64,000 nt of DNA from Candidatus Blochmanniella pennsylvanica str. BPEN (GTDB lineage: Bacteria > Pseudomonadota > Gammaproteobacteria > Enterobacterales > Enterobacteriaceae), in contig NC_007292.1 of assembly GCF_000011745.1 (NCBI RefSeq), forward strand, positions 558,001 through 622,000, in the 5' to 3' direction. The position numbers were made by a program, and so were the translations under genes. Below are positions 1 through 64,000 of this stretch, piece by piece; the stretch's first letter is position 1; each line of letters opens with the position of its first letter. The notes under the pieces are model-generated. The model saw nothing but the letters and a program-made list of their open reading frames with translations, was not told the DNA's origin and searched no databases.

Positions 1-577
1 GAGGTAAAGCATAATTTTTACCCGCATGTAATCTACTAGGAACAATATAATCACGAGAACCTTCTGGAGTAACTTTTGTTAACATCGGTGTTTCGATATT
101 TAAAAATCCTTCTAATTCCATAAAACGATGCACAATTGACATAATACGCGATCGAGTTTTTATTCGATCAAACATAATAGAACGTCTTAAGTCAAGATAA
201 CGATATTTTAGTCTATTTTCTTCAATATTATTTTTACTAATATCCAATGGTAATGGATCAGAAATATTAAGAATAGAAAATTTTTTCGCTACTACTTCAA
301 CAGCACCGGTAGATATATTACTATTAATTTGATTTTTAGGGCGGGCGCGCACCATACCTATTAACTGTATACAAAATTCTTGTTTCAATTTAGCAGCAGA
401 TATACACACTTCTTTGTTTTGATATACATCAAAACAAACCTGTATACATCCCTCTCTATCACGTAAATCAATAAAAATTAACCCACCAAAATTACGATAT
501 TTATTAATCCAACCGCATAATGTAACTTCTAAACCTACATGGGACAAATTCAATTGACCACAATATGCAGTACGCAT
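1..577 (-). CDS. aspS: Aspartyl-tRNA synthetase, N-terminal part (cut by window edge)
   Basis: Class II aminoacyl-tRNA synthetase that charges tRNA-Asp in the cytoplasm. Only the first ~192 residues are in the window; the reading frame is open to the edge. The visible part holds the N-terminal OB-fold anticodon-binding domain (begins [15 protein letters not shown], then [20 protein letters not shown]) and the start of the catalytic core ([27 protein letters not shown]), matching bacterial AspS closely. The ATG at 577 has an AGAGG ribosome-binding site about 7 bases upstream. It diverges from argS, as in E. coli, but the genes that lie between them in E. coli are gone. No damage is seen in the visible part. 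Confidence 0.95.
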
Positions 578-866
578 ACGAATACCTCTAATCATGAATA
601 TCGAATTGAATAATATCTATTTTACAGAAAATTACATATCAATTAAGCACATGCATATTATAACTTACAAAATACATACGCTTTTTTCAACAATTCATAA
701 AAATAAAACTATTTCCAACATGATGTGAATAATTTGATAAAAACATTATAGAACCTTTTTCTACACTATACTTAAATTTGTTTAAATTAACCGTAAATTA
801 AATTTACCTTATATTTATTTAAATAAAATTACAACACTTAATTATTTAAAATAAATAATACACAAC

Positions 867-910
867 AAAACCATATACAAGGATACATATGTATCCTTGT
901 ATATGGTTTT
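867..910. repeat. Perfect 44-bp palindrome with flanking A/T runs
   Basis: The left half (867-888) is the exact reverse complement of the right half (889-910), with no unpaired loop. The arms begin AAAACCATATACAAGG and end CCTTGTATATGGTTTT, so each strand has a hairpin ending in a T-run, the shape of a bidirectional rho-independent terminator. The location between two divergent genes does not need a terminator, so it may be a relic of deleted genes or have another role. Confidence 0.85.
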
Positions 911-948
911 TATTTATGATATTTTTATTACAAATAGAATTAAATCTT

Positions 949-992
949 CAATTATATGTGAAATAAAATATATTTTATTTCACATATAATTG
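949..992. repeat. Second perfect 44-bp palindrome
   Basis: The left half (949-970) is the exact reverse complement of the right half (971-992), with no loop. The arm begins CAATTATATGTGAAATAAAA. Its sequence is unrelated to the palindrome 82 bp to the left, yet it has exactly the same arm length of 22. It is AT-rich apart from the GTG/CAC step. Confidence 0.85.
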
Positions 993-1208
993 TGACTATT
1001 TATTTTTCAAAAAAATCACATCAGAACATTATATAATTATCAATAATGATTCAACAATCTCAGTGTTATAAGCACTAACATGAATATATCGAACAAATGA
1101 AAAAATAACTTTACAGATATTTATACAATTACAAAATATAGTTTTACTATATATCAAAAATCAAATTATATTACTAATATAGAAATAATATATGTTTAAA
1201 ACACTTAT

Positions 1209-2954
1209 ATGAATATTCAAAAATTTTTACTAAAAAAAATTCATAGAGCTTTACTTGCAATTACAAATGAATCATTTTTTCATCTGATACAAGTACAACA
1301 ATCAACAAAAAGAAAATTTGGAAACTATCAAATTAATGGATTAATAGCTATCTCTAAGAAATTAAATATACCTATAGAAGAATTCGCTAAAAAATTCATA
1401 CAGTTTATTAATTTAAATGATGTTGCTCATACAATAAAAATTGAAAAACCAGGATTTATTAATATATTTTTAAACACAAAATGGATATCCAATCAAATTA
1501 ATAATATTTTTTCCGCATCTCATTTAGGTATTACTCCAGCTACACCAAAAACTATTGTTATTGACTATTCTGGGCCAAATGTTGCAAAAGAAATGCATGT
1601 TGGGCATTTACGTTCAACTGTTATCGGAGATAGTATCGCACGTGTCTTATCTTTTTTAGGACATAATGTCATTCGAGCCAACCACATAGGGGATTGGGGC
1701 ACACAATTCGGTATGCTAATCGCCTATATAGAAAAAAATGCACAAACTAGATTTTTATTAAATAAAACTATACAATTATCTACGCTAGAACATTTTTACC
1801 GAGAAGCTAAAAAAAAATATGATATTGATCCTGATTTTGCTGAATTGTCCCGAAATTATGTTCTAAAATTACAAAAAGGCGATAAACATTATCGTCAAAT
1901 ATGGAAATATCTAGTAGATATTTCCATATTGAACAATCAGGACATATACGTACGATTGAATATTAACTTAAAAAAAAGCGACATTATAGGAGAAAGTTTT
2001 TATAATGATATGCTGCCTGATATTGTGTCAGATTTAAAAAATAAAGGCTTAGCCGTCACAAGTAATGGAGCTACTGTGGTATTTCTCGAAAATTATCATA
2101 ACAAACTCGGTACTCCTTTTGGAGTCATTATTCAAAAAAAAGACGGAGCTTATTTGTATAGCACTACTGATATTGCGTGTATAAAATATCGTTGCAAGGT
2201 ACTACATGCCGATAGAATTATTTACTATATTGATTCTCGACAAAAACAACATTTAATACAAGCATGGGAAATTGCTGATAAAGCAGGTTATATAGAAAAA
2301 TCAGTCTTATTAGAACACCATATGTGTGGTATGCTGCTTGGAAAAGACGGTAAACCATTTAAAACGCGAGCTGGCAATGCGTTGAAATTAAAAACATTAT
2401 TAGATGAAGCTTTAGAACGCGCCCGTTGTTTAATATTAAGCAAAAACCCTAATTTAAAATATACTGAAATTAATAAACTAGCACATATTATTAGTATCGG
2501 AGCGATTAAATATTCTGAGCTATCAAAAAATCGTATTACAGATTACATATTTGATTGGAATAACATGTTAAACTTCGAAGGAAATACAGCTCCTTATGTA
2601 CAGTATGCATGTACCAGAATTTTTGCTATTTTTAAGAGATCTAAACAACCTAATTTTCAGTTAAAAAAAAACGATATTCAATTAGAAACTGAAGAAGAAA
2701 TATTGTTAGCAATTTGTTTACTTCAATTTGAAGAAATGATTGTTGCGGTATCAAATCAAGGTGCTCCTCACATACTATGTTCTTATTTATATAAATTATC
2801 CGTATTATTTTCCTCCTTTTACGAAAACTGTCCCATTATCAAAGCACATAATACACATATAAAATATAGTAGATTAAAATTAGCATTAATTACTATGCGT
2901 ACTTTGAAAACAGGATTAAATTTGTTAGGAATTAAAACGGTAAGATATATGTAA
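1209..2954 (+). CDS. argS: Arginyl-tRNA synthetase
   Basis: Charges tRNA-Arg in the cytoplasm (class I synthetase). At 581 residues it is close to the ~577 of enterobacterial ArgS. Visible parts: N-terminal tRNA-recognition domain (1-110); catalytic core with the class-I HIGH-type motif HVGH at 130-133 within SGPNVAKEMHVGHLRS; HIGDWGTQFGMLIA; the LLGKDGKPFKTRAG region, which stands in for KMSKS in this family; and a C-terminal anticodon-binding domain ending GLNLLGIKTVRYM. The start fits the family N-terminus MNIQ. It ends 23 bases before the end of convergent murJ. It looks intact. Confidence 0.97.
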   Translation: MNIQKFLLKKIHRALLAITNESFFHLIQVQQSTKRKFGNYQINGLIAISKKLNIPIEEFAKKFIQFINLNDVAHTIKIEKPGFINIFLNTKWISNQINNIFSASHLGITPATPKTIVIDYSGPNVAKEMHVGHLRSTVIGDSIARVLSFLGHNVIRANHIGDWGTQFGMLIAYIEKNAQTRFLLNKTIQLSTLEHFYREAKKKYDIDPDFAELSRNYVLKLQKGDKHYRQIWKYLVDISILNNQDIYVRLNINLKKSDIIGESFYNDMLPDIVSDLKNKGLAVTSNGATVVFLENYHNKLGTPFGVIIQKKDGAYLYSTTDIACIKYRCKVLHADRIIYYIDSRQKQHLIQAWEIADKAGYIEKSVLLEHHMCGMLLGKDGKPFKTRAGNALKLKTLLDEALERARCLILSKNPNLKYTEINKLAHIISIGAIKYSELSKNRITDYIFDWNNMLNFEGNTAPYVQYACTRIFAIFKRSKQPNFQLKKNDIQLETEEEILLAICLLQFEEMIVAVSNQGAPHILCSYLYKLSVLFSSFYENCPIIKAHNTHIKYSRLKLALITMRTLKTGLNLLGIKTVRYM

Positions 2955-2977
2955 AAATTAATATATCTTTTATTACA

Positions 2978-4525
2978 TTAATATAAATCTTTACTCAAAA
3001 AAATAAAATCTTTTAAACGCATCCCTACACACCATAACATTATACCATAACTACTGCTAACTAATATCAAAGCCCCTATCATTCTAATTAATCTATACAA
3101 GATATTTCCTTGATCCCAACTAGATACATACATTAATAATCCCAAACATACTATACACATTACAAAAAGAGCAATCATTAATTGACAACAAAAACATAAC
3201 CATCCAGATTGCAATTGAAATAAATATTTTTTTTTAAATTTCCAATATAACAACCCCGCATTTAGCCATGCACCCAAACTGATAGAAAAAGAAAAAACAA
3301 TATGCTTTAATGTATTAATGCATACTAAATTTATAAATTGAGTAAAAAAAAGAACAATAACAACTATATACGCTGGAGTTTTAATATCACGGAGCGCATA
3401 AAAACCAGATGTTAATACTTTGGTAAAAATTAATCCAGGCAAACCTATTGCATACGCAATTACAGAATACTGTGTCATTAACACATCAAATTCTAAAAAT
3501 TTCCCATACTTAAACAATGTTATTACTAACGGTTCAGACAAAACACCTAAAATAAGAGCACTAGGTAAACTTAATATAAAACATAATCTTATACCCCAAT
3601 TCATTAAATAAAAATAATCTCCATAATTTTTCTTAGAAATAAAACGAGATAAATATGGCACTAAAATAGTGCTTAATGTCACACCAAAAACTCCAATAGG
3701 TAATTCCATTAACCTATCAGCATAATACATCCAAGAAACAGAACCATCTCTTAAAAAAGACGCAAAAACAGTATTAATAATTAATGATACTTGACTACTT
3801 GAGACCGCAATCACAGCAGGCACCATGGATCGACATATTCTATATACCCTATTATCATAAAGTTGCATTTTTGGGATAACTAACATATTAATTTTTTTTA
3901 AAAATAACAAACAATAAACACACTGTAATATCCCCCCTACAATAACTGACCAAGCCAATCCAATAATAGGAACATGAAAACATGAATATCCCATAAATAA
4001 CATATAACTTATCATGCTAATATTTAAAAAAATAGGAGTAAACGCTGGAACCAAAAAAAAATTACAAGCATTCAAAATCGCCCCCATTAATGATGTCAAT
4101 GACACTAATAAAATATAAGGAAGCATCACTCGAAACATCTCAATAGTCATAATAAATTTTTCTGAAGAACTATTAAAACCTGGAGCAATAACCATAATAA
4201 CCCAAGGTGCTATCAGTAAACCAATGAATACTACAACAGTTACGGTGAATATTAACAAGGCAGATACTCTAGAAATAAATACTCGTATTTCTTCTTTACT
4301 TTCTCGAGATTGATATTCTGATAATATAGGGAGAAAAACTTGATAGAATGCTCCTTCAGCAAAAATACGTCTTAATAAATTAGGCAATTTAAAAGCAATA
4401 AAGAATGCATCTGTCATAATACTAACTCCAAACATTCGAGCTACGATAGTATCTCTAATAAAACCTAAAATACGAGATAAAATAGTTATAAAACTTATCG
4501 CGGTCAAAGACTTTAACAGATTCAT
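2978..4525 (-). CDS. murJ: Lipid II flippase MurJ
   Basis: Polytopic inner-membrane protein (MviN/MurJ, MOP superfamily) that flips lipid II across the cytoplasmic membrane for peptidoglycan synthesis. About 515 residues with some 14 hydrophobic segments and the conserved N-terminus MNLLKSLTAISFITILSRIL, then the MurJ signature FKLPNLLRRIFAEGAF. The open frame begins at 4546; I prefer the ATG at 4525 because enterobacterial MurJ starts MNLLKSL. Neither start has a clear Shine-Dalgarno. In E. coli mviM, yceH and rimJ lie between murJ and mdtH; here they are missing, which suggests local deletion. Retention fits a symbiont that keeps a murein wall (inference). Confidence 0.95.
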   Translation of the reverse strand: MNLLKSLTAISFITILSRILGFIRDTIVARMFGVSIMTDAFFIAFKLPNLLRRIFAEGAFYQVFLPILSEYQSRESKEEIRVFISRVSALLIFTVTVVVFIGLLIAPWVIMVIAPGFNSSSEKFIMTIEMFRVMLPYILLVSLTSLMGAILNACNFFLVPAFTPIFLNISMISYMLFMGYSCFHVPIIGLAWSVIVGGILQCVYCLLFLKKINMLVIPKMQLYDNRVYRICRSMVPAVIAVSSSQVSLIINTVFASFLRDGSVSWMYYADRLMELPIGVFGVTLSTILVPYLSRFISKKNYGDYFYLMNWGIRLCFILSLPSALILGVLSEPLVITLFKYGKFLEFDVLMTQYSVIAYAIGLPGLIFTKVLTSGFYALRDIKTPAYIVVIVLFFTQFINLVCINTLKHIVFSFSISLGAWLNAGLLYWKFKKKYLFQLQSGWLCFCCQLMIALFVMCIVCLGLLMYVSSWDQGNILYRLIRMIGALILVSSSYGIMLWCVGMRLKDFIFLSKDLY

Positions 4526-5139
4526 CATATTCAAAATATTTAGCATTCAGTATTAACACAACAACACAAAAACACTATTTTTTTTTATAACTTAAACGAT
4601 TGCTCCAGTTTTATGTACAATTTTAAAATTATTTCCACGAAAGAACATTTAAAAATGTTTTAAAAATCATATATTTAAAATACTAATACAATTCACATAT
4701 AATTACAATTATTACATATCTCTGATATAGTATATGCATGCTAATACATATAAAACACAGTACTCATGAAAAAGAACCAATAAAAAGAATCATATTTCTT
4801 ATTTCATATATTTCAAAAGATGATCATTTAAAATGCTCCTTTAATTTTTCCAAAAAATTAGTTATATATAAATAAATATGTCGCATATATGCATAATTTT
4901 TTTATATCTTCAATAAATATTGTTACACCTATTTTTTAAAATTTTATGCCTAAAATAACATATACAAAAAATAAAATGTAAACAATATCAATATTGATTG
5001 ATGTAAATATCTTACAAGAAATAGAAGATACATATTAATTTTCATTACACTTAAAAATTAAAAAATTATAATTATTTTAAAATAATTTTCGTGCATACAG
5101 TAAATAATAATGTGTACGAAAATACATAAACGGTGACTC
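4526..5139. other. Divergent spacer murJ-mdtH
   Basis: A 614-base stretch with no gene, between murJ (minus) and mdtH (plus). Enterobacteria usually have rimJ, yceH and mviM here, so this is probably an eroded deletion site; I see no recognisable remnant of them. Near the mdtH end is a stem-loop at 5086-5122: a 10-bp stem with one G-U pair (TTTTCGTGCA / TGTACGAAAA) that would lie in the mdtH leader. Confidence 0.6.
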
Positions 5140-6363
5140 ATGTACACAATATCTAAAGCTAGAAGATTGGGTAAATGTTTTTTAATTATAGATAACATGT
5201 TTGTAGTTATAGGGTTTTATGTTGTTTTTCCATTGATTTCAATATATTTTGTCGAACAACTAGGATGGGGCGCTTTCTTAGTAGGATTTGCTTTAGGATT
5301 AAGACAATTTATTCAACAAGGACTAGGCATTTTTAGTGGCGCTTTTGCTGACAAATTAGGAGCTAAGCCTATGATTGTATCCGGGTTATTCATTCGTACT
5401 TTGGGATTTATTATAATGAGTGTTGCAAACACCCCCTTACTACTATGTCTTTCATGTATGTTATCAGCATTAGGTGGCACGTTATTTGATCCTCCACGTA
5501 CCGCACTAGTAATTAAATTAGTGCGTCCATGGGAATTAGGGCGGTTTTATTCTGTATTAATGCTAGAAGACAGTATGTGCGCCATCATCGGAATCGTGCT
5601 AGGTACATGGTTATTGCAATATAACTTTAAATTAGTATGTTTTACCGGAGCAATATTGTTTTTTATTGCCGGAGTGTTTAATGCCTGGCGGTTACCTGCA
5701 TATAAAATTTCTAGTTCCCATGCTTCATTATTAGAAGGAATAAAAAAGGTACTTAATAATCAACGATTTGTAATTTATGTCTTCACTCTAACTGGTTATT
5801 ATATTTTATCAGCTCAAGTAATGTTAATGTTACCCATTCGCATTCATGAAGTATCCGGTCAATTATCATATATCAAATGGATGTATATCATAGAAGCAAT
5901 TTTATCTTTATTATTAATCATGCCTATAACTTGGTGGAGCGAGAAATATTTCAAACTAGAAACACGCTTGATGGTAGGATTAATAACTATGATAATTAGT
6001 TTATTTCCTATTGGATTAGTAAAAAACTTACATACTTTATTAATTTTAATTAGCTTATTCTATATAGGATCTATTATTGCCGAACCTGCAAGAGAAACTT
6101 TGGGAGCACTACTAACGGACTATAAAGCACGTAGTAGTTACATAGGTTTTAGTAAATTAAGTCTAGCTTTAGGAGGTACTGTAGGATATAGTGGTAGTGG
6201 ATGGTTGTATGATATTGGAAAAGAACAAAATTTTACGCAATTACCTTGGATCATTTTAAGTATAATAGGACTGATTACGTTATTAGGACTATATTGTCAA
6301 TTCAAATATTATTCTTTTCAATCTTTACTTAATAATAGTCATAATAAGAAACGTAAACTGTGA
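5140..6363 (+). CDS. mdtH: Major facilitator superfamily transporter MdtH
   Basis: Twelve-segment inner-membrane drug/proton antiporter of the major facilitator superfamily. At 407 residues it is near the ~402 of E. coli MdtH and matches along its length: [40 protein letters not shown], then the MFS motif between helices 2 and 3 ([13 protein letters not shown]), [16 protein letters not shown] and [17 protein letters not shown]. The ATG at 5140 is preceded by GGTGA. The true substrate in a symbiont is unknown; MdtH raises fluoroquinolone resistance when overexpressed in E. coli, but that is unlikely to explain its retention. Confidence 0.93.
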
Positions 6364-6570
6364 TTAATAATACAACAACAATACGAATGCACCACTACCT
6401 ACTAATTACTGGACCTTACGATGGATACAAATACAAATATTTTTTCATACCTAAACAAAAACATATGTACACAATGAACATCACTCAATTAATAAATAAT
6501 TTGATTAATCATATTTAACTTCAATCAAACACAGCAAATTTTATAATTATTTTTTATTATTCTTTAATAT

Positions 6571-6662
6571 GGTGAGGTGTCCGAGTGGCTTAAGGAGCAT
6601 GCCTGGAAAGCATGTATACATATAATTTTGTATCAAGGGTTCAAATCCCTTCCTCACCGCCA
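6571..6662 (+). tRNA. tRNA-Ser (GGA anticodon)
   Basis: Class II tRNA with a long variable arm. The acceptor stem is GGTGAGG / CCTCACC, discriminator G, and the 3' CCA is encoded (6660-6662). The anticodon stem CATGC/GCATG encloses CTGGAAA, giving GGA. The T-arm GGGTTCAAATCCC is normal. Confidence 0.96.
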
Positions 6663-7112
6663 TAATCATATACATTCACATTATGATCTTATCTTCAGTA
6701 TTTTTTAAGATGCCATTACTATATTGTCATATTTTTAAAATATAAAATCGATTATTAAATTATACTTATTAGTGCATCACTTCATTTACTTATGTGGGAT
6801 TCCTATATATGAATACATAGGAATCCCACATAAGTAAATGAAAACCTTTAGATATCATCTCAAAAACATCACAATATAAATCATTATATGTGTTAAAATA
6901 CAATGACAACAATCATATATACGCTAACTAACACCAACAATCATGTGATGCTTATAAATATCATCATTAATTATTCAATAATCCCAATGACACAAACAAT
7001 TATACTCAAAAACACTCAATCCTTAACAAATACGATTTGTTCATATGGTTACTATAAGTACGACATTTAAAATGTCACACAATACAACACATTTTATACT
7101 CTCAAAAAATGA
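6663..7112. other. Spacer between two tRNA-Ser genes with a large hairpin
   Basis: 450 bases with no gene. The only strong structure is the 26-bp perfect hairpin at 6781-6842, listed separately. The rest is AT-rich and featureless by eye. Confidence 0.6.
6781..6842. repeat. Inverted repeat with 26-bp perfect stem and 10-base loop
   Basis: The arm at 6781-6806 (TTCATTTACTTATGTGGGAT then TCCTAT) is the exact reverse complement of 6817-6842; the loop is 6807-6816. It lies 118 bases after tRNA-Ser(GGA) and before the 3' end of the oppositely oriented tRNA-Ser(CGA), so it could end transcripts from either side. There is an AAAA run after the right arm but no strong T-run on the plus strand. Confidence 0.85.
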
Positions 7113-7202
7113 CGGAGAGAAAGGGATTCGAACCCTTGAAAGATATTATTTCTTTAAAACGGTTTTCGAAACCGCTCCGTTCAACCACTCCGGCATCTCT
7201 CC
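7113..7202 (-). tRNA. tRNA-Ser (CGA anticodon)
   Basis: Class II tRNA on the minus strand. The acceptor is GGAGAGA / TCTCTCC with discriminator G. The anticodon stem CGGTT/AACCG encloses TTCGAAA, giving CGA. It has a long variable arm and T-arm GGGTTCGAATCCC. The next three bases read TCA, not CCA, so the 3' CCA must be added by tRNA nucleotidyltransferase. Confidence 0.95.
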
Positions 7203-7435
7203 CTATTTAAAAAATTCTCTAAAATATCACATATCCTTTAATATAGTATAATAATCTTTAAAATACTGTTATATATATCATAACCGTACAAATCCATTGT
7301 TGTGTCTATATGGAAAAGAAGGGATCAACACACAATCTGTATATCATAGGATATAAATTACATATATTTTGATACAAAAACACTATTTTCATACGTAATA
7401 ATACCTTCTTGACTACTTTGATCATCATGAAGTAC

Positions 7436-7462
7436 TTGTATTTTTTTTAATATTCCTATAAA
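7436..7462 (+). promoter_or_regulatory. Possible promoter of tRNA-Asn
   Basis: TTGTAT (7436-7441) and TATAAA (7457-7462) with a short 15-base spacer, about 22 bases before the mature tRNA-Asn. Plausible by position, but such matches are common by chance in this AT-rich DNA. Confidence 0.3.
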
Positions 7463-7483
7463 ATGTTACGGTTATGTGTTGGT

Positions 7484-7559
7484 TCCTCTGTAGTTCAGTT
7501 GGTAGAACAGCGGACTGTTAATCCGTATGTCACTGGTTCGAGCCCAGTCAGAGGAGCCA
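7484..7559 (+). tRNA. tRNA-Asn (GTT anticodon)
   Basis: A 76-base tRNA. Acceptor TCCTCTG / CAGAGGA, discriminator G, encoded CCA (7557-7559); D-arm TAGTTCAGTTGGTAGAA; anticodon loop CTGTTAA giving GTT; T-arm CTGGTTCGAGCCCAG. Standard and intact. Confidence 0.97.
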
Positions 7560-7566
7560 AATGACA

Positions 7567-7594
7567 AAATTAAGGGAATGTTTTTGCTTAATTT
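7567..7594 (+). terminator. Possible terminator of tRNA-Asn
   Basis: An 8-bp stem AAATTAAG / CTTAATTT (7567-7574 and 7587-7594) starts 8 bases after tRNA-Asn. AT-rich with a weak T-run, so only a suggestion. Confidence 0.35.
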
Positions 7595-7598
7595 AATA

Positions 7599-7627
7599 TT
7601 ATTTAAATTTATCTGTAGTTTAAATAA
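7599..7627 (-). terminator. Possible terminator of gutQ
   Basis: A 9-bp AT-only inverted repeat (TTATTTAAA at 7599-7607, TTTAAATAA at 7619-7627) lies 11 bases beyond the gutQ stop, in the convergent gap to tRNA-Asn. Confidence 0.3.
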
Positions 7628-7637
7628 AATTAAATAA

Positions 7638-8615
7638 TTACTCTATCCCAGCTTGATGCAAATCATGCATGTTAATTGATCCAACTAATATTCCTAATTT
7701 GTCCACTACTGGCGCTGCGGTAATTTTCCTCTGATGCAAAGCTTTTAATGCTACACTTGCGCGCCATTCTTTCAGCATACAATATCCAGGCTTAGTCATA
7801 GCAATATCAACAGGATCATTGAGTGATTTACCTTGCACTATCCAACGCCTTAAATCTCCATCAGTAAATACTCCTGCAACACGATTGTGATTATCACATA
7901 CAGCAGTTAATCCAAGACCAGTACGACTTAATTCAAACATAGCATCCATTACTGTAACTTTCCAAAAAACTTTCGAAATATTCTCTCCAGTACGCATCAA
8001 ATGATGTACGCAATTTAACAATTGTGCTCCTAATCTACCTCCTGGATGAGATCGAGCAAATTGTTCTAAACTAAAACCCCTATGTCTCATAAGCGCCATT
8101 GTTAACGCATCACCCATCATTAAAGTATTAACTGTGCTTGAAGTAGGAGAAAGCTCCATAGGGCAAGCTTCTCTTTGTATTTTTATATTAAGAACACATG
8201 TAGCTCCTTTAGCTAAAGGAGAACTAATATCTCCAGTAAATGCAATCACCGGAATACCGCTATCTGCTAACAACGGCATCAAAGTGATTATTTCACAAGC
8301 ACGACCTGAATAAGAAATAAACATTACTACATCTTGTGTTCCAATCATACCTAAATCACCGTGCAAAGCTTCTGCAGGATGAACAAAAAAAGCCGGAGTA
8401 CCCGTACTAGCTAAAGAAGCAGCAATTTTTTTTCCAATATGACCGGATTTACCTATTCCAGAAACAGCAACCTTTCCCGTGCAATCTAACAACATACGAC
8501 AAGCAAACACAATGCTTTCATCCAACCTGTCTAACATTCTTTGAGCTTCGTTAATTTCGATCTCTAAAGTTTCTTTAGCATATTCCAATAACAATGCATC
8601 ATTAATTATTACCAT
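7638..8615 (-). CDS. gutQ: D-arabinose 5-phosphate isomerase, GutQ type
   Basis: Interconverts D-ribulose 5-phosphate and D-arabinose 5-phosphate, the first step toward KDO of lipopolysaccharide. About 325 residues: an N-terminal SIS domain (SGIGKSGHIGKKIAASLAST, FVHPAEALHGDLGMI, then EACPMELSPTSSTVNTLMMG) and two C-terminal CBS domains (VMDAMFELSRTGLGLTAVCD, VFTDGDLRRW, KITAAPVVDKLG). The wording of these motifs is nearer to GutQ than to its paralogue KdsD. The open frame begins with TTG at 8624; the ATG at 8615 fits the family start better. In E. coli gutQ sits in the glucitol operon; none of that operon is here, so it may serve as the sole isomerase for KDO (inference). Confidence 0.88.
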   Translation of the reverse strand: MVIINDALLLEYAKETLEIEINEAQRMLDRLDESIVFACRMLLDCTGKVAVSGIGKSGHIGKKIAASLASTGTPAFFVHPAEALHGDLGMIGTQDVVMFISYSGRACEIITLMPLLADSGIPVIAFTGDISSPLAKGATCVLNIKIQREACPMELSPTSSTVNTLMMGDALTMALMRHRGFSLEQFARSHPGGRLGAQLLNCVHHLMRTGENISKVFWKVTVMDAMFELSRTGLGLTAVCDNHNRVAGVFTDGDLRRWIVQGKSLNDPVDIAMTKPGYCMLKEWRASVALKALHQRKITAAPVVDKLGILVGSINMHDLHQAGIE

Positions 8616-9108
8616 AATTATCAAAATGATAAATGTAAAATCTATAACATCATAAACAACTCATATTTAATATAATTTACATCCTTCTTATACCTTCTTA
8701 TAACATTGGAATATGTATATCTGCGGGGTATAATACAAATAACAAACATTCTAAAATAGATTTGATCTTAATTAACACAAACCCAACCAGAAACACAGAA
8801 TAACATTCTGTATCAAAATAATTAATATTTACAAATAATTTAATCAACGTAAATATATCACAAAAATGTAATTTAAAATTAACAATCACCATATTATATT
8901 TTTATTAAATTACAATAATATTATAAATATGATATTTCATATTCCATTATCATAAATAAGAAACAATAATTCTTTTGTTTTTATAAACTCATTACCTCTG
9001 ATACTTTATTTAGAAAATGAAGTATCTTACTTATTTATGTATTTAAATATTACACACATTTTCTATATAATGAAAATAAATATTTTTAAAAACCAAGAAT
9101 CATCAAAT
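8616..9108. other. Spacer gutQ-tmaR
   Basis: 493 bases with no convincing gene. A hairpin at 9000-9026 has a 12-bp stem with one G-U pair and a 3-base loop; it lies about 80 bases beyond the tmaR stop and could end that transcript, though it lacks a T-run. A short open frame at 8698-8892 has no recognisable product and I leave it out. Confidence 0.5.
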
Positions 9109-9432
9109 CTAATCAATTGTAGATTCTTTAAAATTTTTTAATTTTTTTGACAACTCACGACGCTCTTTTGATAACTCTGCATTTTTTATAATATATTCGT
9201 CTACTCGATCTTCATAATCATTACGCATATTAGCAATAATAACTTGTATCCCTTCTATAGAAGTTTCAGACTTAATGTAATCACTTAAATCACCCAGCAA
9301 TAACACTCTCTTTTGGTTATCACGAATTTTTTTTTCATTATCAACAATTTCTCGTTGCAGTTTATTTTTACGACGGAATATACGCACAAATTCTAATACA
9401 TCATAAAATGATTGATTAACATCATCTCTCAT
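9109..9432 (-). CDS. tmaR: TmaR (YeeX), DUF496 / UPF0265 polar protein
   Basis: Small, highly charged coiled-coil protein. In E. coli TmaR (formerly YeeX) collects PTS Enzyme I at the cell pole and depends on phosphorylation of Tyr72. This copy (about 107 residues) is strikingly conserved: [60 protein letters not shown]. The tyrosine matching Tyr72 is kept in NDYEDRV (about residue 73). The open frame begins at 9438; I prefer the ATG at 9432, which has AGGA about 8 bases upstream. It stands next to sbcB as in E. coli, here in divergent orientation. Confidence 0.9.
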
Positions 9433-9702
9433 AATCATATCCTATTTATATTTACTGCAAACATCCTTATACTAAAACTTCACATCCCTAATTAAATCAA
9501 ACTAAAGATTAATGTAACAAATATTATCAGTATCATGTAATGTCATTACATATTGTAAACATTTATGATTAGACTATTAGTAATAATAATAAATTAAAAC
9601 ACCTATATATAATACATACATATATACAATTAAATCTAATTAAATTATTATAATTTTAATAAATAATTTGATGATTATTCAATCAAAACAACTCACATCA
9701 TT

Positions 9703-11205
9703 ATGCTAACACATATTAATGTATCACAACCTAGTTTTTTTATTTATGATTATGAAACTTTTGGCATCAATCCAGCACTAGATAGACCAGCGCAATTTGC
9801 CGGAATTCGTACGAATAACACATTAAAACCTATAGAAAAAGAAAAAATCTTCTTTTGTCGCTTATCAAATGATTATCTCCCCGATCCGCAATCCGTCCTC
9901 ATTACTGGAATCGCTCCTCAAGATACCTTGCGTCATGGATTGATTGAATCTGAGTTCGCTCGTCGTATTCATCAACTATTTTGTATCCCTAAAACTTGTA
10001 TTCTTGGATACAATAATATTCATTTTGACGATGAATTCAGTAGAAACATTTTTTATAGAAATTTTCATGACCCTTACTTATGGGCTTATCAGCGAGGAAA
10101 TTCCCGATGGGACTTATTACACGTACTACGTGCCTGTTATTCACTATGTCCAAATGGCATTACATGGCCATTGAACATTCAAAATAAACCCAGCTTTCGT
10201 CTAAAAGATTTAACACAAGCAAATGCTATAAAACATCTCAGCGCACATGACGCTATGTCGGATGTCTACGCTACTTTAGAATTAACAAAATTAATAAAAG
10301 AAGCTCAGCCACAATTATTTCAATTTCTATTTGATCATCGTACCAAATATCAATTGCAAAAAATAATCGATCTAGATACCATGAATCCTTTGATATTTAT
10401 CATGAACAAAATAAATAATAAATATAAAAATTTTATAACTTATATAGCTCCAATTTCTCGACATCCCATCAATCCTAACATTTTAATAGCATGCGATTTA
10501 AATGGTAATATAGATAATTTAGTTAATTTAAATATCAATACGATATATCAAAAATTGTACTCTAATCACATAACGATATATGATATTTTAAAAAAAATAC
10601 CACTACGATTTATTCGATTAAATGCGTGCCCTATATTAATACCAATAAACTTTTTTGAAAAAAACAATATTAACACTACTTACACCATGCAGCTCTCTAC
10701 CAATTATCGATACTGTTTAAAAAATTTAAATTTTATTAGAATGCATGAAAATAGCGTCTATCTACGTAATAAAATAAATACACTATATACCATTATAGGA
10801 TCTTACATCAATCAAAAAAATATATATAATAATCTTCATGTAGACAGTCAATTATATCATAGACTCTTCAATAATTCTGATCGTAAAATAATTGAAAGCA
10901 TCCGTAGAACTCATTCAAAAGAGTTGAAAAATTTATGCACTGACCACGTTGATACTCGTTTAAAACCACTCTTATTTTACTATAGAGCCCGAAATTTTCC
11001 TAATACTTTAAATTACCAAGAACAAAAAAAATGGTTGAACTATAAAAAAAATAAATTATTTAATACAGATCAATCAAAATCTTATAACGATAAACTAAAT
11101 CAACTTCTGTCAATCTATAAATATAATGATCAAAAAATTACACTTCTACATTCATTACAAAAATATTATCAATATCTTTATGAAGTTCATTTTAATTTTT
11201 ATTAA
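9703..11205 (+). CDS. sbcB: Exodeoxyribonuclease I
   Basis: Processive 3'-to-5' single-strand DNA exonuclease of the DEDDh family, used in recombination and mismatch repair. 500 residues against ~475 in E. coli. The N-terminal exonuclease domain is well kept: DYETFG (Asp16, Glu18), LDRPAQFAGIRT, VLITGIAP, CILGYNNIHFDDEFSRNIFY, NSRWDLLHVLRACY and the HDAMSDVYAT motif with the catalytic His and Asp. The SH3-like and C-terminal helical parts are diverged and rich in Asn, Lys and Tyr, but keep LLFYYRARNFPNTLNYQEQ near the end. Intact frame with a divergent tmaR upstream. Its his-side neighbourhood matches the E. coli order. Confidence 0.94.
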   Translation: MLTHINVSQPSFFIYDYETFGINPALDRPAQFAGIRTNNTLKPIEKEKIFFCRLSNDYLPDPQSVLITGIAPQDTLRHGLIESEFARRIHQLFCIPKTCILGYNNIHFDDEFSRNIFYRNFHDPYLWAYQRGNSRWDLLHVLRACYSLCPNGITWPLNIQNKPSFRLKDLTQANAIKHLSAHDAMSDVYATLELTKLIKEAQPQLFQFLFDHRTKYQLQKIIDLDTMNPLIFIMNKINNKYKNFITYIAPISRHPINPNILIACDLNGNIDNLVNLNINTIYQKLYSNHITIYDILKKIPLRFIRLNACPILIPINFFEKNNINTTYTMQLSTNYRYCLKNLNFIRMHENSVYLRNKINTLYTIIGSYINQKNIYNNLHVDSQLYHRLFNNSDRKIIESIRRTHSKELKNLCTDHVDTRLKPLLFYYRARNFPNTLNYQEQKKWLNYKKNKLFNTDQSKSYNDKLNQLLSIYKYNDQKITLLHSLQKYYQYLYEVHFNFY

Positions 11206-11225
11206 AAATTAGTTTTTAATTTTTT
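11201..11225 (+). terminator. Possible terminator of sbcB
   Basis: ATTAAAAA (11201-11208) and TTTTTAAT (11213-11220) pair around TTAG and are followed by TTTTTC. The stem overlaps the sbcB stop codon (11203-11205). It has no G-C pair in the stem, so its strength is doubtful. Confidence 0.35.
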
Positions 11226-11724
11226 CATATATACATAATTCGGTATACTTTAATCTAAACTAGAATATATGAAAAAATTTGCAAAAAAAAATCACATAAT
11301 TTACACTAACAATATACACTATATTACATTTATATCATGCGAACATACGCAATATATAATTACATATTCGGATTATTACATGATTACTTCTCAACTATGC
11401 AAGCTAATACTTGCAAAATAATTTTTAATTTAATTAAAACATTAATTATATACATATATAAATAAAATAACTTTTATAACATTCAACTCTATACAAATTT
11501 AATTATATTCGTTAATATATTAAGGTAATGAAAAATTTTCAATAGGAAGACTGTACTTCATATGTTAATTTATCATCATTACCCTGACTAAATCCTTCAA
11601 ACACATTTAATAATAGAAATCTTTTTTAATATTTTGTTTATTAAAAATATCAAAGGTACTTCTGTTGCAAGAATTTTAAAAAAGTATTTAGTAATGGAAA
11701 ATTGTTGACATAAGGTAAAATATC
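11206..11724. other. Spacer sbcB-hisG, leader region of the his operon
   Basis: 519 bases. Holds an inverted repeat (11218-11232 with 11265-11279, a perfect 15-bp stem AATTTTTTCATATAT and a 32-base loop) and, further on, the relic of the his leader peptide at 11562-11591. No clear GC-rich attenuator hairpin follows the relic; only an 8-bp AT-only stem (TTTTTAAT with ATTAAAAA) near 11622-11647. Confidence 0.6.
11562..11591 (+). CDS. hisL: Relic of the histidine operon leader peptide
   Basis: A ten-codon frame reading MLIYHHYPD then stop, 133 bases before hisG. The E. coli his leader peptide is a 16-residue peptide with seven consecutive histidines ending HHPD-stop, and the bases around the stop (CCTGACTA then TCnTTCA) also agree with that leader. 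Here only two adjacent histidines remain, with tyrosines next to them. I infer a decayed attenuator peptide; whether it is still translated is unknown, because the nearest AGGA is about 14 bases upstream. Confidence 0.55.
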   Translation: MLIYHHYPD

Positions 11725-12624
11725 ATGCTGGATAGATCGAGGTTACGAATAGCAATACAAAAATCAGGAAGATTGAGCAAAGAATCCCAACAACTTCTTG
11801 AACAATGTGGAATTAAAATTAATTTACAACAACAACGTCTATTAGCGTTTGCAGAAAACATGGCTATCGATATAATGCGAGTGCGTGATGATGATATTCC
11901 TGGTTTAGTTATGGACGGTATAGTAGATTTAGGTATTATCGGAGAAAATGTATTAGAAGAAGCCTTATTAACGAGACGATCGCAAGGAGATAATCCTTGT
12001 TACATTATGTTACTCCGATTAGATTTTGGAGATTGTCGGTTATCTATGGCCTTACCCATAGATGAACCATGGAATGGTCCAAAATCCTTACAAGGGAAAC
12101 GAATTGCCACTTCATACCCACATCTTCTGAAACAATATTTAGATAAATTAGGTATTCATTTTAAATCTTGTTTACTAAATGGCTCAGTAGAAGTAGCACC
12201 ACGTGCTGGATTAGCAGATGCAATTTGTGATCTAGTGTCTACCGGAGCTACCTTAGAAGCTAATGGATTACATGAAGTAGAAGTAATCTATCGATCTAAA
12301 GCATGTCTTATTCAACGATCTGGAGAATTATCCAACATAAAACAATCACTGATAAACAAATTAATAATTCGTATTCAAGGAGTAATCCAAGCCAGGGGAT
12401 CTAAATACATCATGTTGCATGCCCCTGCTGAACAACTAGAGGAAATTATTAATTTACTACCTGGAGCAGAAAGTCCAACAGTATTGCCATTAGCAGGCAA
12501 TCAACATCGTGTGGCAATATACATGGTAAGTAATGAAACATTATTTTGGGAAACAATGGAAAATTTAAAAAATCTTGGAGCTAGTTCTATTTTAGTATTA
12601 CCAATAGAAAAAATGATGGAATAA
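11725..12624 (+). CDS. hisG: ATP phosphoribosyltransferase
   Basis: First step of histidine synthesis: joins ATP and PRPP. 299 residues, the length of the long-form enterobacterial HisG. Seen: [13 protein letters not shown] at the start; [17 protein letters not shown] and [12 protein letters not shown]; the PRPP-binding stretch [19 protein letters not shown] (about 170-190); and the C-terminal regulatory domain (from ~225) that binds histidine for feedback inhibition. The ATG at 11725 is preceded by AAGGT. First gene of a tight operon; hisD begins 4 bases after its stop. Confidence 0.97.
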
Positions 12625-12628
12625 TATT

Positions 12629-13960
12629 ATGATTTCTCATGAACATCCTATATCTATTTATTGGAATGATTGTTCCAAATCTGAACAAAAAAAACTGCTG
12701 ACCCGTCCAATAAATAACAAATTAAACGATATTTATATAAATGTTAAAAATATACTTACAAAAGTTTATAACGAAGGCGATCGTGCTTTATTTAAATTTA
12801 ATTTTGATTTTGACAACGTCCAAACTACACAATTGCAAATCCCAACTGAAATTATCATGAATTCGGGACGTAACTTGTCTAATGAAATAAAACAAGCAAT
12901 ACATACCGCCATGACCAATATAACACGGTTTCATCAAGCACAATGTTATTCAGAGATAATCGTGGAAACTCTTCCAGGCGTATATTGCCAACAAATTATT
13001 CGCCCATTAAATATTGTTGGACTATATGTACCAGGAGGAACTGCACCGCTGTTGTCAACAGTTATGATGTTAGGTGTCCCAGCTCGTATTGCAAAATGTA
13101 AACGTGTAATATTATGTTCACCCCCACCAATTCCGGACGTAATTATATATACCGCACAACTTTGCGGTATCGACGAAATTTATCAAATAGGAGGTAGTCA
13201 ATCTATAGCCGCTATGGGATTTGGCACTGAGTCTATTCCGAAAGTAGATAAGATATTTGGACCAGGTAATATATGGGTTACAGAAGCAAAACGACAAATT
13301 AATCTTGCTCCAAATGGAGCTGCTATTGATATGCTAGCTGGACCTTCCGAAATATTAATTATTGCAGATAATACGGCTAATCCTATTTTTATCGCAGCAG
13401 ACCTTTTGTCACAATCAGAGCACGGACCTGATTCGCACGCAATACTTATAACGCCCTACTCGTGCATTGCAGAAAAAACAAAAAAAGAGCTACATAAACA
13501 ATTAAAAATATTACCACGAAATGATATCGTTCGTAACGTATTATTGAATAGTCGCATGATTATTACTAATAATTTAATGGAATGTTTTTCTATAAGCAAT
13601 AGCTATGCTCCAGAGCATTTGATTATTCAAATTGAAAATGCATCAGATTATTTACATTACATCACGAATGCCGGATCAATATTCCTTGGAAATTGGTCTC
13701 CGGAAACTGCTGGAGATTATGCAAGCGGGCCTAATCACGTTTTACCTACATACGGGCGCGCAGTTGCCACATCTGGTCTAGGAGTTATAGATTTTCAAAA
13801 AAGAATGTCGGTACAACAATTAACCCAAAATGGATTATTGCAGCTATCATCAACCATTACAACATTAACACAAATCGAACAATTAAAAGCTCATGAATAT
13901 GCCATAACACATCGTATAAACTATATCAAGGAACAAAATGAACATTCGTTACTTGGCTAG
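12629..13960 (+). CDS. hisD: Histidinol dehydrogenase
   Basis: Oxidises L-histidinol to histidine in two NAD-dependent steps; zinc enzyme. 443 residues against ~434 in E. coli. Motifs: RPLNIVGLYVPGGTAPLLST, GGSQSIAAMGFGTESIPKVD, FGPGNIWVTEAKR, IDMLAGPSEILIIAD, and the zinc and catalytic region DLLSQSEHGPDSHAIL with a later SYAPEHLI. It overlaps hisC by 23 bases at its 3' end, typical of coupled translation in this operon. The frame is intact. Confidence 0.97.
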   Translation: MISHEHPISIYWNDCSKSEQKKLLTRPINNKLNDIYINVKNILTKVYNEGDRALFKFNFDFDNVQTTQLQIPTEIIMNSGRNLSNEIKQAIHTAMTNITRFHQAQCYSEIIVETLPGVYCQQIIRPLNIVGLYVPGGTAPLLSTVMMLGVPARIAKCKRVILCSPPPIPDVIIYTAQLCGIDEIYQIGGSQSIAAMGFGTESIPKVDKIFGPGNIWVTEAKRQINLAPNGAAIDMLAGPSEILIIADNTANPIFIAADLLSQSEHGPDSHAILITPYSCIAEKTKKELHKQLKILPRNDIVRNVLLNSRMIITNNLMECFSISNSYAPEHLIIQIENASDYLHYITNAGSIFLGNWSPETAGDYASGPNHVLPTYGRAVATSGLGVIDFQKRMSVQQLTQNGLLQLSSTITTLTQIEQLKAHEYAITHRINYIKEQNEHSLLG

Positions 13961-15014
13961 GAATAATATATTAACTCTTAAACCTTATCAATCTGCTAGA
14001 AAATGCACACATTCAGGTAACATATGGCTGAACGCTAATGAATTTCCAATCGCTCCCGACTATCAATTTCGTTATAAAAAAATTCATAGATATCCTACTT
14101 GTCAACCACAAGAAGTGATCAACAATTATGCTTATTATGCCGGGGTTCGATCTGATCAAATTTTAGTGTCGAGAGGAGCCGATGAAAGTATTGAATTATT
14201 AATGAAAGTTTTTTGTAACCCTGGAAAAGACGTTATTATATTTTGCCCTCCGACATACGGTATGTATAAAACCACTGCAGAAATTTTAGGAATTAATTAT
14301 CGGATTATACCTAAAAAGGAAAACTGGCAACTTGATTTAGCATCCATTAAATCACAATTAAACAATGTTAAATTAATTTATATTTGTAATCCAAACAACC
14401 CTACCGGTAACATTATTCATTTAAATAGTTTAAAAAAGTTATTAAAAATTATTCAAAACCGAGCGTTATTAGTAACTGATGAAGCATATATTGATTTTTG
14501 CCCGGACGCAAGCCTAGTACGTTGGCTACCAATGTATCCTCATCTGGTTATATTAAGAACTTTATCTAAAGCTTTCGCGTTAGCAGGATTACGCTGTGGT
14601 TTCACTTTAGCTAATCCAGAAATTATTAAATTATTAGAAAAAGTGATCGCACCATACCCATTGTCTACTCCAGTAATTGATATCGCAGAACAAGCTTTAA
14701 CCCCTATAAGCATACAATACACCCAGAATAGAATAGCTACAGTCAATACAAACCGAAACATATTAATTACAGGCTTAAAAAAATGTTCTTGTGTTCAACA
14801 AGTATTTAATAGTCACGCTAATTATGTATTGGTTAAATTCAATCCAAAATATCAGGTTTTTAAGACATTATTGCATCAAGGTATAGTTTTAAGAGATCAA
14901 AGCAATCAACCAGGATTAGTTAATTGCTTGCGTATCACTGTCGGCACATATAATGAATGCAAACACGTAGTTTCTGTTTTAAAAAAATTACATGTTGCAT
15001 CTTTATCTATATAG
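13938..15014 (+). CDS. hisC: Histidinol-phosphate aminotransferase
   Basis: PLP-dependent fold-type I aminotransferase that makes histidinol phosphate from imidazole acetol phosphate and glutamate. 358 residues (E. coli ~356). The PLP lysine is in RTLSKAFALAGLRCG; also ILVSRGADESIELL, FCPPTYGMY, CNPNNPTGN and VTDEAYIDFCP, and the substrate arginine in GLVNCLRITVGT. The start lies inside hisD with AAGGA 5 bases before the ATG. Confidence 0.97.
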   Translation: MNIRYLARNNILTLKPYQSARKCTHSGNIWLNANEFPIAPDYQFRYKKIHRYPTCQPQEVINNYAYYAGVRSDQILVSRGADESIELLMKVFCNPGKDVIIFCPPTYGMYKTTAEILGINYRIIPKKENWQLDLASIKSQLNNVKLIYICNPNNPTGNIIHLNSLKKLLKIIQNRALLVTDEAYIDFCPDASLVRWLPMYPHLVILRTLSKAFALAGLRCGFTLANPEIIKLLEKVIAPYPLSTPVIDIAEQALTPISIQYTQNRIATVNTNRNILITGLKKCSCVQQVFNSHANYVLVKFNPKYQVFKTLLHQGIVLRDQSNQPGLVNCLRITVGTYNECKHVVSVLKKLHVASLSI

Positions 15015-15030
15015 ATAAATAGGAGCGCTC

Positions 15031-16101
15031 ATGAATCATAAAGTTTTATTTATAGATCGTGATGGAACCTTAATTAATGAACCAAAAGACAATTTTCAAA
15101 TTGATTCTTTAGACAAATTCTCATTGGAACCATATGTGATTCCTGCTCTTATAGCGTTAAAAAATATAGGTTTTGAATTTGTTATAGTTACTAATCAAAA
15201 TGGATTAGGAAGTGCTTCATTTCCTAAAGAAAAATTTGATAAGCCACATCGTCTAATGATTCAAATATTTCAATCTCAAGGTATTAAATTCAATCAAATA
15301 CTAATTTGCCCTCATCTTCCAGAAGAAGAATGTAGTTGTCGTAAACCAAAAACTGCATTAGTAAATTCTTGGCTAATCGATAACAAATTAAATAAATTTA
15401 ATAGTTATGTTATCGGAGATCGAAATACTGATATGATTTTAGCAACTAATATGGATATTCAAGGAATACAATATAATCGTACTAATTTTGGTTGGAAAAA
15501 AATTAAAAACTATTTAACGCAACGTCACAGATCAGCACATATTCATCGCATCACTGAAGAAACTAATGTAGACATCACGATATGGTTAGATCAAAATAAT
15601 AAAAGTTACATTAATACTGGGATTAATTTTTTTAATCATATGTTACAGCAAATAGCTGTGCATTCTGGATTATGCATGAATATTACGGCAAAAGGCGATT
15701 TACATGTAGACGATCATCATACTGTAGAAGATACAGCTTTAACATTAGGAAAAGCTTTAAACACTGCATTGGGCAACAAATGTGGCATCGGAAGATTTGG
15801 ATTTACCTTGCCTATGGATGAAAGTATTGCGCAATGTGTATTAGATCTTTCTGGACGAACATACTTTCACTATGAAGCTAACTATACTTTTCAAAAAATA
15901 GGAGATCTTAGTACTGAAATGATAGAACATTTTTTTCGTTCATTATCTTCAAAAATGGGTTGTACTTTACATTTACAAGCAACTGGCAAGAATGATCATC
16001 ATAAAGCAGAAAGTTTATTTAAATCTTTCGGGCGATCGTTACGTCAAGCCATTTACATAGACAATAACAATATACCAAGCTCTAAAGGAACATTGCTATG
16101 A
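15031..16101 (+). CDS. hisB: Bifunctional histidinol-phosphatase / imidazoleglycerol-phosphate dehydratase
   Basis: Two activities of the pathway in one chain, as in enterobacteria. The N-terminal half is a HAD phosphatase (FIDRDGTLI nucleophile motif near residue 7; zinc loop [24 protein letters not shown]). The C-terminal half is the dehydratase (from ~170) with metal-binding histidine motifs [27 protein letters not shown] and [16 protein letters not shown]. 356 residues, full length. A strong AGGAG precedes the ATG. The stop overlaps the hisH start as ATGA. Confidence 0.97.
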
Positions 16102-16687
16102 ATATAGTTATCATAGACACCAACTGCTCTAATTTATTATCTGTAAAAACCATGCTACATAGATTAGGACACAACCCAATAATAAGTGACAGAGCTGATG
16201 TTATATCTCAGGCGGACAAACTGTTTTTACCAGGAGTAGGCACTGCTTCATCCGCGATGAAACAATTAAAAAAAAAAATCTAATTACATTGATACAAAAT
16301 TGTACTAAACCAATATTGGGTATTTGCTTAGGAATGCAGTTATTTGGATCTATAAGTTCTGAAAATAATGGTGTAAACACTTTAAATATTATTCATACAC
16401 CTGTCAAACGTATGCAATACCACGGTTTTCCCTTGCCACATATGGGATGGAATACTATTACTATTCCAAAAAAACATTTTTTATTTTATGGCATAAAAGA
16501 AAATGATTATTTTTATTTTGCACATAGTTATTGCATAAAAGTATGTTCTGTAACAATTTCTCAAACAAATTACGGACAATTATTTAGTTCGGTTATAAAA
16601 TATAAAAATTTTTTTGGTGTACAATTTCATCCAGAAAAATCAGGAATGCCCGGTCAACAATTAGTAAAAAATTTTTTGGAGATATAA
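16098..16687 (+). CDS. hisH: Imidazole glycerol phosphate synthase glutaminase subunit, frameshifted at poly(A)
   Basis: Glutaminase that feeds ammonia to HisF. The sequence is split: frame one (16098-16283) encodes [13 protein letters not shown] to SAMKQLKKK, then stops; frame two resumes just after and runs to 16687. The break is an 11-base A run at 16268-16278. One added A would restore a single 196-residue protein, the same length as E. coli HisH, with the sequence across the joint aligning without a gap ([20 protein letters not shown]). The Cys nucleophile ([11 protein letters not shown]) and His/Glu ([10 protein letters not shown]) are in the second part. Everything else is well conserved, so I infer that it is still expressed by polymerase or ribosome slippage, or else that the A count is a sequencing error. 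It could also be a very recent pseudogene. Confidence 0.85.
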
Positions 16688-16690
16688 TTT

Positions 16691-17431
16691 GTGATTATTC
16701 CTGCGCTAGATATTATTAACGGAAATATAGTTAGACTATATCAAGGATCTTATTGCATGCAAACTAATTACGGCGAACCTATATCATTATTAAAGGAATA
16801 CATACGACAAGGAGCAAAAATGATACATCTAGTTGATCTAGATGGAGCAAAAAATCCATTAAAAAGACAAAGTTTATTAATTAGTCAACTAATAAAAGAA
16901 GCCAATCCTTTATCTAAGATACAAATAGGAGGAGGTATACGTAACGCTTCAGATGTAGAAATTCTGTTAGAATCAGGAGCAACACGTATAGTATTAGGTT
17001 CTATAGCAGTTACACAACCAAAGATAGTAAAAAAATGGTTTGAATATTTTGATCCAAATACTTTAGTTTTAGCGGTAGATATACACGTTTATTCTGAAGA
17101 AAATCGAAAAGTTGCTATTTACGGTTGGCAAAAAGAAACTGATTTGCAATTAGAACAAATAATAGAAGAATATTATACTGTAGGCTTAAAACATGTTATT
17201 TGCACAGATATCTCCAAAGATGGAACTTTGTTAGGTAGCAATATATCTTTATATCGATCAATATGTCATGCTTGGCCACGAATAGCATTTCAATCGTCTG
17301 GAGGTGTTAATAAATTATCAGAAATATCTAAATTACGTTCTTCTGGAGTGGCAGGAATCATTATTGGTCGTGCTTTTTTAGAAAATACATTTACTATCAA
17401 TGAGGCTATATCATGTTGGCAAAACGAATAA
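16691..17431 (+). CDS. hisA: ProFAR isomerase HisA
   Basis: Isomerises ProFAR to PRFAR (Amadori rearrangement) in histidine synthesis; TIM barrel. 246 residues. Catalytic aspartates appear in [18 protein letters not shown] (Asp near residue 7) and LVLAVDIHV (near 130). The phosphate-binding ends [11 protein letters not shown] and [10 protein letters not shown] are present. The start codon is GTG at 16691 with GGAG 9 bases upstream, 3 bases after the hisH stop. It overlaps hisF by 19 bases. Confidence 0.96.
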
Positions 17432-18189
17432 TTCCTTGTCTTGATGTAGGTAATAACAAAGTAATTAAAGGAATACAATTTAAAGATCATAAAATTGTAG
17501 GAGATATCTTAGAATTAGCAAATAGATATGCAAAATCAGGAGCCGATGAATTAGTATTTTATGACATCACAGCATCACCTAATGATCAGGTAGTGAATAA
17601 GAGATGGATTTCTCAGATTGCTAAAGTAATAAACATACCATTCTGTGTGGCTGGGGGCATAAATACATTAAAACAAGCTAAACAAATTCTTGCATCTGGA
17701 GCAGATAAAATTTCAATTAATTCTCCTGCTTTAATTAACCCAATGCTAATCCAAGAACTAGCTGATCATTTAGGCACACAATGCGTTGTAGTTAGCATCG
17801 ATACCTGGCATAATCCTCAAAAAAAGATTTACCAAGTAAAATGCTATACTGGGGACAGTACTCGTGCAAAAATCACAACATGGCAAACATTGGATTGGGT
17901 TAAAAAGGTACAAGAATATGGAGCTGGAGAAATAGTATTAAATATGATGAATCAAGACGGAATGAAAAATGGTTATGATTTAGATCAATTACGAAATATT
18001 AGAAAACATTGTCAAGTACCACTTATAGCTTCTGGAGGAGCTGGTACCTATCAACATTTCTTAGAAGCCTTTCGTGATGCCGACGTAGATGGGGCGTTAG
18101 CAGCTTCAGTATTTCATAATCAAATTATTGACATTCATAAATTGAAACAATTTTTAAATAAAGAAGGAATAAAAATTAGATTATGCTAA
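17413..18189 (+). CDS. hisF: Imidazole glycerol phosphate synthase cyclase subunit
   Basis: Uses ammonia from HisH to convert PRFAR to imidazole glycerol phosphate and AICAR; TIM barrel of 258 residues. Catalytic Asp in [19 protein letters not shown] (about residue 11) and in [10 protein letters not shown] (about 130); also [23 protein letters not shown] and [16 protein letters not shown]. It overlaps hisA by 19 and hisI by 7 bases, so translation is probably coupled. If HisH were lost, HisF could use free ammonia only. Confidence 0.97.
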
Positions 18190-18824
18190 TTAAAAATCAG
18201 CATCAGCAATTAAATTGGACTAAAAATCATGGTCTAATACCCGCTATCATACAACATGCTGAATCAGGAGAAGTATTAATGCTAGGGCATATGAATAAAG
18301 AATCAATAATAAAAACAGAACAAACTAAGCATATTACTTTTTTTTCACGCAGCAAAAACAGATTATGGACTAAAGGAGAAAAATCTGGAAATATATTAAA
18401 ATTAATCAATTGGTATTCAGATTGTGATCAGGATGCGTTATTAATTTTTGCTTTGCCTCATGGACCTACTTGTCATAATAATACTAGCAGCTGCTTCCAT
18501 CCTGGGATAGCAGAATTAAGTTTTCTTCATCAATTAGAAAATATTATATCCTCAAAAAAAAATATATCATCTTATCTCCCTAATACATCCTACACATCTC
18601 ATTTGTATGCTAGTGGCGTCAAACGCATTGCTCAAAAAGTTGGTGAAGAAGGCCTGGAAACTGCCCTTGCAGCTATTTCCTGTTGTAATACAAAAGAACT
18701 CATTAATGAAGCATCAGATCTAATTTACCATTTATTAGTCCTATTACAACATAAATCATTAAATTTTAATGCAATCATCAAGGAATTAAAAATTCGCAAT
18801 AATAATAACAAATTAAACCAATAA
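18183..18824 (+). CDS. hisI: Bifunctional phosphoribosyl-AMP cyclohydrolase / phosphoribosyl-ATP pyrophosphatase
   Basis: Second and third steps of histidine synthesis in one chain (HisIE). 213 residues against ~203 in E. coli. The N-terminal cyclohydrolase domain has [18 protein letters not shown], the metal site DCDQDALL and [12 protein letters not shown]. The C-terminal pyrophosphatase domain has [18 protein letters not shown] and [14 protein letters not shown]. Last gene of the his operon, convergent with gnd as in E. coli (with the intervening ugd and wzz genes missing). Confidence 0.96.
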
Positions 18825-18996
18825 ACAATAATATTGTACATATATAAATATGTATAATGAAACCAAACAATTACTAATGTCATTAGTAATGACATATATA
18901 ATCAATATTAATATATTTATAGGAATACCAATTAATTTATTATACATATAACAAAAAACAATCCTAATGAATAAAAACTAATAAATTGCGATATCT

Positions 18997-19025
18997 CCAA
19001 TATCCCACATATCATGGGATATTGG
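18997..19025. terminator. Hairpin between convergent hisI and gnd
   Basis: Perfect 11-bp stem CCAATATCCCA / TGGGATATTGG (18997-19007 and 19015-19025) with a 7-base loop, in the gap between the converging hisI and gnd. This suits a bidirectional terminator. A second 9-bp hairpin, ATTACTAAT / ATTAGTAAT, lies at 18870-18890 nearer hisI. Neither has a long T-run. Confidence 0.5.
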
Positions 19026-19077
19026 TTATTACTTAAATTATTCAATTATTATTGAAATAATATTCACCACCTTATAT

Positions 19078-20487
19078 TTATTTTAACCAATCAGTGTGAA
19101 ACGTACCTTTTTTATCAAAACACGTATAAGTATGTGCTCCGAAACAATCTCTTTGAGCTTGAATAAGATTTGCAGGTAACACATTACTGCGATAACTATC
19201 ATAGTAAGATATAGCAGCAGATAATGTAGGCATGGGAATACCGTATTTAATGCCGCACACTACCACCTCTCTCAACATTTGTTGGTAATCATTCGCGATA
19301 TTGACACAATACGGAGACAATAACAAATTAGTAATATCTGGAGTTTGAGAATAAATATCAATAATTTTTTGTAAAAATTTTGATCTAATTATACATCCCG
19401 CACGAAAAATCTGAGCAATTTGTTTGTAATTCAAATCCCAATGATACTTATCGGACGCAATTTTCAATTGATAAAAACCTTGTGCATATAAAATAATCTT
19501 GCTGAGATATAACGCTTTTCGCGCCTTTTCTACGTATAAACATTTGCTTTCAAAACAATTTTCTCTATTAGGTCCTAACAATATTTTTGATGCTTTAAGA
19601 CGTTGTTGTTTAAGTACAGACATATAACGAGCAAACACTGATTCAGTAATCATACTTAATGGTATGCCTAAATCAATTGCATCTTGACTAGCCCATGCCC
19701 CAGTACCCTTATTTCTAGCCACATCTAATATAGAATCAAGAATGTAACCATGCTTGGCATCTTTTCTAACGAAGATGCGACTTGTTATTTCGATAAGATA
19801 ACTATTTAATTCGCCTTGATTCCATTTATCAAAAATTTCTCCTAATGCTTCATGAGTTAAATGAAATATATTTTTTATAAAAAAATATATTTCAGCAATT
19901 ATTTGCATATCTCCGTACTCTATGCCGTTATGTATCATCTTCACATAATGACCAGATCCATTTGGTCCTATATATGCAACACAAGTTTCATCATTAACAC
20001 GAGCAGCAATTTTCTTAAAAACCGACTCAACCATTTTATATGCATCTATGTTCCCTCCAGGCATAATCGATGGCCCTTTTAAAGCCCCTTCTTCTCCCCC
20101 AGAAATACCAGTTCCAATAAAATTTATCCCTTTTTTTGATAACTCAAGATTACGACGCATAGTATCTTTATAAAATGAATTACCTCCGTCAATTAAAATA
20201 TCTCCCGGATTCATATAAGGGGACAATATTTTTATAACATTATCGATATGCGTTCCTGATGTAATCATTAAAAATATAAAACGAGGTTTATTTAAAGATA
20301 GCGCGAACTCCTCTATTGAATAACATGGGATGATATTTTTTTTTGGATTATTAGTAACAACTGCATCGGTTTTATCCTTAGAACGATTATAAATCGTAAC
20401 ACAATAACCTTTACTTTCAATGTTTAATGCTAAATTTCGACCCATAACACCCATACCGATAATACCAATCTTTTTTTGTTTGAACAT
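19078..20487 (-). CDS. gnd: 6-phosphogluconate dehydrogenase (decarboxylating)
   Basis: Oxidative pentose phosphate enzyme giving ribulose 5-phosphate and NADPH. 469 residues, full length (E. coli 468). NADP fold at the N-terminus ([20 protein letters not shown]), [14 protein letters not shown], the signature [20 protein letters not shown], catalytic Lys in [16 protein letters not shown], and C-terminal [21 protein letters not shown] strong GAGGAG precedes the ATG. Its product, ribulose 5-phosphate, is also the substrate of the GutQ isomerase encoded nearby. Confidence 0.97.
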
Positions 20488-21038
20488 ATCTGCTCCTCTG
20501 GGGTATAAGTATGTTATATATTTTAATAATAGTTAAATAATGACTAATTTGTATCTAGTTCATAATATGAACATATTATACATAAATACTTCAATATAAA
20601 AATAAAAAGTTTTAAACAATATTTAAATGTAAATACAAAACATACAGCAATAATCAGATTGAACAACGTTATAAAATCGTAATTAACAGAGCCAATTGTG
20701 AATATTTATTTTAAAAAATATCTTCAAGGCGGACCATATACATATATGTATTTTATACATCATAATAAAAATATTATTACACCGTACTAAATTAAATTTA
20801 AAATGCATAATAAATTATAAAATAGAATTTTTATTGAATATAAAACCACCATTACAACAATATTAAAACATTAATAAAAACTATTAAAAATAACCAAATA
20901 CAATTTTAATTATCATAATATATATATACAATAAGTACTGTATATTCATGATGTAAATTATAAAAAACAATTACATTTTAACAATTACAGTATATGTCGT
21001 CATACGACATATTTAAATTTTAAATCCACAAAACTATT
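20488..21038. other. Divergent spacer gnd-metG
   Basis: 551 bases with no gene. The metG leader holds a perfect 9-bp hairpin ATATGTCGT / ACGACATAT at 20992-21012 with the 3-base loop CAT, 26 bases before the metG start; it is one of the few structures here with several G-C pairs. Confidence 0.55.
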
Positions 21039-22706
21039 ATGACTACAAAAAAAATGCTAGTTACTTGTGCCTTGCCTTACGCTAATGGTTCACTTCATAT
21101 TGGACACATGTTAGAACATATACAAGCAGATATCTGGGTTCGTTATCAACGCATGCAAGGAAATTGCGTATACTTTATTTGCGCAGATGATGCGCATGGA
21201 ACTGCCATTATGTTAAAATCACAACAACTTAATATAGCTCCAGAACAAATGATTGCCCAAATACGACAAGAACATCAACGAGATTGCTATAAATTCGGAA
21301 TTAGCTATGATAACTACTATTCTACTCACAGTGACGAAACTCGTGAATTACTGCATGACATTTACTCTCGATTAAACACACGTGGATTCATCAAATCTAA
21401 ATTTATTTCTCAATTATATGATTCTAAAAAAAATATGTTTTTACCGGATCGATTTGTTAAAGGCATATGTCCAAAATGCAAAAAAGATGATCAATATGGA
21501 GATAATTGTGCAGCATGTGGTACTATCTATACCTCTTTAGAGCTTATAAACCCCAAATCAGTTATTTCTGGAACGTCTCCGATAATACGCAAGTCTGAAC
21601 ATCTCTTTTTTGATTTACCAGCTTTTACTGATACATTGCGTACATGGATTCGATCAGGAAGCATACAAAAAGAAGTAGCTAACAAAGTAGAAGAATGGTT
21701 TAAATTAGGTTTAAAAAAATGGGATATTTCTAGAGACGCTCCTTATTTTGGATTTAAAATTCCTAATTCTTCAGAAAAATATTTTTATGTATGGATGGAT
21801 GCCCCTGTCGGATATATGGGTACCTTTAAAAACCTATGCAAAAAAAACAAAAACATATCTTTTAACGACTTTTGGGGATCAAATTCCAAAACTGACTTAT
21901 ATCATTTCATAGGTAAAGATATTATTTACTTTCATTGTTTATTTTGGCCAGCTGTTTTGTCAGGTAGTCAATTTCGAAAACCAACTAATATATTTGTTCA
22001 TGGGCATGTTACTTTAAATGGATCTAAAATATCAAAATCTAAAGGGACTTGCATCAACGTAAGTACTTACTTATCATGTTTAAACCCAGATTATTTAAGA
22101 TATTATTATGCCACGAAGCTTTCATCTCATGCTAACGACATAGACTTGAATTTATCAGATTTTATTACTAGAGTAAATTCGGATATTATTAATAAAATAT
22201 TAAATTTAGCATCTAGAAATTCTGGATTTATACATCAATATTATAATGGCCATTTGTCGAATACATTAACACATCCACTTATATATAATATGTTTATTGA
22301 ATCCAGACATTATATAGGAAAATTATTTCAAAAAAGAGAATTTAACTACGCAATGCGTGAAATTATGAAATTAGCAGATGAAGCTAATCGTTACATAGAT
22401 AAACATGCTCCGTGGCATATCGCAAAAAAAATAGACCGTAGACAAGAGGCATTATCTATTTATTCTATGGGTATTCAGTTGTTTCGTGTGCTGATGATCT
22501 ATTTGAAACCTGTCTTACCTAAATTAGCTAATTATAGCGAATGTTTTCTCAACACTCGTCTTACATGGGGCAGTCTTTCTGCGCCTTTATCAAATCATCG
22601 AATTAATAAATTCAAAATAATTTTTTCTCGAATCCATCCCGATCAAATTGCATCTATGACAAATAAATCTCAATTACATGAGCGCCTTACGGATAATAAT
22701 GTATGA
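21039..22706 (+). CDS. metG: Methionyl-tRNA synthetase, short form without the C-terminal domain
   Basis: Charges elongator and initiator tRNA-Met. Class I HIGH motif HIGH in [12 protein letters not shown] (about residue 21); zinc-binding connective insert [18 protein letters not shown] (about 146-163); [23 protein letters not shown] motif as KISKSKG (about 333-339); and the anticodon-binding helical domain. 555 residues against ~677 in E. coli: the C-terminal Trbp111-like dimerisation and tRNA-binding domain is missing, and I see no trace of it in the 950 bases downstream. Monomeric forms lacking it are known to be active. Confidence 0.96.
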
Positions 22707-23656
22707 AGAGCACAAATCACACTCTTTAACAATAAACATAATATAACGTTAAAACAACTAACTGTATCATTGCATACGCTACACAATGGAAACTGTACAG
22801 GAATTGTATTATCAAAAATTAAAGATATATATGATATATACTTTTGTTTAAAAAAATATTACTCGAAAAAACTTAACATACATACAAATGTAATGTTACA
22901 TTCAATACATTAATGCAGATAAATAAAAATATTTCTTAATCTTGTGATTACACAAAATAATACAATTAATTCTTTTAAAATACTTTAAAATAAAACAAAA
23001 TCATATTAACATATGTTATCTACAAAAAATAATTACTAATAAAATTAATAACAATAAACAAAATTAAATATTAAATAAATTTTTATTATAACCATTCCTT
23101 TTATTCATAAAACTATTACTTGATAGAATTTATTTTATTTATGTGCGCCATTCATATCAATATTCTTATATAATTTAAAAAATTTTGGCTTCTAAGTATA
23201 CTCATTCATGTTTCCATTAAAAATGGCACCTCTAAAGACAACACTCCTCAACTACATTTGCAATAAACTAAACGAATCTAAAAACATAATATGGATATAG
23301 ATATTAAATCCATATTATTAATTAACACAAATAAATTCAATTACACTGAAATTTTAATTTTCATAGTCTTTTTTGACACATTTAATCATAAAAAATAAAT
23401 TTAAATCAATCTATTTAATAAAAAGCTATATACATGATTTTCTACTTAAATTTATATTCTGATATACAGTTACAGTTCTATATCAATAAAAATAAACCTT
23501 TAAAACGATTCTAATATCTATTCAAATAAACATAAAACATTCCATTTTCATTACAAATACTTAAACAAATATTATAAATCAGATTGCTATGTCTTTAAAA
23601 ATTCATATTATATGATATATAATAACCTTATTAAATTTTAAATAAAAAAATATAAA
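22707..23656. other. Long gene-free spacer metG-folE
   Basis: 950 bases without a credible gene on either strand; very AT-rich. An 11-bp perfect inverted repeat ATAATATGGAT / ATCCATATTAT sits at 23286-23318. No remnant of the MetG C-terminal domain or of other genes could be recognised. Probably eroded sequence between convergent genes. Confidence 0.55.
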
Positions 23657-24322
23657 TCAATGGTTACAATACATAATTGCGTGCAGAAATTCTTCTCTAG
23701 TATTCGTATTAGATTCAAATAACCCCCCTAGCGCAGTAGTAGTTGTAGTGCTGCTAACATCATGAATACCCCTAGCTTTAACACAATAATGTACTGCATC
23801 AATAAATATTGCCACATTATCTGTATTAAGTAAGGTTTGCAACGCTAAAAAAATTTGTTTTGTTAATCGTTCCTGTAACTGCGGTCTTTTAGAAAAAAAT
23901 TGAACTATTCTATTTATCTTTGACAAACCAATCACATTTTTTTCTGGAATATAAGAAATAGTCACTTTACCATTAAAAACAATGAAATGATGTTCACAAG
24001 TGCTGGTGATATTAATACCTCTCACTGTAATCATCTCATTTATTTGCATTGTATTTTGAATAATTGCAATTTTAGGAAAATTTGAATAATCCAATCCTGA
24101 GAAAATTTCTTCTATATACATCTTAGCTATACGTTTAGGAGTATTTAACAAACTATCATGTTCCAAATCGAGATTAAGAAGATGCACAATAGCTCTCATA
24201 TGGTTTTCAATACGACGTTTACGTATTTTATGATTAATATTCAACTCAATTAATGGATTTTCTAATCCTCGAACTGATAAAGCATCACGTACTAATAGCG
24301 CTTCTTGTGTTAATATAGACAT
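23657..24322 (-). CDS. folE: GTP cyclohydrolase I
   Basis: Converts GTP to dihydroneopterin triphosphate, the first step of folate synthesis. 221 residues, near the E. coli length. The zinc and catalytic signatures are visible: [48 protein letters not shown] and CVKARGIHD. Intact. A possible -10 (TATAAT, minus strand, 24368-24373) lies about 45 bases before the start, without a clear -35. With folC further on, it shows that folate synthesis is retained. Confidence 0.96.
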
Positions 24323-25226
24323 ATAACTTTCTCTAAAAATACATTCAAGAAAAACTTTTCGCGTAATATTATATCGTACTAATCACCTTCGAAACATTTT
24401 AATTAAATCAAGTATACATTGATTAATATTAAAAATGCATATTTTATTATTACAAACCCGCAATCAAGTATATAAATTTTTTTAAATTACTTAGATCTTT
24501 TTATATAATTACATTTGTTATAGAAAAACACCTGAACATCACCAACACTTGCGTGTTGTAAAAAAATAAATACTATAATTTATGCAAGAGCATCAAGAAT
24601 GTATTCCTCATTTTTATACATAAATATCTCTGTAAATCACCTTTATAATTTTGTAATCTACAAATAAATTATATATTCATTAATGTATTAAAAATACAAA
24701 AATCAAATTATATTTATTCGTTTATTTTTAATATATTTTTTCTATCGAAAATATTTTACAAACAATCAAAATTGTTAAAAAGTGATCAAATCATTGAGAG
24801 TATTTATTCTATTACATTTTTATGAATTTTATGATACCATAAATGCTTTAAAATAAAATTTGATATCAAATTCAATGAATATCACGAGCATAGGACTATA
24901 AAACCATCAGAATTTTTTATAATTTTCACAAATTGATATACTTAAGACAAATAAAATACATCAGACTAATATAATCAGATATACCTAATGAGGTATAAAT
25001 GTTAAATTTTCAATTACTTTCATTGTTTAATATATTAAACGGTTGAAATGATTCACTTGAGAATTCATTACGGAAGACAAATACTAAAGAATATTTATTG
25101 GCATATAGTATTTAATTATATAAATGGTTATTCATCTTGTCTTATGTGATAAGAGAGTCATCGTTTTAAATTTATAGATATTATAATCAAATTATTAATA
25201 AAAATACTTAATATGGTACTACAATA
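24323..25226. other. Divergent spacer folE-rplY
   Basis: 904 bases with no convincing gene between folE (minus) and rplY (plus). A perfect 16-bp palindrome AATTTGATATCAAATT lies at 24857-24872. Otherwise I see nothing but AT-rich sequence. Confidence 0.5.
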
Positions 25227-25520
25227 ATGTTAACAATCAAAGCTAATTTACGTATTTATCACAAAAAAGGCGCAACAAGACGATTACGTAAACAAAACAA
25301 ATGTCCAGCTGTTATCTACAATAGAGGCCAAGAACCAAGCATACCCATTATATTGAATCAAAACGATATTTTACATCCTGAAGCTGTAATACAATTATAC
25401 AAAAATAATGTTATTCTATTGTTTATAGAAAATCAACAACCTATTACAGTCAAAGTGCAAGAACTACAATATCATCCTTTCAAGTCCAAATTAATCCATA
25501 TTGATTTTACACGTGTTTAA
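25227..25520 (+). CDS. rplY: Ribosomal protein L25
   Basis: 5S rRNA-binding protein of the large subunit. 97 residues, short single-domain form as in E. coli (94). Visible family features: LRIYHKKGATRRLRKQNKCP (contact with 5S rRNA loop E), PAVIYNRGQEPSIPI and the C-terminal VQELQYHPFKSKLIHIDFTR. The ATG has no strong ribosome-binding site. Monocistronic by context. Confidence 0.95.
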   Translation: MLTIKANLRIYHKKGATRRLRKQNKCPAVIYNRGQEPSIPIILNQNDILHPEAVIQLYKNNVILLFIENQQPITVKVQELQYHPFKSKLIHIDFTRV

Positions 25521-25841
25521 TAACATAATTTATCTTATAAATAACACCTAATTAAAAAATACATCTTTAATTATAAATTAAGATTTGTTTTCTTTATATA
25601 ATGAAATATTAAATGCACATTAACCATGTAATAAAATGTTTATTAACAACTAATGAAATTAAATTTAATAAATATTGAACATAAAATGATAAAATACCAA
25701 TACATATAACATCAAATATATATATAAAAATATCTGAGTGATCACAAACAAAAACTAAAAATTATTTTCAGGATAAAAATATACAGTTGTGTATTCATAA
25801 AAAATAATATTTTTTACAAATTTTTTATAATAAACCTAAAA
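25521..25841. other. Spacer rplY to tRNA-Pro
   Basis: 321 bases with no gene apart from the probable rplY terminator at 25564-25595. The promoter of tRNA-Pro must lie in the last part but is not distinct. Confidence 0.5.
25564..25595 (+). terminator. Probable rplY terminator
   Basis: TCTTTAATT pairs with AATTAAGA across a 3-base loop, with one bulged T, and is followed by TTTGTTTTCTTT. It lies 44 bases after the rplY stop. Confidence 0.45.
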
Positions 25842-25915
25842 CGGCATGTAGCGTAGTTTGGTAGCGCACCGTCATGGGGTGTCGGGGGTCAGAGGTTCAA
25901 ATCCTCTCATGCCGA
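25842..25915 (+). tRNA. tRNA-Pro (GGG anticodon)
   Basis: Acceptor CGGCATG / CATGCCG with discriminator A; D-arm TAGCGTAGTTTGGTAGCGCA; anticodon loop within CGTCATGGGGTGTCGG giving GGG; T-arm AGAGGTTCAAATCCTCT. Very like E. coli proL. No encoded CCA: the next bases are AAA. Its last 19 bases are covered by the 3' end of ddlA on the other strand. Confidence 0.95.
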
Positions 25916-27003
25916 AAATATTTCAATACAGCACCATCTACATGATAAAAACAATTTTTTTTATCATGTAGATCTAGCGCTAATTCTACCAATTTCGTAA
26001 TTAGCTCTTGCAAATTTAATCCACTTACCTCCCACAATTTAGGATACATACTATCGAAAGTAAATCCAGGTAACGTATTAACTTCATTAATAAAAATTTT
26101 ATTATCCAAATTTAAAAAAACATCTACCCGCGCCATTCCAGAACAATTTAACACTTGAAATGCACGTAAAGCAATATGACGAATATCATCACTTATTGCA
26201 TCATTAATTAACGCAGGTATCATAATCTGTGCTTTACGTTTCACATATTTATCATGATAAGTATAAAAATTATTATCTGATAATATAACTTCACCACACA
26301 CACTAATTTTCGGATTATCGTTACCCAATACTGCGCATTCCAACTCTCTTCCAATAATAGCTGGTTCTATTAATATTTTATTACTAAAAGAGAAAGCTTT
26401 GATTAAAGCTAAGTTAAAATCTTTACATTTAGTAACTTTCGATACTCCTATCGATGACCCTTGATTTGATGGTTTCACAAACAAAGGTAGTCCAAAGATA
26501 GAAACAAAATAATCAAAATCTATATTATGTTGATCCTGAGCCAAAACAGTTCTAAATGGTACTACGGATAAACCCGCATCACGCAACAAACATTTAGACA
26601 CGTCTTTATCCATCCCTACAGATGAACTCAAAACATTAGATCCAACAAATGGCAAATTCATCATACACAATAAACCTTGCAAAGCACCATCTTCTCCTAG
26701 TGTTCCATGAACTACAGGGAAAATAACATCAAATTTTAATAAAATATTTATATTTTTAGTATGAAATTTAAACGGATAAGGACAGTTTTGTAACAAAATG
26801 GAAATTTTTTCATCTTTATGATACGATAAATCATTAAAATCGATATCTTTCAAATGCCAACATCCTTTTTTATCTATCCATAAAATCATGGCCTCGAAAC
26901 GAAATTTATCAATAAACTGTGCAATACACATAGCTGATTTCAATGAAATCTCGTGTTCTAAAGAACGACCCCCGCAAATAATACCAATGCATAATTTAGA
27001 CAT
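25897..27003 (-). CDS. ddlA: D-alanine--D-alanine ligase, DdlA type
   Basis: ATP-grasp enzyme making D-Ala-D-Ala for peptidoglycan. 368 residues, fitting DdlA (~364) rather than DdlB (~306). Motifs: [67 protein letters not shown] and [20 protein letters not shown]. The end is odd: after the family's normal C-terminus ([12 protein letters not shown]) the frame continues through a 15-bp hairpin (25936-25973) into the antisense of tRNA-Pro, finishing ...YFRHERI. This suggests loss of the original stop. AAGGA stands before the ATG. Confidence 0.95.
25936..25973. repeat. 15-bp perfect hairpin inside the ddlA 3' end
   Basis: ATCTACATGATAAAA (25936-25950) pairs exactly with 25959-25973 across an 8-base loop. 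It encodes part of the extra DdlA tail and lies 20 bases past tRNA-Pro, so it could have been a terminator of either gene before the ddlA frame ran through it (inference). Confidence 0.7.
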
Positions 27004-27026
27004 ATTCCATTCCTTGATACATTAAA

Positions 27027-27076
27027 AAATACTAAAACAGGCGAATTAATATTTTAATTCGCCTGTTTTAGTATTT
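27027..27076 (-). terminator. Strong rho-independent terminator of the porin gene
   Basis: Perfect 23-bp stem (27027-27049 with 27054-27076; arm core ACTAAAACAGGCGAATTAA) with a 4-base loop. On the minus strand it starts 16 bases after the porin stop and is followed by TTTTTT. The longest and most GC-containing terminator in the window, and it ends just before ddlA. Confidence 0.85.
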
Positions 27077-27091
27077 AATGTCGACCTATTC

Positions 27092-28213
27092 TTAAAATGC
27101 GTAAGCTACGCCCAACGCAATAACATTATCGGTACAAATCTGAGACGCACTGGTGAAACTATCCTTATGTAATAAATTAATTCTATAATCTATAGTAGTA
27201 CAAATATTTTTATTAAAAACATAACTTGTTCCAACTGTAACACATTTTTTTAAGAAATTGCTGTAAGCATCATTTTCCGCATCATTAGCTTTTGAATACA
27301 AATAAGATACAGAAGGACGTAAACCAAAACCAAATTGATATTGGGCCACTAATTCAATATTCTTAGCTTTATTAACAAACCCATAAATATATTCTGGATT
27401 AAGATTATCACAAAAACTACCGAATGGAGTCATATTATAAGTCTCTCCATAAATTGCTGCTACATACATACCGTTTCCATCATATTTTATGCCCAAGGAG
27501 TATGCTTCAGCATTAGCATTACAACAAAGATTGCTATCTAAACCAGTTTGTTCAATGATACGTTTATTATTAGTGTAAGCCAGGGATGCAGCAAACCCAT
27601 TGTCCAATGAATAAGATGCAGATACCCCGTATCCTTCTCCGTTAGCCGTTTTTAAAGTACGACCCGTTGCTTTGTTCACATCATTTTTACCTTGATATTG
27701 CAAGGCAAAATCCAGTCCATTCACGAAACCAAAAAAATTTTTATTACGATATGTAATCACATTCGAACTACGATTAGATAAAAAATTATCTACAAACAAT
27801 ATATCTCCTCCAAATCCTGGTGTTACATCTGTCCATGCTCCCACATCATACAATACTCCATAATTTCTTCCGTAATCAATGCTTCCTAAATTTCCAAATT
27901 TTATTCCTGCATATCCAAGCAACACCTTATCATTATTATTTACGATGCTTCCTTCAGTATTCTTTAAGGAAATTTCATGCTCCCACATACCAAAACCAAC
28001 AATTTGATCATTAATATATGTTGTTCCAGAAAAACCATATCTTACAAACGAATTATCCCCATTTTTAGTATTATCTTTAGAAAAATAATGACCTCCAACA
28101 AGACTACCAAACATATCTAATATATTTCCATCTTTATTGTAAATTTCAGAAGCCACGGCAGTGCTTGCCATAACCATAGTTGCAACCAGGCTAGTAAAAC
28201 ACCGTAATTTCAT
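27092..28213 (-). CDS. ompC: OmpC/OmpF-type general porin
   Basis: Outer-membrane trimeric 16-strand beta-barrel for passive diffusion of small solutes. 373 residues with a Sec signal peptide (cleavage likely after ASTAVA, before SEIYNKDGN) and the C-terminal aromatic end GVAYAF. Close to E. coli OmpC: GSIDYGRNYGVLYDVGAWTD, VAQYQFGFGLRPSVSYLYSK, DYRINLL, TDNVIALGVAYAF. The position just beyond gyrA also suits ompC. Oddities: the constriction-loop motif usually PEFGGD reads PGFGGD, and the mature protein has six cysteines. GAGG lies before the ATG and a strong terminator follows. Which of ompC or ompF it should be called is uncertain. Confidence 0.9.
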   Translation of the reverse strand: MKLRCFTSLVATMVMASTAVASEIYNKDGNILDMFGSLVGGHYFSKDNTKNGDNSFVRYGFSGTTYINDQIVGFGMWEHEISLKNTEGSIVNNNDKVLLGYAGIKFGNLGSIDYGRNYGVLYDVGAWTDVTPGFGGDILFVDNFLSNRSSNVITYRNKNFFGFVNGLDFALQYQGKNDVNKATGRTLKTANGEGYGVSASYSLDNGFAASLAYTNNKRIIEQTGLDSNLCCNANAEAYSLGIKYDGNGMYVAAIYGETYNMTPFGSFCDNLNPEYIYGFVNKAKNIELVAQYQFGFGLRPSVSYLYSKANDAENDAYSNFLKKCVTVGTSYVFNKNICTTIDYRINLLHKDSFTSASQICTDNVIALGVAYAF

Positions 28214-28916
28214 ATTAATACCTCACCATATAGTAAATAAAAAAAATACTATTTAACAATTTCAATAACATCCAGTAACTTTCTTCAAAAATAAATCAAC
28301 AACTTTATATGCGCCAATCCATTCTTAGTTATTAACTATTACATAATAAACCGCCACTTTGCTCACATTCCCATTGTATCAACTATATCGGCATATTAAT
28401 AAAATACAATTCTCCAGCAATTTAGCTTATATTTGAACAATAGACACAAAAAATATTACGTATAAACACATAAAAACCCACATGTTTCTCTCTATCTATA
28501 TTATTTACTATCTAATACACAACGATTTCTTATTCAATGTACATATCTAACAATTCCTGTCATTGAATATCATATTACTTATGATCATAATGTTCAATAT
28601 CAATAACAAAATGATCATATTATAATATAACATTGCATGTTTGTTACATTACCTCAACTTAAATAACCACTACTCCAATTAATTATTTCATAAATCATAG
28701 TAATTATTTTTTATTATTATATTAGAAATAATTACTGTATACCACATATATATTAACATAATAAATATTAAAAAATGAATAAACAACACAAAATACAATA
28801 TTAATTGTTACAGATGTAAAAATCCCATATTATTGAATAAAATTTCACTATTAAACCCAACAATTAATAACGATAAATTCTCTTCAATACTGAGTCAAAT
28901 AAAAAAATTTTAATTT
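28214..28916. other. Spacer porin-gyrA
   Basis: 703 bases without a recognisable gene; E. coli has micF and the rcs genes here. I looked for a micF-like RNA and could not recognise one. A 12-bp palindrome TTATGATCATAA is at 28579-28590. The porin promoter should be near 28250-28330 but is not distinct. Confidence 0.5.
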
Positions 28917-31448
28917 CTATACCGATTCCACAACACACTGTAATCCAACGACGCATTCATTGCATGCTGTACGAATTAACATAACTCCTTGAGTATTACG
29001 TCTAATGATATTAACTTCAGAAACACGAGTGCGCACTAATCGACCTAAGTCAGTGATCATTACTATTTGATCAGATTGATTTACTTGCACAGCACCAATT
29101 ACATTACCATTTCGCTCCGTAACCTTAATAGAAATCACACCTTGAGTCGCGCGAGACTTGATTGGATATTCTGATTGATTAGTACGTTTTCCAAAACCAT
29201 TTCGAGTAACAGTAAGAATAGAACTCTTATCTTTTGGTATAATTAAAGATACTACGCGATCACCTTGTAATAAATGAATACCTTTCACGCCAATCGCCGA
29301 GCGACCTACACTGCGCACCTGCGTTTCTTTAAATCGTACAACTTTTCCGTAAGCAGTAAACAACATTACCTCATTACTACCATCGGTTACATCAGCTCCA
29401 ATTAATTCGTCCCCATCATTAAGATTCAATGCAATAATACCAACATTACGTGGCCGACTAAACTCAGTAAGTGGCGTTTTTTTTACAACTCCACTACTAG
29501 TCGCCATAAATACTTGATGTCCTGTTGTATAATTTTGAATTGGTAAAATAGCAGTAATTCGTTCATTCACATCTAATGGTAACAAGTTAATAATTGGTTT
29601 ACCTCGTGATCCACGACTAGCTGCAGGTAATCGATAAACTTTCATCCAATATATACGCCCATAATTAGAAAATAACAAAACCGTATCATGAGTATTAGCT
29701 ATTAATAATCGCGTAATAAAATCTTCTTCCTTAATTCGTGTTGCTAATTTTCCTTTTCCTCCTCGTTTTTGCGCCTCATAATCTGTTAATGGTTGATATT
29801 TAACATAACCTTGATATGATAAAGTTACTACTACATCTTTTTGATTAATTAAATTTTCAACATTAATATTTTCAATATTGCTACTAATTTCAGTACGACG
29901 AGAATCGTTATACTCTTCTTGTATCATCAATAGTTCTTGACGAATTACCCTCATAAGGCATTTAGGATCTTTTAAGATAGAGATTAAATTTTTTATTTTT
30001 TCTAACAAACTGCTATATTCTTGCAATAATTTTTCATACTCCAAAGTAGTAAGTTTATGTAATTTTAAATCTAAAATAGCTTGTGCTTGATTCTTGGTAA
30101 GACAATATTGATTATTGTGAACAGCATTCTTGACTTCTGACCCCTCAGATTTCATCAAATTAATAGAAGTTCTCTGTTTCATATCAAAGACATTGCCTAT
30201 ATTCCACGATGAAGATATTAAAACAGAACTAGCTTCCACCGAACTATTAGATTGACGAATAAGTTTAATAACTGAATCAATATTAAATAATGCAATCGCT
30301 AACCCCTCTAAAATATGAATACGACTACGAGCTTTCTTTAATTCAAAAGTAACACGACGTATTACCACTGCGCGACGATGACATACAAAGGCAGATAAAA
30401 TGTCTTTTAATGACATAATTTTTGGTTGGCCTTGATGTAACGCTACCATATTAATACCGAATGAAGTTTGTAACGAAGTTAAAGAATATAAATTATTTAA
30501 AATTACCTCACTAATAGCATCACGTTTAATTTCAACAACTATTCGCATACCATCCTTATCAGATTCATCACGCAAATTATATATTCCCTCAATGCGTTTT
30601 AATTTTGCTAATTCCGCGATCTTTTCTAACAATCGAGCCTTATTAACTTGATAAGGAATTTCATATATTACGATAGATTCACGACCACTTTTAACATCAG
30701 TTTCAATTTCCGACCGAGCGCGAATATAAATTTTACCTCGTCCGGTGCTATATGCTTCTTTCAAACCACCGCTATCATTAATAATAGCAGCAGTAGGAAA
30801 ATCTGGGCCCGGAATATATTTCATTAATTCTTCAATAGTAATATCCTCATTATCTATAAACGCCAAACATCCATTAATTACCTCAGAAAGATTGTGAGGA
30901 GGGATATTAGTAGCCATTCCTACAGCAATACCAGAAGAACCATTAACCAAAAGATTTGGAATTCTAGCAGGTAATATTCCTGGGATACTTTCAGTGCCAT
31001 CATAATTTAGTTCATAATCAACAGTTTCTTTGTCTAAATCTAACAATAATTCATTTGCTATTTTAGACATACGTACTTCAGTGTAACGCATAGCTGCCGC
31101 TGGATCACCATCTACTGAACCAAAATTACCCTGTCCATCTACTAAAGCATAGCGCATTAAAAAAGGTTGTGCCATGCGTACTATAGTTTCATATACTGCG
31201 GTATCCCCATGAGGATGATATTTTCCAATAACATCACCTACTACTCTAGCTGATTTTTTATAATTTCTATTCCAACAATTCCCAAGTACTTGCATGGCAA
31301 ATAATATACGCCGATGCACGGGTTTTAATCCATCTCGAACATCTGGCAATGCGCGCCCAACGATCACTGACATGGCATAATCTAAATAAGAATGTGTTAA
31401 TTCTTCTTCTATGTTAATTTGTGTGATTTCTTTAGCAAAATCATTCAT
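28917..31448 (-). CDS. gyrA: DNA gyrase subunit A
   Basis: Breakage-rejoining and DNA-wrapping subunit of DNA gyrase. 843 residues (E. coli 875). N-terminal cleavage core with the catalytic tyrosine in [13 protein letters not shown] (about residue 122), [20 protein letters not shown] and the region [20 protein letters not shown]; coiled-coil arm; C-terminal six-blade pinwheel with the GyrA box QKRGGKG. The chain stops at [11 protein letters not shown], where the E. coli protein goes on into an acidic tail of ~30 residues, so that tail is missing. Divergent from ubiG as in E. coli. Confidence 0.97.
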
Positions 31449-31737
31449 GCATTTATATCCTCTATTTATTTTTTAATTTATATATATTAAAAATTATTTA
31501 AATAATCTATTAAACTGTAATATAAACTGTTTTAATAATATTTAAATTACTCTATAAAGATAAATACATTTATCATGTTACATATAAATCAGTTCATAAC
31601 CATATTTCGATGAACTGATAGTTGTAAATAATTTATATACTAATATTCAAATCTATAGCGTTCCCATTTTCTTATTTTAAGAAAATCTTAACATAAAAGA
31701 CATAATTATTGATGAGCTTACAGAAAAATCAAAAAAT

Positions 31738-32430
31738 ATGAATAAAAAAAAAATCGATGAATTCAAGACATCCACATCACAATGGTGGGGTCCTTTTAAT
31801 GCATTTAAACCATTGCATCACATTAATTCGACACGCTTTAATTATATTATTGAGCATAGTCATGGACTATTTGGTAAAAAAATATTAGATATTGGCTGCG
31901 GTGGAGGTATTTTATCAGAAAGTATGGCAGAAGCAGGCGCAGAAGTTGTTGGGTTAGATATCAATGCTTCTGTTTTAGAAGTTGCAAAATCACATGCCTT
32001 ACATCAAGGATTAAATATTCATTACATACAAGAAACAATAGAAAACCATGCCTTAAACCATGCTAATCATTACGATGTAGTAACCTGTATGGAAGTTTTA
32101 GAACATGTACCGTGTCCTTCATCAATCGTTCATGCTTGCTCTACTATGATTAAGATAGATGGATCAGTATTTTTTTCCACATTAAATCGTACATTTAAAT
32201 CATGGCTGTTCGTTGTAATAGGCGCTGAATATATTTTTCGCATTATTCCAAAAGGCACTCATAATTTTAATAAATTTATTACCCCATCTGAATTACTAGA
32301 ATGGATTGACTCTACCATTTTAGAAGAACAAAACATCACCGGATTATGCTATAATCCCCTCACGAATAAATGCGCCTTAATACGTAACCTCAATACAAAT
32401 TATATCTTACATGCTAAACTAAAAAAATAA
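31738..32430 (+). CDS. ubiG: Ubiquinone biosynthesis O-methyltransferase
   Basis: S-adenosylmethionine-dependent methyltransferase for both O-methylations in ubiquinone synthesis. 230 residues (E. coli 240). SAM-binding motif ILDIGCGGGILSESMAEAGA (about 49-68) then VVGLDI, VTCMEVLEHVP, and FFSTLNRTFKSW. The second to fourth lysine codons sit in a run of ten A bases (31744-31753) right after the start; the frame is intact but slippage there would abolish it. It supplies quinone for the nuo complex encoded downstream. Confidence 0.96.
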   Translation: MNKKKIDEFKTSTSQWWGPFNAFKPLHHINSTRFNYIIEHSHGLFGKKILDIGCGGGILSESMAEAGAEVVGLDINASVLEVAKSHALHQGLNIHYIQETIENHALNHANHYDVVTCMEVLEHVPCPSSIVHACSTMIKIDGSVFFSTLNRTFKSWLFVVIGAEYIFRIIPKGTHNFNKFITPSELLEWIDSTILEEQNITGLCYNPLTNKCALIRNLNTNYILHAKLKK

Positions 32431-32456
32431 TCGCTCTATATGATATAGAGCGATTA
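32428..32456. terminator. Hairpin overlapping the ubiG stop codon
   Basis: A 13-bp perfect stem TAATCGCTCTATA / TATAGAGCGATTA (32428-32440 and 32444-32456) with a 3-base loop. Its first bases are the ubiG stop codon. The T-run that would follow lies on the minus strand (complement of the A-run in ubiG), so it looks like a terminator for minus-strand transcription, although no minus-strand gene lies near. Confidence 0.55.
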
Positions 32457-32813
32457 CAAATTAATAAATAATAAGCGTTTACTATTGCAAGAACAATTTT
32501 TTTTAATATGATCAATATAATATTAAAGACATAATCCAATTGTTCAATTATATTAAAATAATAATACGGTACAGCATAATCACATGTATTTATAGGCACA
32601 ATCAGTTATTATTGATATTTAGAATATTTATACCAAATAAGAATCATGCAATATTTTCCACCTGTATTACTATTTAATTAATTACTATTTTATACATAAA
32701 ATTATGATGTCATTATTAATTCACCGAATTATCACGAGTCTGATCCATAATTTACTCATCACAAATTACTGTGGTCTAATATTATTATTATTTCACAACA
32801 GGTATACATTTAT
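32431..32813. other. Spacer ubiG-nrdA
   Basis: 383 bases; apart from the hairpin at its left end, no gene or clear promoter is seen. In E. coli yfaL lies here; it is absent. An open frame at 32414-32599 on the minus strand is not convincing. Confidence 0.5.
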
Positions 32814-35096
32814 ATGAACCAAACTCTACTAGTTACCAAACGAAACGGTCATCACGAACCTATTAATCTTGACAAAATTCACCGAGTTATTAATTGGGCC
32901 GCCAAAGGATTAGAGCAAGTCTCTGTTTCACAAGTAGAATTGCGTTCCCACATACAATTTTATAATGGAATAAAAACTTCCGATATTCAAGAAACAATCA
33001 TAAAAGCAGCAGCAGACTTGATTTCTGAAGAAGAACCAGACTATCAATATTTAGCAGCACGTTTAGCAGTATTTCATTTACGTAAAAAAGCTTACGGTCA
33101 ATTTGAACCACCAAAACTGTATAATCATGTGTTACGATTAATAAAAATTGGTAAATACGATCAACATTTGCTAGATGATTATAATGCGGAAGAGTTTAAT
33201 CAAATGGATACATTTATTGATCATTGGCGGGACATGAATTTTTCATATGCTGCTGTAAAACAATTAGAAGGTAAATACTTAGTACAAAATAGGGTAACCG
33301 GAGAAATTTATGAAAGTGCTCAGTTTTTATATATATTAACTGCGGCCTGTTTATTTTCTAAATATCCCAAAAAAACTCGAATGCATTACATTCAACAATT
33401 TTATGATGCGATATCAACTTTTAAAATTTCTTTAGCAACACCTATTATGTCTGGAGTACGCACACCAACACGCCAATTTAGTTCCTGTGTATTAATCGAA
33501 TGTGATGATAGTCTTGATTCTATCAATGCAACATCCAGTTCTATTGTAAAATATGTTGCGCAACGCGCTGGAATAGGTATTAACGCTGGACGTATTAGAG
33601 CATTAGGTAGTCCAATACGTAACGGAGAAGCGTTCCACACCGGATGTATCCCATTCTATAAACATTTTCAAACAGCAGTAAAATCATGCTCTCAAGGAGG
33701 CGTACGTGGAGGAGCGGCCACACTATTTTATCCTATTTGGCATTTAGAAATAGAAAATTTACTTGTTTTAAAAAATAATCGTGGAATCGATTCTAACCGA
33801 ATACGTCATTTAGATTATGGTGTACAAATCAATAAATTAATGTACCAACGTCTTATTGAAGGAAAATATATTACACTATTTAGCCCATCTGATGTGCCAG
33901 GACTATATGAAGCTTTTTTTAATAATCAAAATGAATTCGAACACTTATATAACATATATGAAAATGATCATAATATTAGACATCGAAAAATTAAAGCAAT
34001 AGAATTGTTTTCTTTAATGATGCAAGAGCGAGCTTCTACTGGAAGAATCTATATTCAACATACAGATCACTGTAATACTCATAGTGCTTTTGATAGTATT
34101 GCCGCTCCAGTTCGTCAATCCAATTTATGCTTGGAAATCACTTTACCAACCAAACCTTTAAATAACATTAATGACCATAATGGTGAAATTGCTTTATGTA
34201 CACTATCTGCTTTCAATCTTGGTAACATTGAAAATCTTGATGACTTATCTGAACTCTCTATTTTAATAGTAAGAGCTCTCGACGCTTTATTAGATTATCA
34301 ACATTATCCTATTCCTGCTGCACAACGTAGTGCTGTAAGAAGACGTTCTTTAGGCATTGGAGTAATTAATTATGCTTATTATCTTGCTAAACATGGGGTA
34401 CGCTATTCAGATGGTAGTGCTAATAAACTAACACATCGTACTTTCGAAGCTATTCAATATCATTTATTAAGAGCGTCTAACAATTTGGCTCAAGAAAAAG
34501 GATCTTGCGAGTGGTTCAATGATACTTCATATTCAAAAGGAATCTTACCTATTGATACATATAAAACAGACCTGAATTCATTTATTAATGAACCATTACA
34601 TTATAATTGGGAAGATTTGCGTGTAAAGATTAAAAAGTATGGATTACGAAATTCTACATTATCTGCATTAATGCCATCAGAAACTTCGTCACAAATTTCT
34701 AATGCTACTAATGGGATAGAACCTCCCAGAGGTTACATTAGCATAAAAACTTCAAAAAACGGAATTTTGCGTCAAGTAGTACCTGAATTTATTAAACTAA
34801 AATCTGATTATGAATTATTATGGCAAATACCGGATAATCGGGGATATCTACAATTAGTAGGGATTATGCAAAAATTCATTGACCAATCCATTTCAACTAA
34901 TACTAATTACGATCCCTCTCGATTTCCAGAAAACAAAGTACCTATGAAACAGCTACTTTCAGATTTATTATACGCATACAGACTTGGTATTAAAACATTA
35001 TATTATCATAACACCCGTGATGGAGCTCAAGATGTACAAAAAACACTGCCACATAACCAATCAAATATTTGTACAAGTGATGCTTGTACAATTTAG
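32814..35096 (+). CDS. nrdA: Ribonucleoside-diphosphate reductase 1 subunit alpha
   Basis: Large subunit of class Ia aerobic ribonucleotide reductase. 760 residues (E. coli 761). N-terminal ATP-cone for activity control (TKRNGHHEPINLDKIHRVIN), the redox cysteine in FSSCVLIECDDS (about 225), the active-site Cys/Glu in SNLCLEITLP (about 438-440), the second redox cysteine in ALCTLSAFNLGNI, PSETSSQISNATNGIEPPRG, and the swinging C-terminal pair as CTSDAC near the end. All catalytic residues are present. AGG is 11 bases before the ATG. Followed 56 bases later by nrdB. Confidence 0.97.
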   Translation: MNQTLLVTKRNGHHEPINLDKIHRVINWAAKGLEQVSVSQVELRSHIQFYNGIKTSDIQETIIKAAADLISEEEPDYQYLAARLAVFHLRKKAYGQFEPPKLYNHVLRLIKIGKYDQHLLDDYNAEEFNQMDTFIDHWRDMNFSYAAVKQLEGKYLVQNRVTGEIYESAQFLYILTAACLFSKYPKKTRMHYIQQFYDAISTFKISLATPIMSGVRTPTRQFSSCVLIECDDSLDSINATSSSIVKYVAQRAGIGINAGRIRALGSPIRNGEAFHTGCIPFYKHFQTAVKSCSQGGVRGGAATLFYPIWHLEIENLLVLKNNRGIDSNRIRHLDYGVQINKLMYQRLIEGKYITLFSPSDVPGLYEAFFNNQNEFEHLYNIYENDHNIRHRKIKAIELFSLMMQERASTGRIYIQHTDHCNTHSAFDSIAAPVRQSNLCLEITLPTKPLNNINDHNGEIALCTLSAFNLGNIENLDDLSELSILIVRALDALLDYQHYPIPAAQRSAVRRRSLGIGVINYAYYLAKHGVRYSDGSANKLTHRTFEAIQYHLLRASNNLAQEKGSCEWFNDTSYSKGILPIDTYKTDLNSFINEPLHYNWEDLRVKIKKYGLRNSTLSALMPSETSSQISNATNGIEPPRGYISIKTSKNGILRQVVPEFIKLKSDYELLWQIPDNRGYLQLVGIMQKFIDQSISTNTNYDPSRFPENKVPMKQLLSDLLYAYRLGIKTLYYHNTRDGAQDVQKTLPHNQSNICTSDACTI

Positions 35097-35152
35097 AAAA
35101 GTAACTACTATTTACTAAAACCTACATATTTATTTTTAAAAAAGGAATAAAA

Positions 35153-36283
35153 ATGATTTATACAACTTTTTCTCAAAATAAAAATAATCAACTGCTCGAA
35201 CCGATGTTTTTAGGACAACCAGTAAATATCGCTCGATTTGATCAACAAAAACATTCCATTTTCGAAAAATTAATTGAAAAACAACTTTCGTTCTTTTGGC
35301 GCCCAGAAGAAATAGATATTTCTAAAGACCGTATAGATTTTCAATCATTACCAGACCATGAAAAACACATTTTTATTAGCAATTTAAAATACCAAACTTT
35401 ATTAGATTCTATTCAAGGACGCAGTCCCAATATTGCATTATTACCATTAATTTCTATACCAGAACTGGAAATTTGGGTAGAAACTTGGTCATTTTTTGAA
35501 ACCATTCACTCCCGTTCCTACACCCATATTATTCGTAATATTGTTAATCACCCATCTTTGATATTTGATGATATTATCAGCAACAAAGAAATTTTAAAAC
35601 GTGCTAAAGATATTTCGACGTACTATGATAATTTAATTGAATTAACCAGTTATTATCATATCTTAGGCCCCGGTATTCATCAAATCAATAATAACACTGT
35701 CGCAGTAAACTTACATGAACTTAAAAAGAAATTATATTTATGTTTGATTAGCGTTAACGTCCTAGAAGCTATTCGTTTTTATGTCAGCTTTGCCTGTTCT
35801 TTTGCATTTGCTGAACGAGAACTCATGGAAGGTAATGCAAAAATTATACGACTTATAGCACGTGACGAAGCTTTGCATTTAAACGCTACTCAACATATTT
35901 TAAACTTAATGCGCTCTGGATCAGATGATCCAGAAATGGCCGATATCAGTACAGAATGCCAACAAGAAAGTTATGCGCTGTTTTTAATGGCTGCAGAACA
36001 AGAAAAAAATTGGGCTAACTATTTATTTAAAGATGGCTCTATGATAGGTTTAAATAAAGATATACTTTGTCAATATATTGAATATATTACCAATATACGC
36101 ATGCAAGCAATCGGGCTAAGAACACCCTTCAACATTAAATCTAACGTGATACCATGGATTAATTCTTGGTTATCATCAGATAATGTTCAAGTGGCGCCAC
36201 AAGAAGTAGAAGCCAGTTCTTATCTAGTAGGCCAAATAGATCCTAATATTGACGAAAATGAATTTCATGACTTTCAATTGTAA
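35153..36283 (+). CDS. nrdB: Ribonucleoside-diphosphate reductase 1 subunit beta
   Basis: Small subunit that carries the diiron centre and tyrosyl radical. 376 residues, same as E. coli. Radical tyrosine in [13 protein letters not shown] (about 122); iron ligands in [17 protein letters not shown] and [17 protein letters not shown]-terminal tail [10 protein letters not shown], which binds NrdA. AAAGGAATAAAA leads into the ATG. Its 3' end overlaps yfaE. Confidence 0.97.
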
Positions 36284-36548
36284 AATATTTTTTCTTCAAA
36301 AAAAATATTTAAATATACAATTTGCGCATAACAACAGAATGTATCGTTCCTTATTAGAAGCATTGGAAATGCATCATATACCATCATTAAATTATCAATG
36401 TCGATCAGGTTACTGTGGAAGTTGCCGTGCCTTATTAATAAGAGGAAAAGTACAATATTACACAGAACCTTTAGGTTATATTCATTCTAATGAAATTTTG
36501 ATATGCTGCTGTGTTCCTATAGAACATATTATATTAAAACTACTGTAA
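36267..36548 (+). CDS. yfaE: YfaE, [2Fe-2S] ferredoxin maintaining NrdB
   Basis: Plant-type ferredoxin that helps assemble and restore the diiron-tyrosyl cofactor of NrdB. Cysteine ligands in [10 protein letters not shown] and the later cluster ILICCC. About 93 residues. The open frame starts at 36249, but the ATG at 36267 gives a length nearer to E. coli YfaE (84); neither has a good ribosome-binding site, so translation is probably coupled to nrdB, whose last 17 bases it overlaps. Adjacent as in E. coli. Confidence 0.9.
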
Positions 36549-36647
36549 CACGTGTTTTAAACGACATTATTATAAATTCACAAACTCATAAAATCATTCG
36601 TTAAATAATTTAAAATGTAAAATCCTCCGATTACATTTATATTTCAA

Positions 36648-38141
36648 TTAAAGTACCGGTGGATATATTAGATGCATAAAATAAATCAAAGGCTTTGGAT
36701 ATAATCCTAAAAATAATATAGAAAAAGATACTATAATCACTATTATCTTATCAGGAGTAACACTCCAACTAGATAAAAAATCAGAGTTGATATTTAAACG
36801 ATTTATAGGACTAAGATATAAATTTATTATAATTCTTAAATAATAAAATATACTAATAACACTACTCATTGCTATAAAAATAGTAAACCACCATAATTTA
36901 CTGTCTATTCCCAAAACAAACAAATAAAATTTCCCAATGAAACCTAATGTCATAGGTATTCCCGCTAAAGACAATATAATAATCGTAAATAATACCGATA
37001 ACATTGGCTGATGCCAAAAAAGACCACGATATACAAACAAAGAATCTACGTCTGTGTCCTCATGGGCATAAAAAAAAGATACTATATTGATAATACCAAA
37101 TGCACCAATACTAGTCAGAACGTAACTTATAAGATAAATACCAATAGTTTCCAAAGCCATGGGGTGGTTGACCCGTAATATTGCAATAACACCAATTAAA
37201 ACATAACCTGTATGTGCAATTGAAGAATAAGCTAAAACACGCTTAATATTATCTTGTTTAATAGCCATTAAATTGCCGAATAACGCTGAGCAACATGCAA
37301 TACCTAATAAAAATATACAAAATACCGTATTATACTGATTAGGAAACACCATCAATAATCGTATCAATACAGATATTACAGCTATTTTACTGCTAGTTGT
37401 CAGATACAATGATATTGAAGATGGTGCTCCTTGATATACATCAGGAGTCCATAAATGAAAAGGAACTAATGACAATTTAAAACCGAACCCAACCATCATC
37501 ATACCTAGTCCTATGGTTGACATAAATATAGATTGATTCGACGCAATAATATGTAAACGTAATAATTGACTAATACTAGTAAAAGACAAAAAACCAGTTG
37601 CAGCATATATCAATGCTATACCAAATAATATAAATGATGAAGATACTCCAGATAATATAATATATTTAATACTTGCCTCTAAAGAAAATTTGTTAAAAAA
37701 AGAATAACCTATCAGCCCAAATAACGGCAACGAAATCAGTTCCATTCCTAAAAATAATATTACTAAATGATTCGTAGTTGCTAGTAAAATACCGCCAATA
37801 CTAGAAATAAGTAATAATAAATAAAACTCGTCACGATTATTACTCGGATAAATTAACAACCATTTATAAGCCAATACAGAACTTGATAAACCAGAAACTA
37901 ACACCAATATTATGTATAATATAGAAAAATCATCAACACATATTAATTGCAAAAAGTTTCGATCTCTTTGATCCCATACTAATCCAACCGATATAATTGC
38001 TAAACTAAATCCGAATATTGTTAATGAAGTATGTAAAAATAAATTACGACGATATGCAATAGATAACATAACAATAACGGTTGTCATTCCAATAATTAGT
38101 ATAGGCAGCAATAGAATTATGTGCGTCCAAGTTATTAGCAT
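36648..38141 (-). CDS. nuoN: NADH-quinone oxidoreductase subunit N
   Basis: Antiporter-like proton-pumping membrane subunit of respiratory complex I; last gene of the operon. 497 residues (E. coli 485), about 14 hydrophobic segments. Key features: [17 protein letters not shown] (membrane glutamate), [20 protein letters not shown] and [18 protein letters not shown]. Intact frame; begins 33 bases after the end of nuoM. Confidence 0.96.
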
Positions 38142-38174
38142 AACAAATCAAGATCCTATATCGTTATAATGTAA

Positions 38175-39716
38175 TCACATTGAACAGTTATATTCTTTTA
38201 AAAAAAGACAAAGATTGTGCATTGTCATATATGAAACATTCAAAATATATTGCGGAAAAAAACCAATTAAAAAAATACATAATAACAATATTATAATAAT
38301 ATTCTTTTCCCGTAGTGTCATATTTCTTAATAACCCGCTCTTATTAACTCTGGGAACCAATATTGGACCATAATATATGCGTTGCATTAAAATAAGAGAA
38401 TAAATTGATGATAATATTATTCCAAAACAAGCTATTATTGTAATTATAGGTGCTGATTGAAAATTACCGAACAAAATCGTCACTTCTCCTATAAAATTTC
38501 CAGTACCAGGCAATCCAAGTGTTGCTGCTGCGAAACATAAAGAAAAAGCAGGAATTAAATGCATGCGACTCCATAACCCTCCCATCAAACGCATATCTCG
38601 AGTATGTATTCGCTCATATAATTGACCGCAAATTATAAACATTCCAGAAACAGATAAACTATGAGAAATCATTTGTACCACAGCACCCTGATATGATAAG
38701 TGAGTACCACTATAAATTGCGATCAATACAAATCCCATATGAGATATACTGGTATATGCAATTAAACGCTTAACATCAGTTTGTGCGAATGCCATACAAG
38801 CTCCATAAAAAATATTTACCAAACCTAAACACATAGCAATTGGGGCAAAAGATTTTGAAGCACAAGGAAATAACGGTAAAACAAATCGGAAAAATCCATA
38901 AGCCGATGTTTTTAATAAAATTCCTGCTAAATCGACTGACCCAGAAGTAGGAGCGTGACTATGAACATCAGGTAACCAAACATGAAAAGGAACGATTGGC
39001 ATTTTTACTGCAAAAGCAAAAAAAAACCCCAACATAATTAAATATTCCGCATTCACTGGCAACAACATATTCAATAAATCTTGATAGTTAAACGACCACA
39101 CACCATGCATATCATGATGTATAGAAACAAGAGCAATAATAGAAATTAACATAAATAATCCGCTAAATTGAGTATAAACAAAAAATTTAATAGCAGTATT
39201 AATGCGACCGCTTCTATTAACCTCTTTGTGTCCCCATAAAGATATCAAAAAATACATCGGAATAAGCATTATTTCCCAGAAAAAAAAGAACAAAAACATA
39301 TCAATTGATAAAAAAACACCAATAACTCCACCCAAAATCCACAATAAATTAAGATAAAAAAGACCGTGATAACGCTGAATCTCACACCAAGAACATAACA
39401 CTGCCATGCATCCTAAAAATCCAGTTAATGTCACCATCAACAAAGAAAATCCATCCAATGCTAAATGAACGCTAATTCCAAATCTTGGGATCCAAGGATA
39501 TATATATTCTAATTGCCATTTAGGAAACACATGTTCTGTTGGATGCGAATTTAATAAATCATGGCACTCGTACTGCCATAAAAAAAAAGTAGTAATGAAT
39601 GTTATGCTCATTCCAGATAAAGCAATCCAACGCGGTACCCAACATCCAATACGTTCTGACTGCCAACATAACAGTCCAAAAATAAAAGGAATAAATATTA
39701 AGATAATTAATAACAT
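38175..39716 (-). CDS. nuoM: NADH-quinone oxidoreductase subunit M
   Basis: Antiporter-like proton-pumping subunit. 513 residues (E. coli 509), about 14 membrane segments. Conserved FFFFWEIMLIPMYFLISLWG (membrane Glu), KMPIVPFHVWLPDVHSHAPT, VKRLIAYTSISHMGFVLIA and LGLPGTGNFIGE. Intact. Separated from nuoL by 83 bases, one of the wider gaps in the operon. Confidence 0.97.
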   Translation of the reverse strand: MLLIILIFIPFIFGLLCWQSERIGCWVPRWIALSGMSITFITTFFLWQYECHDLLNSHPTEHVFPKWQLEYIYPWIPRFGISVHLALDGFSLLMVTLTGFLGCMAVLCSWCEIQRYHGLFYLNLLWILGGVIGVFLSIDMFLFFFFWEIMLIPMYFLISLWGHKEVNRSGRINTAIKFFVYTQFSGLFMLISIIALVSIHHDMHGVWSFNYQDLLNMLLPVNAEYLIMLGFFFAFAVKMPIVPFHVWLPDVHSHAPTSGSVDLAGILLKTSAYGFFRFVLPLFPCASKSFAPIAMCLGLVNIFYGACMAFAQTDVKRLIAYTSISHMGFVLIAIYSGTHLSYQGAVVQMISHSLSVSGMFIICGQLYERIHTRDMRLMGGLWSRMHLIPAFSLCFAAATLGLPGTGNFIGEVTILFGNFQSAPIITIIACFGIILSSIYSLILMQRIYYGPILVPRVNKSGLLRNMTLREKNIIIILLLCIFLIGFFPQYILNVSYMTMHNLCLFLKEYNCSM

Positions 39717-39799
39717 ATTATTTTTTGTTTTTCTCGCTAAAACACATACATTAAATATTTATATTTCCTTATATTGTATACCAATAATATTACACTGAT

Positions 39800-41686
39800 T
39801 TACAGACGATCATAAATTAATATCATGATTAATATCATAATTGCCCCTATATTCATCGATACTATATACCAATTAAGCTTACCATTTTCACTACATATCA
39901 AACCATTCTTAAGCCAACATAATAACGATACGATAACATTCACGATTACATCAACTGGATCAGAATAAGATAATTTTTTTGTTATAAATAAATATGGCTT
40001 TATAAATATCAATTTGTAAAGCCAATCAAATCCCCATCCATAATAACATAACAATACTATGTATCGTTCTATTACTTCTGTTACACGAGGTCTAATAATC
40101 TCTCCTGTAATCCTGCTCGAAGAGTCCATCCAAAAAATTGACGCCAACCAAATACCGAACGTTACTAAAAGTCCCGATATTATTTCAAGATATATTTGCC
40201 CATAATTATACACCTCACTAACGTTAGTAATTATAGTATCTGTTAACAAAGGTAATTTGATCCACCCACCAATAAACGTCGATAACAATAACAATAAGAT
40301 TAAAGGTAAATTTTGAGTGATTTTATTACATACACGTGGCTCTATTTTTTTCTCACCATGAAACACAACAAAAATCATTCGGAACGTATAAATAGGTGTT
40401 AAAAACATTCCTATTACTCCAGATAACAAGAAAAAATAATCATGATTAGCTAATGTTTTTAACATGATCATTTCTTTTGAATAAAATCCAGCAGTAATTA
40501 TAGGTACTCCAGATAAAGATGCCCCACCTATTAAAAAACAAATGTAAATTAAAGGTATAAATTTATATAACCCTCCCATCTTAAAAATATTTTGTTCATA
40601 TCTACAAGAGTAGATTAATGAACCTGCAGATAAAAACAACAACGCTTTAAAAAAAGCATGTGTTACTAAATGAAACATAGCTGCATCCCAATGTCGGCCT
40701 CCGAGTGCTAAAAACATATATCCTATTTGACTTATAGTAGAATATGCTAAAATTTTTTTAATATTGCTTTGAAATAACGCTGAACAACTAAATAAAATCA
40801 CAGTTAATGAACCAATAATACCGGTCAAGTATAAAATACTTGGAGTCATTAAAAAAAAATTATTCATACGAATTATTAAATACACCCCAGAAGTAACCAT
40901 AGTAGCTGCGTGAATCAATGCAGACACTGGGGTTGGACCAACCATAGCACTGGTTAACCAATTTTGTAAGGGTAACTGAGCTGATTTACCTATTGCTCCA
41001 ATAAGTAACATAAAAGATATCCATGTGATATCATTAAAAATATGACATGATGAACATTTTAGTTCCAACGTTAGTAATTTACTAAAACTCAAGGTATGAT
41101 ATTGATCATAAATCATGAATAACGCACACACCAAACATATGTCCCCAGAACGAGTAATAATAAATGCTTTTAAAGCTGCTATTCCATTCTTAGCATCAGA
41201 ATAGTAAAATCCAATTAATAAATAACTACACAGTCCTACGCCTTCCCATCCAAAATACATCAATAACAAATTATCTGAAAGCACTAAAAGCACCATATTT
41301 GCCATAAATAAATTAGTGTAAGCAAAAAAACGAGAATATCCTTCGCATCCACTCATATACCAAGTGGCATATAAATGAATGATAAACCCAACACCAATAA
41401 TTACTGATAACATGATTAAGGATAACCCATCTAATCTAAGTGCTACAGTAATACATAAGGCATTAATAGTAAACCAGGTCCAAAGTTCCTGCACAAACAC
41501 AAAATTAACATCATTACTAAAATTACAATAAAAATTAAATATGATGTATATAGTAACCAACGCTGATGCACTTATCGTGCCTACTCCTATTATAGAAGAA
41601 GTATTTTCTGACCATTTTCCTTGAGAAATAGCTAACGTAATGAATCCTAATAACGGGAAAAGTATAGTTAAAAAAAGTAAATTCAT
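39800..41686 (-). CDS. nuoL: NADH-quinone oxidoreductase subunit L
   Basis: Largest antiporter-like subunit, with the long lateral helix that runs along the membrane arm. 628 residues (E. coli 613). Conserved [59 protein letters not shown] and [19 protein letters not shown]. The lateral helix and last membrane segment are at the C-terminus. The start overlaps the nuoK stop by 4 bases (ATGA). Confidence 0.97.
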
Positions 41687-41985
41687 CCACGCATCTCACT
41701 AATATTATCAATATGCAATGTATGATAACGACGATATAATTGAAGTAATAATGCTAAAGAAACTGCAGATTCAGAAGCAGATAAAGTAATTACTAAAATA
41801 TACATAATCTGACCATCTGATTGCCCTAAAAAAGATCCTACTATCACAAATGCTGAAGCAGCAGCGTTAATCATAATTTCTAGACCTAACAATATAAACA
41901 ATAAATCACGTCTTACTATTATAGCTATTAAACCTAATATAAATAAAATTATAGATAAACTAAAAGCATGCGATAAAGGAATCAT
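41683..41985 (-). CDS. nuoK: NADH-quinone oxidoreductase subunit K
   Basis: Small three-helix membrane subunit of complex I, 100 residues as in E. coli. The two conserved membrane glutamates are in [19 protein letters not shown] and [15 protein letters not shown]. Overlaps nuoJ and nuoL by 4 bases each, so translation is coupled. Confidence 0.96.
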
Positions 41986-42533
41986 ATTTTATATTTTTTT
42001 AATTGAGTAGAATCAATACAATCATCAGATAATGTATTATTTTGAGACAAATGAAACACAGAAATCAACGCACCTAATAATAAAAATGATGCTAGCTCTA
42101 CCGTTAATATATATGGCCCAAATAATGCAACACCAACTTGTTTTGAGTCTATTATTGAGTTATTTACATTTATAAAATCATCTTTTAACACAAAGGATAT
42201 GTACAATAAAACTGCAAACAAAATACCTACCAACAACGCAGAACCACAACATAATATGGGGTTTAAAAATCTACTTTCCTTTTGTATACCAAATATAATA
42301 TTTTTCGTATTAAGCATCATTATCGCAAATACGAATAAAATCATGATAGCTCCTGCATAAACAATAATTTCCAAAGCAGCAGCAAAAGATGCTCCTAAAG
42401 AAAAAAAATTGCATGATATAGATAAAAATGAAACTATTAAGTATAATAAAGCACGCATTGGATTATAATGCAGTATTACACATATCGTAGACAATATTGC
42501 TGTGATTCCAGAAATATAAAATAGCGCCGTCAT
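41982..42533 (-). CDS. nuoJ: NADH-quinone oxidoreductase subunit J
   Basis: Five-helix membrane subunit of complex I. 183 residues (E. coli 184). The helix-3 region [20 protein letters not shown] with the pi-bulge is well conserved; also [16 protein letters not shown] and [16 protein letters not shown]. The C-terminal tail is diverged. Overlaps nuoK by 4 bases and is preceded by nuoI at 33 bases. Confidence 0.95.
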
Positions 42534-42566
42534 ACCACACTCCTCTCATTAACCATCACTTCAAAA

Positions 42567-43112
42567 TTAGGGCAATATGTTTTTAACATTTATAGGCTTT
42601 GATTCTTTTATCGCGTCCCCCTTTTTTTTATCTAATATTTCCTTACCAGAAAATTGATAAAAATCATACTCTAAATATTTTCCAGGACCCGATATTAATA
42701 AATCAGACTTTTCATACACTAAATCATGTCTTTTAAAATCACTCATTTCAAAATCTGGAGTTAATTGAATAGCTGCTGTTGGGCATGCCTCTTCACACAT
42801 ACCACAAAAAATACATCTAGAAAAATTGATTCTAAAAAATTTTGGATACCACCGACCATCTGTAGATTCTCCTTTTTTCAAAGAAATACACCCTACTGGA
42901 CAAGCTACAGCGCATAAATTACAAGCTACACAACGTTCTCGACCTGAAGAGTCTCGAGTCAATACGATACGACCACGATATCTAGGTGATGGAATATACG
43001 GAACTTCAGGATACATCCGAGTTTCACGTTTACTAAATGCTTGCATTCCTATCATCCAAATACTACGTAATATAGAACCAATATCTATAAAAACCTTTTT
43101 TAACTTCATCAT
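42567..43112 (-). CDS. nuoI: NADH-quinone oxidoreductase subunit I
   Basis: Peripheral-arm subunit with two [4Fe-4S] clusters (N6a and N6b). 181 residues (E. coli 180). Both ferredoxin motifs are present: [16 protein letters not shown] (about 61-76) and [16 protein letters not shown]. Starts with two adjacent ATG codons (43112 and 43109). 24 bases after nuoH. Confidence 0.97.
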
Positions 43113-43136
43113 AATATATTTAACCTATATTAATAA

Positions 43137-44108
43137 TTATAATAAAATAACAACAGCAGTACTTAATAAATTAAACAACGTCATTGGTAAACAAATTTTC
43201 CAACCTATCAACATAACTTGATCATAACGTGGACGTGGTAAGGCCGCACGTATCAATATAAACACTATCAACAATAAAAAAGTTTTAGTAATAAACAAAA
43301 TCATAGGAGGAAACCAAGGTCCTTGCCACCCCCCAAAAAATAGTGTTACAATGAATGAAGCAATGACAATCATATTGATATATCCAGAAATAAAAAATAA
43401 ACTAAATTTAATACCGGAATATTCAATATGATAACCATCTGCCAACTCTTGTTCTGATTCTGGTTGATCAAATGGATGTCTATGACACAAAGCCATGCCA
43501 GCTAAAAAAAAAGTAATAAATCCTACAAACTGAGGAATTACATTCCACAGATATAACTGATCTTCAACTATAATTTTTAAATTAAACGATCCAGATTTAG
43601 CAACTACACCCATTATAGATAAACCTAAAAACACCTCATAACTAAGAGTTTGCGCTGCAGCACGCACAGCTCCAATTAAAGCATATTTATTGTTACTTGC
43701 CCAACCCGCAAGCAACACTGAATAAACCGTCAATCCTGACATCATAAGAAAGAATAATATACCAATATTACAATCCCATATTATCCATGTAGGCGTAAAA
43801 GGAATAATCAATATACTCATTAATGATGAAATAAAAGCTATCACTGGGGCCAAAACAAATACAATACGATCAGAAAATGGAGGGATCCAATCCTCCTTGA
43901 ACATAACTTTAATTAAATCAGCGCATAATTGTAATGAACCATGCCAACCTACTCTATTAGGACCATAACGATTTTGAAACAACGCCAATAATCTGCGTTC
44001 TAAAAAACTCATGTATGCACCACAAGCGACTACCACTAACAAAATAATTACCGCATGAAAAATTTCGGAAACACAATGTTTCGTAACAATTTCTGACGAA
44101 CCAAACAT
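43137..44108 (-). CDS. nuoH: NADH-quinone oxidoreductase subunit H
   Basis: Membrane subunit at the junction with the peripheral arm; forms much of the quinone chamber. About 323 residues (E. coli 325), eight membrane segments. Conserved [51 protein letters not shown] (charged loop) and [10 protein letters not shown]. The open frame has a GTG at 44111 overlapping the nuoG stop as GTGA; the ATG at 44108 (TGATG with the stop) is equally likely, and I use it. Confidence 0.96.
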
Positions 44109-46867
44109 CACAATAATACTCCTTGAACATCTTGTGCATACATACCAGATAAAAATAAAGGAATATCTGGAAAACCTAAAGGTAATCCAATATGGCCTGT
44201 AGGTAAATTACTACTAAATTTGATCGGTAAGCATAAAATTTGCTCAGCACATGTAAATTTAAGCAACATATTTTTTTGTATTTTTAGTTGCAACGCATCT
44301 AATTGATTGATCATTGCATAAGGATTTGGCATACAATCTTGAATACACTTGGATCGCTGAGAGGTTTCTTCACTGCCAAATAAATGCCAATAAGGTACTA
44401 TCAACCACCGATCAATATTTTTCATAATTTTAAAAGATTGAGGAATCATATTAAACCAATTCAATGTCGCACCATTGTCAGAATGTAATACACGTATTCC
44501 CGGATTACCAGAATGCAAATTCCCACCTACTTTATCTTGAAATTTATTCCATGCTTGCGGAGAATTCCATCCCGGAGCCCATGCAAACGCCACTTGTTTA
44601 TGAAAAGATTGAACATTATGATTACCTTCCATAGAAAAAGAAAACATCGTATCATCATCTTGTGATATACAGGGTTCGTGTACATCAACATTAGCATATA
44701 TCGCTGTACGTCCACTATAACGATGCGGTGCACGAGCTAATTTTTGTCCATATATACGAAAAGATGCGTCCGGAGATGTCTGTTTAATTCCAATTAATTT
44801 TGGAAAATAATAAACAATAGCATCTATAATCTGATCAATATGCAAATTTTTTTTTCTAATATAATTTATATAGCAATCATGTATCAAATATAACCATCTC
44901 CAACTTTCTAAAATAACTGTATTTTTTTCATAACTTTGTGGCTTATATAAGCGAAAAAACCTTTGTGCACGCCCTTCGTAATTAATCACAGTACCATCGC
45001 TTTCAACAAAACTAGAAACTGGTAAAACTAAATTTGCCTTCTTTTGAATCAGAGTATATTGATGATCTAATACAATTAAATAATTAACCTTGTTTAAAGC
45101 AACATCAACTTGATTTGCCTGTGCATGACGATATAAATCACTTTCTAAGACAATTAAACCAACGGATGAAGTATTAGTACTACAAATATCTATAAGAGCA
45201 GCATCGAGACTTTTTTTACCTAACATTACCAAACCTATGCTATTTACTTCTCCTACGATAAAAGTAATTCCAACCTCACTCCCTCGATTTTTTAAAGCAC
45301 GAGCAATATTTGCCGCTGCAGCAATTAACTCTTTACTACCTGCACTACTTCCTGAAATAATTAATGGCTTGTGCGCTTCCATTAATTTTTGTACAACTAT
45401 ATCTAATTTCTCATTCAGTTTAGAATCAAAATCTTTAACCTCGGGAGCAGTATGATCTAACACGTGAGCAATAGCAAAACCAAACCGTGCTTGATTCTGT
45501 ACTGAATCATAATATGTTAATATAGCAACATCGTCTAATTTAGTCTTGTCAACCCCAGTTATCAATATATTATTTTTAATACCTTGAGCGTTATTTATAA
45601 TAGCCGCTGATTGCCAATCAAAAATTCCTTGAGCCTCTGCGTCTTTACGAGCTTTCCCTTTAACTGCCTGACGTATCGACAGTGCTACTCGTGCTCCAGT
45701 TTGAGTTAAATCCTCTCCTAATATTAATACTGTATCATAACTTTCCACTTCATGTAACGACGGAACTTGAATACCACTATTACACAGTATTTCAATTATT
45801 AATAATAATCGCTCTTGTTCAAGATTATTAATCCCATTATAAAAATTATCTGGTCCTACCAATTTTAATAAAGAAAAATTGCTTTCCATACTGGCGCGAG
45901 AAGATCCAATACCAATTATCCTGTTACAATTATATTTTAATCCATTAGTAGCCTCTTGTATTGCTTGTCTTTCATTCAACACAACCCAATTATCACCTTG
46001 CTTATTTGATGGAACTTTAGGTCTATTATCAATATTAACGTAGTCACATCCAAATCGACCACGATCACACAAAAAATAACCATTAATATTGCCATTATAG
46101 CGATTTTCAACACGACACAACTTTCCGTAACGCTCACCTACAATAATATTACATCCAACGCTACATTGTTGACAGATACTCGGCGCAAAAATCATATCCC
46201 ATTTACGGGTATAATTTTGTGTCTGTGTCTTATCAGTAAACACTCCAGTAGGGCATATCTCTATTAAATTTCCAGAAAACTCACTTCGTAACATACCATC
46301 CTGTACTCGTCCAAAATAAATGTTATCATGTACCCCGAATACCCCTAAATCATCACCGCCGGCGTAATCATTATAATAACGTATGCAACGATAACAAGTA
46401 ATACACCTATTCATTTCATGCCCAATAAACGGTCCCAAATATTGATTATAATGTGTACGCTTATTAAACCTATAACGACGATATGTTTGTCCAACCATTG
46501 CTGTCATATCTTGAAGATGACAATTACCTCCTTCCTCGCATATTGGACAATCATGAGGATGATTAATCATTAACAACTCCAATATATTTTTTCTAAATTC
46601 TTCTACCTCATCATCAAAAATAATAATAGAACTACCATCTGATACTGGTGTCATGCAAGACATCACCAAATGACTTTTTGTATCTTTTATTGTGTTACTA
46701 AAATATTGTTGTTTTACTGCGCATTGCCTGCACGCTCCAACACTACCCAAAGCAGGATGCCAACAAAAATAAGGAATATCGAATCCAAGAGACAAACATG
46801 TTTCCAGTATATTTTTTGAATCTTCCACTGTATACTTTTTCCCTTCTATATAAATAGAAATCATCAT
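44108..46867 (-). CDS. nuoG: NADH-quinone oxidoreductase subunit G
   Basis: Largest peripheral subunit of complex I, a relic molybdopterin oxidoreductase fold with several iron-sulphur clusters. 919 residues (E. coli ~908). N-terminal [2Fe-2S] site ([18 protein letters not shown]), the His/Cys cluster [16 protein letters not shown], the 4Fe pair motif [12 protein letters not shown] and [11 protein letters not shown], and the N7-type cluster [10 protein letters not shown]. The C-terminal half is more divergent, as expected. Overlaps the start of nuoH. Confidence 0.96.
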
Positions 46868-46938
46868 TTTAATATACCAATTTTATATTTTTTGGTGCCT
46901 GAAAAAGTTTAAAAATCATCAATGTATATTATTTATGT

Positions 46939-46956
46939 TAATCATATAAATGATTA
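46939..46956. repeat. Small hairpin in the nuoF-nuoG gap
   Basis: TAATCAT / ATGATTA stem with a 4-base loop in the 116-base gap between nuoF and nuoG, the widest gap inside the nuo operon. Could be a weak attenuator or an RNA-processing site; AT-rich, so doubtful. Confidence 0.3.
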
Positions 46957-46983
46957 TATTTATTTTTTTTGATAAAAAGTTTT

Positions 46984-48315
46984 TTAATTAATTTGCACAC
47001 AAATAATACGATTCGGTTCCTGTTTATAAAATTCATGAATACCCAATTCAAATTCATTTTTAAAATATTTTAAAGCACTTTTCAAAGGTTCTATAGCTCC
47101 TGGGGCGTGAGCGCAAAAAGTCCTTCCAGGTCCGAGTACACAACACAATTTCTCTAATAATTCTATGTCTCCAGGTCTGCCGTCTTTATTTTCCAAAGAA
47201 ATCAACAATTTTACTATCCACGGTAACCCATCTCTACAAGGAGTACACCAACCACAAGATTCTCTTGAAAAAAACTCTTCTAAATTACGCACTAAAGACA
47301 CCATATTTACAGTATTATCTATCGCTATTGCCATACCAGTTCCAAATCTACTACCAGAAATAGCAATTTTATCAAAATCCATAGGTGTATCTAAATGATC
47401 TGTAGTTAAAAAATCTGTACTTACACCCCCAGGTTGCCATGCTTTTAAACTAAAACCAGGACACATGCCTCGAGAATAATCTTCTAAAATTTCTCTAGCA
47501 GTCGTACCAAAAGGTAGCTCCCAAACCCCTGGGTTTTTAACTCGACCAGAAAATCCCATTAATTTTGTACCTGAATCATTACTTTTTTTAGAAGAAATAT
47601 TCCGATACCAAGTGGTCCCATGCTCAATAATTCCTGGAATATTGCATAACGTCTCAACATTATTGACACATGTAGGTTTTCCCCACAATCCTACATGACT
47701 TGGAAAAGGTGGTTTAGCACGCGGCACTGCTCGACGCCCTTCTAAAGCGTTAATCAACGCTGTTTCTTCTCCACAAATATATCTTCCAGCTCCTGTATGC
47801 AAGAATAACTCAAAATTAAACTCACTATTCAATATGTTTTTACCAATCAATCCAATTGATTTAATCTCGGCTATAGCACGAGTTAAATATTTCGCAACGA
47901 TTATGTATTCATATCTCAAAAAAATATACGCTCGTGACGCTCCTAAAGCATAACTTGAAATTAATATACCTTCTAATAATAAATGAGGCAATCGTTCCAT
48001 TAAAAATCGATCTTTATAAGTTCCTGGCTCCATTTCGTCTGCATTACACACTAAATAACGAGAGCAGACTGACTTACTTTGAGACATCATAGACCATTTT
48101 ATTCCAGTAAAAAAACCCCCACCTCCACGACCTCTTAAACCTGAATTTCTAACTAATTCAATAATCTCTTCTGGAGACATTTGAGTAATTGCTTTATACG
48201 CAGCTCGATACCCATTTTTAGATTTATATTCATGCAACCATACTGGTTGTTTATCGTCACGCATTCTCCATGTAAGTGGATTATTTTCTGCACTAACATC
48301 ATAAGTATTGCTCAT
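46984..48315 (-). CDS. nuoF: NADH-quinone oxidoreductase subunit F
   Basis: NADH- and FMN-binding subunit with one [4Fe-4S] cluster. Conserved [17 protein letters not shown] (NADH site), [38 protein letters not shown] (FMN) and [15 protein letters not shown] (cluster N3). The longest open frame starts at 48420, but that would overlap nuoE by 109 bases; the ATG at 48315 overlaps the nuoE stop as ATGA and gives about 443 residues, matching E. coli (445) from [16 protein letters not shown] on. Confidence 0.97.
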
Positions 48316-48833
48316 AAATACTGTCCTAACAATTTTGTAATTGTTTCCGGAACTATATAAGGATAAATATCTTTGTCTATCATAATGACTGGAGCTTTGT
48401 CGCAAATACCTAAACAACAAGTAGGCAATAAGGTAAAGCGATTATCTGAAGTTGTGCTACCCACTGTAATATTCAACAGATATGTTAAAGTGTTTTTGAT
48501 TTTTTCACACCCAACCAAGTAGCATACCGCGCTATCACAATACCTAATGATATGACGACCTACCGGTTGACGAAAAATTTGATTATAAAATGTTGCGACA
48601 CCTTCTAGATCAGCGGCAGAAATACATAATATTTTAGCAATCAATATAATTGCTTCATCTGGTACCCACCCATGATTTTTTTGAATAATTTTTAACGCTT
48701 CAATAGAAACCGCGCGCATATCTTCATAATGTGTACATTCTTCTTGAATAGCATTACATTCTTCTTGACTTAATTGAAAAAAACCATTACTAGTTAAACT
48801 AGTGGACATATCATTAATTTTAATATTACTCAT
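48312..48833 (-). CDS. nuoE: NADH-quinone oxidoreductase subunit E
   Basis: Thioredoxin-fold subunit carrying [2Fe-2S] cluster N1a. 173 residues (E. coli 166). Cluster cysteines in [16 protein letters not shown] and [33 protein letters not shown] and [18 protein letters not shown] also match. GGAG stands before the ATG. Overlaps nuoF by 4 bases. Confidence 0.97.
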
Positions 48834-48846
48834 ATTTCTCCATTTA

Positions 48847-50625
48847 TTAACGATCTACATCAGACATAACAAAATCAATACTACCTAAATACACAATTAA
48901 ATCAGATATTAAACTACCACGAATAACATGTGGAATCTGCTGTAGATGAGGAAAACTAGGAGTACGAATACGAGTACGATAACTCATAGTATTCCCATCA
49001 CTAATTAAATAATAACTATTAATACCTTTTGTGGCTTCAATCATTTGAAAGGACTCATTAGCCGGAATAACAGGACCCCATGATACTTGCAGAAAATGAG
49101 TAATAAGAGTCTCTATATGTTGTAGGGCGTATTCTTTCATAGGAGGAGTTGCTAAAGGGTGATCTGATTTAAATGGGCCTATTGGCATGTTCTGCAAACA
49201 TTGTTCCAAAATACGTACACTTTGATATATTTCTTCTACTTTTAACATTACTCGGCTGTAAGAATCGCTGATTCCATTTCCTATTGGTACATCGAAATCA
49301 AAATTTTCATATCCAGAATAAGGACGTGACTTACGTATATCAAATTCAATGCCGGTAGCACGCAATCCTGCTCCAGTTACTCCCCAATCTAATGCATCCT
49401 TGGCATTATATGCGCCAATGCCACACGCTCGTTTTTTAAATATACTGTTTTCTAATGTTGATTTAACATAAAAAGAAACGCGATGTGGAATCCAGTCAAG
49501 ACATTTTCTCAATAAACACTCCCAACCTCTAGGCAAATCATGAGCAACCCCTCCAATACGAAACCATGCAGGATGCATACGAGATCCGGTAATTGATTCA
49601 ATAACATCATAAATCTTCTGTCTGTCAGTGAACGCTAAAAAAACTGGAGACATAGCACCTACATCTTGTAAATAAGTACTAATATACAACAAATGGCTAT
49701 TAATTCTAAATAATTCAGACAACATAATGCGGATCACTTTTACTCTATCCGGTACTGTAATTCCAGCAAGTTTTTCAACAGCTAAAATATAGGGCATTTC
49801 ATTGACACAGCCCCCTAAATATTCAATGCGATCAGTATAAGGAATGTAACTATGCCAAGTTTGTCGTTCTCCCATTTTTTCAGCACCTCGATGATGATAA
49901 CCAATATCTGGAACACAATCTATAATTTCTTCTCCATTTAATTGTAAAATAATACGAAATACTCCATGCACTGAAGGATGATTAGGTCCTAAATTAAGAA
50001 ACATAAAATTTTCATGTTTACTATGTTTATGCATGCCCCATTCTTCGGGTTTAAATAATAATCCTTCCATTGCCAAATCTTCCTTTTGTTTCGTAAGAAT
50101 AAAAGGATTAAATTCTGTAGCACGAGCTGGATATTCTTTGCGTAACGGATATCCATTCCAGTTTTTTGGCATAATTATACGCGTTAAATTAGGATGCTTA
50201 TTAAAATGAATTCCAAACATTTCCCACGTTTCCCGTTCATACCAATTCGCATTTGCAAACACAGACACTACTGTGTCTATGTATAGAGATTGCTCTAGCA
50301 AAGGAACTTTTATTATTATATCATCATTACGTAATATGGAAATTAAATGATAAAACACTGTAAAATCTGATTCTGGCAATCCTTCGCGATGTATGCGCAA
50401 CCTTTCATCTATGCCATGCAAATCATATAACATAATATACGGTTTTGATGTTGTTTTTAAAAATGTCAACACCGGGATTACCATCTCACGTTTAATCCAA
50501 ATTATTAAAATTCCAGTATGAGTAGGTTGTAGCACAAAATCTACAGAACTGAATACGGAGAATAAATCATCTAATATCGGGTAAATATTTTTAACTAAAG
50601 AAACACCTGTAGAATCATTACACAT
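48847..50625 (-). CDS. nuoC: NADH-quinone oxidoreductase fused subunit C/D
   Basis: Fused NuoC and NuoD, as in enterobacteria (nuoCD). The NuoC part (1-190) has [36 protein letters not shown] and [13 protein letters not shown]. The NuoD part (from ~205) has [20 protein letters not shown] (quinone-site His), [20 protein letters not shown] and [19 protein letters not shown], and ends [11 protein letters not shown]. The open frame starts with TTG at 50637; I prefer the ATG at 50625 (592 residues), though neither has a strong ribosome-binding site. Confidence 0.96.
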
Positions 50626-50674
50626 AATATCTACCAACTAATGACAATTATCACAAAAATTCTTAAAATCTTGA

Positions 50675-51385
50675 TTATGCCTCACCGTTTTGTTTTGAAT
50701 ATATATTAAGTTCATCATCTGGAGAAGATAAAACAGTTTCTGCTATGCGAGTATTACGTTTACGTTGACGCTCTGACTCCATATTTTTTCTATATATCCC
50801 TTGATCTCCCAACACCCAAGAAAGTGGACGTCGTTCTTCATTAATAGACTTTTTTAATAATAACAACCCCTGAATATACGCTTCAGGCCTAGGTGGGCAT
50901 CCAGGGATATAGAGGTCCACAGGAAGAAATTTATCTACTCCTTGCACCACAGAATAAATATCATACATACCTCCAGAATTCGCGCAAGCCCCCATAGAGA
51001 TCACCCACTTAGGCTCTAACATTTGATCATATAATCGTTGTATTACTGGCACCATTTTAAGAAACGGAGTGCCCGCTATAACCATAAAATCCGCTTGACG
51101 AGGAGAGGCGCGTAATACTTCTGAACCAAACCGTGCGACATCATGTATTGCAGTGAACGCGGTAGTCATTTCAACATAACAACAGGATAATCCAAAATTA
51201 TAAGGCCATAAAGAATTGCCTCGCCCCCAATTAACAATTTTATGTAAAAAAGCACTTAATTTTCCAAAAAAAACATTCCGCTGAATATTCTTTTCTAACG
51301 GATCTGTCACAATCTTCTTTTCTTGAAGAGGATATTGCTCATCTTCACTATTATCTGTTCGAGCTGTCGTTAAAGTATATTTCAT
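50675..51385 (-). CDS. nuoB: NADH-quinone oxidoreductase subunit B
   Basis: Holds terminal cluster N2 that passes electrons to ubiquinone. 236 residues (E. coli 220). Ligands in [15 protein letters not shown] (double Cys), [14 protein letters not shown] and [19 protein letters not shown]. The N-terminus is somewhat longer than usual. AGG precedes the ATG. Ends 49 bases before nuoCD. Confidence 0.97.
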
Positions 51386-51390
51386 ATCTG

Positions 51391-51831
51391 CTACCTTTTA
51401 TTACTTTTTTTTAAATATCTCGAAGTATCAATATCAAAAAAATCTACACAATGGACATGTCGCGATGATTGTTCTATCCAATCAAACATACCAATTCGTA
51501 TCAAATATATTAAACTTACTAATAAAATAAAAATAAAAATAAAGATCTCACTAAACCCTATCCAACCTACATCTCGTACAGATATAGCCCAAGCATACAC
51601 ATATATTCCTTCTACATCAAAAATTACAAAAAACATCGCAATTAAGTAAAATTTAACAGAGAATTGTATTCTAGCATTCCCTATAGATTTAATTCCCGAT
51701 TCAAATGGCACATTTTTAGAACGTGAACTTGAACATCCTCCCAGAAAATATCCACAAGACAACATAAAAACACATAAAAATAAGATACCAACTATAAATG
51801 CTATTAAACCCCAATGATAAATATCACACAA
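51391..51831 (-). CDS. nuoA: NADH-quinone oxidoreductase subunit A
   Basis: First gene of the operon; three-helix membrane subunit of complex I. 146 residues (E. coli 147). Conserved [20 protein letters not shown] and [20 protein letters not shown] (membrane Asp/Glu). The start codon is TTG at 51831 with AGG about 8 bases upstream; no ATG occurs in frame before residue 23, so TTG is well supported. Five bases separate it from nuoB. Confidence 0.95.
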
Positions 51832-52495
51832 ATTATATACCTGCTTTTTTTATTATTAAACACTACATTTACATCAAATTATAATTTTAACTACTATAAA
51901 ACATAAACATTCAAATTTTTACTATCACGTTTCATTAAAAATGCACTCATGCCGACGTACTTAATAATTTATTTCATGAATCTATAAAACTATTTACCAT
52001 AGCCATTTTAATTTAGTACAAGTTAAAATTAAAAAATGATAAAAAACCCCACACATACTGCATTATACAACACAGTTGACAATATGATTCTGTATACTAT
52101 ATAGTAATCAGTGTGTTCTTGCACAGAATATATATTATATATAACATATATAATATATATTACAGCGATCATGAGTATAAAATCTAAATTAAATTAACTA
52201 AAATTCAGAATACTATTGATAATATTCTCTCAAAAATGCAATTTCCAAATAAATAATCACAAAATATAGAAAAAATTTATCTAAATTTATTTAATTAATT
52301 TGCGTTAAATTTTTTAACACATACAATTTTATACAACTAAAACATCTAACAACCTAAGATCCTTAGTTTTTAATTTTCTATTTTCTACTTATATTAATAT
52401 TAAATAATTAATGTAAACTATTTAATAACAAAAATATCAAAGACCATCATATTCCTAACACTGATCAGAATATACACAAAAATATAAATTTATAA
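51832..52495. other. Spacer nuoA-folC
   Basis: 664 bases with no protein gene. Must contain the nuo promoter (minus strand), which I cannot single out. On the plus strand, a promoter-like pair (52076-52105), a 15-bp AT-only hairpin AATATATATTATATA (52127-52161) and a weak terminator-like hairpin with T-run (52354-52371) follow one another; see the separate entry. Confidence 0.5.
52076..52372 (+). ncRNA. Possible small RNA transcription unit between nuoA and folC
   Basis: TTGACA (52076-52081) and TATAGT (52100-52105), spaced 18 bases, form the best promoter match I noticed in a spacer, and point away from nuoA. About 250 bases later CTAAG-ATC-CTTAG is followed by TTTTTAATTTTC (52354-52377). 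Between them is an AT-only hairpin at 52127-52161. No open frame fits. The stem is only 5 bp, and chance is a serious alternative. Confidence 0.2.
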
Positions 52496-53770
52496 CTACT
52501 TCATTATATTTCTCATAATTGGACTGACAGCATGAAAAGATCCAAATACTAAAATGCAATCATCAAATGATGCATCTAATACAGCTTGATTCCAAGCATC
52601 TAATATATTACTAAATATTTGAACATTACAATGCAACAAACAATCAGATAATTCTACAGAACTTGCAGAAAACGGGACATTTAAATCAGAACAATACCAG
52701 ACGTCAACCAAATGACTTAAACAATATATGGTACCTTGAATATCCTTATTTTTTAACATTCCTATGACCATTCTCACTTTACCTGTCCTTCTTTTAAGAA
52801 GGACAGGTAATCGTTTAGTTAAATAATTAGCAGCATGAGGATTATGCCCTACATCTAATATTGCAATTGGTCTGCGAGTAACTATTTGAAAACGTCCTGG
52901 CAACGTAGCTACTTGCAACCCATAGCTTATTGCTGTTTTATCCACCAAAAAAGGTAACCAATATAATACACTTAACGCTGTAGCGGCATTTTCTATTGGA
53001 ATTATAGGTAACGGTAAATCATATAATAATTTATACTCATTAGAGCACTCCCACCAAATCCACTTATTTCCATAAACACGAAAATTCCAGTCCCTCCCAC
53101 GCGCAAACAACATTGCTCCACAATATTGTGCCATTTTGCGCGCAATCACTGGAAAACAACTTTCACCAATTACTGCTGGTTTGTTAAAACGAAAAATACC
53201 TGATTTTTCCTGTGCAATCATATCACGATTTATACCTAAAAAATCAGTATGATCTATTGCAAAATTAGTAATTACAGAAATATCAGGGTTGACAATATTT
53301 GTTGCATCTAATCTACCGCCTAATCCAACTTCAAGAATTACTACATCTAATTTAGCTCGCTTAAATATATACAAAGCAGACAAAGTAATAAATTCAAAAT
53401 AAGTTAATGCAATATGATGACGCACGGACTCTATAACAGACAATGCTTCAATATGAATACTATCTGGAAGCTCTTTTCCACACACTCGAATCCGTTCATT
53501 ATAAGAAAGTAGATGAGGAGAAGTATATAAACCAACCGTATTATTATTATTTAATAAAATAGTTTCTAATAAACAACATGTGGTGCCCTTACCATTTGTA
53601 CCTCCAACTAGTATAACATACTCTGCAGGATGCATTAAACCAAGATTAATAGCTATTTTTCGTACCCTATCGAGATTTAAATCAATTAATACATGACTTA
53701 AAGATTCAATATAATTCAGCCATTTTCCCAGAGATGATCGCTCGGGGGGAGTATGAAAAATTTTATTCAT
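52496..53770 (-). CDS. folC: Bifunctional dihydrofolate synthase / folylpolyglutamate synthase
   Basis: Adds glutamate to dihydropteroate and to folates; Mur-ligase family. 424 residues (E. coli 422). P-loop VGGTNGKGTTCCLLETILL (about 55-75), NERIRVCGKELPD, TYFEFITLSALYIF, LEVGLGGRLDATNIV, NFAIDHTDFLG, AILDVGHNPHAANYL and VFGSFHAVSPIMR. Intact. Preceded by accD at 66 bases, the same neighbour as in E. coli. Together with folE it indicates that folate is made. Confidence 0.96.
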   Translation of the reverse strand: MNKIFHTPPERSSLGKWLNYIESLSHVLIDLNLDRVRKIAINLGLMHPAEYVILVGGTNGKGTTCCLLETILLNNNNTVGLYTSPHLLSYNERIRVCGKELPDSIHIEALSVIESVRHHIALTYFEFITLSALYIFKRAKLDVVILEVGLGGRLDATNIVNPDISVITNFAIDHTDFLGINRDMIAQEKSGIFRFNKPAVIGESCFPVIARKMAQYCGAMLFARGRDWNFRVYGNKWIWWECSNEYKLLYDLPLPIIPIENAATALSVLYWLPFLVDKTAISYGLQVATLPGRFQIVTRRPIAILDVGHNPHAANYLTKRLPVLLKRRTGKVRMVIGMLKNKDIQGTIYCLSHLVDVWYCSDLNVPFSASSVELSDCLLHCNVQIFSNILDAWNQAVLDASFDDCILVFGSFHAVSPIMRNIMK

Positions 53771-53836
53771 ATTTTACAACAATTTTAATTATTGTAGTAT
53801 TTTTTCATGGATATAAATTAATAAAAATATAGATAT

Positions 53837-54721
53837 CTATTCAACACAATGTCTATAATCAACTTTTGGTATTGGTTGTTGAGTTAACTTGGCTAATAAC
53901 CCTGCTACTTTAAATCGCAAATCTGGTCTACGTATAATTAGATCAATCGACCCTTTTTCCAGCAAAAATTCACTACGTTGAAATCCCAACGGTAATTTTT
54001 CTCGAACTGTTTGCTCAATAATCCTAGGTCCAGCAAATCCTATAAGTGCTTTTGGCTCAGCAATATTCAGATCTCCTAACATGGCTAAGCTAGCAGATAC
54101 TCCTCCCATAGTAGGATTAGTTAAAACAGAAATATATGGTAAACATCGTTCATGTAAATTAGCTAACGCGGCACTAGTTCTCGCCATTTGCATTAAAGAC
54201 ATAAGAGCTTCTTGCATACGAGCGCCACCACTTGCAGTAAAACAAACTAACGGACACTTAATTTTTAAGGCTTGATTTACTGCATGCACAAAACGAGCTC
54301 CCACTACAGAAGACATCGATCCGCCAATAAAAGCAAATTCAAAAGAAGCAGCAACAATCTTCATGCCATATAAAGTACCCTGCATAACTATCAATGCATC
54401 TTTTTCTTTTGTTATTTTTTGTGCTGAAATTAAACGATCTTTATATCTTTTTGAATCTCTAAACTTTAAAACATCTTTGGGTTCAAATTCACTTCCTAAT
54501 TCAGATGTACTTCCTTTATCTAAAAAAGAAAATAAACGCACCCTCGCTGCAATTCTCATATGATGATCGCATTTAGGGCACACTTCTAAATTACGTTCTA
54601 ACTCTTTTTTATATAACAATTGACCACAATTATCACACTTAGTCCATATTCCCTTGGGAATATCTATTTTTCGGGTAGGTATAATGGTGCTTTTATTAAA
54701 AATTCGTTCAATCCAACTCAT
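53837..54721 (-). CDS. accD: Acetyl-CoA carboxylase carboxyltransferase subunit beta
   Basis: With AccA, transfers carboxyl from biotin to acetyl-CoA for fatty-acid synthesis. 294 residues (E. coli 304). N-terminal four-cysteine zinc ribbon ([20 protein letters not shown], then PKCDHH; about 28-52). Crotonase-like core with [37 protein letters not shown] and [21 protein letters not shown] lies 7 bases before the ATG. Intact. Confidence 0.97.
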
Positions 54722-55071
54722 TTTTAACCTTTAAATTCTTAACGAAATTAAGTATGCTTAACATATATTCAGATACTGTAAACATTAATAATTCCATGTT
54801 CACAAATTATTTATAAAAAATAAATCCATTATTAAAAATATAGCTTAATAAAACTACCGCCTCATTAATAGTAATACAGTATATCAAATATATACCATAT
54901 ATAATTATTTTCATATACATATTTTGAGAAATATATTAAAAATAATTTAATCGCATGAAGACATCTTATAAAAATGATTATAAACAAGTAATTCATTTCT
55001 CATTAGAACACAGATTCACAGAAAGAAATATGTGCAAATGTGATAATAATGTAATACAAAATGCAAAATAT
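54722..55071. other. Spacer truA-accD
   Basis: 350 bases with no gene; E. coli has dedA here and I see no remnant. No strong hairpin or promoter stands out. Confidence 0.5.
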
Positions 55072-55857
55072 TTATGCGCACCACAGTTCTTCGATGAAAG
55101 AAGAAGGGATAGAAAAATCTGAAGGATATTTAACTTCCACCAAATATAGACCACTAGCTGGAGCTGTTACACCAGCTAGTGATCTATTACAATTTTCTAA
55201 CAACTCTGCAATCCATTTTTCTGGTTGCTCCCCGCAACCAACTTTTACTAAACTACCTACAATATTTCGTACCATACGATACATAAAAGAGTTAGCTTTA
55301 ATATCTATCACAATACATTGACCTTTACGTATTATACGTATATGATATAATTTTCTTCGTGCTGAATATGACTGACACCCTGCTGCACGAAACGAAGAGA
55401 AATCATTTTCTCCTAATAAATACTGAGCAGCATCACACATTTTATTGATATCTAAATATTTTTTATAATGCCAAGTTTTTCTAAATAACAAAGCAGATCG
55501 TATGCAATTATTATTAATAATATAACAATAACGACGAGAAATGGCGCTAAATCGAGCATGAAAGTCTTTATTTACTAACCTAGCCCAGCGCACGCAAATA
55601 CTTGACGGCAAATAACGATTCATACCCAATGTCCAAGCTGATTTTGAGCGCCGAGAATAAGTTTCAAAATGAACAACTTGTCCCAAAGCGTGTACTCCAG
55701 AATCGGTTCTTCCCGCGCAAAATACCGTTACTGATTCAGATGTTATTTTTTTTATAGCATTTTCTATATAACTCTGGATACTAGGCGCATCTCTTTGTCT
55801 TTGCCAACCGCAGTACCAAGACCCATCGTATTCAATGCCTAAAGCTAATTTCTGCAT
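55072..55857 (-). CDS. truA: tRNA pseudouridine synthase A
   Basis: Makes pseudouridine at positions 38-40 of tRNA anticodon arms. 261 residues (E. coli 270). The catalytic Asp is in CAGRTDSGVHALGQVVHF (about residue 52); also ALGIEYDGSWYCGWQRQ at the start, SFMYRMVRNIVGSLVKVG and APASGLYLVEVKYP near the end. Intact. Order fabB-pdxB-truA-accD-folC agrees with E. coli, with usg and dedA missing. Confidence 0.96.
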   Translation of the reverse strand: MQKLALGIEYDGSWYCGWQRQRDAPSIQSYIENAIKKITSESVTVFCAGRTDSGVHALGQVVHFETYSRRSKSAWTLGMNRYLPSSICVRWARLVNKDFHARFSAISRRYCYIINNNCIRSALLFRKTWHYKKYLDINKMCDAAQYLLGENDFSSFRAAGCQSYSARRKLYHIRIIRKGQCIVIDIKANSFMYRMVRNIVGSLVKVGCGEQPEKWIAELLENCNRSLAGVTAPASGLYLVEVKYPSDFSIPSSFIEELWCA

Positions 55858-56373
55858 TACACTACAACTTTTATTAAATATATTAATTATGATGAATCTA
55901 TATGAGATTAATGCTGTTTACATGAGTTCCAATTAAATATAAAGATACATAACTGATATTTTATATTAAAAAAACAATACATACACACACAATACAAGTT
56001 AATTAACTTCAATGATAATGGAACCACAAAGCACAATGGTTCATAATCTATATCTGCAATATAAAAATATCTCAAAATCAGTACATAATAACTGTTAATA
56101 AAAAAATCAATAGACTACATTACATGGCATTCTGATTAACAAAAAACACAAACTCTTATCTACTATATATAAAAGTAGATATACCTCATTCATAATAAAT
56201 CGCACGTAAAACACTGTTCAACACATACAAACAATAATCCTTAAAAATGCTTGTATACAAAAAACTCTTTACCATAAAAATACAGTTATAACCCACTCAA
56301 TCACTCAATATGCACATTATAATACAAAAACTAGTAAACATGGACGCAATACAACACATATGCAAATATAATT
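55858..56373. other. Spacer pdxB-truA
   Basis: 516 bases with no gene, where E. coli has usg. An 8-bp hairpin TATCTACT / AGTAGATA lies at 56157-56181. No usg remnant could be recognised. Confidence 0.5.
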
Positions 56374-57516
<1,143 letters not shown>

Positions 57517-57644
57517 TTACTATATGTAAAGATTAAAATAATCATAATAACCACTCACCACGATTGCATGATTTCGTCATACCCGATCATACAAGTATAA
57601 TATCGGTTTAAACCTCAATGCCCTGAATATACACATTTAAAACT

Positions 57645-57680
57645 ATACATTGTATTTTATACGCATAAAATACAATGTAT
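57645..57680 (-). terminator. Probable terminator of fabB
   Basis: A perfect 16-bp stem ATACATTGTATTTTAT / ATAAAATACAATGTAT (57645-57660 and 57665-57680) with loop ACGC, 41 bases past the fabB stop. On the minus strand it is followed by AGTTTTAAAT. Also upstream of pdxB, so it separates the two genes. Confidence 0.65.
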
Positions 57681-57720
57681 GACACTAAAACCTTATATAA
57701 CCAAAATATTAACAAAACAT

Positions 57721-58935
57721 TCAGGAATATTTACTCATAATTAATGTAGCATTTGTTCCCCCGAACCCAAAACTATTAGTCATGGCTGTTTTCAATTTAC
57801 GATAAACAGGATTATTAATAATAATTCTCATATTTTTCATATATGGATCTAAATGATCAATATTAATACTCGGAGCGATAAAATTATGTTTTAACATTAA
57901 TAAAGTAAAAATAGTTTCATGAACTCCAGCGGCTCCTAATGAATGCCCAGTCATTGACTTAGTAGAAGAAAAAGAAGGATGTTGATCACCAAAAATTTCA
58001 CGGATAGCCCAAATTTCTTTAATATCACCTATTTGAGTTGATGTACCGTGCACATTAAGATAATCTATCGAACCGCCAACATTTCTTAATGCCATTTTCA
58101 TACATCGAATTGCTCCTTCTCCAGAAGGAGCAACCATATCACATCCATCAGACGTAGCTCCATACCCAACAATTTCTGCATAAATATAAGCTCCACGACT
58201 TAAAGCATGCGTTAACTCTTCTATTACAACTATCCCTCCACCTCCCGCAATTACGAATCCATCTCTATTAATGTCATAAGGACGAGATGCTCTCTCTGGT
58301 GTCGTATTATACTTCGTAGATAATGCACCCATAGCATCAAATTCACAAGCCATTTCCCAACATAATTCCTCTCCGCCTCCAGCAAAAATAATAGATTGTT
58401 TTCCTGATTGAATTAATTCAACCGCATTTCCGATACAATGTGTAGATGTAGAACAAGCGGAACTGATAGAATAACTGACCCCGCGAATTTTAAAAGAAGT
58501 AGCCAAACATGCTGATACGCCTGAAGCCATAGATTTAGTTACCATATAAGGACCCACTCCTCTCAAACCACGCAAACGCATTCCATTAGATCCAGAAACT
58601 TGATTACGTGGAGATCCCCCTCCGGACCCGACAATCAATCCTGTTTGATCATTAGAAACCATACCTGTAGATAATCCAGAATCTATTATGGCCTGTTCCA
58701 TAGATAAATAAGTATAAATAGATGCATCGCTCATAAAACGAGCAATCTTACGATCAATTAATCCAGATGTATTCAGTTTAATATTACCCCAAACATGACT
58801 GCGCATGCCAGATTCTTTTAATTCTTGAGAAAAAGTGACTCCAGATCTACCATTTTTTAAAGAAACCAAAACTTCATTCTGATTATTTCCAATACTTGAT
58901 ATAATCCCTAAACCAGTGATAACAGCGCGTTTCAT
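57721..58935 (-). CDS. fabB: 3-oxoacyl-[acyl-carrier-protein] synthase I
   Basis: Condensing enzyme of fatty-acid elongation, also needed for unsaturated chains. About 404 residues (E. coli 406). Active-site Cys in [16 protein letters not shown] (about 163), His in [11 protein letters not shown] and [12 protein letters not shown], and [12 protein letters not shown] at the end. The longest open frame begins at 58977, but the family starts [11 protein letters not shown], which corresponds to the ATG at 58935. A GAGG lies 12 bases before it. Confidence 0.96.
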
Positions 58936-59739
58936 TTTTTTTATATACCTCATGATAATAATGTTTTGCAATACCAAAATCGTACTAAACCTTAAACATA
59001 TCTACTTAAAATGTTAAATCGTACGGTAAAAATTATTAACATAAGAAAGAACTCAATAATTCAAAAACCAAATCATTACTTATATAAATATTTTAAAAGA
59101 ATATTCTACTGATCTTCAGGACATATCCCCTTAAATTGTAATTCAACATACAAAACTGTATTATTTTGCGATTTAATAATTATTTATACCGTTATAATAT
59201 ATGACAGTATCAAGCGCATACCAATATAATTATATATAATGTGATTTAATCATCAAAGTATACTGTTTCAAAATAAATAGCACTACATCTCATAGAACAA
59301 AAAAAATCGTAACACATTTATGAAAAATATAAACACAACAATTATAGCTCACTACAAACATATATTTATAATTGGTAGTGATTTAAAATTAAAATGTTGT
59401 ATTAATTACAAAACATATTCAATGCAATTGAATTGCATATGCATAATTTAGTAAGTTTAATAAATTATAATCAACATATAACTACAACAAAGTACAAAAT
59501 CATATATACAATATCTATATATACAGTCAATAAACACGAATACGTAATTATATGATAACCATACTCATGGTATACATTTATTCAACTATCTAATAACACC
59601 AATATCCTCATATGTACATGTCTGCGCATAAATTACAAAAATATAATACTTTAATTTTTAATTATAAAACAAATTACACTTTCAAATACAATAACTTTAT
59701 AAGATCTATATATGAATATAATCACAGGAATTACAATCT
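58936..59739. other. Divergent spacer fabB-prmB
   Basis: 804 bases without a recognisable gene. A short inverted repeat ATGCAAT / ATTGCAT is at 59422-59438. AT-rich throughout; the promoters of fabB and prmB should be here but I cannot distinguish them. Confidence 0.5.
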
Positions 59740-60654
59740 ATGAAAAACGCAACTAAGGAAACACTGACAGAAATTAATACTATATTAGACATATTACGCT
59801 GGAGTAGCAGTCAATTTAATGCTAACCCAATTTTTTATGGGCATGGTACTGATAATTTTTGGGACGAAACATTACATTTAATACTACCTAGTTTATATTT
59901 ACCTATAAATATTCCAACCCAAATATACCAAGCTCATTTAACCTCAAGAGAGCGCTCTAAAATAATCAAGTTAGTTAACTATCGCATCAATAAACGCATA
60001 CCAGTCCCTTACTTAACTTATCAAGCATGGTTTTGTGGTTTAAAGTTTTATGTAGATAAACGAGTGTTTATTCCTCGCTCTCCAATTGGAGAGCTAATTA
60101 CATCATGTTTTAATGATCTATTACCCTATTACCCATATCGTATTCTTGATATAGGTACTGGCAGCGGATGTATCGCTGTTGCAATTGCTACAGTTTACCC
60201 AAAATCTGAAATAGATGCAGTAGATATTTCTATCGATGCATTAAAAGTAGCTGAACATAATATAAAACTATATAATTTAGAACATCGTGTTTTCCCTATT
60301 CATTCCGATTTATTTAGCAATTTGCCGCAATTAAAATACGATTTAATCATAACTAACCCTCCTTATGTAAAGAATTCGGATATATATAAATTACCGAAAG
60401 AATTTCATTATGAACCTGTGATATCATTATCTGCAGATAATGATGGATTAAAGATAATTCAAAAAATATTAATGAACGTTATACATCATTTAAATACAAA
60501 TGGAACTTTAATATGCGAAGTAGGTAGCACTAAAATGGCATTAATAGAGCGTTATCCAAATATACCATTTCGTTGGTTGCGTCTTTCTAACGGAGGAGAA
60601 GGTGTATTTATGTTAACTTATAAGCAATTATTATCTTTTAACAACACTGAATAG
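59740..60654 (+). CDS. prmB: Ribosomal protein L3 glutamine methyltransferase
   Basis: SAM-dependent N5-glutamine methyltransferase acting on ribosomal protein L3. 304 residues (E. coli 310). N-terminal YGHGTDNFWDETLHLILPSL, RVFIPRSPIGELI, SAM motif ILDIGTGSGCIAVAIA (about 135-150), VDAVDISIDALKVAE and the substrate-binding NPPY motif in LIITNPPYVKNSD. The wording fits PrmB rather than the paralogue PrmC. AGGA stands 12 bases before the ATG. Followed by aroC at 24 bases, as in E. coli. Confidence 0.95.
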   Translation: MKNATKETLTEINTILDILRWSSSQFNANPIFYGHGTDNFWDETLHLILPSLYLPINIPTQIYQAHLTSRERSKIIKLVNYRINKRIPVPYLTYQAWFCGLKFYVDKRVFIPRSPIGELITSCFNDLLPYYPYRILDIGTGSGCIAVAIATVYPKSEIDAVDISIDALKVAEHNIKLYNLEHRVFPIHSDLFSNLPQLKYDLIITNPPYVKNSDIYKLPKEFHYEPVISLSADNDGLKIIQKILMNVIHHLNTNGTLICEVGSTKMALIERYPNIPFRWLRLSNGGEGVFMLTYKQLLSFNNTE

Positions 60655-60678
60655 TCAACAATTAAGGAAATTTTAATA

Positions 60679-61743
60679 ATGGCTGGTAATAGTATTGGGC
60701 AATTTTTTAGAGTTACAACATTTGGAGAATCACATGGATCTGCATTAGGTGGTATTATTGATGGAGTACCCCCAAGTCTTCCTTTAACAGAAAAAGATCT
60801 ACAATACGATCTAGATCGTAGACGTCCGGGTTCTTCTCGCTATACTAGTCAGCGATCAGAATTAGATACGGTAGAAATTTTATCTGGTGTCTTTAATGGA
60901 AAAACAACGGGCACTAGTATAGGATTACTCATTAAAAATACTGATCATCGGCCTCAAGATTACGAAAAAATAAAAAATCTATACCGACCTGGGCATGCTG
61001 ATTATACTTATGAAAAAAAATACGGTTTTAGAGATTACCGAGGCGGAGGACGTTCTTCAGCACGTGAAACAGCAGTGCGTGTAGCAGCAGGAGCTGTTGC
61101 TAAAAAATATCTGTTTAATAAAAAAAATATAAAAATTCGTGGATTCTTAGCACAAATGGGCGATGTTCATTGTAATTTAAAAGATTGGCGACAAGTCAAT
61201 AACAATCCATTCTTTTGCCCTGATCTTGAAAAATTAACTGCATTAGATACATTAATAAATAATTTACAAAAATCTGGAGACTCTATTGGCGCAAAAATAA
61301 CAGTAATAGCAGAAAATATACCAATTGGTTTAGGTGAACCTGTATTCGATCGACTTGATGCTGATTTAGCTCATGCATTGATGAGTATTAATGCAGTAAA
61401 AGGAGTAGAAATTGGAGATGGATTTTCAGTTATTACTAAACGTGGTAGCGAACATCGAGACGAAATGACATTAGATGGATTTAACAGCAATAATTCAGGA
61501 GGAATATTAGGCGGAATTAGCAATGGTCAACCAATAATCATGCATATAGCCATTAAACCAACCTCAAGCATAACAGTACCAGGAAAAACCATTACACGTG
61601 AAAATGAAGAAACACAGGTCGTTACTATAGGACGACATGATCCTTGCATAGGAATTAGAGTAGTACCTATAGCAGAAGCTATGGTCGCCATTGTTGTAAT
61701 AGATCATCTACTTAGACAACGCGCACAATGTGAAAAAATATAA
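60679..61743 (+). CDS. aroC: Chorismate synthase
   Basis: Last step of the shikimate pathway, needing reduced FMN. 354 residues (E. coli 361). Signatures: [71 protein letters not shown] and [23 protein letters not shown] lies before the ATG. Probably co-transcribed with prmB. Chorismate feeds aromatic amino acids, folate and ubiquinone, which links it to folE, folC and ubiG in this window. Confidence 0.97.
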
Positions 61744-62051
61744 TAATAATCCAAACTAAATATAGGATTAAACTAAAAAAATAAATACATGTATGTATAA
61801 CTAAAAACCACGATCAATATCTTTACAATTATCCATGCAAAATCAAATCATAAGTAGATATAATGTCATGTATATTAAATCAATAAAATTATTTTTTAAC
61901 AAATTTTACATTTTAAAACAGTTCTATGCCATGCATATCTTTTTTATATATAAAGACATCTATCATTTTACAGTATCCAAAAAACGCCAAATAACATATA
62001 TGGATTGATGTTTATTAGAATGTAATAACAATTTGAATATATGATCAACAA
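61744..62051. other. Spacer aroC to tRNA-Arg
   Basis: 308 bases with no gene. A weak 6-bp inverted repeat (TAATCC / GGATTA, 61747-61770) just past aroC could be its terminator. No clear tRNA promoter. Confidence 0.4.
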
Positions 62052-62123
62052 GTCTTCGTAGTTAAAAGGATATAACGAGCCTCTCCTAAAGGCTAATTAC
62101 AGGTTCGATTCCTGTCGAAGACA
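62052..62123 (+). tRNA. tRNA-Arg (CCT anticodon)
   Basis: Acceptor GTCTTCG / CGAAGAC, discriminator A; D-arm TAGTTAAAAGGATATAAC; anticodon stem AGCCT / AGGCT with loop CTCCTAA giving CCT; T-arm ACAGGTTCGATTCCTGT. Close to E. coli argW. The 3' CCA is not encoded (CAC follows). Confidence 0.95.
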
Positions 62124-62542
62124 CACAGTAGTTATATAAGCATATATAACTCGACGTTAAATACACTTAAAATACATGTACAATACGGTACCGTGTAATA
62201 ATCTTGTTTCTATTAAATTTAAAACTTTAAAATAGACATTTCCATGCCCTAACTGCCTATTAAATACAACAATACATAATAGTAAGTAGTAAGATATACT
62301 TATGTGATAAACACATAAATATAAACAATTATAAAAATTAAATAATTAATAATTATCTATTTTTTCTAAAATAGAGACAAAATAATTTATAAATAATGGT
62401 TACCTCTACATATAAATCTATAAAACATTTTATTTAATTAAATTAAAACAAATTTTAATAATAACGAAAACATACATAGTGAACCAAGACGCGATAAAAC
62501 AGAAAATTTTTAAAGCAATCACCTATATTAATGTATTATTTA
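62124..62542. other. Spacer tRNA-Arg to mntH
   Basis: 419 bases between convergent genes, with no gene. Two small hairpins may serve as terminators: TTATGTG / CACATAA at 62300-62318 and TCTATTTT / AAAATAGA at 62356-62375. Confidence 0.45.
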
Positions 62543-63802
<1,260 letters not shown>

Positions 63803-63922
63803 TTATTCGAGCTTATTTTATATACATTAAATAAAGTAATTGTACTATAATGGGTATATAATTAGAGATCGAATTTGAAGATCTAATTTCACTATATATA
63901 GTTACGTTTTTGAATACAAATA

Positions 63923-63942
63923 AGTATAGCATAGGCTAACTT
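63923..63942 (-). promoter_or_regulatory. MntR-box-like operator over an extended -10 promoter of mntH
   Basis: On the plus strand the 20 bases read AGTATAGC-ATAG-GCTAACTT. The E. coli MntR box, as I remember it, is AACATAGC-AAAG-GCTATGTT: 15 of 20 positions agree, including both inner TAGC/GCTA half-sites and the 4-base spacing. On the minus strand the same bases contain TGCTATACT, an extended -10 element (TG-N-TATACT, 63923-63931) aimed at mntH. No clear -35 is seen, which is usual for extended -10 promoters. Regulation by MntR is inference; mntR is not in this window. Confidence 0.5.
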
Positions 63943-64000
63943 TTTAAATTATATTTTTTTTAAATCCATTAATTATCTTCTAACAACTATGATGCTATAA

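Follow-up and report, generated by a model that had tools for sequence, protein, structure and literature searches.

A probable relic of the his attenuator upstream of hisG in a Blochmannia genome

The region at 11544-11591, ahead of hisG in a Blochmannia genome, is very probably what remains of an enterobacterial his attenuator. The leader gene is recognizable by alignment, by position and by its relatives; its ancestral start and most of its histidine codons have gone, and none of the 14 genus genomes examined retains the terminator hairpin or U-tract. A promoter-like block, the ribosome-binding region of hisG and the HisG protein are conserved. The window is the whole stretch of DNA analyzed, G000:C1:558001-622000 (64,000 bases), from a single-contig genome of 791,654 bases; positions are counted within it, and the features are collected in Table 1.

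Table 1. Features in and around the his leader relic; change counts are from nine genomes
Feature	Position	Strand	Basis
Promoter-like block TATACA - 17 bases - TAATAT (relatives: TAAAAT or TATAAT)	11490..11518	+	Conservation; promoter role putative
Decayed his leader peptide gene (hisL), 16 codons including stop	11544..11591	+	Intact leaders align without gaps; 32 changes in 48 columns versus 54 expected
Ancestral start codon position, now AGG	11544..11546	+	Codon alignment; codon table of nine genomes
Short ORF left over, MLIYHHYPD-stop; two His codons at 11574-11579	11562..11591	+	The ORF of the earlier note
B arm remnant after the leader stop	11592..11602	+	2 changes in 11 columns versus 13 expected; alignment to outgroup TAGTCTTTCAGGC
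C arm remnant, ATAGAAATC versus CTGGAAGAC	11610..11622	+	7 changes in 13 columns versus 13.8 expected, P 0.03; alignment
Positional homologue of D, E and F arms and U-tract; hairpin gone	11623..11700	+	71 changes in 78 columns versus 78 expected; no covariance model match; no GC-rich hairpin with T-run in 14/14 loci
hisG, first gene of the eight-gene his operon	11725..12624	+	Operon runs to 18824, the end of hisI

THE LEADER GENE AND ITS SURROUNDINGS

An earlier note on this DNA took a short ORF upstream of hisG (ATG TTA ATT TAT CAT CAT TAC CCT GAC TAA) for a relic of the his leader peptide gene, and the ungapped alignment and the spacing to hisG bear this out. Bases 11544-11591 match the intact his leaders of Sodalis-allied bacteria and free-living Enterobacterales codon by codon and without a gap, as expected of a homologue of hisL; an intact 16-codon leader, MNNVLFNHHHHHHPD-stop, aligns over 48 bases with RKTVLHMLIYHHYPD-stop of the window. 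The match extends to flanking bases on both sides of the short ORF: upstream, GTACTT (11553-11558) pairs with the V-L codons of intact leaders; downstream lie TCxTTCA and the C arm remnant.

The same codon alignment overturns one detail, that the ATG at 11562 is the leader's start. The ancestral start falls 18 bases earlier, at a position that reads AGG, GGG, GAA, AAG or TAA across nine genomes; in the window this AGG and the following codon (11547-11549) form a possible ribosome-binding sequence. On the alignment, the leader frame is older and longer than MLIYHHYPD, and the ATG is an internal codon of it, which may or may not serve as a start. The loss of most histidines is confirmed: Salmonella and E. 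coli have a run of seven and the close outgroups six, and the window has two His codons, with no run behind the original start.

The relic occupies the place of a his leader, between sbcB (9703-11205) and hisG. From leader stop to hisG there are 133 bases in the window, 132-134 in L002-L005 and 126-143 in L016-L023.

Farther upstream, bases 11486-11518 show 7 changes in 33 columns where 36 are expected from hisG fourfold sites (nine genomes, P < 1 in 20,000). The putative promoter within them was not listed by a stock promoter scan of the gap. It is the best conserved block of the sbcB-hisG gap, and in Blochmannia floridanus (L011, letter-identical to L015, record BX248583.1) TATACA and TAAAAT can still be read at equal spacing.

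DECAY ACROSS RELATIVES

The relic is present in close relatives, and in graded states. Within Blochmannia, HH is retained in L001-L005, L007 and L008; L006 is frameshifted, L009 reads HN and the start is missing in L010. The leader end and the B-arm stretch are absent from L011 and L013, and L012 and L014 are not clearly readable. A tree of hisG and hisD places the nine genomes whose relic can be read in a single clade (support 91/95). The relic survives in that clade and would have been erased in others by deletion or drift.

In the wider set of loci, L019, L020, L022 and L023 have six His codons and a terminator, and L016 has five His codons. L017 reads YHRYHH, with a terminator; L021 (Palibaumannia cicadellinicola) reads KPYYHHKPD and L065 reads NIYYHHKPD, both with an intact terminator. 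L065 is the locus of G051, a symbiont genome of 759 kb, and scores 85.9 bits with the Rfam family His_leader (RF00514) and 137.9 bits with R1, our own covariance model described below. In L018 (Sodalis sp. Ffu), at bases ~1320-1475, the start codon and reading frame are lost and the terminator hairpin stands; this is the opposite order of decay, and the operon there is predicted to be locked low. G026 (L062) has, upstream of hisG, an AT-rich leader in which YYHH can be read; the terminator-like hairpin there is weakened. This 1.1-Mb genome gives a sub-threshold His_leader trace in the right place (26.4 bits), and L062 is an independent half-decayed his attenuator.

Across the family, all 43 genomes that reach 2 Mb and have a clear hisG contain His_leader; 42 score over the cut-off, and the exception, G077, falls below it and lies at a contig edge. 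Of the 25 genomes of up to ~1.2 Mb that have hisG, only 2 exceed the cut-off. The survey ran stricter filters over more than 40 genomes, and the 25 small genomes were rerun with looser ones; the count leaves aside G052 (2.4 Mb), whose hisG match is weak and interrupted (E 1.8e-4), together with genomes in which hisG had no match. In G041 hisG is split and completeness is low.

RATES OF CHANGE AND THE POSSIBILITY OF REUSE

Parsimony changes were counted in nine of the 14 genomes (L001-L009) and compared with hisG fourfold sites of like base; L010-L014, where the leader or the way it aligns is uncertain, were set aside. The short ORF has 17 changes in 30 columns versus 34 expected (P 0.0003), distributed as 7, 4 and 6 over the codon positions and so not concentrated at third positions. 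Between promoter and leader (11523-11543) the rate is neutral, with 26 changes in 21 columns versus 20 expected; the stretch homologous to the terminator is also neutral, unlike the relic core. Set against other intergenic DNA, the 41 bases 11562-11602 lie in the lowest 8.0% of 28,341 windows from 62 other gene gaps in four genomes, a background that includes tRNA genes and short or broken genes (the test used the 63 gaps, out of 90 with 120 bases or more, that were anchorable in every one of the four).

These comparisons give moderate evidence that the bases of the relic core are under constraint. A slow ORF core and slow post-stop bases are not expected of a purely dead relic, and they count against the explanation that we prefer. 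The main rival accordingly supposes that the relic has been reused: leader core and B-arm stretch would be selected as a 5' UTR element (a small ORF, or RNA stability or binding) that sets hisG expression without termination. In its favour, slow evolution is local, confined to the promoter block, the leader core, the B-arm stretch and the ribosome-binding region, with neutral change between them; the spread of ORF changes over codon positions suggests constraint on bases and not on the peptide. Against it, the lowest 8% is not extreme, although tRNA genes and short or broken genes form part of the background; the ORF is broken in L006 and its start lost in L010; leader end and B-arm stretch are missing from L011 and L013; and no fold is conserved (consensus energy -4.07 kcal/mol). 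RNAalifold proposed a helix joining the leader start to the hisG ribosome-binding region, which was rejected: 252 of 1000 shuffles do as well, and it is weaker in L006-L009. We regard reuse as rather unlikely. A narrower version, in which one Blochmannia clade selects the bases of 11562-11602 as a 5' element of the his messenger around His5-His6, the pair also kept last in another symbiont whose terminator still stands, seems to us quite unlikely; the attenuator would then have lost its parts in an order that can recur, and what was left would serve anew with no termination.

ATTENUATOR ARMS AND TERMINATOR

What follows the leader stop supports the preferred reading, a relic whose attenuator no longer works. 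His_leader finds no match at E up to 1 in any of the 14 genus genomes, none thus scoring above the gathering cut-off, and a search of 11206-11760 against Rfam at E up to 10 returned no His_leader, only chance matches of snoRNA type. The Trp, Leu and Thr leader families are likewise missing from all 14. Model R1 was built from an alignment (A1) of ten leaders of Sodalis-allied bacteria and other Enterobacterales, nine of which keep the hairpin and two of which (L018 and L039) are themselves damaged. It recovers five of five control attenuators outside the training set at 125-164 bits, one of these, L065, being closely related to training row L021; with filters off and E up to 10, it finds nothing upstream of hisG in the 14 genus loci.

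The earlier note had remarked that no GC-rich attenuator hairpin follows the relic, and this holds. The fold z-score there is 0.15 in the window (-1.1 on a slightly different stretch), and none of the 14 genus loci has a T-run preceded by a hairpin that contains even a single G-C pair; neither the E:F terminator hairpin nor its U-tract is found. Over the 14 post-leader stretches z runs from -2.9 to +1.2, ten of them within -1.4 to +1.2; six of seven outgroups lie at -6.0 to -7.2, and the seventh, the damaged L039, at -1.2. The values for L007 (-2.9), L008 (-2.1), L003 (-1.5) and L001 (-1.1) count against the preferred explanation. The in silico check for anti-terminator folds that the note had called for did not find the alternative A:B/C:D and B:C/D:E pairings: at z 0.15 the window's stretch does no better than shuffled sequence, and the nine-genome consensus holds none of the ancestral helices and has an energy of -4.07 kcal/mol, compared with -35.1 for intact leaders. 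The sole terminator-like site of the gap lies upstream of the relic: a hairpin TGCAAG...CTTGCA at 11398-11415, then T-rich, which is probably the end of sbcB transcription.

A working canonical attenuator was rejected on the missing His_leader and R1 matches and the missing G-C hairpin with T-run. It may still be supposed that a minimal attenuator works here, with two His codons and an AT-rich or unusual terminator. In the trp leader two adjacent control codons can be enough, and in L065 and L021 a two-His leader coexists with an intact terminator. Counted from the Pro-Asp end, the codons that survive in the window and in these two loci are the same pair, His5 and His6 of the seven-His numbering. 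A figure of two or more control codons is reported (PMC1183508), and in Salmonella forced stalling at His4 to His6 is reported to give the highest read-through (PMC4046918), a range that includes the window's codons. Against this supposition stand the 14 loci without hairpin and T-run, the empty covariance searches, the neutral evolution of the terminator-homologous stretch and the loss of the ancestral start codon, and we hold it highly improbable. The shared codons fit a final working stage in which two control codons remained and the terminator had yet to go; chance is possible too, because L017 kept other positions.

COULD THE LEADER BE A CHANCE ORF?

Of 20,000 dinucleotide shuffles made from the 519-base sbcB-hisG gap, none contains the pattern ATG...CAY CAY (0-1 codon) CCN GAY stop and 17 contain CCTGACTA; both patterns were picked after the sequence had been seen. 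The ungapped 48-base alignment took 13 leader loci, selected by a Pro-Asp-stop near hisG or a retained terminator. For 11 of them the best placement is 11544, with 20-28 identities of 48; L029 and L065 place elsewhere. Identities to the window are 28/48 for L019 and L020, 27 for L022, 26 for L024 and 25 for L023, and for these five 0 of 2000 dinucleotide shuffles attain the same identity at the right distance from hisG. The remaining leaders give a weaker or null test; for L017, L021 and L037, 62-93 of 2000 shuffles do as well at that distance. Gapped local alignment to single outgroups was dropped as main support, the signal being too weak: 8-26 of 500 shuffles do as well for L019, L020, L022, L023 and L027, which is weakly significant, and for L016, L017, L018, L021 and L039 the best alignment falls outside the leader. 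That a random short ORF in AT-rich DNA should resemble a leader is hardly credible and was rejected on the shuffle tests: the weak gapped alignments and the several leaders without significance in the ungapped test speak for it, and against it stand the five leaders that no shuffle equals, a spacing to hisG the same as in relatives, and relatives that carry the relic with intermediates from intact to lost.

KNOWN SYSTEMS AND WHAT IS ADDED

With the his attenuator of E. coli and Salmonella (RF00514, hisL) the relic shares its location between promoter and hisG, the Pro-Asp-stop end, the spacing to hisG and remnants of the B and C arms. It differs in having two His codons, a lost start, no D-F arms, no terminator or U-tract and no RF00514 score. 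Also close are G051 (L065) and Palibaumannia cicadellinicola (L021), with the same two His codons (HH-x-PD) in a reduced genome; they keep terminator and arms, whereas the window has no terminator left.

Loss of attenuation in symbionts is a known event. Buchnera is described as having no leader sequences and as not using attenuation (PMC3091783), and eroded thr leaders are described in Serratia symbiotica (PMC4122931); as in the window, amino-acid operons are retained there and leaders lost. In those accounts the leaders are stated to be absent or eroded, whereas Blochmannia shows a readable intermediate and a species series. The present case is a well-preserved one, and what it adds is that intermediate, that series and a retained, slow-evolving core. 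Searches of the open-licence literature turned up no account of such a his leader relic in Blochmannia, which is no proof of absence.

Attenuation loss in nutritional symbionts is usually scored as present or absent; here the intermediates are legible at the level of single bases, and two routes can be distinguished. In one the sensor is worn and the terminator kept (L018, L021, L065, L017); in the other (Blochmannia) the terminator is lost and some of the sensor remains. The operon would be locked low by the first route and high by the second; opposite consequences for the host's histidine supply are therefore predicted.

THE HIS OPERON AND ITS CONTROL

With the terminator lost and the promoter kept, transcription would enter hisG at all times, whatever the charge of histidyl-tRNA, and the operon would be permanently derepressed at the attenuation step. 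Removal of the E:F hairpin from untranslated leaders is reported to have restored high levels of hisG messenger (PMC4046918). The control left would then be feedback inhibition of HisG, which probably still answers to supply, because HisG is full length and keeps its C-terminal domain: 235 of 299 residues are identical to E. coli, 60 of 76 in the C-terminal regulatory domain, which aligns end to end with PDB 1h3d. The earlier note had suggested that attenuation decayed while the operon was kept, perhaps leaving output unresponsive to supply; the first part stands on the leader relic and the missing terminator, and the second overreaches, given the retained regulatory domain.

Farther along the operon, a frameshift at 11 consecutive A (poly-A tract at 16268) splits hisH (16101-16687). 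All four genomes compared have a tract of this length, and the portion preceding it shows a coding pattern of change (14, 5 and 36 by codon position); both halves therefore look to be under selection, as would fit rescue by transcriptional slippage. In other Blochmannia lineages hisH is called a pseudogene in a 2025 paper (PMC12779916).
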